Below are positions 1 to 40,519 of a stretch of DNA of 40,519 nucleotides, one piece after another. The translations under genes were made by a program, and so were the position numbers. Location of the stretch: the NCBI GenBank assembly GCA_031270465.1, contig JAISXP010000153.1:1-40519 (forward strand), in the 5' to 3' direction. Position 1 is the first letter of the stretch. Every line of letters begins with the position of its first letter. Source of the stretch: Tannerella sp. GTDB lineage: Bacteria > Bacteroidota > Bacteroidia > Bacteroidales > Tannerellaceae. The notes beneath the pieces are model-generated. The model worked only from the letters and a program-made list of their open reading frames with translations. It made no database searches and was not told the origin of the DNA.

Positions 1-462
1 ATGTATTACGTGAGTTGGGACGAAGCACAGGAGTTTATTAAGCGTTTGAATACAGCCACAGGCAAGAACTATCGCCTTCCTACCGAAGCCGAATGGGAAT
101 ATGCCGCTCGCGGCGGCAACCGTAGTAAGGGTTACAAATACAGCGGCAGTAATAACATTGACGAGGTAGCCTGGTATTGGGGCAATTCCGGCGACCAAAG
201 TCATCCTGCAGGTACGAAAAAAGCGAATGAACTTGGTATTCATGACATGAGTGGCAACGTAGAGGAGTGGTGTCAGGATTGGTATGGCGAGTACTTTGCC
301 TCGCCTCAGACGAATCCCAAAGGTGCAAGTAACGGTTCTGAACGCGTGCTTCGCGGCGGCGACAGGGGCAACAACGCAGTCAGCTGTCGCGTTGCGCTTC
401 GCAGCAGCTACCTTCGCGACTTCCGATTCAGCAATGTGGGCTTCCGCGTGGTTTTGCCTTAG
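1..462 (+). CDS. FGE/SUMF1-domain protein, 3' part, with a DGR-like variable C-terminus
   Basis: This is the C-terminal part of a formylglycine-generating-enzyme-like (SUMF1/FGE, C-type-lectin fold) protein. The frame is open from base 1, so the true start lies left of the window and the ATG at base 1 is probably internal. Family motifs seen are RLPTEAEWEYAARGG (residues 25-39), GIHDMSGNVEEWCQDWY (79-95), a stretch beginning RVLRGG (115-120), and a closing GFRVVLP. True sulfatase-activating enzymes depend on specific cysteines; here only C91 and C129 are visible, so catalysis is not assured. Residues 121-145 are diversified, almost entirely in codons ending in C or T, as in FGE-fold targets of diversity-generating retroelements. 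From family knowledge this would be a ligand-binding display protein rather than an enzyme. No reverse transcriptase or template repeat was found in the window. Confidence 0.85.
   Translation: MYYVSWDEAQEFIKRLNTATGKNYRLPTEAEWEYAARGGNRSKGYKYSGSNNIDEVAWYWGNSGDQSHPAGTKKANELGIHDMSGNVEEWCQDWYGEYFASPQTNPKGASNGSERVLRGGDRGNNAVSCRVALRSSYLRDFRFSNVGFRVVLP
361..435 (+). other. Putative DGR variable region
   Basis: Codons 121-145 of the FGE-like gene run gac agg ggc aac aac gca, then gtc agc tgt cgc gtt gcg, then ctt cgc agc agc tac ctt, then cgc gac ttc cga ttc agc aat. Nearly every position that is Asn (AAY) in the usual template of this protein family carries an NNC or NNT codon. The intervening A, C-R-V-A and R codons are conserved. 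That is the footprint expected from adenine-specific mutagenesis of AAY codons. It is inferred from the pattern and from recollection of the family; no template repeat is present here for direct alignment. Confidence 0.6.
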
Positions 463-626
463 CTTTTTTCCTGTTGGCGTCCACCCTCCCATGTAAGCAA
501 ATGAAGATTAATACTTAATTAAATAACATTTCAAATTAAAATTGTAATGAATAAAAGATTAAAAAAAGCAATAGTGGCAGCAAACAGTATCGCTGCAATG
601 GAGACAGATACCATTCAAAAAAACGG

Positions 627-656
627 GGCGAGTCCGAAAAGCCAGACGAGTAGGGG
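627..656 (+). promoter_or_regulatory. Leader motif copy 1 (possible H-type pseudoknot)
   Basis: The sequence contains CGAAAAGCCA followed by GAGTAGGG and ends 25 nt before the lipoprotein start at 682. A second copy precedes the gene at 1598 at almost the same distance. GGC (627-629) can pair with GCC (641-643), and TCC (633-635) with GGG or GGA near 654-657. These pairings interleave, which is the topology of an H-type pseudoknot. No known riboswitch class was recognised. Confidence 0.35.
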
Positions 657-681
657 AAAACATTTTTAATAAATAAGCAGT

Positions 682-1089
682 ATGAAAAAAGGAATATTTA
701 TTTGGGGACTTTTGTTGTTTACATGTTCTGTATTAAGCAGTTGTAAAAATTGTGGTACTGAAAAAACGATTAACGGCGTACAGTATTTTTACACTTCAAA
801 TGTTACAGAATCGGAGTTAGACAAACTTGCCGATGTTTTAAAAGATTTCGGATTGGAAGTTACAGACGAAGATGAAGGCAAAACCGTACAGTTGAACCGA
901 ACAGGCAATACGTATGAAATAAGAGCGGTTATTAAAAAAGGACTGGAAATGGACAACGAATATTGCGATGCAATAAAAACGTCTGCAAAATACATTTCGA
1001 GTACTATTTTTGATGGCGCAAATGTTGAATTTCATTTATGCGACGAGCATCTCGAAACAATAAGAGTGATATTAATGTCGAATTATTAA
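682..1089 (+). CDS. Small lipoprotein of unknown function
   Basis: A 135-aa protein with a lipoprotein signal peptide: MKKG, a hydrophobic core, then the lipobox L18-S19-S20-C21. The mature protein should therefore be anchored to a membrane, probably the outer membrane or cell surface as is common in Bacteroidota. The rest is soluble, with acidic stretches and several cysteines (C21, C24 and two later ones), and I do not recognise a family. It starts 12 nt upstream of the next gene's start region and the two are probably co-transcribed. Base composition is much more AT-rich than the housekeeping genes to the right, which suggests acquired DNA. A leader motif shared with the gene at 1598 lies just upstream. 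Confidence 0.7.
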   Translation: MKKGIFIWGLLLFTCSVLSSCKNCGTEKTINGVQYFYTSNVTESELDKLADVLKDFGLEVTDEDEGKTVQLNRTGNTYEIRAVIKKGLEMDNEYCDAIKTSAKYISSTIFDGANVEFHLCDEHLETIRVILMSNY

Positions 1090-1101
1090 AAGATATTTGA
1101 A

Positions 1102-1530
1102 ATGAAAAAAACGATTTTAATTATTGCATTTTTATGCATATCTTCTATAGGTTCTGTTTTTGCACAAAATGATAACACAGTTTATTTTGATTCAGGCGGA
1201 ACACAATATACTGTTGAAGAAATAGAAATATGGAAAAGAATAAATGCAGAAGAAATAACAAATAAAACTACTTATTCCTATAGAAGTAGATTTTCTATTT
1301 CTTCATATATGTTAAATAATGACAAAGCGCTTGTATATTTGATTCTTACTTCAAAGTCGATAGAAACAGATAAAGACAAGCAATCTTGGTTTGATTTATA
1401 TCCACAGATGAAATCGGAACAAATATATAAATTGTACGGGATATTGATTAAAGAAGGATATAAATTACGGGAAATAGACAAACAATATAAAAAAAACAAA
1501 GAAGAAATTAAACGAAAGTATAACTTATAA
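1102..1530 (+). CDS. Small secreted protein of unknown function
   Basis: A 142-aa protein with a clear signal peptide: MKKT, a hydrophobic stretch, and likely cleavage after A21 before Q22. The mature part is charged and low in hydrophobic segments. Its C-terminal third is Lys/Glu/Tyr-rich (YKLREIDKQYKKNKEEIKRK) and probably an amphipathic helix or short coiled coil. No family recognised. It begins 12 nt after the lipoprotein gene, on the same strand and in the same AT-rich segment, so the two likely form one transcript. A periplasmic or surface role alongside the lipoprotein is inference only. Confidence 0.65.
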   Translation: MKKTILIIAFLCISSIGSVFAQNDNTVYFDSGGTQYTVEEIEIWKRINAEEITNKTTYSYRSRFSISSYMLNNDKALVYLILTSKSIETDKDKQSWFDLYPQMKSEQIYKLYGILIKEGYKLREIDKQYKKNKEEIKRKYNL

Positions 1531-1541
1531 AAATACACAGC

Positions 1542-1573
1542 GGCGTAACCCGAAAAGCCATAACAGAGTAGGG
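1542..1573 (+). promoter_or_regulatory. Leader motif copy 2 (possible H-type pseudoknot)
   Basis: The sequence contains CGAAAAGCCATAACAGAGTAGGG and lies 24 nt before the ATG at 1598. GGC (1542-1544) can pair with GCC (1557-1559), and CCC (1549-1551) with GGG (1571-1573). The stems interleave as in an H-type pseudoknot. Copy 1 lies at the same distance from the gene at 682. No Rfam class was recognised by eye. Confidence 0.4.
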
Positions 1574-1597
1574 ACAGACAATTAAAAATTAAAAGAC

Positions 1598-2158
1598 ATG
1601 GCAAAACAAAAAGGCAATGTAGTAACCTACGGGTTAAGTGGAAAGATCAGCGACTTGCTGGTATTCCGTCAGCGAAGCGGCCAGACGATCGTATCGAAAG
1701 CGCCGACAGTGAGTAACAACGAAAGCGAAGCGCAGCGAGCGCACCGTCGCCGGTTTCAGCGCGCCGTACTGTATTCCGGTGCGGCAGTGTCTGACCCGGC
1801 GCTAAACGAGGCTTATGCGGCAAAGGCGGGGAAGGGCCGTACGGCCCGTAACATGGCGGTAGCCGACTTCCTGCGTGCGCCGGACATTGATGCGATCGAC
1901 CTGTCGGCCTACCACGGCAAGCCGGGCGACACGATTCGTATCGAAGTGACGGACGATTTTGCAGTCGTGGAAGTGAAGGTGGTCATCACCAACCCCGACG
2001 GTTCGCCGGTGGAGGAAGGTTATGCCAAACCCGAAGCGACAGGCTACGAATGGACGTACACCGCAACGGCAGTGAATGAAAGTCTGGAGGGCGACCGCAT
2101 CGAGATCTTCGCATCCGACACGCCCGGAAGTATCACGCAAAAGACGGAAGAACTGTAG
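1598..2158 (+). CDS. Conserved hypothetical protein, 186 aa
   Basis: The protein begins MAKQKGNVVTYGLSGKISDL, has no signal peptide or membrane segment, and ends KTEEL. The N-terminal third is basic and resembles a type of Bacteroidales protein whose N-terminus carries a glycine-rich 'SGKIGDLLVF-R' stretch. Residues from about 100 on alternate hydrophobic and polar residues (DTIRIEVTDDFAVVEVKVVI), suggesting a beta-sandwich domain. I cannot assign a function. Base composition is clearly higher in G+C than the two genes before it and matches the core genome. The upstream leader motif is shared with the lipoprotein gene, so the two may be co-regulated. The location next to an FGE-like gene is noted without a firm functional link. 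Confidence 0.7.
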   Translation: MAKQKGNVVTYGLSGKISDLLVFRQRSGQTIVSKAPTVSNNESEAQRAHRRRFQRAVLYSGAAVSDPALNEAYAAKAGKGRTARNMAVADFLRAPDIDAIDLSAYHGKPGDTIRIEVTDDFAVVEVKVVITNPDGSPVEEGYAKPEATGYEWTYTATAVNESLEGDRIEIFASDTPGSITQKTEEL

Positions 2159-2169
2159 GCATCGGAATT

Positions 2170-2325
2170 TTTATTCCACCACAGAGACAGAGAAAAAACA
2201 GTCACTGTGCAGGAAAAAAGTGTACATGAAAGGACACGGGGATACACACAGGAAAAATCTCCGTGTTCTTTGTGTTTCCGCGGTAAAAAAAATCTCCATA
2301 TCCCCCGTGTCTCCACGGTGAATTG
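2170..2325. repeat. CTCTGTG-type intergenic repeat, copy 1
   Basis: This non-coding stretch is built from degenerate copies of words such as CACAGAGACAGAG, CACAGG and CCGTGTTCTTTGTGTTTCCG, with partial self-complementarity between its halves. Similar material occurs at 22813-22914 and 40236-40330. It fills most of the gap between the 186-aa protein and the pyrG promoter. No credible gene is seen here. Confidence 0.5.
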
Positions 2326-2391
2326 AATCCGCACACCTGCAAAGCGTGAATAAATGTTATTTGCCCTCCGTTTTTTACGGTAAACGTTTCT

Positions 2392-2435
2392 CGGAGGATA
2401 GTCAGAGGATAGTCGGAGGATAGTCGGAGGACAGC
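2392..2435 (+). repeat. Four-copy 11-bp tandem repeat
   Basis: The units are cggaggatagt, cagaggatagt, cggaggatagt and cggaggacagc. The array ends 23 bp before the -33 element of the pyrG promoter, so a protein-binding role is possible but not shown. Confidence 0.75.
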
Positions 2436-2458
2436 GATGTTAAAAAAACTTACGCCGA

Positions 2459-2489
2459 TTTGCCATACCAACAAAAAACAATACCTTTG
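2459..2489 (+). promoter_or_regulatory. pyrG promoter (Bacteroidota type)
   Basis: TTTG at 2459-2462 and TACCTTTG at 2482-2489 are separated by 19 bp, matching the Bacteroides -33 TTTG and -7 TAnnTTTG consensus. The -7 box ends 32 bp before the GTG start of pyrG. Confidence 0.75.
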
Positions 2490-2500
2490 CTTTTTTTTAA

Positions 2501-4132
<1,632 letters not shown>

Positions 4133-4148
4133 ATGAATAAAATAACTT

Positions 4149-6089
4149 ATGTCAACAGATAAAAACACCATCGCCGGCTTCATTCTGATTGGAGCCGTCA
4201 TACTGCTTTTCTCGTGGCTCAACCGTCCGACGCAGGAACAAAAGGAAGCAATGGAAGCGCAACGCCGCTATCAGGATTCCGTTGCACAAATGCAATCCGT
4301 TGCTCCACAAACAGAGATAACCCCTGCCCTCCGGCAGCCGGAAGTTCCGGTAATCGAAGAATTGCCCGATTCCGTCAGAGCCGGTCAATTGCTTCAAACA
4401 TACGGCGCTTTTGCTTCTGCGGCCGAAGGTACCGAGACGTTCGTCACAATCGAAAACGAAAAAATCGAACTCCGCATAAGTACGAAAGGCGGACAGCTTT
4501 ACTCCGCACGTCTGAAAGAGTTTGTGACTTTCGACAACAAACCGCTGATTCTGTTCGACGGTAAAGACGAATCGGATTTCGGCCTCACGCTGGTAACGGC
4601 CACAAACCGCGTCGTAAACACGTCGGAACTGTATTTCACGCCTGTCAAAAGTGATGCTCAGTCGGTAGTCATGCGGCTGGCCGTCAATGAACAAAGTCAT
4701 ATCGACTTTGCCTATTCGCTGAATCCAGACGACTACATGCTCGATTTTACCATTCAGAGTGCCGGGCTGAACGGCCTGCTGTCGCCGAACATCAGTACGC
4801 TGGATCTCAACTGGCGCTGCAAAGTCCGCCAGCTGGAACAGGGAAGAAAATATGAAGACCAGTACACCGGGCTGTATTACAAATATCTGGGAGACGATGT
4901 CGAGCACCTGAACGAGGCGAAAGACGACGAAGAACGGACATCCAACCGGTTGAAATGGATTGGCTTCAAGAACAAATTCTTTTCGACCGTGCTGATTGCC
5001 GAAGAGGCGTTTTACGCAGCCAACATGCGCTCCATCAAACTGGAAAGCCCCATTTATCTGAAACAGTTTGAGGCAACTACGTCTTTTGTTTTCGACATAA
5101 ACGGGCATGAACCGATTGCCTTCAAGTATTTCATCGGGCCAAACAAATATTCGCTGCTGCGCGCCTACGACAAAGATCTTTCGGGCGACAGGGAACTGAC
5201 GCTGGATAATCTCGTATCGCTGGGCGCCAAATTTTTTCGCCCCCTCAATAAATATTTCATCATCCCCATTTTTGAATTTCTCGGACGCTACACCGCCAAC
5301 TATGGCCTTATCATATTCGTTTTAACGCTGATTATCAAATTGTTGCTATATCCTTTGACATACAAGTCGTACATGTCGTCGGCCAAGATGCGCGTGCTGC
5401 GGCCGCAGGTAGAAGCCATCACCGCCAAATACCCCAAGCAGGAGCAGGCGATGGAAAAACAGAAAGCGACGATGGAACTCTACAGCCGGGCAGGCGCAAG
5501 TCCGATAAGCGGCTGCCTCCCGATGCTGCTGCAGTTGCCTGTATGGATTGCCCTCTACGGGCTTTTCCCTACGGCGTTCGAACTGCGGCAGTCGAGTTTC
5601 CTGTGGGCAAAAGACCTCTCTACCTTCGACGACGTCATTTCGTGGAACGCAAACATCCCCATAATTACGTCCGTCCTGGGCAATCACCTCAGTCTCTTCT
5701 GTCTGCTGATGGTGATCGTGCAGATTGTATATACGAAAATCAATATGGCCATGTCCGACACCGGCCAGCAGCAAATGCCCGGAATGAAGTACATGATGTA
5801 TCTCATGCCGGTGATGATGTTGTTTTTCTTCAACCAGACTTCCGCAGGATTAAGTTATTACATCCTGATCTCGTCGCTGATTACGATAGCGCAGACACTT
5901 TCGTGCCGCCTCTTTGTCAACGAAGAGAAACTGCTGCTGAAACTGGAAGAAAACAAAAAGAAGCCGCGCAAAAAATCTTCTTTCATGCAACGGCTGGAAG
6001 AAGCGCAACACATGCAGGAAAAAAAGGTGAAACAGCAACAGCAGCAGCGCGCAAAACAGCAACAGTCGCGACCGCCGCGAAAAAAATAA
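4149..6089 (+). CDS. yidC: Membrane protein insertase YidC
   Basis: YidC inserts and folds inner-membrane proteins, alone or with SecYEG. At 646 aa it has the Gram-negative layout. An N-terminal membrane segment (about 7-25) is followed by a large periplasmic P1 domain (about 60-380) and the conserved 60KD-IMP core with several membrane segments. The core contains stretches such as GRYTANYGLIIFVLTLIIK and PISGCLPMLLQLPVWIALY. The C-terminus is a strongly basic, Gln-rich cytoplasmic tail (KKVKQQQQQRAKQQQ), common in Bacteroidota and thought to contact ribosomes. It sits 16 nt after pyrG and 15 nt before the metallophosphoesterase, so read-through from the pyrG promoter is likely. Confidence 0.97.
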   Translation: MSTDKNTIAGFILIGAVILLFSWLNRPTQEQKEAMEAQRRYQDSVAQMQSVAPQTEITPALRQPEVPVIEELPDSVRAGQLLQTYGAFASAAEGTETFVTIENEKIELRISTKGGQLYSARLKEFVTFDNKPLILFDGKDESDFGLTLVTATNRVVNTSELYFTPVKSDAQSVVMRLAVNEQSHIDFAYSLNPDDYMLDFTIQSAGLNGLLSPNISTLDLNWRCKVRQLEQGRKYEDQYTGLYYKYLGDDVEHLNEAKDDEERTSNRLKWIGFKNKFFSTVLIAEEAFYAANMRSIKLESPIYLKQFEATTSFVFDINGHEPIAFKYFIGPNKYSLLRAYDKDLSGDRELTLDNLVSLGAKFFRPLNKYFIIPIFEFLGRYTANYGLIIFVLTLIIKLLLYPLTYKSYMSSAKMRVLRPQVEAITAKYPKQEQAMEKQKATMELYSRAGASPISGCLPMLLQLPVWIALYGLFPTAFELRQSSFLWAKDLSTFDDVISWNANIPIITSVLGNHLSLFCLLMVIVQIVYTKINMAMSDTGQQQMPGMKYMMYLMPVMMLFFFNQTSAGLSYYILISSLITIAQTLSCRLFVNEEKLLLKLEENKKKPRKKSSFMQRLEEAQHMQEKKVKQQQQQRAKQQQSRPPRKK

Positions 6090-6104
6090 ACACATAATAA
6101 AACA

Positions 6105-7274
6105 ATGAAAAAAGTAACATACATATTATTCGGACTGCTTTGCTGGGCGGGATTGTATGCTCAGGACACGTTCGGCATCATCTACGGCCCTTATCTTCAG
6201 CAAACGGGCGAAAGCGAAGCGACCGTGATGTGGATAACCGACCGCGACGCCGTAGCGTGGGTCGAACTTGCTCCCGGCGACAGTACGCATTTTTATGCCG
6301 AAGCGCGTCCGCGTTATTACCAGAGCACCAGCGGCCGGCGGCACATCGGTACCGTCCACGCCGTACGGCTGAGCGGACTGCAGAAGGGCACGAGTTACCG
6401 CTATCGTGCTTATTCGACGGAAGTGACCCGATTCGAAGACTTCAATGTCACTTACGGAAAAACGGTCGCCACCGATGTCTACCGGAGCAAACCGAACAGT
6501 TTCACAACTTTCGACAACGGGAAAACGTCTATTCGCTTCACCGTGGTCAATGATATTCACGAGAAAAACGACCTGCTCGCCGACATGCTGGGCGACGTGA
6601 ACGGGCGTAATCCCGACTTCTTTATTTTCAACGGCGACATGTGTTCGAACATGCAGACGCAAGAACAGACGTTCGACGGTTTTGTGAAGCAATCCGTCGA
6701 ACGCTTTGCTTCGAACATCCCGTTTTTCTACGCACGTGGAAATCACGAGACGCGCGGACGGCTGGCGTTCGACTATCTGAAATACTTCCCCTCGCCCACC
6801 GGCGAGCCATATTATACGTTCCGCTGCGGGCCTGTTTTCTTTGTCGTACTCGATGGCGCCGAAGACAAACCCGACAGCGACATTGAATATTACGGTCTTG
6901 GCAATTACGACTCCTATCGCGAGGAAGAGGCGCGCTGGCTGGAAAGCGTCGTCGAAAGCGAAGAATTCAGGAACGCACCTTACCGTATTGTCATTTTGCA
7001 CGTTCCGCCATTGGACGATAACTGGCACGGATCGCTGGAAGTGAAACGGCTGTTTCTACCGGTGCTGAACCGTGCACGTATCGACCTGATGCTCAGCGGA
7101 CATCTGCACAGGCATATCTACCATCCTGCCGGACAGGCAGACCACCGCTTTCCGCTGCTGATCAATTCGAACGAACATGCACTCGACATCGACGTCGACA
7201 TGCAGCGCATCAACCTGACTGTCCGCGACAGGGAACAAAAAGTATTCAAAACACTGCAATTCCCGCGCAAATGA
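6105..7274 (+). CDS. Secreted calcineurin-like metallophosphoesterase with N-terminal Fn3-like domain
   Basis: A 389-aa exported phosphoesterase. The signal peptide is residues 1-19 (MKKV, hydrophobic core, ending YA before Q20). Residues about 25-125 resemble the purple-acid-phosphatase N-terminal/Fn3-like domain (GPYLQQTGESEATVMW). The metallophosphoesterase motifs follow in order: D150-x-H152, GD178, GNHE (212-215), H299 and GHLH (332-335). These bind two metal ions and hydrolyse phosphomonoesters or diesters; the substrate is unknown. It probably acts in the periplasm or at the surface. The stop codon overlaps the next gene's ATG by 4 nt, suggesting translational coupling with the cyclophilin lipoprotein. 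Confidence 0.9.
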   Translation: MKKVTYILFGLLCWAGLYAQDTFGIIYGPYLQQTGESEATVMWITDRDAVAWVELAPGDSTHFYAEARPRYYQSTSGRRHIGTVHAVRLSGLQKGTSYRYRAYSTEVTRFEDFNVTYGKTVATDVYRSKPNSFTTFDNGKTSIRFTVVNDIHEKNDLLADMLGDVNGRNPDFFIFNGDMCSNMQTQEQTFDGFVKQSVERFASNIPFFYARGNHETRGRLAFDYLKYFPSPTGEPYYTFRCGPVFFVVLDGAEDKPDSDIEYYGLGNYDSYREEEARWLESVVESEEFRNAPYRIVILHVPPLDDNWHGSLEVKRLFLPVLNRARIDLMLSGHLHRHIYHPAGQADHRFPLLINSNEHALDIDVDMQRINLTVRDREQKVFKTLQFPRK

Positions 7275-7861
7275 ACAGGTCTCATCTGAAAATAATCGCA
7301 TGTGTGTGGGCGTCTGCCTGCGTTGCCGCAGCCTGTAATCCACAGACACAGTCGCCCCGTGTCGTTTTTGAGACGCCGGAAGGTGTTATCACGGCGGAAA
7401 TCTATCCTGAACAGGCGCCCGTCACGGCCGGAAACTTCCTTAAATTAGTGGACGAAGGCGTTTACAGCAATAATAAAACGGTATTTTACAGGGTTGTCCG
7501 TATGGATAATCAGTCTGGCGACGTCAAAATAGAGGTGATTCAGGGCGGATTGTCAGACCGAAACGCAGTTGAAACCATTCCGCACGAAACGACCGCAGAG
7601 ACCGGCATTCTGCATCTGGACGGCACGCTGTCGATGGCGCGGTCGAAACCCGGCACGGCAAGTTCCGAGTTTTTTATCTGCATCGGCAACCAGCCCGAAC
7701 TGGACTTCGGAGGAAAACGCAACCCCGACGGCGTGGGATTTGCGGCTTTCGGGCGCGTGGTAGAAGGAATGGATGTCGTGAAAAAGATTCAGCAGCAGAA
7801 GGATCAAGACCAGTACCTGATTGAACCGGTACCCGTCACTTCGATTCGTCGCATCCGATGA
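7271..7861 (+). CDS. Cyclophilin-type peptidyl-prolyl isomerase, lipoprotein
   Basis: A 196-aa cyclophilin-type cis-trans prolyl isomerase that should help fold exported proteins. The N-terminus is a lipoprotein signal ending A19-A20-A21-C22. The cyclophilin core is visible from VVFETPEGVITAEIYPEQAP through GNFLKLVDEGVY, LSMARSKPGTASSEFFICIG and FGRVVEGMDVVKKI. The usual cyclophilin active-site order (FHRV, QGG, S-Q-FFI) is present in modified form: FYRV replaces FHRV, then QGG, then SSEFFI. The start is ATG 7271, inside the ATGA overlap with the phosphoesterase. A second exported cyclophilin is at 35098-35772. Confidence 0.93.
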   Translation: MNRSHLKIIACVWASACVAAACNPQTQSPRVVFETPEGVITAEIYPEQAPVTAGNFLKLVDEGVYSNNKTVFYRVVRMDNQSGDVKIEVIQGGLSDRNAVETIPHETTAETGILHLDGTLSMARSKPGTASSEFFICIGNQPELDFGGKRNPDGVGFAAFGRVVEGMDVVKKIQQQKDQDQYLIEPVPVTSIRRIR

Positions 7862-7902
7862 GTTTGAATTCAAGATTCAAAATTGAAGATTTGAGATTGA
7901 AA

Positions 7903-7922
7903 AATACCATATTAATGGTATT
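7903..7922. promoter_or_regulatory. Perfect 8-bp inverted repeat upstream of the antiporter gene
   Basis: AATACCAT, the four-base loop ATTA, then ATGGTATT. It lies 54 bp before the antiporter ATG and just upstream of a weak promoter-like pair (TTGG at 7921 and TACTTTTA at 7944-7951). It could be an operator, or a weak hairpin ending the previous operon. Confidence 0.4.
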
Positions 7923-7975
7923 GGCTGCTTCCCGGGGGCTGTATACTTTTACACCCGCAAAAAAACAAGTGAAAT

Positions 7976-9289
7976 ATGAACAATTCAGAAGGCAAACCGG
8001 ATATTAAGCCGAACGGATGGGCGCTGGCTCCGCTGTGTCTGTTTTTTGTCCTGTATATCGCAGTGTTTATCGCCACGGGCGATTTGAGCAGTGTGCCTGT
8101 TTCGGTGGCATTTGTGCTGACATCCATCGTGGCGCTGCTGTTTTCGCGAGGGTCGGTAAACCTTCGTATCAGTGCGTTTTGCAAAGGCGCTGCAAACGAC
8201 ACGATCATGCTGATGATTGTGATTTTCGTCCTCGCGGGCGCCTTTGCCGGCAGCGCCAAGGCGATGGGCGCTGTGGATGCGACGGTCAATGCGGTACTGT
8301 ATTTCCTTCCGTCCGACATGATTCCGGCAAGCATTTTCATCGCGGCCTGTTTCATCTCCATGTCGATGGGGACTTCGTGCGGCACGATAGCCGCCCTTGC
8401 GCCCATTGCCGTAGGCCTCTCGCCGCAAATTGGGATGAGCCTGCCGGCCATGATCGGCATCGTCATCGGAGGGTCGATGTTTGGAGACAACCTTTCATTT
8501 ATCTCGGATACCACGATTGTCGCCACGCAGACGCAGCAGGTGGAAATGAAAGATAAATTCATTGTGAATATACGCATCGTATGGCCTGTTGCCGTGGCGC
8601 TCATGCTGTTTTACATTTATCAGGGATACGGGCTGCATCACGAATCCGGCGTTGTCGGGGATGTGCAGTGGATTAAGATTGTGCCCTACATTGTGGTGCT
8701 CGGCCTGGCGCTGTCGCACGTCAATGTGATGATTGTGCTACTGGCGGGCGTTGGCCTGTCGGGTGTAATCGGGCTGTTCGACGCCGGCTTCACCGTGTGG
8801 GACTGGGCTAAGGCGATGAATACGGGTATTGTCAATGACATGGGCGAACTGATTATTGTCACGCTGCTGGCCGGCGGAATGTTCGAGGTGATACGTCGAA
8901 ACGGCGGCATTGACTGGCTGGTCGACAGGATAACGAAAAACATACGGTCGCGGCGCAAGGCCGAAGCCTCCATTGCCGCACTGGTAGCCTGTACGGGCGC
9001 CTGCACGGCAAACAACACGATTGCGTTGATCATCACAGGCCCCATTGCGCGCAAAATCAGCAAGGCGTTCGGCGTCGACCCGCGCCGCACGGCCAGCCTG
9101 CTCGATACTTTTTCATGCGCCGTGCAGGGCATACTTCCGTATGGCGCGCAGGTGCTGATTGCTGCGGGGATTGCCGGCAACGTCAAACCCATGGAAATCG
9201 TGCCTTACCTGTATTATCCCGTACTGATAGGTCTGGCGGCTATTCTGTCCATCGTTTTTCAGTATCCGGGGAAATATGCGAAGCCGTAA
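7976..9289 (+). CDS. Na+/H+ antiporter, NhaC family
   Basis: A 437-aa polytopic inner-membrane protein of the NhaC/ArsB-NhaD superfamily, which exchanges Na+ for H+. Hydrophobic segments run throughout. Family-like stretches include SMGTSCGTIAALAPIAVGL (about 124-142), GGSMFGDNLSFISDTTI (about 164-180) and the C-terminal FSCAVQGILPYGAQVLIAAG. The D/N-rich segment GDNLSFISDT is the typical ion-binding region of the family. The protein starts with a short hydrophilic N-terminus (MNNSEGKPDIKPNG). The gene is separated from the cyclophilin gene by 114 nt containing an inverted repeat, so it probably has its own promoter. Exact substrate specificity cannot be read from the sequence. Confidence 0.9.
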   Translation: MNNSEGKPDIKPNGWALAPLCLFFVLYIAVFIATGDLSSVPVSVAFVLTSIVALLFSRGSVNLRISAFCKGAANDTIMLMIVIFVLAGAFAGSAKAMGAVDATVNAVLYFLPSDMIPASIFIAACFISMSMGTSCGTIAALAPIAVGLSPQIGMSLPAMIGIVIGGSMFGDNLSFISDTTIVATQTQQVEMKDKFIVNIRIVWPVAVALMLFYIYQGYGLHHESGVVGDVQWIKIVPYIVVLGLALSHVNVMIVLLAGVGLSGVIGLFDAGFTVWDWAKAMNTGIVNDMGELIIVTLLAGGMFEVIRRNGGIDWLVDRITKNIRSRRKAEASIAALVACTGACTANNTIALIITGPIARKISKAFGVDPRRTASLLDTFSCAVQGILPYGAQVLIAAGIAGNVKPMEIVPYLYYPVLIGLAAILSIVFQYPGKYAKP

Positions 9290-9544
9290 ATCTTTGAACT
9301 GCCAATACGATGCACAAATTCATTCCGCACACAATAAAACCGGAGCGGGAACGACCCCGCCCCGGTACTGCCGACACCCAATCCCTCGATGGCAGAATCC
9401 GGCAGTGTGGCGTACATGCACGATTCATGTTATACTGCACACGAGATAAACATGTTCATTGACACAGAGAATGCTCTTGCCGAAAACCCTTAAATCTTTG
9501 AACGGTTCATTCAAAGCACAAAACCGTGCCGCGCGCAGTATACC
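9288..9544. repeat. Intergenic cluster of dispersed repeats
   Basis: The gap between the antiporter and the next gene holds three repeat copies and no gene. Bases 9288-9330 and 9492-9544 are minus-strand copies of a unit that reads TATACTGCGCGCGGCATG, then TTTTGTG, then GTTCAAAGATT; plus-strand copies lie at 11413-11448 and 36561-36614. Bases 9340-9411 match 10491-10562 and start with a GC-rich hairpin (stem 9340-9349 with 9356-9365, one mismatch). Confidence 0.6.
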
Positions 9545-9547
9545 GCG

Positions 9548-10222
9548 TCAGTGCTGCTCTTCGATGTTTTTAGAAAGCGTGCCGTAGATGGAGGCCTGGC
9601 AGCCGATGCAAAATGCCTGAAAAACAATAAACAGGGCCAGTGTCACAATAAAGGATAATACACTAACTATGGCGCTGCCTACAATGGCTCCCTCTATGGA
9701 ACCGGACGACGCCATAATCGCCATACTGATTAAACCCAGGATGCTTCCCAAGATTAAGGATACGATAAAGTAGGCAATGCATATCACCACAGAGACGCAA
9801 AACATTGTCCACTTGTTGCCGTAAGTCAAACTGTTACTCATCCGGATAGCTTCCGCCGCATTCAGTCCCTTGTCAAGCAGCAGCAGGACGGCCAGCGACC
9901 ATGCGAGTGCAACCACAATTCCCGGAATGAAAAAAAACAGCGATGCTCCGATAATGCCTATTCCCAACAGTCCCAAAGTCAAAAAATATTCGCCCATGTA
10001 GCGGTAGTACTTCTTGTCGAAAATACTCAGTGGCGAGAAAATGTCTCCCTTGCTCAACTGCAGCGGTAACGTGCAGATGGCAATCGTAGTACCCACGTTC
10101 ACGTATGGAATCCAGATAGTCAGAATCCATAAAATAAGCGCGCCCAACAAAGAAGGGATGTTTTTTGTTCCGTAAACAAAACCTTCTTGCAAAACAGTGA
10201 TAAAATCAAGTTTATTTTTCAT
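9548..10222 (-). CDS. Multipass membrane protein of unknown function
   Basis: A 224-aa integral membrane protein with a cytoplasmic-looking N-terminus (MKNKLDFITVLQEGF) followed by five or six hydrophobic segments. The central segment, LDKGLNAAEAIRMSNSLTYG, resembles the loop seen in DUF975- or GlpQ-membrane-domain-like proteins of Bacteroidota and Firmicutes. The Bacteroidota -7 box TATATTTG lies upstream on the minus strand (10259-10252). It is followed downstream by dispersed repeats. Its neighbour at 10568-11230 is another small multipass protein on the same strand, but a 345-bp gap with its own promoter separates them, so they are probably separate transcripts. No enzymatic motif is visible. 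Confidence 0.8.
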   Translation of the reverse strand: MKNKLDFITVLQEGFVYGTKNIPSLLGALILWILTIWIPYVNVGTTIAICTLPLQLSKGDIFSPLSIFDKKYYRYMGEYFLTLGLLGIGIIGASLFFFIPGIVVALAWSLAVLLLLDKGLNAAEAIRMSNSLTYGNKWTMFCVSVVICIAYFIVSLILGSILGLISMAIMASSGSIEGAIVGSAIVSVLSFIVTLALFIVFQAFCIGCQASIYGTLSKNIEEQH

Positions 10223-10251
10223 ACAATAAAATAATTAAAAATACGTCGGCA

Positions 10252-10259
10252 CAAATATA
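10252..10259 (-). promoter_or_regulatory. -7 box for the membrane protein at 9548-10222
   Basis: On the minus strand this reads TATATTTG, matching TAnnTTTG. A GTTG lies 17 bp further upstream (10280-10277) as a weak -33. The box is 29 bp from the start codon. Confidence 0.55.
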
Positions 10260-10275
10260 GTCATTTTATTTAATG

Positions 10276-10562
10276 TCAACAAGAGGATAAAAAAATGTTT
10301 TTCAAATTGTCGCATGGCATGTAGAAACGTGGGGCATCGCATCTCCCGTTCAGTTCGTTATCCGTCACATCATCTGCCGTGCCGTCATCAAACGTATAAT
10401 AACCCAGCAGGCCGTTTGCCACTGCACTTCCTATTCCACCACCGTTCCCGCCGCCTGTCGTCCATATCCATTCCGGTCTGCCTGCCAAAGCCGGGGCGGG
10501 AACGACCCCGCCCCGACCGCTGCCTGCCCCTGCCCCCGGTATGGCAAAGCCTGCAGTATGAC
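10276..10562 (-). pseudogene. Remnant of a LamG/concanavalin-like surface protein gene
   Basis: The minus strand reads an open stretch without a normal start. It runs from the GC-rich repeat (PGAGAGSGRGG), through RPEWIWTTGGGNGGG, into GLLGYYTFDDGTADDV and DNELNG. The last part matches the opening of LamG-like domains in Bacteroidota surface proteins, which continue for more than 100 residues. Here it breaks off into unrelated residues and stops at 10276. The only available start is a TTG at 10488. I read it as a broken fragment left after deletion or insertion; it could also be part of a repeat element that carries coding sequence. Confidence 0.4.
10491..10562. repeat. GC-rich hairpin repeat, second copy
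   Basis: CGGGGCGGG (10492-10500) pairs perfectly with CCCGCCCCG (10507-10515) across a six-base loop. The hairpin and the following ~45 bases are related to 9340-9411, so the two copies flank the membrane protein gene at 9548-10222. No U-tract follows, so a terminator role is doubtful. Confidence 0.6.
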
Positions 10563-10567
10563 TGTCA

Positions 10568-11230
10568 TTATTGCCGGTTTACCGGCGCTTCGGGCATCGA
10601 ATACGCCGGCGCTTCGGGCTGGGTGTTTTTAATAGTCGCCCATCCGGTGAGTAACAGGATAAAGGCAATAATATTCAGTATGCCTCTGAAAATACCTCCC
10701 ACAAAAGGAATCCATCCGAGCACGACTCCTATGATCAGGAGTATCTGCGAAGTAAACAGGCTTCCCGCACCTCTGCGCGCTCCGGCAGGGAAGGTCCGCG
10801 AGTTTTTCAGAGCGGAATAGGCGATGAGCATCATGATAAAGGCGATGATGTTTAAAATCCCTCCGACAATCCAGCCGATCAGCGGAATGAAACCGACTCC
10901 GGTGGCTATCAGACCCAGGATGACGCCTGTACGGATTTTCCCGACCGACGCACTGTCGTTCGGCTCCAGTATCCGGGCAAAACCGCTCAAGCCAAGCAAA
11001 AACAGAATATACCCGCCTATGATACCGGCAGACAGTATGTACGTGAAAACAGTAAATGCACTCGCTCCGGCAAGGCCTTCGCCTGTGCCGAAAGACGAGA
11101 GGGTGTCGCCGAACGAATAGAGGGCTTCGATCGGGCTTAGAATGGAGTGCAATACTCCTGCAATGGAATACAGCAGTACCCCGTTGAAAATCGCTGCGGT
11201 CTCTTTTGACCATTGTTCATTTTTTGTCAT
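10568..11230 (-). CDS. Multipass membrane protein with an internal duplication
   Basis: A 220-aa integral membrane protein of unknown function with about six hydrophobic segments. The sequence carries a duplicated unit. ATGVGFIPLIGWIVGGILNI followed by IAFIMMLIAYSALKNS in the first half corresponds to IGVVLGWIPFVGGIFRGILN followed by IIAFILLLTGWATIKN in the second. Each copy would form a hairpin of two membrane segments. The N-terminal 60 residues (MTKNEQWSKETAAIFN onward) are less hydrophobic and precede a Gly-rich membrane segment. The C-terminus is a short Pro-rich tail (PEAPAYSMPEAPV). The minus-strand -7 box TACATTTG (11353-11346) lies about 115 bp upstream. Confidence 0.78.
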   Translation of the reverse strand: MTKNEQWSKETAAIFNGVLLYSIAGVLHSILSPIEALYSFGDTLSSFGTGEGLAGASAFTVFTYILSAGIIGGYILFLLGLSGFARILEPNDSASVGKIRTGVILGLIATGVGFIPLIGWIVGGILNIIAFIMMLIAYSALKNSRTFPAGARRGAGSLFTSQILLIIGVVLGWIPFVGGIFRGILNIIAFILLLTGWATIKNTQPEAPAYSMPEAPVNRQ

Positions 11231-11345
11231 AATTTTGTTGTTTTAAAAATTGAATTTATAATTAATCAGTAAAAAAGTCAGTTATCATCCAGGATGTAGA
11301 ATCCGACAAACTATTGTTTCATTGAGAATTTTTTTAATAACGCTG

Positions 11346-11353
11346 CAAATGTA
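11346..11353 (-). promoter_or_regulatory. -7 box for the membrane protein at 10568-11230
   Basis: The minus strand reads TACATTTG, a perfect TAnnTTTG. A GTTG (11377-11374) lies 20 bp upstream as a near -33 match. The leader would be about 110 nt long. Confidence 0.5.
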
Positions 11354-11536
11354 TACTATTTTTTTCATGAACGCAACAAAACACATAAAAAAAATTTTTT
11401 TTGTATTCGACGGTTATACTGCGCGCGGCATGATTTTGCGCATTGATTCTCTCTGTGGAGTTCTGTGCCGAAGACATAAAAAAGGTGTAACGCAAATTGC
11501 AAAGCGACAATTTGAAATACACCTGTATAATCACAA

Positions 11537-11576
11537 AATTTGCAGGATAAACATTTTTCTGTAAATCCTGCAAATT
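11537..11576 (-). terminator. Hairpin downstream of rhaT
   Basis: AATTTGCAGGAT (11537-11548) pairs with ATCCTGCAAATT (11565-11576), a perfect 12-bp stem with a 16-nt loop, 20 bp past the rhaT stop. On the minus strand it is followed by TTGTGATTAT rather than a clean U-run. It may be an mRNA-stabilising 3' hairpin, an imperfect terminator or another repeat. Confidence 0.45.
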
Positions 11577-11595
11577 CTGAAATTCTGTAAACTAC

Positions 11596-12624
11596 TTATA
11601 CGAGTTTCGGAAAGATCACCGAGAAGACCAGTATGGTCAAACCGGCTATCAATACAAAGATTGTTGTATTGGATACGCCTTTCCATTCTTTCAGCAAAAT
11701 GCCCCATACATTGCTGAACGTTACATTCAAAGCCATCAGGATACCCCACGAGAATGCCATCATCACCGCACTGTCCTCCAAAAAACTCTGCCCGATACTG
11801 AAACCGAAAAATTGCGAATACCACAACATTCCAGCCAAGGCACAAAACAGTAAATTATTAATCAATACCTTTCCCGGAACGTAAAAATATTGTTTTCCGG
11901 TTTTGTTTTTGACATTCTGATAAATACAGTAAACGGCATTTGTGATGAATCCACCGATAGTGACCAGCAGAGTAGCCGGGAGTCCTGCATACAAACTCGA
12001 AACGTTCAATTCCACCATTTTCTGTTTAACTCCCGCTTCCAGTCCGAGGTTGAAACAGGCGCTCATCACACCTGCCAGTATAGCTATCAACAGGCCTTTT
12101 TTCAAAGCATAGTCTTTGACCGCCTGCCTTTTCTCTTCATCCGACATATTTTTTGATCTCAATGAACCGGCATAACCGATGATGGCAATGCCTGCAACCG
12201 CAAGGCTGACACCAATCAGTAAAATCAAACCTTTTCCTTGAAAGAGACTTTCTCCTTTCAGCAATGCCGGAATTAAAACTCCAAAAGCGGAACACGTTCC
12301 CAGCGCCAATGATTGCCCCAGTGCTACACCGAGATAACGCATGCTTAATCCGAACGTCAATCCGCCTATACCCCAAAGAACTCCATACCCGATAGTTTTT
12401 AAAACAACCTCACTGCCTGCAAACGTAATAATTCCAAGCAATGTATTGTTTTCAGGTATTGCCAGCAGCGCGCCGAGCAGCGGAAAAATCAGCCACGCAA
12501 AAATACCCTGCGTCAGCCAGAAATTCTCCCACGACCAGTCTTTCACCCTGTTGATAGGGACGTACGAACTGGACTGTCCGAAACTCCCCGCCGCTATGAT
12601 TATCAATCCGATAAACGTATTCAT
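11596..12624 (-). CDS. rhaT: L-rhamnose/proton symporter RhaT
   Basis: A 342-aa inner-membrane sugar transporter of the RhaT family (drug/metabolite transporter superfamily) that imports L-rhamnose with H+. About ten hydrophobic segments are visible. Family-like stretches are the N-terminal IIAAGSFGQSSSYVPINRVK followed by WSWENFWLTQGIFAWLIFP, and YLGVALGQSLALGTCSAFG in the middle. Expected RhaT length is about 340 aa. It is the last gene of the rhaB-rhaA-rhaT operon and starts 9 nt after rhaA ends. The usual next steps, rhamnulose-1-phosphate aldolase (rhaD) and lactaldehyde reductase, are not adjacent here. Confidence 0.93.
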   Translation of the reverse strand: MNTFIGLIIIAAGSFGQSSSYVPINRVKDWSWENFWLTQGIFAWLIFPLLGALLAIPENNTLLGIITFAGSEVVLKTIGYGVLWGIGGLTFGLSMRYLGVALGQSLALGTCSAFGVLIPALLKGESLFQGKGLILLIGVSLAVAGIAIIGYAGSLRSKNMSDEEKRQAVKDYALKKGLLIAILAGVMSACFNLGLEAGVKQKMVELNVSSLYAGLPATLLVTIGGFITNAVYCIYQNVKNKTGKQYFYVPGKVLINNLLFCALAGMLWYSQFFGFSIGQSFLEDSAVMMAFSWGILMALNVTFSNVWGILLKEWKGVSNTTIFVLIAGLTILVFSVIFPKLV

Positions 12625-12633
12625 GTGTATCGC

Positions 12634-13890
12634 TTAAACCCGTTTCGACGTCACTTCCTTTTCGTAAGCCTGTATGTCGGCGATATAGTCTTCGCCTGCC
12701 GGCACGCCGTTTTTCAGGCAGAACATATCCCACACGGCATTCCACGGCAGTGATTTCAATTCTTCCTGCAGGGCAAGGCGTTCGAAGAGCTGCTCTTTCG
12801 CCTCGTATTCCTGCAGTGTGGCCGAAGGTTCGAGAAATGCCATCAGAAGAGCCTTTTGCGTTGCACGCGACCCGATCACGTATGCGCCGATGCGGTTAAT
12901 CGTGCCGTCGAAATAGTCCAGCCCGATATGGATGCGATCCAGCTGGTCGCAGCGGACAATTTCGCGTGCAAGGTCCTGCAAGTCGTCGTTCAGGATGACT
13001 ACGTGGTCGCTGTCCCAGCGTATCGGACGGCTTACGTGCAGCATGATTTCCGGCGTGAACAGCAGCAGGCACGACAGCTTGTCGGCGATGCTTTCCGTCA
13101 GGTGGAAATGACCGGTATCCAGCGTTACGATTTTGCCTTTCTTCGCGCCGTATCCGAGATAGAAGTCATACGACCCGACCGTATAGCTCTCCATGCCGAT
13201 GCCGAACAGTTTTGCTTCGATGCAGTCCTTCATGTTACTGTATTTGACGGCAAAAATCTCGTCCAGCGACTGTTCGAGTATCCGGCGATACTTCAGACGG
13301 TTGGCGGGCACTTCCTTGCTGCCGTCGTGAACCCAGAGGTTCATGATGCACGGATCGCCCTGATACTTGCCCATTTCCTCGCTTATTTTGCGGCAGCGCT
13401 TCGTATGTTCGATCCAGAAGTCGCGAATACCCTTGTCGGGACTGGCCAGCGTCAGGTTTCCGCTTTTCGGATGCGAGAACGAGGTGGAATTGAAATCCAG
13501 CTTCATGCCGTTCGCTCTCCCCCACTCCATCCAGCTCTGAAAATGCAGCGGTTCCACTTCGTCGCGGTCAACGACTTTTCCCTGGAAATCGCCGTAGATT
13601 TCGTGCAGACTCAACCGGTGGCTGCCTGCTATCAGCGATGAGGCTTTCAGGATATCCGCCCTCAACTCGCCAATATTTCGGGCTTTGCCGGGATAGTTAC
13701 CCGTCACCTGGATGCCGCCGCTCAGGTCGCCGCCCTGATTCTCGAAACCGCTCACGTCGTCCGCCTGCCAGCAATGCAGCGACAACGATATTTTACCCAA
13801 TTTTTCCAACGCCTTGCCGGCGTCTACTCCAAGTGCAGCATAACGTTCTACTGCTACTTCATACGCTTTTTCAACTGTACTTTCTTTCAT
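12634..13890 (-). CDS. rhaA: L-rhamnose isomerase
   Basis: RhaA converts L-rhamnose to L-rhamnulose in the cytoplasm. At 418 aa it has the usual length. Recognisable parts are SLHCWQADDVSGFE near residue 36, GSHRLSLHEIYGD (about 93-105), FQSWMEWGRANGMKLDFN (about 123-140), WVHDGSKEVPANR (about 216-228) and TLDTGHFHLTESIADK. These supply the metal-binding Glu, Asp and His residues of this TIM-barrel, Mn2+-dependent enzyme. It lies between rhaB (97-nt gap) and rhaT (9-nt gap), all leftward, giving the kinase-isomerase-transporter order common in Bacteroidota. Expression is probably controlled by the AraC-type regulator divergent from rhaB. Confidence 0.97.
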   Translation of the reverse strand: MKESTVEKAYEVAVERYAALGVDAGKALEKLGKISLSLHCWQADDVSGFENQGGDLSGGIQVTGNYPGKARNIGELRADILKASSLIAGSHRLSLHEIYGDFQGKVVDRDEVEPLHFQSWMEWGRANGMKLDFNSTSFSHPKSGNLTLASPDKGIRDFWIEHTKRCRKISEEMGKYQGDPCIMNLWVHDGSKEVPANRLKYRRILEQSLDEIFAVKYSNMKDCIEAKLFGIGMESYTVGSYDFYLGYGAKKGKIVTLDTGHFHLTESIADKLSCLLLFTPEIMLHVSRPIRWDSDHVVILNDDLQDLAREIVRCDQLDRIHIGLDYFDGTINRIGAYVIGSRATQKALLMAFLEPSATLQEYEAKEQLFERLALQEELKSLPWNAVWDMFCLKNGVPAGEDYIADIQAYEKEVTSKRV

Positions 13891-13987
13891 GATGAATAAT
13901 ATTTAATTAATGTATTGATGTTTTCTTTTTGCGAGCCGTGCAATGAAATGTTTCACCGTTTTGTTTTCAGGCTCCATTATTATTATT

Positions 13988-15415
13988 TTATTTGTTTTCA
14001 GGTGTAAACGTCTGCATCGGGAACGATTCGGCCACGATGCGTCGAATCTCCCAGCGGTCTTTTACGAGTCCTGCCGCCTTTGCCTGCATCAGGCAGTTGC
14101 CGATGGCTGTCGCTTCCGACGGTCCGGCCACTACGGGCAGTCCGATGGCATTGGCCGTAAACTGGTTGAGCAGTGCATTCTGCGAGCCGCCGCCAATCAC
14201 ATGCAGTTTCTCGATAGGGAACGAAACCATGCCTGCAAGTTGCTCCAGCACTTCGCGGTAGCGATTGGCAAGGCTTTCGAAAATGCAGCGCACGTATTCG
14301 GCATCCGACTGGGGTGCCGGCTGGCCTGTTTCAGTGCAAATCGCTGCAATCGCTTTCGTCATGCTCGGCGGATTTGCCAGGCGCGGGTCATCGGGATTTA
14401 CAATCGACGGGCTTTTTACCTGCCCGGCCATTTTTACAATGTCGGGATATGAATAGTCTTTTCCCGCCTTCGTCCATTCCTTGCGGCACTGTTCGAGCAG
14501 CCACATGCCGGTGATGTTTTTCAGGAAACGTGTCGTTCCCTCTACTCCGCCTTCGTTCGTGAAGTTTTTTTCGAACGAGTCCTGCGTCAGGACGGGTTTT
14601 TCGGTCTCGACACCCATCAGGCTCCACGTTCCGCTGCTCAGATAGGCAAAATGCGGACTTGTTGCGGGGACGGCGAGCACGGCCGATGCCGTGTCGTGCC
14701 CTGCGACCGTCACTACGGGCACTTTCCCAATGCCTGTATCTTCGGCCAGCGCATCGGTCAGCGTCCCGATGACGACGCCCGGGTCGGTCAGCGGATGCAG
14801 CAGCGTGTCGGGCAGTCCGGCCGCTTTGAGGAGGGATGTTTCGAACTGGCGTGTCGCCGGGTTAAGTATCTGCGATGTAGAAGCTTCCGTGTATTCGCAT
14901 ACCTGTTTTCCTGTCAGCATATACGACAGCAAATCGGGCATGAAGAGTATTTTATCGGCGGCTTTCAGCGGTGCAAAATCTTCTTTCACGGCTCGATACA
15001 GCTGATATAAACTGTTGAAGTTCATTATCTGTATGCCTGTCAGGCGATAGACTTCTCCGCGTGGAACGGCGTTGCTGAAAAATTCTTCCGGCGCGCCGTC
15101 CGTATACGGGTCGCGATAGGCGCGTGGCATTCCCAGTACCGTACCGTCTGCGGCAATGTATCCGAAATCTACGCCCCATGTATCTATCCCGATGGATGTC
15201 AGTTCGATGCCCTGTGCTGCACAGGCGCTTAATCCGTTTTTAAGTGATTCGTACAGCCCGAAGACGTTCCAGTAAAACTTGCCGTGCAGTTCCACGATGG
15301 TGTTCGGGAAGCGCGTCAACTCGCGCATTTCAAAATTGACACCGTCAAATGCGCCCAGCACGGACCGTCCGCTTGTGGCGCCCAAATCAAATGCTAAAAA
15401 ATAATATTTCTTCAT
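13988..15415 (-). CDS. rhaB: Rhamnulokinase
   Basis: RhaB phosphorylates L-rhamnulose to rhamnulose-1-phosphate using ATP. It belongs to the FGGY carbohydrate kinases. Start chosen at 15415, giving 475 aa that begin MKKYYFLAFDLGATSGRSVL, the FGGY N-terminal phosphate-binding motif. A longer frame to 15448 would run into the promoter. Other motifs are GIDTWGVDFG, AGHDTASAVLAVP, YLSSGTWSLMGVE and VIGGGSQNALLNQFTANA near the C-terminus. It is the first gene of the rhamnose operon. A minus-strand TACCTTTG (15453-15446) lies 31 bp upstream, back-to-back with the promoter of the AraC-type regulator. Confidence 0.96.
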   Translation of the reverse strand: MKKYYFLAFDLGATSGRSVLGAFDGVNFEMRELTRFPNTIVELHGKFYWNVFGLYESLKNGLSACAAQGIELTSIGIDTWGVDFGYIAADGTVLGMPRAYRDPYTDGAPEEFFSNAVPRGEVYRLTGIQIMNFNSLYQLYRAVKEDFAPLKAADKILFMPDLLSYMLTGKQVCEYTEASTSQILNPATRQFETSLLKAAGLPDTLLHPLTDPGVVIGTLTDALAEDTGIGKVPVVTVAGHDTASAVLAVPATSPHFAYLSSGTWSLMGVETEKPVLTQDSFEKNFTNEGGVEGTTRFLKNITGMWLLEQCRKEWTKAGKDYSYPDIVKMAGQVKSPSIVNPDDPRLANPPSMTKAIAAICTETGQPAPQSDAEYVRCIFESLANRYREVLEQLAGMVSFPIEKLHVIGGGSQNALLNQFTANAIGLPVVAGPSEATAIGNCLMQAKAAGLVKDRWEIRRIVAESFPMQTFTPENK

Positions 15416-15445
15416 GTTATCAGTCATTATTATATTTACCGGCAG

Positions 15446-15453
15446 CAAAGGTA
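15446..15453 (-). promoter_or_regulatory. rha operon -7 box
   Basis: The minus strand reads TACCTTTG, a perfect TAnnTTTG, 31 bp before the rhaB ATG. No strong TTTG is seen at -33, which fits a promoter needing an activator such as the divergent AraC-type protein. Confidence 0.6.
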
Positions 15454-15466
15454 TTCGTTTTATTCC

Positions 15467-15474
15467 TATCTTTG
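15467..15474 (+). promoter_or_regulatory. -7 box for the AraC-type regulator
   Basis: TATCTTTG, a perfect TAnnTTTG, lies 41 bp before the first likely ATG (15516). It is only 13 bp from the rhaB -7 box on the opposite strand, so one bound regulator could affect both promoters. Confidence 0.6.
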
Positions 15475-15515
15475 TTTACGAAAATGACAATATATGTTTT
15501 ATTATTGACACAAGC

Positions 15516-16400
15516 ATGATGAAAAATGAACAGCTTCGCTATCTGACCATCAATTCGACGGACGAGGAATGGGGCATAGTCGTCACAACCGTTGGCTATC
15601 AGTTTATCCCGCCTCAGAGTCCGTATCCGCTTTCGCGTCATCCCGGCCAGTACGATTTTTCTCCTCCGGATGCGCGCACGCTGAATGAATATCAACTGAT
15701 ATACATCACGAAGGGCAGCGGCTATTTTGCGTCGCAGTCCGTAAAAAGGCAAAAAATCGGCGAGGGCACGGTGATACTGCTCTTTCCGGGCGAATGGCAC
15801 AGCTACTACCCCGATTCCGCTACGGGCTGGAACGAATACTGGGTCGGGTTTCGCGGGCTGCATATCGACAGGCGTGTGGAGAAGCAGTTTTTCACCCGTG
15901 AAGAGCCATTGTTTCATATCGGGCACAGTGCGACCGTCGTCGGGCTGTACGAAGATATTCTTGAACTTGCAAAACAGGAAAAAACGGGATACCAGCAGAT
16001 GATTTCGAGCATCGTGCTGCATATCATGGGCGCGATATACTACAGGAAGAAGAACAGCCATTTCCAGGAATCGCATCTCGAGAGCAGGATATTCGAAGCG
16101 AAAAAGCTGATAAAGAACGATCTCGAAGGCGCATTTTCGCCGGAAGACATCGCCGCCGAAGTGGGGATGGGCTATTCGTGGTTTCGACGCATGTTCAGGG
16201 AATACACCGGCGTGTCGCCCGCGCAGTACCGTCTGCAGCAGAAAATACTTCGCGCCAGAGAATTGCTGACCGATACCTCGCTGAATATCTCCGAAGTGGC
16301 GTATGCGCTGCATTTCGAAAATGCGGGACAGTTCTCGACCTTCTTCAAGAAAAAAACAGGCAGTACGCCGGGCGAATTTCGCAGATTGATAAAACAGTAG
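15516..16400 (+). CDS. AraC-family transcriptional regulator, probable rhamnose regulator
   Basis: A 294-aa AraC/XylS-type regulator. An N-terminal cupin-like sensor domain (about 50-170; YQLIYITKGSGYFAS, VILLFPGEWHSYYPD, WNEYWVGFRG) is followed by a C-terminal pair of helix-turn-helix motifs. These run from SPEDIAAEVGMGYSWFRRMF through ISEVAYALHFENAGQFSTFF to TPGEFR. The start at 15516 (or the next codon, 15519) is preferred because the longer frame beginning at 15414 crosses the promoter. It is divergent from rhaB and most likely senses rhamnose or a pathway intermediate and activates rhaBAT, as RhaR/RhaS do; this is inferred from location and family. A strong hairpin terminator lies about 90 bp downstream. 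Confidence 0.9.
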   Translation: MMKNEQLRYLTINSTDEEWGIVVTTVGYQFIPPQSPYPLSRHPGQYDFSPPDARTLNEYQLIYITKGSGYFASQSVKRQKIGEGTVILLFPGEWHSYYPDSATGWNEYWVGFRGLHIDRRVEKQFFTREEPLFHIGHSATVVGLYEDILELAKQEKTGYQQMISSIVLHIMGAIYYRKKNSHFQESHLESRIFEAKKLIKNDLEGAFSPEDIAAEVGMGYSWFRRMFREYTGVSPAQYRLQQKILRARELLTDTSLNISEVAYALHFENAGQFSTFFKKKTGSTPGEFRRLIKQ

Positions 16401-16484
16401 AGAAACAGTTTGGAGGGTTTAAAAAGCATGGATATTATGGGTGCAATTCAAAAATTGACATGCCATGTTTCTGTCATTTCAGCA

Positions 16485-16570
16485 CAAAAAGAAAACAGCC
16501 TTTTCGCAAAGGCTGTTTTTATCATGTAAAATAGGTATTAGCCTTTAAGGCAAAAAGATTGTTTAGGTTA
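16485..16570 (-). ncRNA. Candidate small RNA
   Basis: A minus-strand -7 box TATCTTTG (16584-16577) with a weak ATTG at -33 (16609-16606) faces leftward into the bidirectional terminator at 16492-16520. The predicted transcript is about 85 nt and has no credible reading frame. It contains a second short palindrome (GCCTTAAAGGC in the minus sense, around 16540-16550). The GCC-containing arms could pair alternatively. It is the only reading I see that explains a promoter pointing into this gap. Confidence 0.4.
16492..16520. terminator. Strong bidirectional terminator
   Basis: AAAACAGCCTTT (16492-16503) pairs with AAAGGCTGTTTT (16508-16519) around the loop TCGC. Plus-strand transcripts of the AraC gene would end in TTTTTATC. 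Minus-strand transcripts would end in TTTTCTTTTTG. Confidence 0.85.
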
Positions 16571-16576
16571 TCGCTG

Positions 16577-16584
16577 CAAAGATA
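16577..16584 (-). promoter_or_regulatory. -7 box of the candidate small RNA
   Basis: The minus strand reads TATCTTTG, a perfect TAnnTTTG, with ATTG (16609-16606) 21 bp upstream. Confidence 0.45.
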
Positions 16585-16617
16585 GCGCAACGTTAATTTA
16601 TTTTACAATAAAAAAAT

Positions 16618-16631
16618 ATGTTGTACAACAT
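16618..16631. promoter_or_regulatory. Perfect 14-bp palindrome, possible operator
   Basis: ATGTTGTACAACAT is perfectly self-complementary. It lies just upstream of the -33 region of the candidate small RNA promoter and about 65 bp from the end of pyrC. A second inverted repeat, ACCGAAT with ATTCGGT, follows at 16669-16690. Confidence 0.45.
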
Positions 16632-16668
16632 CATTTCGTAAAAACGGCAGTTTCAGTACGCCATAATG

Positions 16669-16690
16669 ACCGAATTATACGTTATTCGGT
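16669..16690. terminator. Inverted repeat after pyrC
   Basis: ACCGAAT (16669-16675) pairs with ATTCGGT (16684-16690) around an 8-nt loop, 6 bp past the pyrC stop. Only a weak T-run follows in either direction, so termination of the pyrC transcript here is possible but not clear. Confidence 0.3.
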
Positions 16691-16696
16691 ACTGTT

Positions 16697-18040
16697 TTAA
16701 CAAAATGCAAGTGTCATTCCATGAACATTATCGCATATTTCACCATCCCTGAAAACCAAATGTCCGTTAACGAAAGTTATATAAACATAATGATGAAAAA
16801 TCTGCCCTTCAAGAGGCGACCAGCCGCATTTGTAGCGTATATTTTCTTTGGCAACGCGCCATTTTCGATGCGGATCGACCAGCGTCAGATCAGCATAATA
16901 TCCCGGACGGATATATCCGCGACGGTCGATGCGGAACAGTTCGGCCGGATGGTGAGCCATCTTTTCAACCACCTTTTCTTTGGTGAAAACGCCCTGACGC
17001 GCCAGTTCGAGCATGAGCGGCAGGGCATGCTGCACCATCGGGCCGCCCGAAGCGGCGCGCAGGCAGCCTCCCTCCTTCTCGGACAGCAGATGCGGAGCAT
17101 GATCGGTCGCAACAACGTCTATCGTACCGTCGTTGACCGCCATGCGCAACGCCTCGCGGTCGGCGGCCGTCTTGATGGCCGGATTCCACTTTATGCGGTT
17201 GCCGTAACGGAGGCAGTCCTCGTCCGAAAACCACAAGTAATGCACACACGTCTCCGCCGTTATCTTTTTGGACGACAGTGGCAGAAGGCAGTCCGGCAAA
17301 CTCAGTTCCCTTGCCGTCGAGACATGCAGCAGATGCAGGCGCGTACCAAGCGACGTGGCAAGCTCCACCGCATCGAACGAGGACGCATAACACGCCTCGG
17401 CATCGCGAATACGCGCATGAAACGTGACATCAAGCGCCTCCTCGCCGTACCGTTCGACATACAACAACCTGTTTCTCCGTATCACATCCTCCTTTTCCGC
17501 ATGAACGGCAATCAGCAAATCCGTCTCTCCGAAAAAACGGCGCAGCGTATCCATATCGTCCACAAGCATATTGCCCGTCGACGAACCCAGAAACAGTTTC
17601 ACTCCGGGTATGCGATGGCGGTCAAGTTTGCCCGTCTCCGCATAATTGCCGTTCGTTCCGCCAAAAAAAAATGAATAGTTTATAACCGACGTCTCCGCCG
17701 CGCGACTGAATTTCCATTCCAGATCGGCAACCGTCGTCGTTGGCGGATTCGTGTTCGGCATATCCATGAACGACGTCACGCCGCCTGCCGCCGCCGCACG
17801 GCTTTCGCTCGCAATGTTTCCCTTGTACGTCAGACCCGGCTCCCGGAAATGCACATGCCCGTCAATGACGCCCGGCATCAGCCATTTACCCGCCGCGTCG
17901 ATCACCTCGGCGCCAGTCGCGTCGCCCGCAGGCGCTTCACCCTCGTACACACGGCTGATGTAGGGCGAATCAATCAGAACGGCGCCCGTGAACGAACGAC
18001 CTTCGTTGACAATCAGCGCGTTCTTTATCAGCGTCTTCAT
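16697..18040 (-). CDS. pyrC: Dihydroorotase
   Basis: Dihydroorotase cyclises carbamoyl-aspartate to dihydroorotate, the third step of pyrimidine synthesis. The start is ATG 18040 (MKTLIKN), giving 447 aa; the frame extends further upstream only by reading into the previous gene. Amidohydrolase residues are visible: H62-V-H64, the lysine that would be carboxylated (K148 in [12 protein letters not shown]), H180, H239 (LLHVSTARE) and D313 (ATDHAPH). This is the class I type. Its ATG overlaps the stop of the upstream polyprenol-phosphate glycosyltransferase gene (ATGA), so the two are co-transcribed and translationally coupled. Confidence 0.95.
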
Positions 18041-18783
18041 ACTGAGCCGTCTTTCTTCGGATATTTGCGGAAGAAACTCCACCATTTCAGTTTCATGACA
18101 CCGAAAAGCGCTTCGCCGAAGATGGACGTGTTCATTTTCGAAGTGCCGAGCACGCGGTTCACGAAAATTATCGGCACTTCCACAATTTTGAAACCGCACT
18201 TGCTGGCCGTGAATTTCATCTCTATCTGAAATGCATAACCCTTGAAATGGATTTTGTCCAGTTCGACGGTCTCGAGCGTTTCGCGGCGATAGCACTTGAA
18301 ACCCGCCGTCGTGTCGTGTACCTTCAGGCCTGTCACAAACCGCACGTATGCCGAAGCAAAATACGACATCAGGACGCGACCCAGCGGCCAGTTGACCACA
18401 TTCACACCGTTGCAGTAGCGCGAGCCTACGGCCACATCAGCACCGCCTTCCGCACACGCCGCATACAGGCGGGGCAAATCGTCGGGATTGTGGCTGAAAT
18501 CGGCATCCATCTCGAAAATGTAGTCATATCCATGCTCCACCGACCATTTGAAACCGCAGATATATGCCGTTCCAAGACCCTGTTTGCCGCTGCGTTCAAT
18601 CAGGAAAAGACGGCCGGAAAACTCTTCCTGAAGATTTTTTACAATACCCGCCGTCCCGTCGGGCGAGCCGTCGTCGATAACAAGCACATCAAACGCCTTG
18701 TCCAGGCCGAATACGGCGCGGATAATACTCTCTATATTCTCCTTCTCGTTATAAGTCGGTATAATTACAATACTGTCTGCCAT
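18037..18783 (-). CDS. Polyprenol-phosphate mannosyltransferase-like glycosyltransferase (GT2)
   Basis: A 248-aa GT-A-fold glycosyltransferase similar to dolichyl/polyprenol monophosphomannose synthase, which transfers mannose (or another hexose) from a nucleotide sugar to a polyprenyl phosphate at the inner membrane. Motifs are [17 protein letters not shown] at the N-terminus, [13 protein letters not shown], the metal-binding region [24 protein letters not shown] and [16 protein letters not shown]. No C-terminal membrane domain is present, as in the short bacterial forms. The start could be 18783 (MADSIV) or 18789 (MNMADSIV). It shares an ATGA overlap with pyrC. The link between the two functions is positional and common in Bacteroidota rather than metabolic. 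Confidence 0.92.
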
Positions 18784-18789
18784 GTTCAT

Positions 18790-19155
18790 TTATATACATA
18801 TAATTAATAATACAACGATTCTCTTCCATAAATCGTGTAAATGTAGTAATTTTGTTTCAATCCATCTGCCGAACCGGAAAAATATTTCACAAAGAAGACG
18901 TTTTTATACCGCCGGCTGCGCAAAAACAGCGACTGTGTGCAATATTTCCGACTCATCTTCTTTCGACTTATAAAATGTTTGATTACTTTTGCAGCCGGTT
19001 TATACACGGTTCATGACATCATCTGTCCACAGATTGCACGGATTTTTGCAGACTTTTCCGTATCAATCCATACAATCTGCAGACAGAAAATCCTGAATCC
19101 TGAATTTCGAATCTTGAATTTTGAATTTTGAATATTTTAATCACACAGTAAGTAT
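18790..19155 (+). other. Intergenic region upstream of etfB
   Basis: There is no gene here. It contains the etfB promoter candidate (-7 box at 18984-18991). A repeat-like stretch follows (around 19018-19090), with CTGTCCACAGATTGCACGG and, later, the partly complementary CAATCTGCAGACAG. A low-complexity run of TTGAATnTTGAATTTTGAA (19090-19137) comes just before the gene. Similar 'ttcaagattcaaaatt' runs occur at 7865-7895 and 35828-35860. Confidence 0.5.
18984..18991 (+). promoter_or_regulatory. Possible etf operon -7 box
   Basis: TACTTTTG fits TAnnTTTG. The -33 is weak and the implied leader is about 160 nt long. Confidence 0.4.
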
Positions 19156-20028
19156 ATGAGTTTAAAAATTATTGTATTAGCAAAGCAGGTCCCGGATACG
19201 CGCAACGTAGGAAAAGACGCCATGAAAGCCGACGGCACGGTCAATCGCGCCGCGCTTCCTGCCATTTTCAACCCGGAAGACCTGAACGCGCTCGAGCAGG
19301 CATTGCGCCTGAAAGATGCGTACGAAGGAACAACCGTCACGTTGCTGACGATGGGACCCGCACGGGCAGCCGAAATTGTCCGCGAAGGCTTATACCGCGG
19401 AGCCGACGGAGGCTACCTCTTGACAGACCGCGCTTTTGCAGGCTCCGACACGCTGGCCACTTCCTATGCCCTGTCAATGGCCATACGCAAAATCGGCGAT
19501 TTCGACCTGATTGTCTGCGGACGGCAGGCCATCGACGGCGACACGGCGCAGGTCGGACCGCAGGTAGCCGAAAAACTCGGACTGCCTCAAATCACCTGCG
19601 CCGAAGAAATACGGCAAGTCGAAAACGGACGGATAACCGTCAAGCGACGGCTGGAACGTGGCGTCGAAACAGCCGATGCACGCCTCCCGATACTTGTAAC
19701 CGTCAACGGCAGCGCCGCCGACTGCCGACCGCGCAATGCAAAGTGCGTCCAGAAATATAAACACGCAAAGACAGTTACTGAAAAACAGGATGCCAACAGC
19801 GACTATACACACCTCTACAGCAACCGTCCATACCTGAACCTGACGGAATGGAGCGTGGCCGACGTTGGCGCCGACGTAGCGCAGTGCGGTCTGTCAGGAT
19901 CGCCCACCAAAGTGAAGAAAATCGAAAACGTCGTCTTTCAGGCAAAAGAAAGCAGGACGCTGGAAGCGGAAGACGATGTCATCGACGATCTGATGAAAGA
20001 ATTAATAACGAATCACACAATTGGATAA
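19156..20028 (+). CDS. etfB: Electron transfer flavoprotein, beta subunit
   Basis: EtfB pairs with EtfA to carry electrons between acyl-CoA dehydrogenase and other redox partners in the cytoplasm. The 290-aa protein starts MSLKIIVLAKQVPDTRNVGK. It contains the typical segments NPEDLNALEQALRLKD, the nucleotide-binding stretch LLTMGPARAAEIVREGLYRG, the family signature region DLIVCGRQAIDGDTAQVGPQ followed by VAEKLGLPQIT, and a C-terminal arm expected to wrap EtfA. It is somewhat longer than the ~250-aa mitochondrial form. It leads the operon etfB-etfA-acyl-CoA dehydrogenase, with 14 nt to etfA. Confidence 0.96.
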   Translation: MSLKIIVLAKQVPDTRNVGKDAMKADGTVNRAALPAIFNPEDLNALEQALRLKDAYEGTTVTLLTMGPARAAEIVREGLYRGADGGYLLTDRAFAGSDTLATSYALSMAIRKIGDFDLIVCGRQAIDGDTAQVGPQVAEKLGLPQITCAEEIRQVENGRITVKRRLERGVETADARLPILVTVNGSAADCRPRNAKCVQKYKHAKTVTEKQDANSDYTHLYSNRPYLNLTEWSVADVGADVAQCGLSGSPTKVKKIENVVFQAKESRTLEAEDDVIDDLMKELITNHTIG

Positions 20029-20042
20029 TAACATTGCAGAAA

Positions 20043-21065
20043 ATGAACAGCTTATTTGTATATTGCGAAATGGAAGACGGCATCGTGCAGGATGTCAGTC
20101 TCGAACTGCTGACCAAAGGACGCACACTTGCCACCGCGCTGGGATGCAGCCTGGAAGCCGTCGCAGCAGGTCATGAACTGGACAGCGTCGGCGAACAGGT
20201 ATTTCCCTACGGCGTGGATGTGCTTCACGTGTTCGACGACGCGCGTCTCTCTCCCTACACTTCGCTTCCGCACACATCCGTGCTCGTCAAACTCTTCCGC
20301 GAAGAAAAACCGCAGATTGCTCTGATGGGCGCAACAAGCCTCGGACGCGACCTGGGACCGCGCGTATCGTCGGCGCTGGGCAGCGGACTGACGGCAGACT
20401 GCACATCGCTCGAAATCGGCGACCACGAAGAAAAGAAAGACAGCCGGATCTACAGAAACCTCCTCTACCAGATCCGTCCGGCATTCGGTGGAAACATCGT
20501 CGCCACGATTGTCAACCCCGAACGTCGCCCGCAAATGGCGACCGTCCGCGAAGGCGTCATGAAAAAGGAAATTTTCAAAGCCGACTACAGAGGCAAGACT
20601 CGAACATACGACGTGAACGAATACGTGAGCGAAGCCGATTTTGACGCCGTAAGAGTCACGGAACGGAAGATGGAAAAAAGCAAAGTCAACATCAAGACCG
20701 CACCCGTCATCGTGGCCGGAGGATACGGCGTAGGCTCGAAGGAAAACTTCCGGCTGCTCTACGAACTTGCAGCCGTTATCGGAGGCGAAGTGGGTGGTTC
20801 GCGCGCAGCCGTCGACGCCGGTTTCATCGAACACGAACGGCAAATCGGACAGACAGGCGTCACCGTACGGCCGAAACTCTACATCGCATGTGGCATATCC
20901 GGACAGATACAGCACATCGCCGGCATGCAGGAAAGCGCCATCATCATCTCGGTGAACAGCGACCCCAATGCTCCCATCAACGCGATAGCCGACTGCGTCA
21001 TCACCGGCACAATCGAAGACGTGCTGCCCAAAATGATCAAGTATTACAGAAAAAACACCAAATAA
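20043..21065 (+). CDS. etfA: Electron transfer flavoprotein, alpha subunit
   Basis: EtfA binds the FAD that shuttles electrons in the Etf heterodimer. The start chosen is ATG 20043 (MNSLFVYCEMEDG), giving 340 aa; an in-frame extension to 19848 would overlap etfB and is not plausible. The C-terminal FAD domain shows the conserved pattern VGGSRAAVDAGF, ERQIGQTGVTVRPKLYIACG, ISGQIQHIAGM, then VNSDPNAPINAIADC and a final GTIEDVLPKMI. It lies between etfB (14-nt gap) and the dehydrogenase (15-nt gap), so the three proteins are probably made together. Confidence 0.96.
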   Translation: MNSLFVYCEMEDGIVQDVSLELLTKGRTLATALGCSLEAVAAGHELDSVGEQVFPYGVDVLHVFDDARLSPYTSLPHTSVLVKLFREEKPQIALMGATSLGRDLGPRVSSALGSGLTADCTSLEIGDHEEKKDSRIYRNLLYQIRPAFGGNIVATIVNPERRPQMATVREGVMKKEIFKADYRGKTRTYDVNEYVSEADFDAVRVTERKMEKSKVNIKTAPVIVAGGYGVGSKENFRLLYELAAVIGGEVGGSRAAVDAGFIEHERQIGQTGVTVRPKLYIACGISGQIQHIAGMQESAIIISVNSDPNAPINAIADCVITGTIEDVLPKMIKYYRKNTK

Positions 21066-21080
21066 AAACAAGACACTTAT

Positions 21081-22784
21081 ATGAACTATTTCTCAGATAC
21101 ACCAGGATACAGACATCACCTGCATCACCCGCTGATGAAGCGCATCGTCGAACTGAAGGAACACGGCTATGCTGACAGAGAGGCGTATGACTATGCGCCG
21201 CACGACTACGAAGACGCGATGGACAGCTACGAAAAAGTCCTTGAAATCGTCGGGCAGATTTGCGACGAAATCGTTGCCCCCAATGCCGAAGACGTCGACC
21301 GCGAAGGCCCCGCACTCGACAACGGCCGCGTGACGTATGCCTCCGGCACGCAGCGCAACATGGACGCCGTCCGAAAGGCCGGACTGATGGGCATCGCCAT
21401 GCCGCGACGCTACGGCGGACTGAACTTCTCCATCGTACCCTACATCATGGCCGCTGACATGGTCTCGCGCGCCGACGCAGGTTTCGAAAACCTCTGGGGA
21501 CTGCAGGACTGCGCCGAAACGCTCTACGAATTTGGCAACGAAGACCAGCGGCAACGGTACATACCGCGCGTATGCAACGGCGAAACAATGTCGATGGACC
21601 TGACCGAACCCGACGCCGGCTCCGACCTGCAGTCCGTCATGCTCAAAGCATCCTTCAGCGACGCCGACGGATGCTGGAGACTCAACGGCGTGAAACGATT
21701 CATCACCAACGGCGACGCCGACATCCACCTCGTACTGGCACGCTCCGAAGACGGAACGAAAGACGGACGCGGACTCTCCATGTTCATCTACGACAAACGC
21801 AACGGAGGCGTCGACGTGCGCCGCATCGAAAACAAACTCGGCATCAAAGGCTCGCCCACCTGCGAACTCGTCTTCCGCAACGCGCCGGCCGAACTCTGCG
21901 GCGAACGACGGCTCGGACTCATCAAATACGTCATGTCGCTCATGAACGCCGCACGGCTCGGCATCATGGCGCAGGCCGTCGGAATCTGCGAAGCTGCCTG
22001 CCGCGAAGGACTGGCATACGCGCTCGAACGCAAACAGTTCGGCAAAGCCATCATCGAATTTCCGGCTGTATACGAAATGGTTGCTCTCATGCGCGCCAAA
22101 ACAGACGCCGCACGCGCACTGCTCTACGAAACGGCACGCTTCGTCGACATCTACAAGGCGCTCGACGACATCTCGAAAGAACGCAAACTCGAACCCGACG
22201 AACGCGCCGAAATGAAGACATACGCCCGACTGGCCGACGCCTTCACCCCCATAGGCAAGGCCATGGCTACCGAATATGCCAACCAGAATGCCTACGACGC
22301 CATACAGATACACGGAGGGTCGGGTTTCATGAAAGACTATGCCTGCGAACGGCTCTACCGCGACGCACGCATCACCAACATCTACGAGGGCACGACGCAA
22401 CTGCAGGTCGTAGCCGCCATACGGCACGTCTCTACCGGATCGTATCTCGCCAAAATACGCGAATACGAAGCCTTAGCCTGCAAACCCGAACTGGACGACC
22501 TGAAACGGAAACTCGCCGGCATGGCGGACAAATACGAAGAAATGACGGCCAGCGTGACCGCAACGAAAGACAGCGAATACATCGACTTTCATGCACGCCG
22601 CCTTGTCGAGGCCGCCGCACACTGCATCATGGGGCATCTCCTCCTGCAGGATGCCGACCGCGACGAACACTTCCGGCGCTCCGCCGAAGTATACGTCAAC
22701 TGCGCACAGGCCGAAGTCAACAAAATATACGACTTCATAAAAGACTTCGACAGGGAAGACCTGGGATATTACAAAGTGCAGTAA
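21081..22784 (+). CDS. Acyl-CoA dehydrogenase
   Basis: A flavin-dependent acyl-CoA dehydrogenase that would pass electrons to the EtfAB pair encoded just upstream. At 567 aa it is longer than the ~380-aa short-chain enzymes; the extra length is at the C-terminus (after about 450), resembling the larger Bacteroidota forms. Family signatures are MSMDLTEPDAGSDLQSV (FAD/substrate-binding loop), KRFITNGDADIH, ARLGIMAQAVGICEAA and IHGGSGFMKDYACERLYRDA. IYEGT supplies the likely catalytic base E436. Chain-length specificity and direction (fatty or amino acid breakdown versus butyrate-type synthesis) cannot be told from sequence. It ends the operon; a repeat cluster follows. Confidence 0.93.
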   Translation: MNYFSDTPGYRHHLHHPLMKRIVELKEHGYADREAYDYAPHDYEDAMDSYEKVLEIVGQICDEIVAPNAEDVDREGPALDNGRVTYASGTQRNMDAVRKAGLMGIAMPRRYGGLNFSIVPYIMAADMVSRADAGFENLWGLQDCAETLYEFGNEDQRQRYIPRVCNGETMSMDLTEPDAGSDLQSVMLKASFSDADGCWRLNGVKRFITNGDADIHLVLARSEDGTKDGRGLSMFIYDKRNGGVDVRRIENKLGIKGSPTCELVFRNAPAELCGERRLGLIKYVMSLMNAARLGIMAQAVGICEAACREGLAYALERKQFGKAIIEFPAVYEMVALMRAKTDAARALLYETARFVDIYKALDDISKERKLEPDERAEMKTYARLADAFTPIGKAMATEYANQNAYDAIQIHGGSGFMKDYACERLYRDARITNIYEGTTQLQVVAAIRHVSTGSYLAKIREYEALACKPELDDLKRKLAGMADKYEEMTASVTATKDSEYIDFHARRLVEAAAHCIMGHLLLQDADRDEHFRRSAEVYVNCAQAEVNKIYDFIKDFDREDLGYYKVQ

Positions 22785-22812
22785 GTCCTTCAGGATTCGG
22801 CAATCCAAAAAC

Positions 22813-22914
22813 GGGGATGCATCATGCCTCTGTGCCGCTCTGTGCCTCCTCTGTGTGACTCTGTGTAACTTTTTTACACGGAGAAACACGGAGAAGACAC
22901 AGAGTTCCACAGAG
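22813..22914. repeat. CTCTGTG-type intergenic repeat, copy 2
   Basis: The left half repeats words such as CTCTGTGCC, CTCTGTGTGACTCTGTGTAAC. The right half carries the complements ACACGGAGAAACACGGAG and ACACAGAGTTCCACAGAGG, separated by TTTTTT. The whole could fold into a long imperfect hairpin. Similar material is at 2170-2325 and 40236-40330. Confidence 0.6.
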
Positions 22915-22988
22915 GCATTTCATTCATCACTACAGCCAGCCATTAATCTCCAATAACTAATAACTGACCGACCGCTAACTGTTAATTC

Positions 22989-25331
22989 TCATTCCCCCTT
23001 GATGCTTTCCACCGGATTGGCATTGGCCGCGCGCCAGTTCTGGAACGTGACGGTGGCGACCGTCAGCACGAAGATGACGGCAAAGGCGGCAAGATAGATC
23101 CACCAGTACATCGGCGTCCTGTAGGCGAAGTTTTCGAGCCAGCGGTCGACGGCATACCATGCTGCCGGAGCAGCCAGCACGAAGCACAAGCAGAGAATGC
23201 GGATATACGTCCTGTTGAACACAACGAGAATCTCGCGCGTCGAAGAGCCGAAGACTTTGCGAATGCCTATCTCCTTGCGGCGATACTCGCTGTCGAAAAT
23301 CACCAGCCCGAACACCCCGACAATCGAGATGAAGATGGCCACGAGGCTGAAGAGCGTAATCAGGCTGCTGAGTTTCTGTTCTTTTTCGTAGGTGCGTTGC
23401 AGCACTTCGTCGAAGAAGCGGACGTTGAACGGATATTCGCCGTCGAAGGTTTGCAGCGTATTGCGGACGTGCGTGACGGCTGCGCGCAGGTCGGCGCCGG
23501 CCTTCACCTTGACGTAAGCAAAGTTGGGCGTATTGCCCCAGTTCTGTGTTCCCCACACGAAGAAGGCCATCGGCGCGACGGCCGTGCGGAAGGAGGCGAA
23601 TTTCACGTCGGACATGAAGCCTACGATTTCGGCGCTGTCGATGTGGTCGTTCAGCACCAGGTCGTAGTTGCTGCGCGCCTTTTCGTTGAAGACGTAGACG
23701 CCGTGTCGCGTGTTCTTGTCGTCTTCGCGAAAGCCGCGTCCCTCCGCGACCTGTATGCCCATCACTTCGAGAAACGAATGGTCGACGGGCAGGCACTGGT
23801 AGTGGATGTCCCTGTCGTGATAACTCCTGCCCCACCCCATGTACTGTTCCTGGCTGGAGAGGAGCATCGCGGCATAGGTCACGTCGCCGATGCCGGCAAA
23901 ACTTTTCAACTGATTGGAGAAGGCTTCGCGGCTGTCGTTGATTTTCGCGGTGATGTTGGTGACGATGAGTTCGTCGCGGTCGTAGCCCAGTGGCGCGTGT
24001 TGCATGTAGTAGTTTTGCAGATACATGAACGACGCGCTGATGATGAGCGCGAAGGATGCTATGAACTGGATGCCGATCAGCACGTTGCGCAGATGCCGCC
24101 CTTTGGACGAAAGGCCGAAGCTGCCCTTGAGCGTCATTGCTGGCGGGACGGAGGTGACGTAGAACGCCGGATACAGCCCGGCCAGCAGTCCGGTGAGGAA
24201 AGCCAGGGCGGCGGTAGCGGCAACCAGCGCCGGATGCGTGGCGGGCGAAAGGTCGGCGTCTACCAGTTGCGCCAGCGACGTGGTTTCGGCCAGGGTGAGC
24301 AGTCCCACGCCCAGGAGATACGAACCGATGCAGATAACGATGCCCTCCACGATCAGCGCGGTGCGAATCACGACGGTTGAGCCGCCCAGCACCTTCTGCG
24401 TATTGATGCTGCGGATGCGTTTGGGCGCGAGCGCGGCGCTGAAGTTGGTGTAGTTGATGCCGGCGATGATCACGATCACGAAGGCGATGGTGAAGAGGAT
24501 GAATACCGTCTGGAGGTTCGACTTGGAGGCTCCGTCGTAAGCCACGTCCGCGATGAAGTGTACGTCGGGCAGCGACGTGAAGCGTAATTGAAGATCTTCG
24601 TACCAGGCGCTGTTGTTGGCAGGAGGTTCAAAGACTTTGAAGAAATTTTCGGCCAGTCCGTCGACGTTTTCCGCCGCATCCACGCGGATGAAACATTGAT
24701 AGTTCCAGTTGCCCCAGTTGCTGATGTTTTCCTTCTCTTTCATCGGCGAGTAGATGACGTTCCGAACGGACGAATTGCGCGGGAAGTCGCGGAAGACACC
24801 TCCGACGGTAAAGTTTTCGTCGCGTCCGGTCAGCAGTTTGCCCGTCGCCGGTTCGTTACCGAAGAGCCTCCGCGAGAGGCTGAGTGGAATCAGCACCTTT
24901 CCGGGGTCGTCGAGCGCCCGGTCGCTGCCTTCGATCATGTCGAAGGTAAACACCTGCGTGTATGAAGGCGACACGTTGAGCATTTCTTCTTCAATAAATT
25001 CTTTCCCGCCGCCGCGTTCTATCGAAAAGAAGAAGCGGTACCTCGGGCTGATAATAATCGTGCCCGCCGCGATATGCGGAGACGAGCGGAAGAAGGCGTC
25101 CGAGAAGGGACGGCTGACGATGGCCTGAAAGCCGCGGTCGGCGATGCCCGCCTCCACGCGGAAAATCCTGTCGGCATCCTTGTGGCCGCGGTCGAAGTTG
25201 CGATCGTAGTCTACCTGCATCATGATCGCCATAAAGGCGGCGAAAGCTACCGACAGACCCAGCACGTTCAGTACCGTCGCCAGCTTGTATCGCCGCAGTA
25301 CGCTCAGGAAATTTCTGATTATTGTCTTCAT
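22989..25331 (-). CDS. MacB/FtsX-type ABC transporter permease (second unit)
   Basis: A 780-aa permease of the MacB/FtsX family. The N-terminus has a short cytoplasmic piece and one membrane segment (about 20-40, LATVLNVLGLSVAFAAFMAI). A periplasmic MacB-PCD-like domain follows, then three FtsX membrane segments near residue 285-430. A second periplasmic domain and a final FtsX set end in FQNWRAANANPVESIKGE. The C-terminal NPVESIK motif is typical of Bacteroidota FtsX permeases. It lies downstream of the ATPase gene (25425-26105), separated by 93 nt holding a hairpin. It probably pairs with the permease at 26904-29276 as a heterodimer sharing that ATPase; the exported substrate is unknown. 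Confidence 0.9.
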   Translation of the reverse strand: MKTIIRNFLSVLRRYKLATVLNVLGLSVAFAAFMAIMMQVDYDRNFDRGHKDADRIFRVEAGIADRGFQAIVSRPFSDAFFRSSPHIAAGTIIISPRYRFFFSIERGGGKEFIEEEMLNVSPSYTQVFTFDMIEGSDRALDDPGKVLIPLSLSRRLFGNEPATGKLLTGRDENFTVGGVFRDFPRNSSVRNVIYSPMKEKENISNWGNWNYQCFIRVDAAENVDGLAENFFKVFEPPANNSAWYEDLQLRFTSLPDVHFIADVAYDGASKSNLQTVFILFTIAFVIVIIAGINYTNFSAALAPKRIRSINTQKVLGGSTVVIRTALIVEGIVICIGSYLLGVGLLTLAETTSLAQLVDADLSPATHPALVAATAALAFLTGLLAGLYPAFYVTSVPPAMTLKGSFGLSSKGRHLRNVLIGIQFIASFALIISASFMYLQNYYMQHAPLGYDRDELIVTNITAKINDSREAFSNQLKSFAGIGDVTYAAMLLSSQEQYMGWGRSYHDRDIHYQCLPVDHSFLEVMGIQVAEGRGFREDDKNTRHGVYVFNEKARSNYDLVLNDHIDSAEIVGFMSDVKFASFRTAVAPMAFFVWGTQNWGNTPNFAYVKVKAGADLRAAVTHVRNTLQTFDGEYPFNVRFFDEVLQRTYEKEQKLSSLITLFSLVAIFISIVGVFGLVIFDSEYRRKEIGIRKVFGSSTREILVVFNRTYIRILCLCFVLAAPAAWYAVDRWLENFAYRTPMYWWIYLAAFAVIFVLTVATVTFQNWRAANANPVESIKGE

Positions 25332-25351
25332 ACATAAAGATTGAATGATTG

Positions 25352-25370
25352 AATAACTGAATGACTAAAT
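25352..25370. repeat. 19-bp repeat, inverted copy
   Basis: The exact reverse complement of 26866-26884 (ATTTAGTCATTCAGTTATT). One copy precedes the downstream permease gene and the other follows the upstream permease gene. Confidence 0.7.
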
Positions 25371-25373
25371 TTT

Positions 25374-25421
25374 TCAAGTTCCGTTCGGACAAGGATGGAA
25401 GCTTGCCCGAACGGAGGTCTT
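25374..25421 (-). promoter_or_regulatory. Intercistronic hairpin between ATPase and permease
   Basis: CCGTTCGG (25381-25388) pairs with CCGAACGG (25407-25414). An inner CAAG/CTTG pair and an outer TTCAAG/CTTGAA pair extend the structure. It lies in the leader of the permease mRNA and could limit or stabilise read-through. It is not followed by a clean U-tract in the minus direction. Confidence 0.5.
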
Positions 25422-25424
25422 GAA

Positions 25425-26105
25425 TCAGATGTATTTCTCTACGGATGCGACAATCGAGCCGTCGAAGAGGTGCACGATGCGGTGTGCGAACGATGCGTCG
25501 TGCTGCGAGTGAGTGACCATGATGATGGTTGTACCTTCGCCGTTGAGTTCGGAGAGAAGCTGTATCACTTCGAGTCCGTTCTTGCTGTCGAGGTTACCGG
25601 TAGGCTCGTCGGCAAGAATCAGTTTGGGGTTCGACACGACGGCGCGCGCAATGGCCACGCGCTGCTGTTGACCGCCGGAGAGTTGCTGCGGGAAATGCTT
25701 CGAGCGGTGGCTGATGTTCATACGCTTGAGGATGTCCGTCACGCGCTGTTTGCGTTCGGACGGTTTGATTTTGAGATACGTCAGCGGCAGTTCCACGTTT
25801 TCGAACACGTTCAGTTCGTCTATCAGGTTGAAGCTCTGAAACACGAATCCGATGTTTCCCTTGCGTACCTGCGTGCGTGCGCTTTCCTTCAGGTGCCCTA
25901 CTTCCGTTTCGCCAAGGTAATAGTTGCCCCCGGAGGGGTTGTCCAGCAGGCCGAGGATATTCAGCAGGGTTGACTTGCCGCATCCCGACGGTCCCATTAC
26001 GGCGACAAAATCGCCATCTTTTACTTCCATTGTCACGCCGTTCAGCGCGATGGTTTCTACTTCTTCCGTACGGAAGGACTTGCTTAAATTTTCAATTCTA
26101 ATCAT
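25425..26105 (-). CDS. ABC transporter ATP-binding protein, LolD/MacB type
   Basis: A 226-aa cytoplasmic ATPase subunit that should power the FtsX permeases of this locus. All ABC motifs are present: Walker [10 protein letters not shown] (38-46), Q-loop [12 protein letters not shown] (87-98), signature LSGGQQQ (142-148), Walker [13 protein letters not shown] (162-173) and the H-loop H199 in MVTHSQHD. The FQSFNL and EPTGNLD wording is typical of the MacB/LolD/FtsE group. It is the first gene of transcription unit 2, preceded by a sigma-54-like promoter (26152-26169) and two upstream binding-site candidates. Only one ATPase gene is present for two permeases. Confidence 0.96.
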
Positions 26106-26151
26106 GACTTGTTCTTTTAATAGATTAATGTTTATTTCTTGCTTATTTTAC

Positions 26152-26169
26152 GACAAATATTGTACCAAA
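26152..26169 (-). promoter_or_regulatory. Sigma-54-like promoter of the ATPase gene
   Basis: The minus strand reads TTTGGTACAATATTTGTC. It resembles the -24/-12 consensus TGGCAC-N5-TTGCW, here TGGTAC-N5-TTGTC. It aligns with the tolC promoter at 31971-31988 and lies 46 bp before the ATG. Confidence 0.65.
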
Positions 26170-26221
26170 GTTGTTACTTTACTGTATTCGTGCGAATTGA
26201 CGATTTTTGATTTTCGGCCGA

Positions 26222-26261
26222 GTGTCCAATTTTTTGACACTGCTGTCCAATTTTTTGACAC
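26222..26261. promoter_or_regulatory. Paired upstream activator sites for the ATPase gene
   Basis: Two copies of a 19-bp near-palindrome, GTGTCCAATTTTTTGACAC at 26222-26240 and CTGTCCAATTTTTTGACAC at 26243-26261. Their centres are 21 bp apart, two helical turns. The pair repeats upstream of tolC with the same spacing to the promoter. Confidence 0.7.
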
Positions 26262-26269
26262 TATTACTA

Positions 26270-26520
26270 CCTCGCCCTTTCTCCACAAGAGAGGGGGAGC
26301 GCTTCGGCGTGTTGTGCTTCCGGCGGATTTCTGTCTTATGGCATGATGTTCCACAACTTCGTTTGAACGGGGAATATGCCAAAATCGCGGTTCGCCGAAC
26401 GGAGTTGACGATAATTTGATATTTTCCGGGTTCTTCACGACCGAATCCCCGGAAGCACGGCTCGACGGAGCACGCTCCCCTCTCTTGTGGAGAGAAGCCG
26501 GGGGAGAGGTGGGGAGAACG
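26270..26520. repeat. MITE-like inverted-repeat element
   Basis: Near-complementary arms, CTTTCTCCACAAGAGAGGGG (26277-26296) and CCCCTCTCTTGTGGAGAGAAG (26475-26496 region), bound about 220 bp with no gene. The arms include Gly/Arg-looking GGGGGAGAGGTGGGG runs familiar from Bacteroidota intergenic repeats. Whether it is a mobile element (target-site duplication, transposase match) is not shown by the window. Confidence 0.4.
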
Positions 26521-26564
26521 CCTCGTCCAAACAGAAATTCAACGAACTTCGACAGGCTTCCACT

Positions 26565-26795
26565 CAAACTTTGGTTGTGTACTCCCAAACTTTGGTTGGA
26601 GCAAACGAGACTTTGGTTGGAGTCAACGAAACTTTGGTTGGAGTCAACCAAACCTTGGTTGGAGTCAACGAGACTTTGGTTGGAGTCAACGAAACTTTGG
26701 TTGGAGTCAACCAAACCTTGGTTGGAGTCAACGAAACTTTGGTTGGAGTCAACGAAACTTTGGTTGGAGACAACGAGACTTTGGTTGGAGCAAGC
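26565..26795. repeat. 11-copy 21-bp minisatellite
   Basis: Eleven 21-bp units such as gaaactttggttggagtcaac, with a higher-order order gag-gaa-caa repeated twice (units 3-5 and 6-8). Because 21 is divisible by 3 and the unit lacks stops in five of six frames, it produces long open frames of heptapeptides (TLVGVNE, LWLESTK, SNQSLVD). None has the look of a real gene. The array lies between transcription unit 1 of the exporter and the regulatory region of unit 2. Confidence 0.9.
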
Positions 26796-26865
26796 CAAAT
26801 CGCCGTCCGATAAGTTTAAATGTTCACTGTTACAAATCATTATAGGGCTGTTTAGTTATTCAGTC

Positions 26866-26884
26866 ATTTAGTCATTCAGTTATT
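26866..26884. repeat. 19-bp repeat, direct copy
   Basis: ATTTAGTCATTCAGTTATT, set in a run of TTAGTCATTCAGT-like words just after the permease stop codon. An exact inverted copy lies at 25352-25370. Confidence 0.7.
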
Positions 26885-26903
26885 TAGCGATTGCTCCGTT
26901 TCG

Positions 26904-29276
26904 TTATTCGCTTTTAATGCTTATCGCCGGGTTTGCATTTGCTGTGCGGTAGCAGTTGACGACTACGGTGAGAATGATGACGAACAGTATGCAGGCTGCA
27001 CAGGCGACAAACAGCAGGGGTGATAAGGCTGTCTTCTCGGAAAACTGTATCTGCCAGTTGAAGGCGATATATATCGAGATACCTCCACCGATCACTATTG
27101 CGGGTAGTGCGATGCGGTTGATGTCGGCGATGAACATGTGCAGTATGTCGGCAAGCGTGGCGCCGTTGATTTTGCGTATGGCCATTTCCTTGCGGCGACG
27201 GTTGATTTCGTCGCGTGTGTATCCGATTAGTCCGATCAGGGTGATGATGAGGGTGATGATGCTGCCGATCATGACGGCGTCGCGAAACTTGCGCGAGCCG
27301 GTGTAGAGGTTGACCATCTCTGTCGGGTAGGAGTAAACGGCGACGTCGAGGTTGGGCAGGAGGCGTTCGAGCGTTTCGAGCACGCGCTGGTTGGCTTCGG
27401 GCGTCTGGTGATGGTATTTGACGAGGAGCATGTTGCGGGGCGCGCTACTGTAGAAGAGCGCTGCCGGGCGCTTGTCTTCCTGCCCGATGGCGCCGAAGCG
27501 GACGTTTTCAATCACGCCACAGATGGTATATGGCTCTTCGCCGTGTTCGGTGATGATGACGCTCTTGCCGACGACGCCGTCGGTCCATCCTGCCAGCGGG
27601 GCAATCTTTTCCGCAAAGGCGCGTGTGACTATTACTTCGTGCGACGTGGTGACGTTTTCGGTGAACGAGCGTCCTTCGACGACGGGGATTTCCATCATCT
27701 CAAGATAGCCGTTGCCCACGCTGTACATGTCGCCCATGTTGAACAACTCGCGACTGCCGCCCGGAATTGATACGTTGTTACCGGACAGAAAATTGAGTAG
27801 CGTGACGGAGCACGTTGTTACCCGTTCGACTTCGGGCAGACGGCCGACTTCTTCGACTACCGTTTTCCGAACGTCGCTCTCGGCGCCGGCGAGCGGGCTG
27901 TAGGCAAGCTGTTCGTAGGCGTATCCCGGATTGCTGTCGATCATGTGGTCGTACTGCCGGACGATGACGACGAGGAACGAGAGCAGGAAGCCGGCGGCGG
28001 CAATCTGAAGGAAAAGCAGTCCGAGCTTCCAGATACGCTTGTTTTCCTTATGGTTTCGGAAGGCGGCGGCTACCGGTACGCGGGCAAAGAACGAGCCGGG
28101 AATGAATCCTGCGACGATGAAGACGAGCATGCATACGGCGGTGAGCAGCGCGAGGCTGCGCAGGTTGAAAAGCGTCGCCACGTCGGCGCCCAGCAGGTCT
28201 TCGACTATCCCGCGGCAGGAGTGCAGCAACACGGCGGCAAAGAGGAGCGAGACGACGAGATCGGCAAACGTTTCGGAGAGCAGCTTGGAGTAGATATTGG
28301 TCTTCGACGCGCCGTAGCACTTGTTGACAGCCATCTCGCGGGTGCGTCCGACGAGCGACGAGACCACGATAAGCACGTAGTTCATTACCGCTGTGAAGAT
28401 GAGCGTGAAGGCGAGGATGGAGAGCAGTCCGGCCATGCGGCGGGCGTCGTCGGTGCCGCTATGGATGTCGAGCAGGGGCATGAGGTGGTATCCGAGCCGG
28501 ACGCCCGATTCGCGGAGTTTGTCCATGGGCTGGTTTTTCTCCTGCATGGCGGCGATGGCGGGCGCCAGTCCGGCGGGCGTCGCGCCGGGGTGCAGCTTGA
28601 CGTATGCACGGTAGCGGTCATTGCCTACCCAGTTCATCGAGCCATCCCAGGTGAACTGTCCGATGGACGTCATCGAGACCAGCATTTCATACTCCAGGTG
28701 CGAATTGAGCGGCAGGTCTTCGAAGACGCCGCCGATGGTGAGCGTGCGTCCCGGGTAAGCTGAGAAGACAATGGTCTGTCCCATCGCTGCCTCGACGCCG
28801 CCCATGCTGCGGGCAATTTTTTCCGAAACCATGACGTACATCGGGCGCGACAGGACGTCTTTCGGGTCGCCTGTCAGGACGCGCCGCGGGAAGATGTCGA
28901 AGAGGTTCGTGTCGGCCAGCATGATCCGGGCGGAGTATTTCCGCTTGTCGGCCGTAAAGAACGTGCCGCCGCGGTAGGCGATCCACGTCATGCGCGTGGC
29001 GGCCTCCACTTCGGGAATTTCGGCTTTCATGCCGGGAGCGATGGCTCCGCTCACCTGCGGAAATTCTTTCGGTTCCCCTTCGCCCGAACTGAAGTTGGTA
29101 CATACCATGAAGATGCGGTCGGCGTCTGGGAAAAAGTCGTCATACGTCTGTTCGAAATACACCTTGGCGATTAATACAAGCCCTACGGCCAGTCCGGTGC
29201 CGAGCGAAACGATTTTTATAAAGCTGCTCCTTCTTTTCGAGAAGAGCGAGCGGAATGCGATGATAATTGATTTCAT
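26904..29276 (-). CDS. MacB/FtsX-type ABC transporter permease (first unit)
   Basis: A 790-aa permease with the same two-block layout as the permease at 22989-25331. It has an N-terminal membrane segment (SFIKIVSLGTGLAVGLVLIA), a first periplasmic domain, FtsX segments around residues 285-430, a second periplasmic domain, and C-terminal FtsX segments ending NANPAISIKSE. The two permeases are clearly related but not near-identical. It ends transcription unit 1 (tolC, adaptor, permease). The ATPase is not in this unit, so it must be supplied by unit 2. The minisatellite and MITE-like repeat follow its stop. Confidence 0.9.
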   Translation of the reverse strand: MKSIIIAFRSLFSKRRSSFIKIVSLGTGLAVGLVLIAKVYFEQTYDDFFPDADRIFMVCTNFSSGEGEPKEFPQVSGAIAPGMKAEIPEVEAATRMTWIAYRGGTFFTADKRKYSARIMLADTNLFDIFPRRVLTGDPKDVLSRPMYVMVSEKIARSMGGVEAAMGQTIVFSAYPGRTLTIGGVFEDLPLNSHLEYEMLVSMTSIGQFTWDGSMNWVGNDRYRAYVKLHPGATPAGLAPAIAAMQEKNQPMDKLRESGVRLGYHLMPLLDIHSGTDDARRMAGLLSILAFTLIFTAVMNYVLIVVSSLVGRTREMAVNKCYGASKTNIYSKLLSETFADLVVSLLFAAVLLHSCRGIVEDLLGADVATLFNLRSLALLTAVCMLVFIVAGFIPGSFFARVPVAAAFRNHKENKRIWKLGLLFLQIAAAGFLLSFLVVIVRQYDHMIDSNPGYAYEQLAYSPLAGAESDVRKTVVEEVGRLPEVERVTTCSVTLLNFLSGNNVSIPGGSRELFNMGDMYSVGNGYLEMMEIPVVEGRSFTENVTTSHEVIVTRAFAEKIAPLAGWTDGVVGKSVIITEHGEEPYTICGVIENVRFGAIGQEDKRPAALFYSSAPRNMLLVKYHHQTPEANQRVLETLERLLPNLDVAVYSYPTEMVNLYTGSRKFRDAVMIGSIITLIITLIGLIGYTRDEINRRRKEMAIRKINGATLADILHMFIADINRIALPAIVIGGGISIYIAFNWQIQFSEKTALSPLLFVACAACILFVIILTVVVNCYRTANANPAISIKSE

Positions 29277-29294
29277 AGTCTTTGAATATTAAAT

Positions 29295-30554
29295 TTATTG
29301 TTCGTTATTAAGTATAAGGACTTCGTTGTCGCGATAGCTTTCGTATCCGGAGAGGATGACACGCTCGCCCGCGTCGAGACCTTCGAGCACCTCGTAGTAT
29401 TGCGGGTTCTGGCGTCCGATGCGTATGCTGCGCCGGTGCGCCTTCCGGCCGTCGGCGTCGAGGACGAATATCCAGTTGCCGCCCGTGCTCTGGAAGAAGG
29501 TGCCCTTGGGTATGATGATGCTTTCCGAGGGCTGTCCGAGTTCGAGGTTGATGTAGTACGTCTGTCCGCTGCGGATATTGTCAGGCCGCTCGCCGGTGAA
29601 GATGAAGTCGGTGCGGAACTTACCGTCGCGCACTTCGGGATAAACCTTGCGCACGGTCAGGGCGAAGAGCGCGCTCTGGCGTTCAAATGTCGCATTCAGC
29701 CCCGTACGCACGCGGTCGATGTAGTGTTCGTCGATGAGCGCCTCGACCTTGTAGTCCGACAGGTCGTTGATCTGTCCGATTTTCTGTCCCGGCGAGACGT
29801 TCTGGCCGAGCACGACGTCGAGCAGCCCCAGTTCACCGTCTATCTGCGAGCGTATGTCGAGATGATCCTTGCGTTCGCGCACCAGCAGCACGTTGCGGCG
29901 CATGTTGGCCAGGTTGTCTTCCATCTGCTCCACCTGCGTCGAGCGGAGGATGGAGTCCTGGCGTATGCGTTCCATGATGAGCGCATGTTTCTGCAGAGCC
30001 AGGTCGTAGTCTTCGCGAGCCAGCAGAAAATCTTCGCGGGCGATGAGGCTTTCGGCTAAGAGTTTTTCCTGCTGTCCGAAGGAGCGTTTCTTGCGCGTGG
30101 TTTCCAGTTCGAGTTGCAGTTTCTCGTTTTGATTGCTCAGGCGGTCCTGCTCCATTGTGACGAGCGTGTTGCGGAGGAAGTTCTGCTTCTCGGCCAGGTC
30201 GGCTTCGGCCTGGAGTATTTGCAGGTCGAGCTGCGAATTGCTGAGTCGCACGATGATGTCGCCGCGCCGCACCTTCGAGCCTTCTTCGATGACGATTTCC
30301 TGCACGATGCCTCCCTCTTCGGGGCTGAGTTGCACGACGGTGATGGGTTGTACCTGTCCGTCCACGCGGACAAAGTCGTTGAATAGATCTGCCGTGGCCG
30401 TCCCGATGTTGACGCCGCGCGCATCGATTTTCAGTGTCGAGGAATGATCACCGAAGATGATCCATCCCAGCAGTACGATAAACAGGGCGCCTCCGGCGAT
30501 GTAGGGAAGGTGCTTCCTGCGGATTCCTTTTTTCTTTTCCAGTTGAATGTCCAT
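29295..30554 (-). CDS. HlyD/MacA-type periplasmic adaptor
   Basis: A 419-aa membrane-fusion protein that should join the inner-membrane ABC permease to the TolC outer-membrane channel. It has a basic N-terminus and one membrane anchor (about 17-35, LPYIAGGALFIVLLGWIIFG). Next come the lipoyl-like half-motifs (GIVQEIVIEEGSKVRRGDII), a long alpha-helical hairpin (about 105-220, rich in heptad-like L/E/R/Q), then LGQNVSPGQKIGQIND and C-terminal beta domains. It is 42 nt after tolC and 18 nt before the permease, giving a tolC-adaptor-permease operon. This is the classical type I/MacAB-like tripartite arrangement, with the ATPase in the neighbouring unit. Confidence 0.93.
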   Translation of the reverse strand: MDIQLEKKKGIRRKHLPYIAGGALFIVLLGWIIFGDHSSTLKIDARGVNIGTATADLFNDFVRVDGQVQPITVVQLSPEEGGIVQEIVIEEGSKVRRGDIIVRLSNSQLDLQILQAEADLAEKQNFLRNTLVTMEQDRLSNQNEKLQLELETTRKKRSFGQQEKLLAESLIAREDFLLAREDYDLALQKHALIMERIRQDSILRSTQVEQMEDNLANMRRNVLLVRERKDHLDIRSQIDGELGLLDVVLGQNVSPGQKIGQINDLSDYKVEALIDEHYIDRVRTGLNATFERQSALFALTVRKVYPEVRDGKFRTDFIFTGERPDNIRSGQTYYINLELGQPSESIIIPKGTFFQSTGGNWIFVLDADGRKAHRRSIRIGRQNPQYYEVLEGLDAGERVILSGYESYRDNEVLILNNEQ

Positions 30555-30596
30555 ATTATTTAATTTTTAATTGTTTGTTATTCATTATTTATTGTT

Positions 30597-31934
30597 TTAT
30601 CTGATGACGGGTTTTCCCTTGTAGTAGTCTACCTGCCGGCACTTGAGCAGATGCATGAGTTGCTTCTGCAGCAGCAGGGCTTTGGATTCGAGCAGCGTGG
30701 CGGCGCTGTTTTTCAGGTCGATCGGACTCATGAGTCCTTCTTCGAACTTGCGCAGGGTGAGCTGGTAGGCCAGTTCGTCGGCGCGGAGTTTCTTTTCCAT
30801 CTGTATGCACTCGCGGGCATAGCCGTCGCGGTCGGAGAGCGACTGTTCGATGGCCGTTTCCAGTTGGCGCAGTACTTCGGTATATTCTTCGCGTGCGATA
30901 CGCACCTGATTGCGTGCGCGGCGCGCTTCCTTGTGGCGAACAAGCCCGTCGAAGAGAGGGAAACGGAAACCGACCGACAGATATTCGCCGCGGTTGTTCG
31001 AGAACTGCGTCTTAAAGGCTGTCGGATCCATTTCCGATTTCAGGTTCTCGTAGTAGCTGGTATAAATGCCGGCCGAGAGCGTGATGGTGGGGAAAAGCTG
31101 CCCTTTGCGTATCAGGTGCTGCCGGCGAGCGATGTCGATCTTGTAGGCGGCCTGCAGGGCTGTGGGATTCGTAGCCTTTGCCGTTTCGTAGATGGCATCG
31201 GAAAGTTCGTCGGCGTAGATGAAGTCCGGCATTGCGGCGGTTGTGTCCACTTCGAGCGTTTCGCCGGAAGGGTAGTTCATGAGTTCTTTCAGTTTCAGCA
31301 TGGCCGTGTGATAGAGGTGTTGCTGATTGGCAAGGATGTAGTCGTCGCCTGCCGCCTGCGCCTCGACAAGCGCGACGTCGGCCTTGCCCCTGAGACCAAG
31401 TTCTTCCTGCCGGCGCTCCTTGTAGAGCAGGCGATGGCTTTCTTCCCGCTTTTCGTGGGCAAAACGCACGGCGCCGCGGTAATATAACACGTTGACAAAA
31501 GCTTCCAGCGTGGAAAGCGCCAGGTCGTCTTTGGCCTTCTGCAGGTCGTTCATGCCCGCCTGGCGGTTGAGTTTTGCCATACGCCACTGATTCACCAGTT
31601 GTCCGCCGTCGAAAAGTGGAAGCGACGCGTATCCTTCGTAATAGTTGTTGAAGGTGGTCGTGTTGACGTAGGTATTGGTCTCCGGGTCGATTGCGCGTCC
31701 GAAGTTGTGCTGCGTCGAAACGGCGGTGGTGAGACTGGGGAAAAAAGATGCTACCGACGACTGATATTCCGCCCGGTAGGTGTCGTTCGTGTGAAGCTGT
31801 TTCCTCACGGCCGGGCTGTTTTCAACCGCATAGCGCATGCAGTCGTCCATCGTCCACCGCGCGTCCTGTGCCGTCGCTGCCGGCAGGCAACCCCATGTAA
31901 GAGGTATCGATAATAATAATACTGTTTTTTTCAT
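30597..31934 (-). CDS. TolC-family outer-membrane efflux protein
   Basis: A 445-aa TolC-like channel that carries exported substrate across the outer membrane. The signal peptide is residues 1-22 (MKKTVLLLSIPLTWGCLPAATA). Two repeated OEP units follow, each with a long helix. Stretches such as FPSLTTAVSTQHNFGRAID, LNRQAGMNDLQKAKDDLALS and YAIDIAR-like helical segments are typical. It is the first gene of transcription unit 1. Its upstream region has a sigma-54-like promoter (31971-31988) and two 19-bp near-palindromes (32041-32080) arranged exactly as upstream of the ATPase gene. Confidence 0.93.
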   Translation of the reverse strand: MKKTVLLLSIPLTWGCLPAATAQDARWTMDDCMRYAVENSPAVRKQLHTNDTYRAEYQSSVASFFPSLTTAVSTQHNFGRAIDPETNTYVNTTTFNNYYEGYASLPLFDGGQLVNQWRMAKLNRQAGMNDLQKAKDDLALSTLEAFVNVLYYRGAVRFAHEKREESHRLLYKERRQEELGLRGKADVALVEAQAAGDDYILANQQHLYHTAMLKLKELMNYPSGETLEVDTTAAMPDFIYADELSDAIYETAKATNPTALQAAYKIDIARRQHLIRKGQLFPTITLSAGIYTSYYENLKSEMDPTAFKTQFSNNRGEYLSVGFRFPLFDGLVRHKEARRARNQVRIAREEYTEVLRQLETAIEQSLSDRDGYARECIQMEKKLRADELAYQLTLRKFEEGLMSPIDLKNSAATLLESKALLLQKQLMHLLKCRQVDYYKGKPVIR

Positions 31935-31970
31935 TACTCTATTTATTACGTTTGTTTTTGCTCATTATAG

Positions 31971-31988
31971 TACAAATAACATGCCAAA
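31971..31988 (-). promoter_or_regulatory. Sigma-54-like promoter of tolC
   Basis: The minus strand reads TTTGGCATGTTATTTGTA. It fits TGGCAC-N5-TTGCW as TGGCAT-N5-TTGTA, with GG at 31985-31984 and the TTGT at 31975-31972. It lies 36 bp before the ATG and aligns with the ATPase promoter (26152-26169). No TAnnTTTG box is found here. Confidence 0.7.
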
Positions 31989-32040
31989 CATATTAAATAT
32001 CTGTTATTCTTCATTTTAACGAATAAGATGAAAATAGAAA

Positions 32041-32080
32041 GTGTCAAAAAAATGGACAGTAGTGTCCAATTTTTTGACAC
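32041..32080. promoter_or_regulatory. Paired upstream activator sites for tolC
   Basis: GTGTCAAAAAAATGGACAG at 32041-32059 and GTGTCCAATTTTTTGACAC at 32062-32080, centres 21 bp apart. The promoter's GG is 56 bp from the nearer site, exactly as in the ATPase promoter. Consensus GTGTCnAAnnnTTnGACAC. Confidence 0.75.
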
Positions 32081-32129
32081 AGTGAAGGGTGTATGCACGG
32101 GATTTTTGCCGCTGTCGGACTCCGGTTTT

Positions 32130-33197
32130 CTAATTCAGTTCGTAGCAGGTGCTCCGTCCGCCGCTGCTCTTGCGGTGCAGGATATTCTTGCATATCAAAT
32201 CCTGAATGTCACGCAGGGCGGTATCGGGCGAGCAGAGGTTGACGTTTGCCCAGTAGGACGACGTCAGTTTGCAGTCCGGGCTTTCCCACAGCAGGTTTAT
32301 CATCCTGACCTGTCGTTCATTCAGGCGGATAAGCCGGTATTTTTCCCAGAACTTTGATTTTTCGAGCGTGCGCGTCAGTGCATCTTCGGCCTCAATGAGT
32401 GCGGCTTCGAGACAGTACAGAAACCACAGCAGCCATTCGGTGATGTCGAGACTGCCGTTCTGCGCCCGTTTGAGTACACGGTTGTAGAGATCCTTCTGCT
32501 TGCAGATTTGCGCCGAAAGGCTGTAGAGATGTTGTGGGAAACCGTCGGCCCTCGTCAGGAATACGTCCGTCAATATGCGGGCAATATGGCCGTTACCTTC
32601 GATAAAAGGATGTATGAAGGTGAGACGCAGATGCGCCACGCCGGCCTTAATGACCGGATCGGTATGGTGTATCGTGTTGAGCCATTTAAGGAAACGTCGC
32701 ATCTCGTCGGGGATGATCGCCGGATTTTGGATGTACAGCAACCCGTCGGTCACCGCTTCGGATTCGAATGTGGCGATGCTGCGATAGAGATTTCCGGCAT
32801 TACTTCCGTTCCGTCCCAGTGCTGTTTGCCAGTTGAAGATGGTCTCTTCGGTAATAGGCCGGTGGTAGTTTTGCAAAGCTTCGATCATGATTTGTACCAT
32901 CCGGTCGATGAGAGGGTCGGTTTTAGACTGTTCGGGAAGACGCATTTTCAGGCGGCCGGCCACGGATGCGCGCACCTGTTCCTCGCCGAGCATGTTGCCT
33001 TCCAGTTCGGCAGATTTGATAACCTCTGCCGTAATGGTTTTCAACAGGATTTCCTTTTTGAAATCTAATCCCACCAAACTCACTTTGCCGGCAAGTCTCC
33101 CCTGCCGGTTTCTCACTTCGCCCAGAACGTAAAGCAATTCTTTATTGTCCCACGTCAAATAGGGCCATCCTTTGTGTTGCCAGATATATTTGCTCAT
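32130..33197 (-). CDS. Fic-domain protein with DUF4172-like N-terminus
   Basis: A 355-aa Fic-family protein. Fic proteins usually transfer AMP or another phosphate-containing group from a nucleotide to a target protein. The N-terminal ~90 residues (YIWQHKGWPYLTWDNKELL) resemble DUF4172, often fused to class II Fic domains. It includes the auto-inhibitory motif S62-x-x-x-E66-G67-N68, as in self-inhibited Fic proteins. The core Fic motif is H196-P-F-I-E-G-N-G-H204-I-A-R207. Position 204 is His where most Fic enzymes have Arg (HPFxxGNGR), which could reduce activity. A minus-strand -7 box TATATTTG lies upstream (33225-33218). It is separate from the exporter unit. Confidence 0.92.
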   Translation of the reverse strand: MSKYIWQHKGWPYLTWDNKELLYVLGEVRNRQGRLAGKVSLVGLDFKKEILLKTITAEVIKSAELEGNMLGEEQVRASVAGRLKMRLPEQSKTDPLIDRMVQIMIEALQNYHRPITEETIFNWQTALGRNGSNAGNLYRSIATFESEAVTDGLLYIQNPAIIPDEMRRFLKWLNTIHHTDPVIKAGVAHLRLTFIHPFIEGNGHIARILTDVFLTRADGFPQHLYSLSAQICKQKDLYNRVLKRAQNGSLDITEWLLWFLYCLEAALIEAEDALTRTLEKSKFWEKYRLIRLNERQVRMINLLWESPDCKLTSSYWANVNLCSPDTALRDIQDLICKNILHRKSSGGRSTCYELN

Positions 33198-33217
33198 ATT
33201 CTCCGTATTCCTTGCGG

Positions 33218-33225
33218 CAAATATA
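33218..33225 (-). promoter_or_regulatory. -7 box for the Fic gene
   Basis: The minus strand reads TATATTTG, a perfect TAnnTTTG, about 20 bp upstream of the start. No clear TTTG is present at -33. Confidence 0.5.
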
Positions 33226-33386
33226 GCGAGTTCTTTTTTAAATCATGCTATATTTTATGAAAAATATGTGCGTAATTTCTTTTTTGCGTATAAATGCATG
33301 TTTGTTAAATAATTATTTTTTCGGTTGCTACAGGATTTATCGCCGGTAACAGCCGGACGGCGCGACAATAATTCGCGAAAAAAACC

Positions 33387-33394
33387 TATCTTTG
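33387..33394 (+). promoter_or_regulatory. -7 box for the HAD gene
   Basis: TATCTTTG, a perfect TAnnTTTG, 25 bp before the ATG. The -33 region is weak. Confidence 0.55.
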
Positions 33395-33419
33395 CACGCA
33401 ATATGCAATACAACAGCAA

Positions 33420-34067
33420 ATGATTAAAAATATTGTTTTTGACATGGGAGGCGTGCTGATAGACGTGCATCGCGAGAGAGCTGTCCGTCAGTTTCAGGCC
33501 ATTGGCGTAACCGACGCCGAACAGTTGATCGATTCATATCACCACAAAGGCATCTTTCTGGACATCGAAAGCGGCGCTATCGACAGCGATACGTTTTGCC
33601 GCCTGCTATGCGAACATGCAGGGAAGCTGATACCCTTCGAAGCCATCGAACAGGCGTGGAGAAGCATGGTCGACCCGCCCGAAAGCTATAAGCTCGACTG
33701 CCTGCTGGCGCTTCGGGAAAAGTACCGCACCTTCGTGCTGAGCAACAACAATCCCATTCTGATAGACCGCTGGGCGCGCACCGACAGTTTTTCGCCCGCC
33801 GGCCGGCCGATAACCGACTATTTCGACAGGGTGTATGTCTCGTACGAAATGAAATGCGTCAAACCCGGTATCGAAATCTACCGCATGATGGTGAAAGATA
33901 GTGGAGTCGTCCCTGCCGAGACACTGTTTCTGGACGACAGCGCGGACAATATCCGCACCGCCGGAGAAATCGGCTTCCGGACGTATCTCGTACGTAATGG
34001 CGAAGACTGGCGCCCGGCGCTGGATAAACTGCTGCAAGGCAATGATGAAAAGACATTTTCGGCATGA
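33420..34067 (+). CDS. HAD-family (YihX-like) phosphatase
   Basis: A 215-aa cytosolic HAD-superfamily hydrolase. Motif I is FDMGGVLID with nucleophile D8; the D-x-G form (no second Asp) is like YihX-type sugar phosphatases, whereas classic HADs have D-x-D. Motif II is VLSNNNP, motif III the Lys in CVKPGIEIY, and motif IV LFLDDSADNIRTA with the Asp pair for Mg2+. A cap domain of the C1 type lies between motifs I and II. The substrate is unknown. The next gene is a sugar-nucleotidyltransferase-like protein with its own promoter, so a role in sugar-phosphate metabolism is possible but not shown. Confidence 0.9.
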   Translation: MIKNIVFDMGGVLIDVHRERAVRQFQAIGVTDAEQLIDSYHHKGIFLDIESGAIDSDTFCRLLCEHAGKLIPFEAIEQAWRSMVDPPESYKLDCLLALREKYRTFVLSNNNPILIDRWARTDSFSPAGRPITDYFDRVYVSYEMKCVKPGIEIYRMMVKDSGVVPAETLFLDDSADNIRTAGEIGFRTYLVRNGEDWRPALDKLLQGNDEKTFSA

Positions 34068-34116
34068 ACAGTAATTATTTTTATCCCCGCCCTTGCGAAC
34101 AGTTGAAAAAAATGCG

Positions 34117-34140
34117 TAAATTTGCCGTAAATATACGGCA
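34117..34140 (+). promoter_or_regulatory. Promoter with a start-site palindrome
   Basis: TAAATTTG (34117-34124) matches TAnnTTTG. It merges into the perfect inverted repeat TGCCGTA/TACGGCA (34123-34129 and 34134-34140) with the loop AATA. The palindrome lies where transcription would start, so it may be an operator or a hairpin at the very 5' end of the mRNA. Confidence 0.5.
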
Positions 34141-34173
34141 TGCAGTATAAAATAGAAACAAAAAAATACATAT

Positions 34174-35076
34174 ATGAAACCTGTATTATTCGTATTGGCC
34201 GCCGGCATGGGAAGCCGCTACGGCGGACTGAAACAGTTGGATGGCGTAGGCCCGAACGGAGAAACTATCATGGATTATTCCGTCTTCGACGCCATCCGCG
34301 GAGGATTCGGCAAAGCGGTTTTCGTGATCCGCAAGGACTTTGAAGAAGACTTCCGGCAGAAAGTATTGTCACGATATGAAAGTCATATCCCCGTGGAAAC
34401 CGTTTTCCAGTCGCTGGACAAACTGCCCGAAGGATTCACCTGTCCGCCCGAACGTATCAAACCGTGGGGCACAAACCACGCCGTGCTGATGGGCAAAGAC
34501 GTGATAAAAGAACCTTTTGCCGTCATTAATGCCGACGATTTCTATGGACGCGACAGTTTTGCCACCATCGGGAAGGAACTCGCAGGGCTTGCCGGCAGTG
34601 AAAACGTGTACTGCATGGTCGGCTTTCGCGTCGGCAACACGCTGAGCGAATCGGGAACGGTAGCAAGAGGCGTCTGCGAAGTGAATGGCGAAGGATACCT
34701 CACTTCGGTGGTAGAACGCACGGCCGTCGAACGCATCGACGGACGTATCTGCTTCAGAGACGAAAACGGCGAAAACATCTTCCTCGAAGAAAATACGCCC
34801 GTCTCGATGAACATGTGGGGTTTTACGCCCGACTATTTCGCTCACTCGGAAGCGTATTTCAAAGAATTTCTGCGCACCGGCATGAACAGTCCCAAAAGCG
34901 AATATTTCATTCCGCTTATGGTTAATGAACTGACGACTGCGGGCAAAGCCGTCGTGAAAGTACTGGACACCGCGTCGAAATGGTTTGGCGTGACTTACAA
35001 AGAAGACCGTCCGGGCGTCGTAGACAAGATTCGGGCGCTGATAGAGGCCGGAGAATATCCGCAAAAACTGTTTTAA
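34174..35076 (+). CDS. Nucleotidyltransferase-like protein
   Basis: A 300-aa protein with the sugar-nucleotidyltransferase fold. The start MKPVLFVLAAGMGSRYGGLK contains the NTP-binding L-A-A-G-x-G-S-R-x-x-G-L-K loop, followed by DGVGPNGETIMDYSVFDA. The motif INADDFYG near residue 120 supplies the acidic pair for the metal. It resembles glucose-1-phosphate nucleotidyltransferases, though substrate and nucleotide cannot be read from it. The secreted cyclophilin gene follows 21 nt downstream and is probably co-transcribed. The promoter with a palindrome lies 50 bp upstream. Confidence 0.88.
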   Translation: MKPVLFVLAAGMGSRYGGLKQLDGVGPNGETIMDYSVFDAIRGGFGKAVFVIRKDFEEDFRQKVLSRYESHIPVETVFQSLDKLPEGFTCPPERIKPWGTNHAVLMGKDVIKEPFAVINADDFYGRDSFATIGKELAGLAGSENVYCMVGFRVGNTLSESGTVARGVCEVNGEGYLTSVVERTAVERIDGRICFRDENGENIFLEENTPVSMNMWGFTPDYFAHSEAYFKEFLRTGMNSPKSEYFIPLMVNELTTAGKAVVKVLDTASKWFGVTYKEDRPGVVDKIRALIEAGEYPQKLF

Positions 35077-35097
35077 ACACTCAATAATTCGACCGTG

Positions 35098-35772
35098 ATG
35101 AAAAAATATGTTTCTATCTTCTTACTGGGATGTTTCCTTGCCCTACAGGGAACGAACGTATGTGCGCAGGAAAGCGAGACACTTGTGGAAATCGTCACAA
35201 GCAAGGGCAAAATCAGGGTGAAACTGTATAACGACACGCCGCAGCATCGCGACAATTTCATCAAACTGGTGAATGCACATCAATACGACGGTCTGCTTTT
35301 TCACCGCGTCATCAAGCAATTCATGATTCAGGCGGGCGACATCAATTCCAAAGACGCTCCAATCGACAAGAAATTAGGCGATGGCGACCTGGACTATACC
35401 ATCCCCGCGGAAATCGTGTATCCGAAATATTTCCACAAGCGCGGCCAATTGTGCGCTGCCCGCACGGGCGATGAACTGAATCCGGAAAAGGCTTCGTCGG
35501 CCACACAGTTCTACATCGTCACCGGAAAATTCTTCACCGGACGGGAACTCGACAGGATGGAGACCGAAAAACAGATCAAGTTCACACCCGAACAACGCAA
35601 GGCCTACATGCTCGAAGGAGGCGTGCCACACCTGGACGGAGCGTATACCGTATTCGGCGAAGTTGTCAAAGGGATGAAAGTAGTCGACAATTTACAGTTT
35701 TTGCCTACCAACGAAGACGACAGGCCGCTTAAGAACATAAAAATCAAGACAATGAAAATTGTCGGAAAATAA
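35098..35772 (+). CDS. Exported cyclophilin-type peptidyl-prolyl isomerase
   Basis: A 224-aa cyclophilin that should act on proteins in the periplasm. ATG 35098 is chosen over the GTG one codon earlier. The signal peptide is residues 1-23 (MKKYVSIFLLGCFLALQG onward, cut before Q24); there is no lipobox. Cyclophilin motifs are complete: VEIVTSKGKIRVKLYNDTPQ, DGLLFHRVIKQFMIQAGD (FHRV, Q), ATQFYIVTGKFF and FGEVVKGMKVVDNLQ. An inserted loop between the core strands (about 125-175) is common in Bacteroidota forms. It is distinct from the lipoprotein cyclophilin at 7271-7861, which has FYRV in place of FHRV. Confidence 0.93.
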   Translation: MKKYVSIFLLGCFLALQGTNVCAQESETLVEIVTSKGKIRVKLYNDTPQHRDNFIKLVNAHQYDGLLFHRVIKQFMIQAGDINSKDAPIDKKLGDGDLDYTIPAEIVYPKYFHKRGQLCAARTGDELNPEKASSATQFYIVTGKFFTGRELDRMETEKQIKFTPEQRKAYMLEGGVPHLDGAYTVFGEVVKGMKVVDNLQFLPTNEDDRPLKNIKIKTMKIVGK

Positions 35773-35927
35773 TTTGCCCGAAACGGCGTTTACAGGTTTC
35801 GTACGGCATAATTTATATGAATAAGATGCACAGTTCAAAGATTCAAAGATTCAAGGATTCAAGGGCTTTCGACCGAAACGCCCCGTGCGTCGACAGACAG
35901 CGTCCTCCTGCGCAAAGTATAAAAGAC

Positions 35928-36542
35928 ATGCGCCGGATAAGGTTGTATATATATATGTGTACAATGTTTGCATCGGGTATCCTGTCGGGATTCGCCCAGA
36001 TGCCGCAAGACATGAAGCTGATGATACCCGAAGGAGCCTATGCCTGCTTTGTGGAGGGGACGGACACGGTCATCACCGCATGGCTGCCCGAAGTGTACGT
36101 CTTTCCCGAACTTACATTCAAAAACGAAAAAGAACGCCGGGAATACAGCAAGCTCGTCCGCGATGTGAAGAAAACGCTGCCTTACGCCAAAATAGTGTAC
36201 GAGACACTGATCGAAACATACGAATACATCGAAACGCTGCCCGATGACAAGGCGCGCGAAACTCATCTGAAAAGAATGGAGAAAGAACTGTTTCGCGAAT
36301 ACAAGCCCGAACTGAAAAAACTCTCGCTCTCGCAAGGCAAACTGCTGATAAAACTTGTCGACCGCGAATGTAACCAAAGCAGCTATCATCTCGTATCGGC
36401 TTATCTGGGAAGTTTTCGCGCCACGTTCTGGAACTTCTTCGCCGGCATGTTCGGCGCCAGCCTGAAAAGCAAGTACGACCCGACAGGAAAAGACGCCCTC
36501 ACCGAGCGCGTCGTCATTCTGGTCGAAAGAGGATTGCTGTAA
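35928..36542 (+). CDS. DUF4294 domain protein
   Basis: A 204-aa protein whose C-terminal ~170 residues match my recollection of DUF4294, a family found widely in Bacteroidota with no firm function. The start at 35928 (MRRIRLYIYMCTMFASGILS) gives a signal-like hydrophobic N-terminus ending near FAQ. The longer frame from 35817 begins inside a low-complexity 'ttcaaagattcaa' repeat and is not likely. Conserved-looking stretches are VYVFPELTFKNEKERREYSK, VRDVKKTLPYAKIVYETLIE and LIKLVDRECNQSSYHLV. It is convergent with the FAD oxidoreductase gene, with a dispersed repeat between them. Confidence 0.85.
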   Translation: MRRIRLYIYMCTMFASGILSGFAQMPQDMKLMIPEGAYACFVEGTDTVITAWLPEVYVFPELTFKNEKERREYSKLVRDVKKTLPYAKIVYETLIETYEYIETLPDDKARETHLKRMEKELFREYKPELKKLSLSQGKLLIKLVDRECNQSSYHLVSAYLGSFRATFWNFFAGMFGASLKSKYDPTGKDALTERVVILVERGLL

Positions 36543-36560
36543 TCATCCCGGACTTGTCCG

Positions 36561-36614
36561 TTATACTGCGCCCGGCATGAATTTGTGAATTGCATTTAAA
36601 GTTCAAAGATTCAA
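36561..36614. repeat. TATACTGCG intergenic repeat, plus-strand copy
   Basis: TTATACTGCGCCCGGCATGA, then ATTTGTGAATTG and GTTCAAAGATTCAAA. It matches 11413-11448 and, in reverse, 9288-9330 and 9492-9544. It sits between two convergent genes. Confidence 0.65.
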
Positions 36615-36639
36615 AAAGATAAAACATTCGCCTGACGTT

Positions 36640-38241
36640 TCACCGCGAACCGCCCGTCATCTCGAATACCCGTTCGGCGCAACATTCGCCGTCGATGGCC
36701 GACGAAACAATCCCTCCAGCATATCCTGCACCTTCGCCGCACGGGAAAAGACCTCGCAGCGTGACATGCTGCATCGTGTCGGGGTTGCGCAGGATGCGGA
36801 CAGGCGACGAGGTGCGCGTCTCGACGCCAATCATCACCGCCTCGCGGCTCAAAAATCCGCGCGAAACGCTGTCGAAGTGGCGGAATCCTTCGTGCAGGCG
36901 GTCGACAATAAACGCCGGCATCCAGAAATGGAGCGGCGACGCCACCAGACCGGGTGTATAGGACGAGCAAGGCAGGGTCGACGAGTTTTGCCTGTTCATA
37001 AAATCAGTCATGCGCTGTGCGGGAGCCGTCTGCCTCATGCCGCCATTCAGCCGGCACACCCGTTCCAGTTGCTCCTGAAAGTACATCAGCGCCAGAGGCG
37101 AACCCTTGTCGAAGGGAAAGCCTGCAAATGCAAAGGCTTCGAGGCGTCCCGCCGACATATCTTCAGGCCTTATTTCCACTACCATACCCGCGTTAGCCCA
37201 GCGCGAATCGCGTGCCGACGGCGACATGCCGTTGACGACGACCTGCTCGGACGCACTTGCTGCGGGGACGACAAAACCGCCCGGACACATGCAAAACGAA
37301 TAAACGCCCCGCCCGTCGACCTGTGTCACAAAACGGTATTCCGCTGCGGGCAGGCTGTCGCCCCGTCCTTCGGGCCGGCGATAGCGGATGCGGTCGATCA
37401 ACGCCTGCGGATGTTCCAGCCGCACACCGACGGCAATGCCTTTCTGTTCGACGGGAATCTGTTGCCGCTCGAACCATTGATACACGTCGCGCGCCGAGTG
37501 TCCCGTAGCCAGAATAACCGGTCCGGCAAAGACCTGTCCTTCGCGCGTCTGAATGCCGGTCACTTCGCCGTTTCTGACAGTCAGCTTCTCCATACAGGTG
37601 CGGAAATGCACCTCGCCACCCGACGCAATGATCTGGCGGCGCATGTTTTCGATGATGCGCGGCAACCTGTCGGTACCGATATGCGGATGTGCGTCCGACA
37701 GAATCGACGCATCGGCGCCGTGTTGACAGAAGATATGCAGGATACGCTCGACCGAGCCGCGTTTCCTGCTTCGCGTGTACAGTTTGCCGTCCGAGTAAGC
37801 CCCGGCTCCGCCCTCGCCGAACGCATAGTTGGATTCGGGATCGACGATGTGTTCGCGACTGATTCGCGCGATGTCTTTTTTCCGTTCGTGCACATCTTTT
37901 CCGCGTTCTATCACAACCGGACGAAGCCCCAGTTCAATCAGCCTGAGCGCGCTGAACAGTCCGCTCGGACCTGCGCCAACGACAACGACCGTTTTCTTTT
38001 TCGACACGTCGCCGTATGTTATCGTCCGACATTCGTCCGCGTCCGGTTCTTCGTCCACAAAAACGCGCAGGGCGACATTTACGCGGATCACCCGCTGGCG
38101 TGCATCCGTCGAACGTTTCAGGACACGTACGGCACGAATCTTTTCCGCCGCTTCGCCCGTCTCACGGCATACGGCCTGCCGTAGCGTCTGTTCGTTCACC
38201 GCTTCTTCGGGCAAAAGTCTTAAATTCAATTCTTTTATCAT
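36640..38241 (-). CDS. FAD-dependent oxidoreductase (COG2509-like)
   Basis: A 533-aa cytosolic flavoprotein of unknown substrate. An N-terminal ~80-residue domain (MIKELNLRLLPEEAVNEQTL) is followed by the Rossmann FAD motif VVVVGAGPSGLFSAL (GxGxxG at 89-94) and VVIERGKDVHERKKD. The C-terminal part closes with FPCGEGAGYAGGIVSSAIDG, the second FAD contact. This order resembles the COG2509 'uncharacterised FAD-dependent dehydrogenase' group. Its start overlaps the radA stop by 4 nt (ATGA), so it is translated from the radA transcript. The neighbourhood offers no clue to substrate. Confidence 0.92.
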   Translation of the reverse strand: MIKELNLRLLPEEAVNEQTLRQAVCRETGEAAEKIRAVRVLKRSTDARQRVIRVNVALRVFVDEEPDADECRTITYGDVSKKKTVVVVGAGPSGLFSALRLIELGLRPVVIERGKDVHERKKDIARISREHIVDPESNYAFGEGGAGAYSDGKLYTRSRKRGSVERILHIFCQHGADASILSDAHPHIGTDRLPRIIENMRRQIIASGGEVHFRTCMEKLTVRNGEVTGIQTREGQVFAGPVILATGHSARDVYQWFERQQIPVEQKGIAVGVRLEHPQALIDRIRYRRPEGRGDSLPAAEYRFVTQVDGRGVYSFCMCPGGFVVPAASASEQVVVNGMSPSARDSRWANAGMVVEIRPEDMSAGRLEAFAFAGFPFDKGSPLALMYFQEQLERVCRLNGGMRQTAPAQRMTDFMNRQNSSTLPCSSYTPGLVASPLHFWMPAFIVDRLHEGFRHFDSVSRGFLSREAVMIGVETRTSSPVRILRNPDTMQHVTLRGLFPCGEGAGYAGGIVSSAIDGECCAERVFEMTGGSR

Positions 38242-39623
38242 ATCCGGCTGTTGTCTTTTTTCCCGAAAAGGATTCCGAAAGCCTCTTCCACTTTCCTGAC
38301 CTGAAACAGTTTTATCTTCACGTTCAGCCCGTCGAGTCCTTTCATCTGCGGGATAATCATGCGCGTGAAACCCAGCTTTTCGGCTTCCTGAATGCGCTGT
38401 TCGATGCGGTTGACGGGGCGTATTTCTCCCGACAGCCCGACTTCGCCGGCCATGCAGACGTCGCGTCCGACGACGAGGTCGAGGCTGGACGACAGCACGG
38501 CCGTAATCACCGACAGGTCGATTGCCGGGTCGTTGACGCGCAGGCCTCCCGCGATGTTCAGGAAGACATCTTTTTGCGCCAGCTTGAACCCTGCACGTTT
38601 CTCCAGCACGGCCAGCAGCATGTTCATCCGCCTCAGGTCGAAACCTGTCGAACTGCGCTGCGGCATGCCGTAGACCGCCGAACTGACTAAGGCCTGCGTT
38701 TCTATCAGAAACGGACGGACGCCTTCGATGGCTGCGGCAATTGCCACACCACTCAGACCGTCGTGATTTTGCGTCAGCAACAGTTCGGACGGATTGCCGA
38801 CTTCGCGCAAGCCGTCGGAGCGCATCTCGTAGATTCCCAGTTCGGATGTGCTGCCGAAACGGTTTTTTATGCTCCGCATGATGCGGTACATGTAGTGCTG
38901 GTCGCCTTCGAACTGTAATACCGTATCGACAATATGCTCGAGCACTTTAGGCCCCGCGATACTGCCTTCCTTGTTGATATGGCCTATAAGGAGTACGGGC
39001 GTCCCGCTTTCTTTTGCGTATTTGAGGATGGCGACGCTGCATTCGCGCACCTGCGAAATACTTCCCGGCGAGGCGGCTATCAATTCCGTGCAGACAGTCT
39101 GGATGGAGTCGATAATCATCAATCCGGGCTGTATGTCGAGGGCGTGTGCAAATATCTGCTCCAGACTGGTTTCGCAAAGGATAAAACATTCGTCCGAATA
39201 TTTTTTCGACAGCCGTTCGGCGCGGAGTTTCAACTGTTGGGCGCTTTCTTCACCGGAGATATACAGCGTTCTGACGTCCTGCATTTTCAGCACGGTTTGC
39301 AGTACCAGCGTCGACTTCCCGATGCCCGGCTCGCCTCCTATCAGCACGAGCGAGCCTTTCACCAGGCCACCGCCCAGCACACGGTTGAACTCCGCATCCT
39401 GCATGTCCAGGCGAACCTCTTCCTTCAACGTCACATCTCTCAACAGGCGCGGACGCGCTTCGCCGCCGGCAAAACCTCTTGCCGCAAACCTTGCAACCGG
39501 ATCTTTTGCCACGATTTCTTCTGCATACGTGTTCCACTCTCCGCACGACGGACATTTGCCCACCCATTTGGGCGAATCCGCTCCGCACGACGAACATACG
39601 TACACGGGTTTAGTCTTTGCCAT
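38238..39623 (-). CDS. radA: DNA repair protein RadA
   Basis: RadA is a RecA-like helicase that drives branch migration during recombinational repair. The 461-aa length is typical. An N-terminal zinc finger (C10, C13, C24, C27) precedes the Walker A motif GEPGIGKST (97-105), Walker B-like LMIIDSIQTV, and the RadA-specific KNRFGSTSELGIYEM. A C-terminal Lon-protease-like domain contains SVITAVLSSSLDLVVGRDVC. It starts 66 bp from the divergent msrA promoter region and is followed directly by the FAD oxidoreductase gene (ATGA overlap). A minus-strand -7 box TATATTTG lies at 39669-39662. Confidence 0.97.
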   Translation of the reverse strand: MAKTKPVYVCSSCGADSPKWVGKCPSCGEWNTYAEEIVAKDPVARFAARGFAGGEARPRLLRDVTLKEEVRLDMQDAEFNRVLGGGLVKGSLVLIGGEPGIGKSTLVLQTVLKMQDVRTLYISGEESAQQLKLRAERLSKKYSDECFILCETSLEQIFAHALDIQPGLMIIDSIQTVCTELIAASPGSISQVRECSVAILKYAKESGTPVLLIGHINKEGSIAGPKVLEHIVDTVLQFEGDQHYMYRIMRSIKNRFGSTSELGIYEMRSDGLREVGNPSELLLTQNHDGLSGVAIAAAIEGVRPFLIETQALVSSAVYGMPQRSSTGFDLRRMNMLLAVLEKRAGFKLAQKDVFLNIAGGLRVNDPAIDLSVITAVLSSSLDLVVGRDVCMAGEVGLSGEIRPVNRIEQRIQEAEKLGFTRMIIPQMKGLDGLNVKIKLFQVRKVEEAFGILFGKKDNSRI

Positions 39624-39657
39624 AATTGAACTGCTTATTTAAATTGTACTTAATTCT

Positions 39658-39687
39658 TTTGCAAATATAGGATAATTTGTAATTTTG
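39658..39687 (+). promoter_or_regulatory. msrA promoter
   Basis: TTTG (39658-39661) and TAATTTTG (39680-39687) are 18 bp apart, matching the Bacteroidota -33/-7 pattern. The -7 box ends 34 bp before the chosen ATG. It overlaps the radA promoter on the other strand. Confidence 0.65.
39662..39669 (-). promoter_or_regulatory. radA -7 box
   Basis: The minus strand reads TATATTTG, a perfect TAnnTTTG, 39 bp before radA. It lies inside the msrA promoter, so the two promoters probably compete for polymerase. Confidence 0.55.
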
Positions 39688-39721
39688 CATGCAAAAGTCA
39701 TACGTTAAAAATTCATCCGGT

Positions 39722-40207
39722 ATGGAAAAAAACAAATCTTATTTTGCCTCGGGGTGCTTCTGGGGCACGGAATATCACTTCATGAAGGCGACTGGTGTCG
39801 TGGCTACGGCTGCCGGCTTTATGGGCGGACACGTCGATGCGCCGGCCTATCAGGACGTACGCACGGGAGAAACCGGGCATCTGGAATGTGTCGAAGTAGA
39901 ATATGACGCGACAGAAACGACATACGAGAATCTGGTAAAGCTGTTTTTCGAAACGCACGATTTCACACAAACCGACGGACAGGGTCCCGACATCGGCTCG
40001 CAGTATCTCTCCTGCCTGTTTTACGGAAACGGCGGGGAAAAAGACACGGCCGAAAAATACATCCGCCTGCTGGAAAGTAGAGGATACCGCGTGGCGACGC
40101 GGTTGCAGCCGGTATCCGTCTTCTGGAAGGCGGAAGACTTTCACCAGCAATACTACGAACACAAAGGCGCGGAACCTTACTGCCATGTTTACAGGAAAAT
40201 ATTTTGA
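39722..40207 (+). CDS. msrA: Peptide methionine sulfoxide reductase MsrA
   Basis: MsrA reduces methionine-S-sulfoxide in oxidised proteins. ATG 39722 (MEKNKSYFASGCFWG) is chosen because it lies downstream of the promoter at a normal distance; the earlier ATG at 39689 begins 2 bp after the -7 box. The 161-aa protein has the catalytic motif GCFWG, GPDIGSQYLS and the C-terminal FWKAEDFHQQYYEHKG. A further Cys near the end (PYCHVYRKIF) may act as resolving residue. It is divergent from radA, sharing an overlapping promoter region. No msrB is fused or adjacent. Confidence 0.95.
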   Translation: MEKNKSYFASGCFWGTEYHFMKATGVVATAAGFMGGHVDAPAYQDVRTGETGHLECVEVEYDATETTYENLVKLFFETHDFTQTDGQGPDIGSQYLSCLFYGNGGEKDTAEKYIRLLESRGYRVATRLQPVSVFWKAEDFHQQYYEHKGAEPYCHVYRKIF

Positions 40208-40235
40208 ACGGACTATACTGCATGCGGTCTTTTTC

Positions 40236-40330
40236 CCGTGTAACTCTGTGTCTTCTCCGCGGAACGCTGTGTTACTTTTTTCTTGCACAGAGAGAAAAAA
40301 CCTCTGTGCCCTCTGTGTCTTCGTGTTTAA
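40236..40330. repeat. CTCTGTG-type intergenic repeat, copy 3
   Basis: GTGTAACTCTGTGTCTTCTC, then GAACGCTGTGTTAC, TTTTTTCTTGCACAGAGAG and CCTCTGTGCCCTCTGTGTC. The halves are partly complementary. It resembles 22813-22914 and 2170-2325. A fragment of the TATACTGCG repeat lies just upstream (around 40210). Confidence 0.6.
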
Positions 40331-40422
40331 AACTTCCCTAACCTGACGGCATCGCGGTGTTCCCTCCGGAAACCGCGACCATATAAAATTCATCCGGGAA
40401 GTGTATCGTGCAAAAAAAATCA

Positions 40423-40430
40423 TATCTTTG
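40423..40430 (+). promoter_or_regulatory. -7 box of the last gene
   Basis: TATCTTTG, a perfect TAnnTTTG, ends only 4 bp before the ATG at 40435. The transcript may therefore be nearly leaderless, or the true start may be further on. Confidence 0.5.
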
Positions 40431-40434
40431 TGCC

Positions 40435-40519
40435 ATGAAATTGCTGGCGGCCATACTGTCCATTTACCTTGTAGCGCTTTCGACGGTCACGTACTGTCCG
40501 GAATGCTGCATGTGCGATG
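40435..40519 (+). CDS. Short exported protein, 5' end only
   Basis: The window ends inside this gene. The first 28 residues are MKLLAAILSIYLVALSTVTY followed by CPECCMCD. It has a short basic-hydrophobic leader and then four cysteines, reminiscent of small Bacteroidota exported proteins (DUF6660-like), but too little is visible to be sure. The -7 box lies almost on the start codon. Its partners and function lie to the right of the window. Confidence 0.5.
   Translation, partial: MKLLAAILSIYLVALSTVTYCPECCMCD

Follow-up and report, generated by a model that had tools for sequence, protein, structure and literature searches.

Three exporter transcription units of a Tannerella species are predicted to form a single sigma-54 regulon under one NtrC-family regulator, a reading to which we assign a probability of roughly 0.88 on the basis of comparative sequence analysis. 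Two of these units (tolC-adaptor-permease and ATPase-permease) lie in the window, by which we mean the whole 40,519-nucleotide stretch of DNA that was analysed, and the third is a lone permease gene on another contig of the same genome. The original prediction had one NtrC-family regulator switching on both halves of a split exporter; this idea is supported in silico, but its restriction to two units proved too narrow. The support comes from recurrence of the same layout in the third unit and in relatives, from the exporter genes that are the targets, and from the linkage and co-occurrence of a candidate regulator with the sites.

Each window unit is preceded by a sigma-54-type promoter and two dyads (Table 1). 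The GG of the promoter lies 56 bp from the nearer dyad in both units (26222-26166 and 32041-31985) and the dyad centres are 21 bp apart, so that recomputation reproduced all of the coordinates, distances and spacings first reported. The claim that each promoter carries two copies of one 19-mer holds for the pairing of the sites, but not for their exact identity, as only two of the four dyads are exact. The core TGTC-N9-GACA is present in all four, mismatched copies included, and three of them share an identical core sequence. Four window matches to the 19-mer at two or fewer mismatches were observed where 0.13 would be expected by chance, none of 100 window shuffles reached four, and the reported absence of the word elsewhere in the window holds even at this tolerance. 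Sigma-54 promoters follow the consensus TGGCAC-N5-TTGC, with the GG about 10 bp from the G(C) of the -24/-12 elements. When GG and G were required and T was accepted for C at two positions, the promoters of the three units scored 11, 11 and 12 of 12.

Table 1. Predicted regulatory elements and exporter genes in the window.
Feature	Position	Strand	Remark
Dyad, promoter-proximal for tolC	32041..32059	.	2 mismatches to 19-mer GTGTCnAAnnnTTnGACAC
Dyad, promoter-distal for tolC	32062..32080	.	exact GTGTCnAAnnnTTnGACAC
Dyad, promoter-proximal for ATPase unit	26222..26240	.	exact GTGTCnAAnnnTTnGACAC
Dyad, promoter-distal for ATPase unit	26243..26261	.	1 mismatch to GTGTCnAAnnnTTnGACAC
Sigma-54-type promoter before tolC	31971..31988	-	TTTGGCATGTTATTTGTA; -12 = GT, not GC
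Sigma-54-type promoter before ATPase gene	26152..26169	-	TTTGGTACAATATTTGTC; -12 = GT
tolC-like outer membrane efflux protein (OEP, PF02321)	30597..31934	-
HlyD/MacA-like periplasmic adaptor	29295..30554	-
Duplicated MacB_PCD/FtsX permease (FtsX2)	26904..29276	-
Stand-alone ABC ATPase (MacB/LolD/DarD-like)	25425..26105	-
Duplicated MacB_PCD/FtsX permease (FtsX1)	22989..25331	-

The ABC ATPase is a separate 226-amino-acid protein that scores under the cut-off of the MacB model and lacks a fused permease, whereas MacB of MacAB-TolC is a fused ATPase-permease. The best or second-best NCBIfam models are DarD for the ATPase, DarC for the adaptor, and ADOP followed by DarB for the permeases. Every Dar and ADOP match falls under its curated cut-off, with scores against the equivalogs of the darobactin exporter DarBCD of 283.3 of 375 bits for DarD, 191.9 of 450 for DarC, and 77.1, 69.5 and 63.7 of 700 for DarB. 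The adaptor exceeds a cut-off solely for the broad RND_mfp subfamily (138.8 versus 94.9 bits), and any substrate assigned to the exporter would be presumptive. Repeat-rich DNA surrounds the second unit.

Hundreds of unrelated copies of the 19-mer would have spoken against a dedicated operator, but the word is not scattered through the host genome. Its 17-bp core occurs six times at one or fewer mismatches, forming three pairs, with no copies at two mismatches and 12 at three, compared with 11 in all in a reversed control; a fourth pair was not found in this genome at one or fewer mismatches. The third pair precedes the lone MacB/FtsX permease gene on contig C110 in the same 56-bp layout, and its promoter, TTTTGGCACGATATTTGCAC, is a textbook sigma-54 promoter. 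The promoter word TTGGYANNNNNTTTGY, which had also been proposed for a genome scan, was rejected as a genome-wide predictor when used alone, with 14 matches versus 14 in the reversed control. Because it occurs at chance level, only the fixed combination of dyads and promoter is meaningful.

This combination is conserved among relatives. A sigma-54-like promoter was found 53-56 bp from the pair in all 76 distinct pairs examined (20-93 bp searched), and exporter genes lie downstream of 73 of them; the 76 were drawn from about 144 pairs counted, and many of the source genomes are close kin. An earlier set placed the promoter at 52-56 bp in 23 of 24 pairs, and a family search by operator pattern alone recovered 29 loci (28 new, one seen before), all with a promoter 53-56 bp from the pair on one side but not on the other. 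Within 112 regulator loci, 51 carry a pair that has a promoter at a distance of 20-73 bp, and 55 of the 57 unique pairs from this set, which took in only pairs having a promoter, lie 52-56 bp from it. Pair and promoter together are absent from 45 of 80 named regulator loci and from 61 of the 112 in the wider set, and reversed-sequence controls yielded pairs in none of 123 genomes and pairs with a promoter in none of the 112 loci. Loci with the enhancer pattern were seen in Tannerella, Parabacteroides and Bacteroides; for example, in one Parabacteroides distasonis genome both tolC and the ATPase gene are preceded by pairs.

Repressors, too, commonly use palindromic pairs as operators. The dyads might accordingly bind a repressor, or an activator of the housekeeping sigma factor, with transcription starting at TAnnTTTG promoters and the promoter-like words being incidental, and the chance-level frequency of the promoter word by itself fits this alternative. 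However, a GG-N10-G element stands 53-56 bp away in 76 of 76 pairs, whereas TAnnTTTG, sought inside the 20-nucleotide promoter word only, occurs in none of the 76, and we regard this explanation as very unlikely. Even less credible is that the promoters resemble each other because neighbouring units were recently duplicated or underwent gene conversion, rather than through common regulation, as the three identical window cores and the repeats near the second unit might suggest, because the third pair serves a different permease on another contig and other Bacteroidales keep the dyad and spacing although the letters have diverged.

A regulator that could serve all three units is encoded elsewhere in the genome, as the original prediction anticipated. 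The host assembly (90.7% complete, 183 contigs) holds one rpoN gene (a single PF04552 match, E 1.4e-51) and two strong PF00158 matches, besides six weaker ones, although a further activator could be missing from so incomplete an assembly. Only one of the two strong matches, on contig C41, bears a receiver; it exceeds the cut-offs for PF00072, PF00158 and PF02954 (receiver, sigma-54 AAA+ and Fis-type HTH), and a histidine kinase gene adjoins it. The other, a receiver-less protein encoded next to lptE on contig C156, also combines an AAA+ domain with a Fis-type HTH and could in principle own the dyads. There is little to recommend this assignment, since the host pairs are placed on contigs C110 and C175 and none on C156, and in relatives the pairs occur beside the regulator that bears a receiver and are co-distributed with it. 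The C41 protein and its kinase are thus the likely regulators of the exporter pairs, and linkage and co-distribution indirectly suggest that this protein binds the dyads.

The regulator and the pairs tend to occur in the same genomes. Among family genomes at least 90% complete, 43 have both, 10 the regulator alone, none the pair alone and 12 neither (Fisher p 1.6e-7). The score cut-off behind these counts was set post hoc, and five partial matches are included; the counts become 41/10/2/12 (p 1e-5) without the partial matches and 35/4/8/18 (p 1.5e-6) with a stricter cut-off, and all of these p values are optimistic because the genomes are related. In all 123 genomes, pairs without the regulator number 5, 8 or 15 under the three definitions, and 10 of 53 fairly complete genomes with the regulator lack an exact pair. 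Of 112 regulator loci, 110 have the kinase adjacent to the regulator and 67 have an exporter gene no more than 6 kb away, as do 58 of the 83 loci for which the flanking sequence is ample, in agreement with the earlier statement that such exporters are often beside a sigma-54-dependent regulator. A pair lies within 10 kb of the regulator in only 13 of 32 genomes checked. None of 18 other regulator loci has the tRNA-synthetase or cold-shock genes that neighbour the host regulator.

The sigma-54-contacting loop of the C41 regulator reads not GAFTGA but GAFTDA, the prevailing form among its relatives (113 loci: GAFTDA 75, GSFTDA 31, GAFTGA 2, GAFTHA 1, not found 4). By eye, the recognition helices of many regulator paralogues read SRQTLYNKIKRY or TRQTLYNKMKKF and a few differ; a specificity switch between paralogues was considered and dropped, as no residue matched C/A at the fourth half-site position by the same inspection. 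The host kinase has two membrane helices with six residues between them. Hydropathy analysis of 112 kinases called two helices with fewer than 12 residues between in 58, one in 48, none in five and three in one, a method simple enough that the two-helix call is not firm for relatives.

In the proposed mechanism, the phosphorylated C41 regulator would bind the two dyads as dimers, with centres two helical turns apart. Its ATPase ring would assemble there, and DNA looping would bring the ring to the promoter, about 55 bp distant, to remodel the RpoN-RNA polymerase waiting on it and so activate transcription. The signal would be given by the adjoining kinase, which has almost no periplasmic loop. 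Regulator, kinase and exporter are neighbours in many relatives; they are apart here and may be coupled through their common operators. NtrC/glnA is the model of enhancer-dependent sigma-54 transcription, and the parallels include paired upstream dyads, a GG-N10-GC promoter, an activator with receiver, AAA+ and Fis-type HTH domains, and an adjoining kinase. The system differs in that its targets are TolC/adaptor/FtsX exporters, its kinase lacks a periplasmic domain, and its contact loop is mostly GAFTDA or GSFTDA.

Although the mechanism appears to be ordinary NtrC/sigma-54 control, this exporter regulon is apparently undescribed. The excerpted text of PMC12316311 (PLoS One 2025) reports predicted sigma-54 promoters, enriched in Bacteroidia among others, before ABC antimicrobial-peptide/FtsX-like permeases (COG0577), and cites sigma-54 for grpE and groES in B. 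thetaiotaomicron, but for the FtsX permeases these excerpts give neither an enhancer motif nor a spacing or regulator. Parabacteroides and Tannerella have no occurrences in its main text. PMC3162934 contains none of the terms sought, the excerpts of PMC11237479 hold nothing bearing on the exporter regulon, and no account of its enhancer or regulator was found in the portions of open-licence literature covered.

According to the excerpted text of PMC7828314, BceRS-BceAB of Bacillota joins an ABC exporter with a two-component system, and the kinase has no extracellular sensor. Many loci of relatives likewise combine an exporter with a two-component system, whose kinase, like that of the host, may have almost no extracellular loop. 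BceR is an OmpR-type regulator, whereas an NtrC-type regulator and sigma-54 are implicated here, and the exporter includes an adaptor and TolC. One speculative and rather doubtful extension is that the kinase, having no periplasmic sensor of its own, senses the activity of the FtsX/TolC exporter itself and, through the NtrC-type regulator and sigma-54, induces several interchangeable permeases that share the ATPase, adaptor and TolC, which would give Bacteroidota a Gram-negative counterpart of BceRS-BceAB. If so, exporter supply would be set on demand by flux, with sigma-54 providing a tight off state.

To our knowledge, few sigma-54 roles have been assigned in gut Bacteroidales. The layout provides a searchable enhancer code, in which paired TGTnnAA-N3-TTnnACA sites, mostly 21 bp apart, lie 52-56 bp from a TTTGGCAC-N4-TTTGCA-like promoter, and it names a candidate regulator for a predicted sigma-54 regulon of Tannerella, Parabacteroides and Bacteroides loci.

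Each of the two exporter units in the window is preceded, on the minus strand, by a TTTGG-N10-GT element, and at both tolC and the ABC ATPase gene a pair of dyads (core TGTC-N9-GACA), a predicted operator for an NtrC-type activator, lies 56 bp upstream of the element's GG with the dyad centres 21 bp apart. Re-checking on the window sequence confirmed the coordinates originally reported for the promoter elements and dyads. The 19-mer had been described as occurring in four copies, two of which are exact, but the other two carry mismatches; the four matches compare with a mean of 0.13 in shuffles. The first unit encodes TolC (OEP), a HlyD/MacA-like adaptor and a permease, whereas the second encodes a separate ATPase and a second permease, and each permease has two MacB_PCD and two FtsX stretches. 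The closest NCBIfam models for these proteins are ADOP and the darobactin exporter, all with scores below cut-off, and the adaptor reaches cut-off only for the broad RND_mfp model. The nested inverted repeats beside one enhancer pair, together with their partial copies elsewhere in the genome, suggest a small repeat element.

Features of the exporter region, in window positions unless a contig is named
Feature	Position	Remarks
19-mer dyad	26222	exact
19-mer dyad	26243	1 mismatch
Nested inverted repeats	26267-26506	directly adjoining enhancer pair; partial copies at contig C108:702-913
Tandem array, ~9.7 copies of 21-bp unit AAACTTTGGTTGGAGTCAACG	26587-26790	between the two exporter units
19-mer dyad	32041	2 mismatches
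19-mer dyad	32062	exact
Fic-domain protein, DUF4172 N-terminus	32130-33197	upstream of tolC; in several relatives the regulator is found on this side

The genome assembly spans 3.03 Mb in 183 contigs, is 90.7% complete and contains six copies of TGTCCAATTTTTTGACA at no more than one mismatch, none at two and 12 at three, and the reversed control gave 11 in total. The six copies form three pairs, the third of which is located on contig C110, 56 bp ahead of the GG in TTTTGGCACGATATTTGCAC, an element with a sigma-54 promoter score of 12/12 that precedes a lone MacB_PCD/FtsX permease gene (782 aa). The original prediction of a regulon of two exporter units is supported for both units in the window and would widen to include this third, which lies outside it. 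The promoter word alone is uninformative as a genome-wide predictor (14 matches versus 14 in the reversed control).

The genome carries a single rpoN and eight matches to PF00158, two strong and six weaker (E 3.5e-9 to 1.3e-4). Domain inspection covered the two strong matches: the protein on contig C41 has receiver, AAA+ and HTH domains and is directly followed by a kinase gene, whereas that on C156 is without a receiver and is followed by lptE. No match to the regulator or kinase was found in the window, which extends 8.6 kb upstream of tolC. The C41 protein is the likely regulator of the exporter units. Among the 112 loci that best match it, a kinase follows in 110, and an exporter gene resides within 6 kb in 58 of the 83 with ample flanking DNA. 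In 106 of 113 regulator loci (including L031:3941-5425), GAFTDA or GSFTDA replaces GAFTGA as the sigma-54 contact loop.

Site-to-promoter spacing is nearly constant among relatives, where a distance of 55 equals the 56 bp cited for the window because it is counted between the 17-bp core and the T that precedes GG. At 51 of the 112 regulator loci a pair has a promoter at a distance of 20-73 bp (reversed control 0/112), and the promoter lies at 52-56 bp in 55 of the 57 unique pairs, the others being at 30 and 64 bp. An earlier set of 24 pairs gave 52-56 bp in 23, the exception being locus L109. Every one of 29 loci collected via the operator pattern alone (L113-L141, of which L128 repeats the site of L080) has a promoter 53-56 bp away on one side but not on the other. 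When these are combined with 42 further and the earlier pairs, a promoter is found for all 76 distinct pairs (from at least ~144, many of them from close kin) within an allowed range of 20 to 93 bp, at 53 bp (4), 54 (10), 55 (53) or 56 (9); the invariance of GG and G follows from the promoter score, which demands them, but the position does not. The same score was attained anywhere in 180 of 4000 random 140-bp stretches. The first gene encodes TolC in 26 cases, an FtsX permease in 30 and the ATPase in 17; the other three are two genes of genome G105 and one orphan site, all described below. Three pairs of the earlier set of 24 (L090:9849, L090:3718 and L078:7264) have promoter-like elements 52-56 bp off on both sides, as if for divergent genes. 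The orphan pair (L277:2449, genome G437) has only a weak promoter-like word, with no exporter gene found downstream. In genome G105, a beta-lactamase-family gene (L074:5621-6985) and a DUF3836 gene (L075:7219-7623) each follow a pair and a 12/12 sigma-54 promoter, so that in this relative the regulon may also include genes other than those for exporters.

The strict pair occurs in seven of 393 genomes of the order, five of them in the window's family, probably Tannerellaceae; a relaxed version was matched by 64 of the 123 genomes from that family, with no control matches in either search. Four family members (L080-L083) have tolC and adaptor genes close to the regulator-kinase pair and transcribed away from it, with a site pair ahead of tolC and, in three, the permease listed next; two loci outside the family (L073, L079) likewise have tolC and a site pair. 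Pair plus promoter is present at 35 of 80 named regulator loci (reversed control 0/80) and absent from 45, some truncated by contig ends. Loci that combine these with regulator and exporter genes include those of Parabacteroides goldsteinii, P. gordonii, Tannerella forsythia and Bacteroides fragilis. A relaxed whole-genome scan matched 13 of 18 named genomes, leaving five without a match. Inspection by eye of 17 upstream regions from more distant regulator loci revealed the two-dyad layout in several, TGTA half-sites in some and no such layout in others.

Regulator and pairs are also distributed together. Among family genomes at least 90% complete (n = 65), 53 have the regulator, 43 of which also carry pairs, and none of the 12 that lack it do, at a score cut-off chosen after the data were seen and with a significance made optimistic by the relatedness of the genomes. 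The counts are 41 of 51 and two of 14 without partial matches, and 35 of 39 and eight of 26 at a stricter cut-off. A pair lies within 10 kb of the regulator in 13 of 32 genomes checked.

We infer that phosphorylated regulator dimers would occupy the two dyads and assemble there into a ring, with DNA looping towards the promoter permitting remodelling of RpoN. The kinase of this genome, with two helices separated by 6 residues, recalls BceS-type kinases, which are reported to read their transporter (PMC7828314); by analogy, we hypothesize that it might do likewise.

That sigma-54 governs FtsX permeases in Bacteroidia has been predicted before, in a paper that describes this as the first evidence (PMC12316311). 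Among the matches listed in searches of open-licence papers, there was no account of the enhancer code, the rule for its spacing, the candidate regulator or the proposed regulon of three units.
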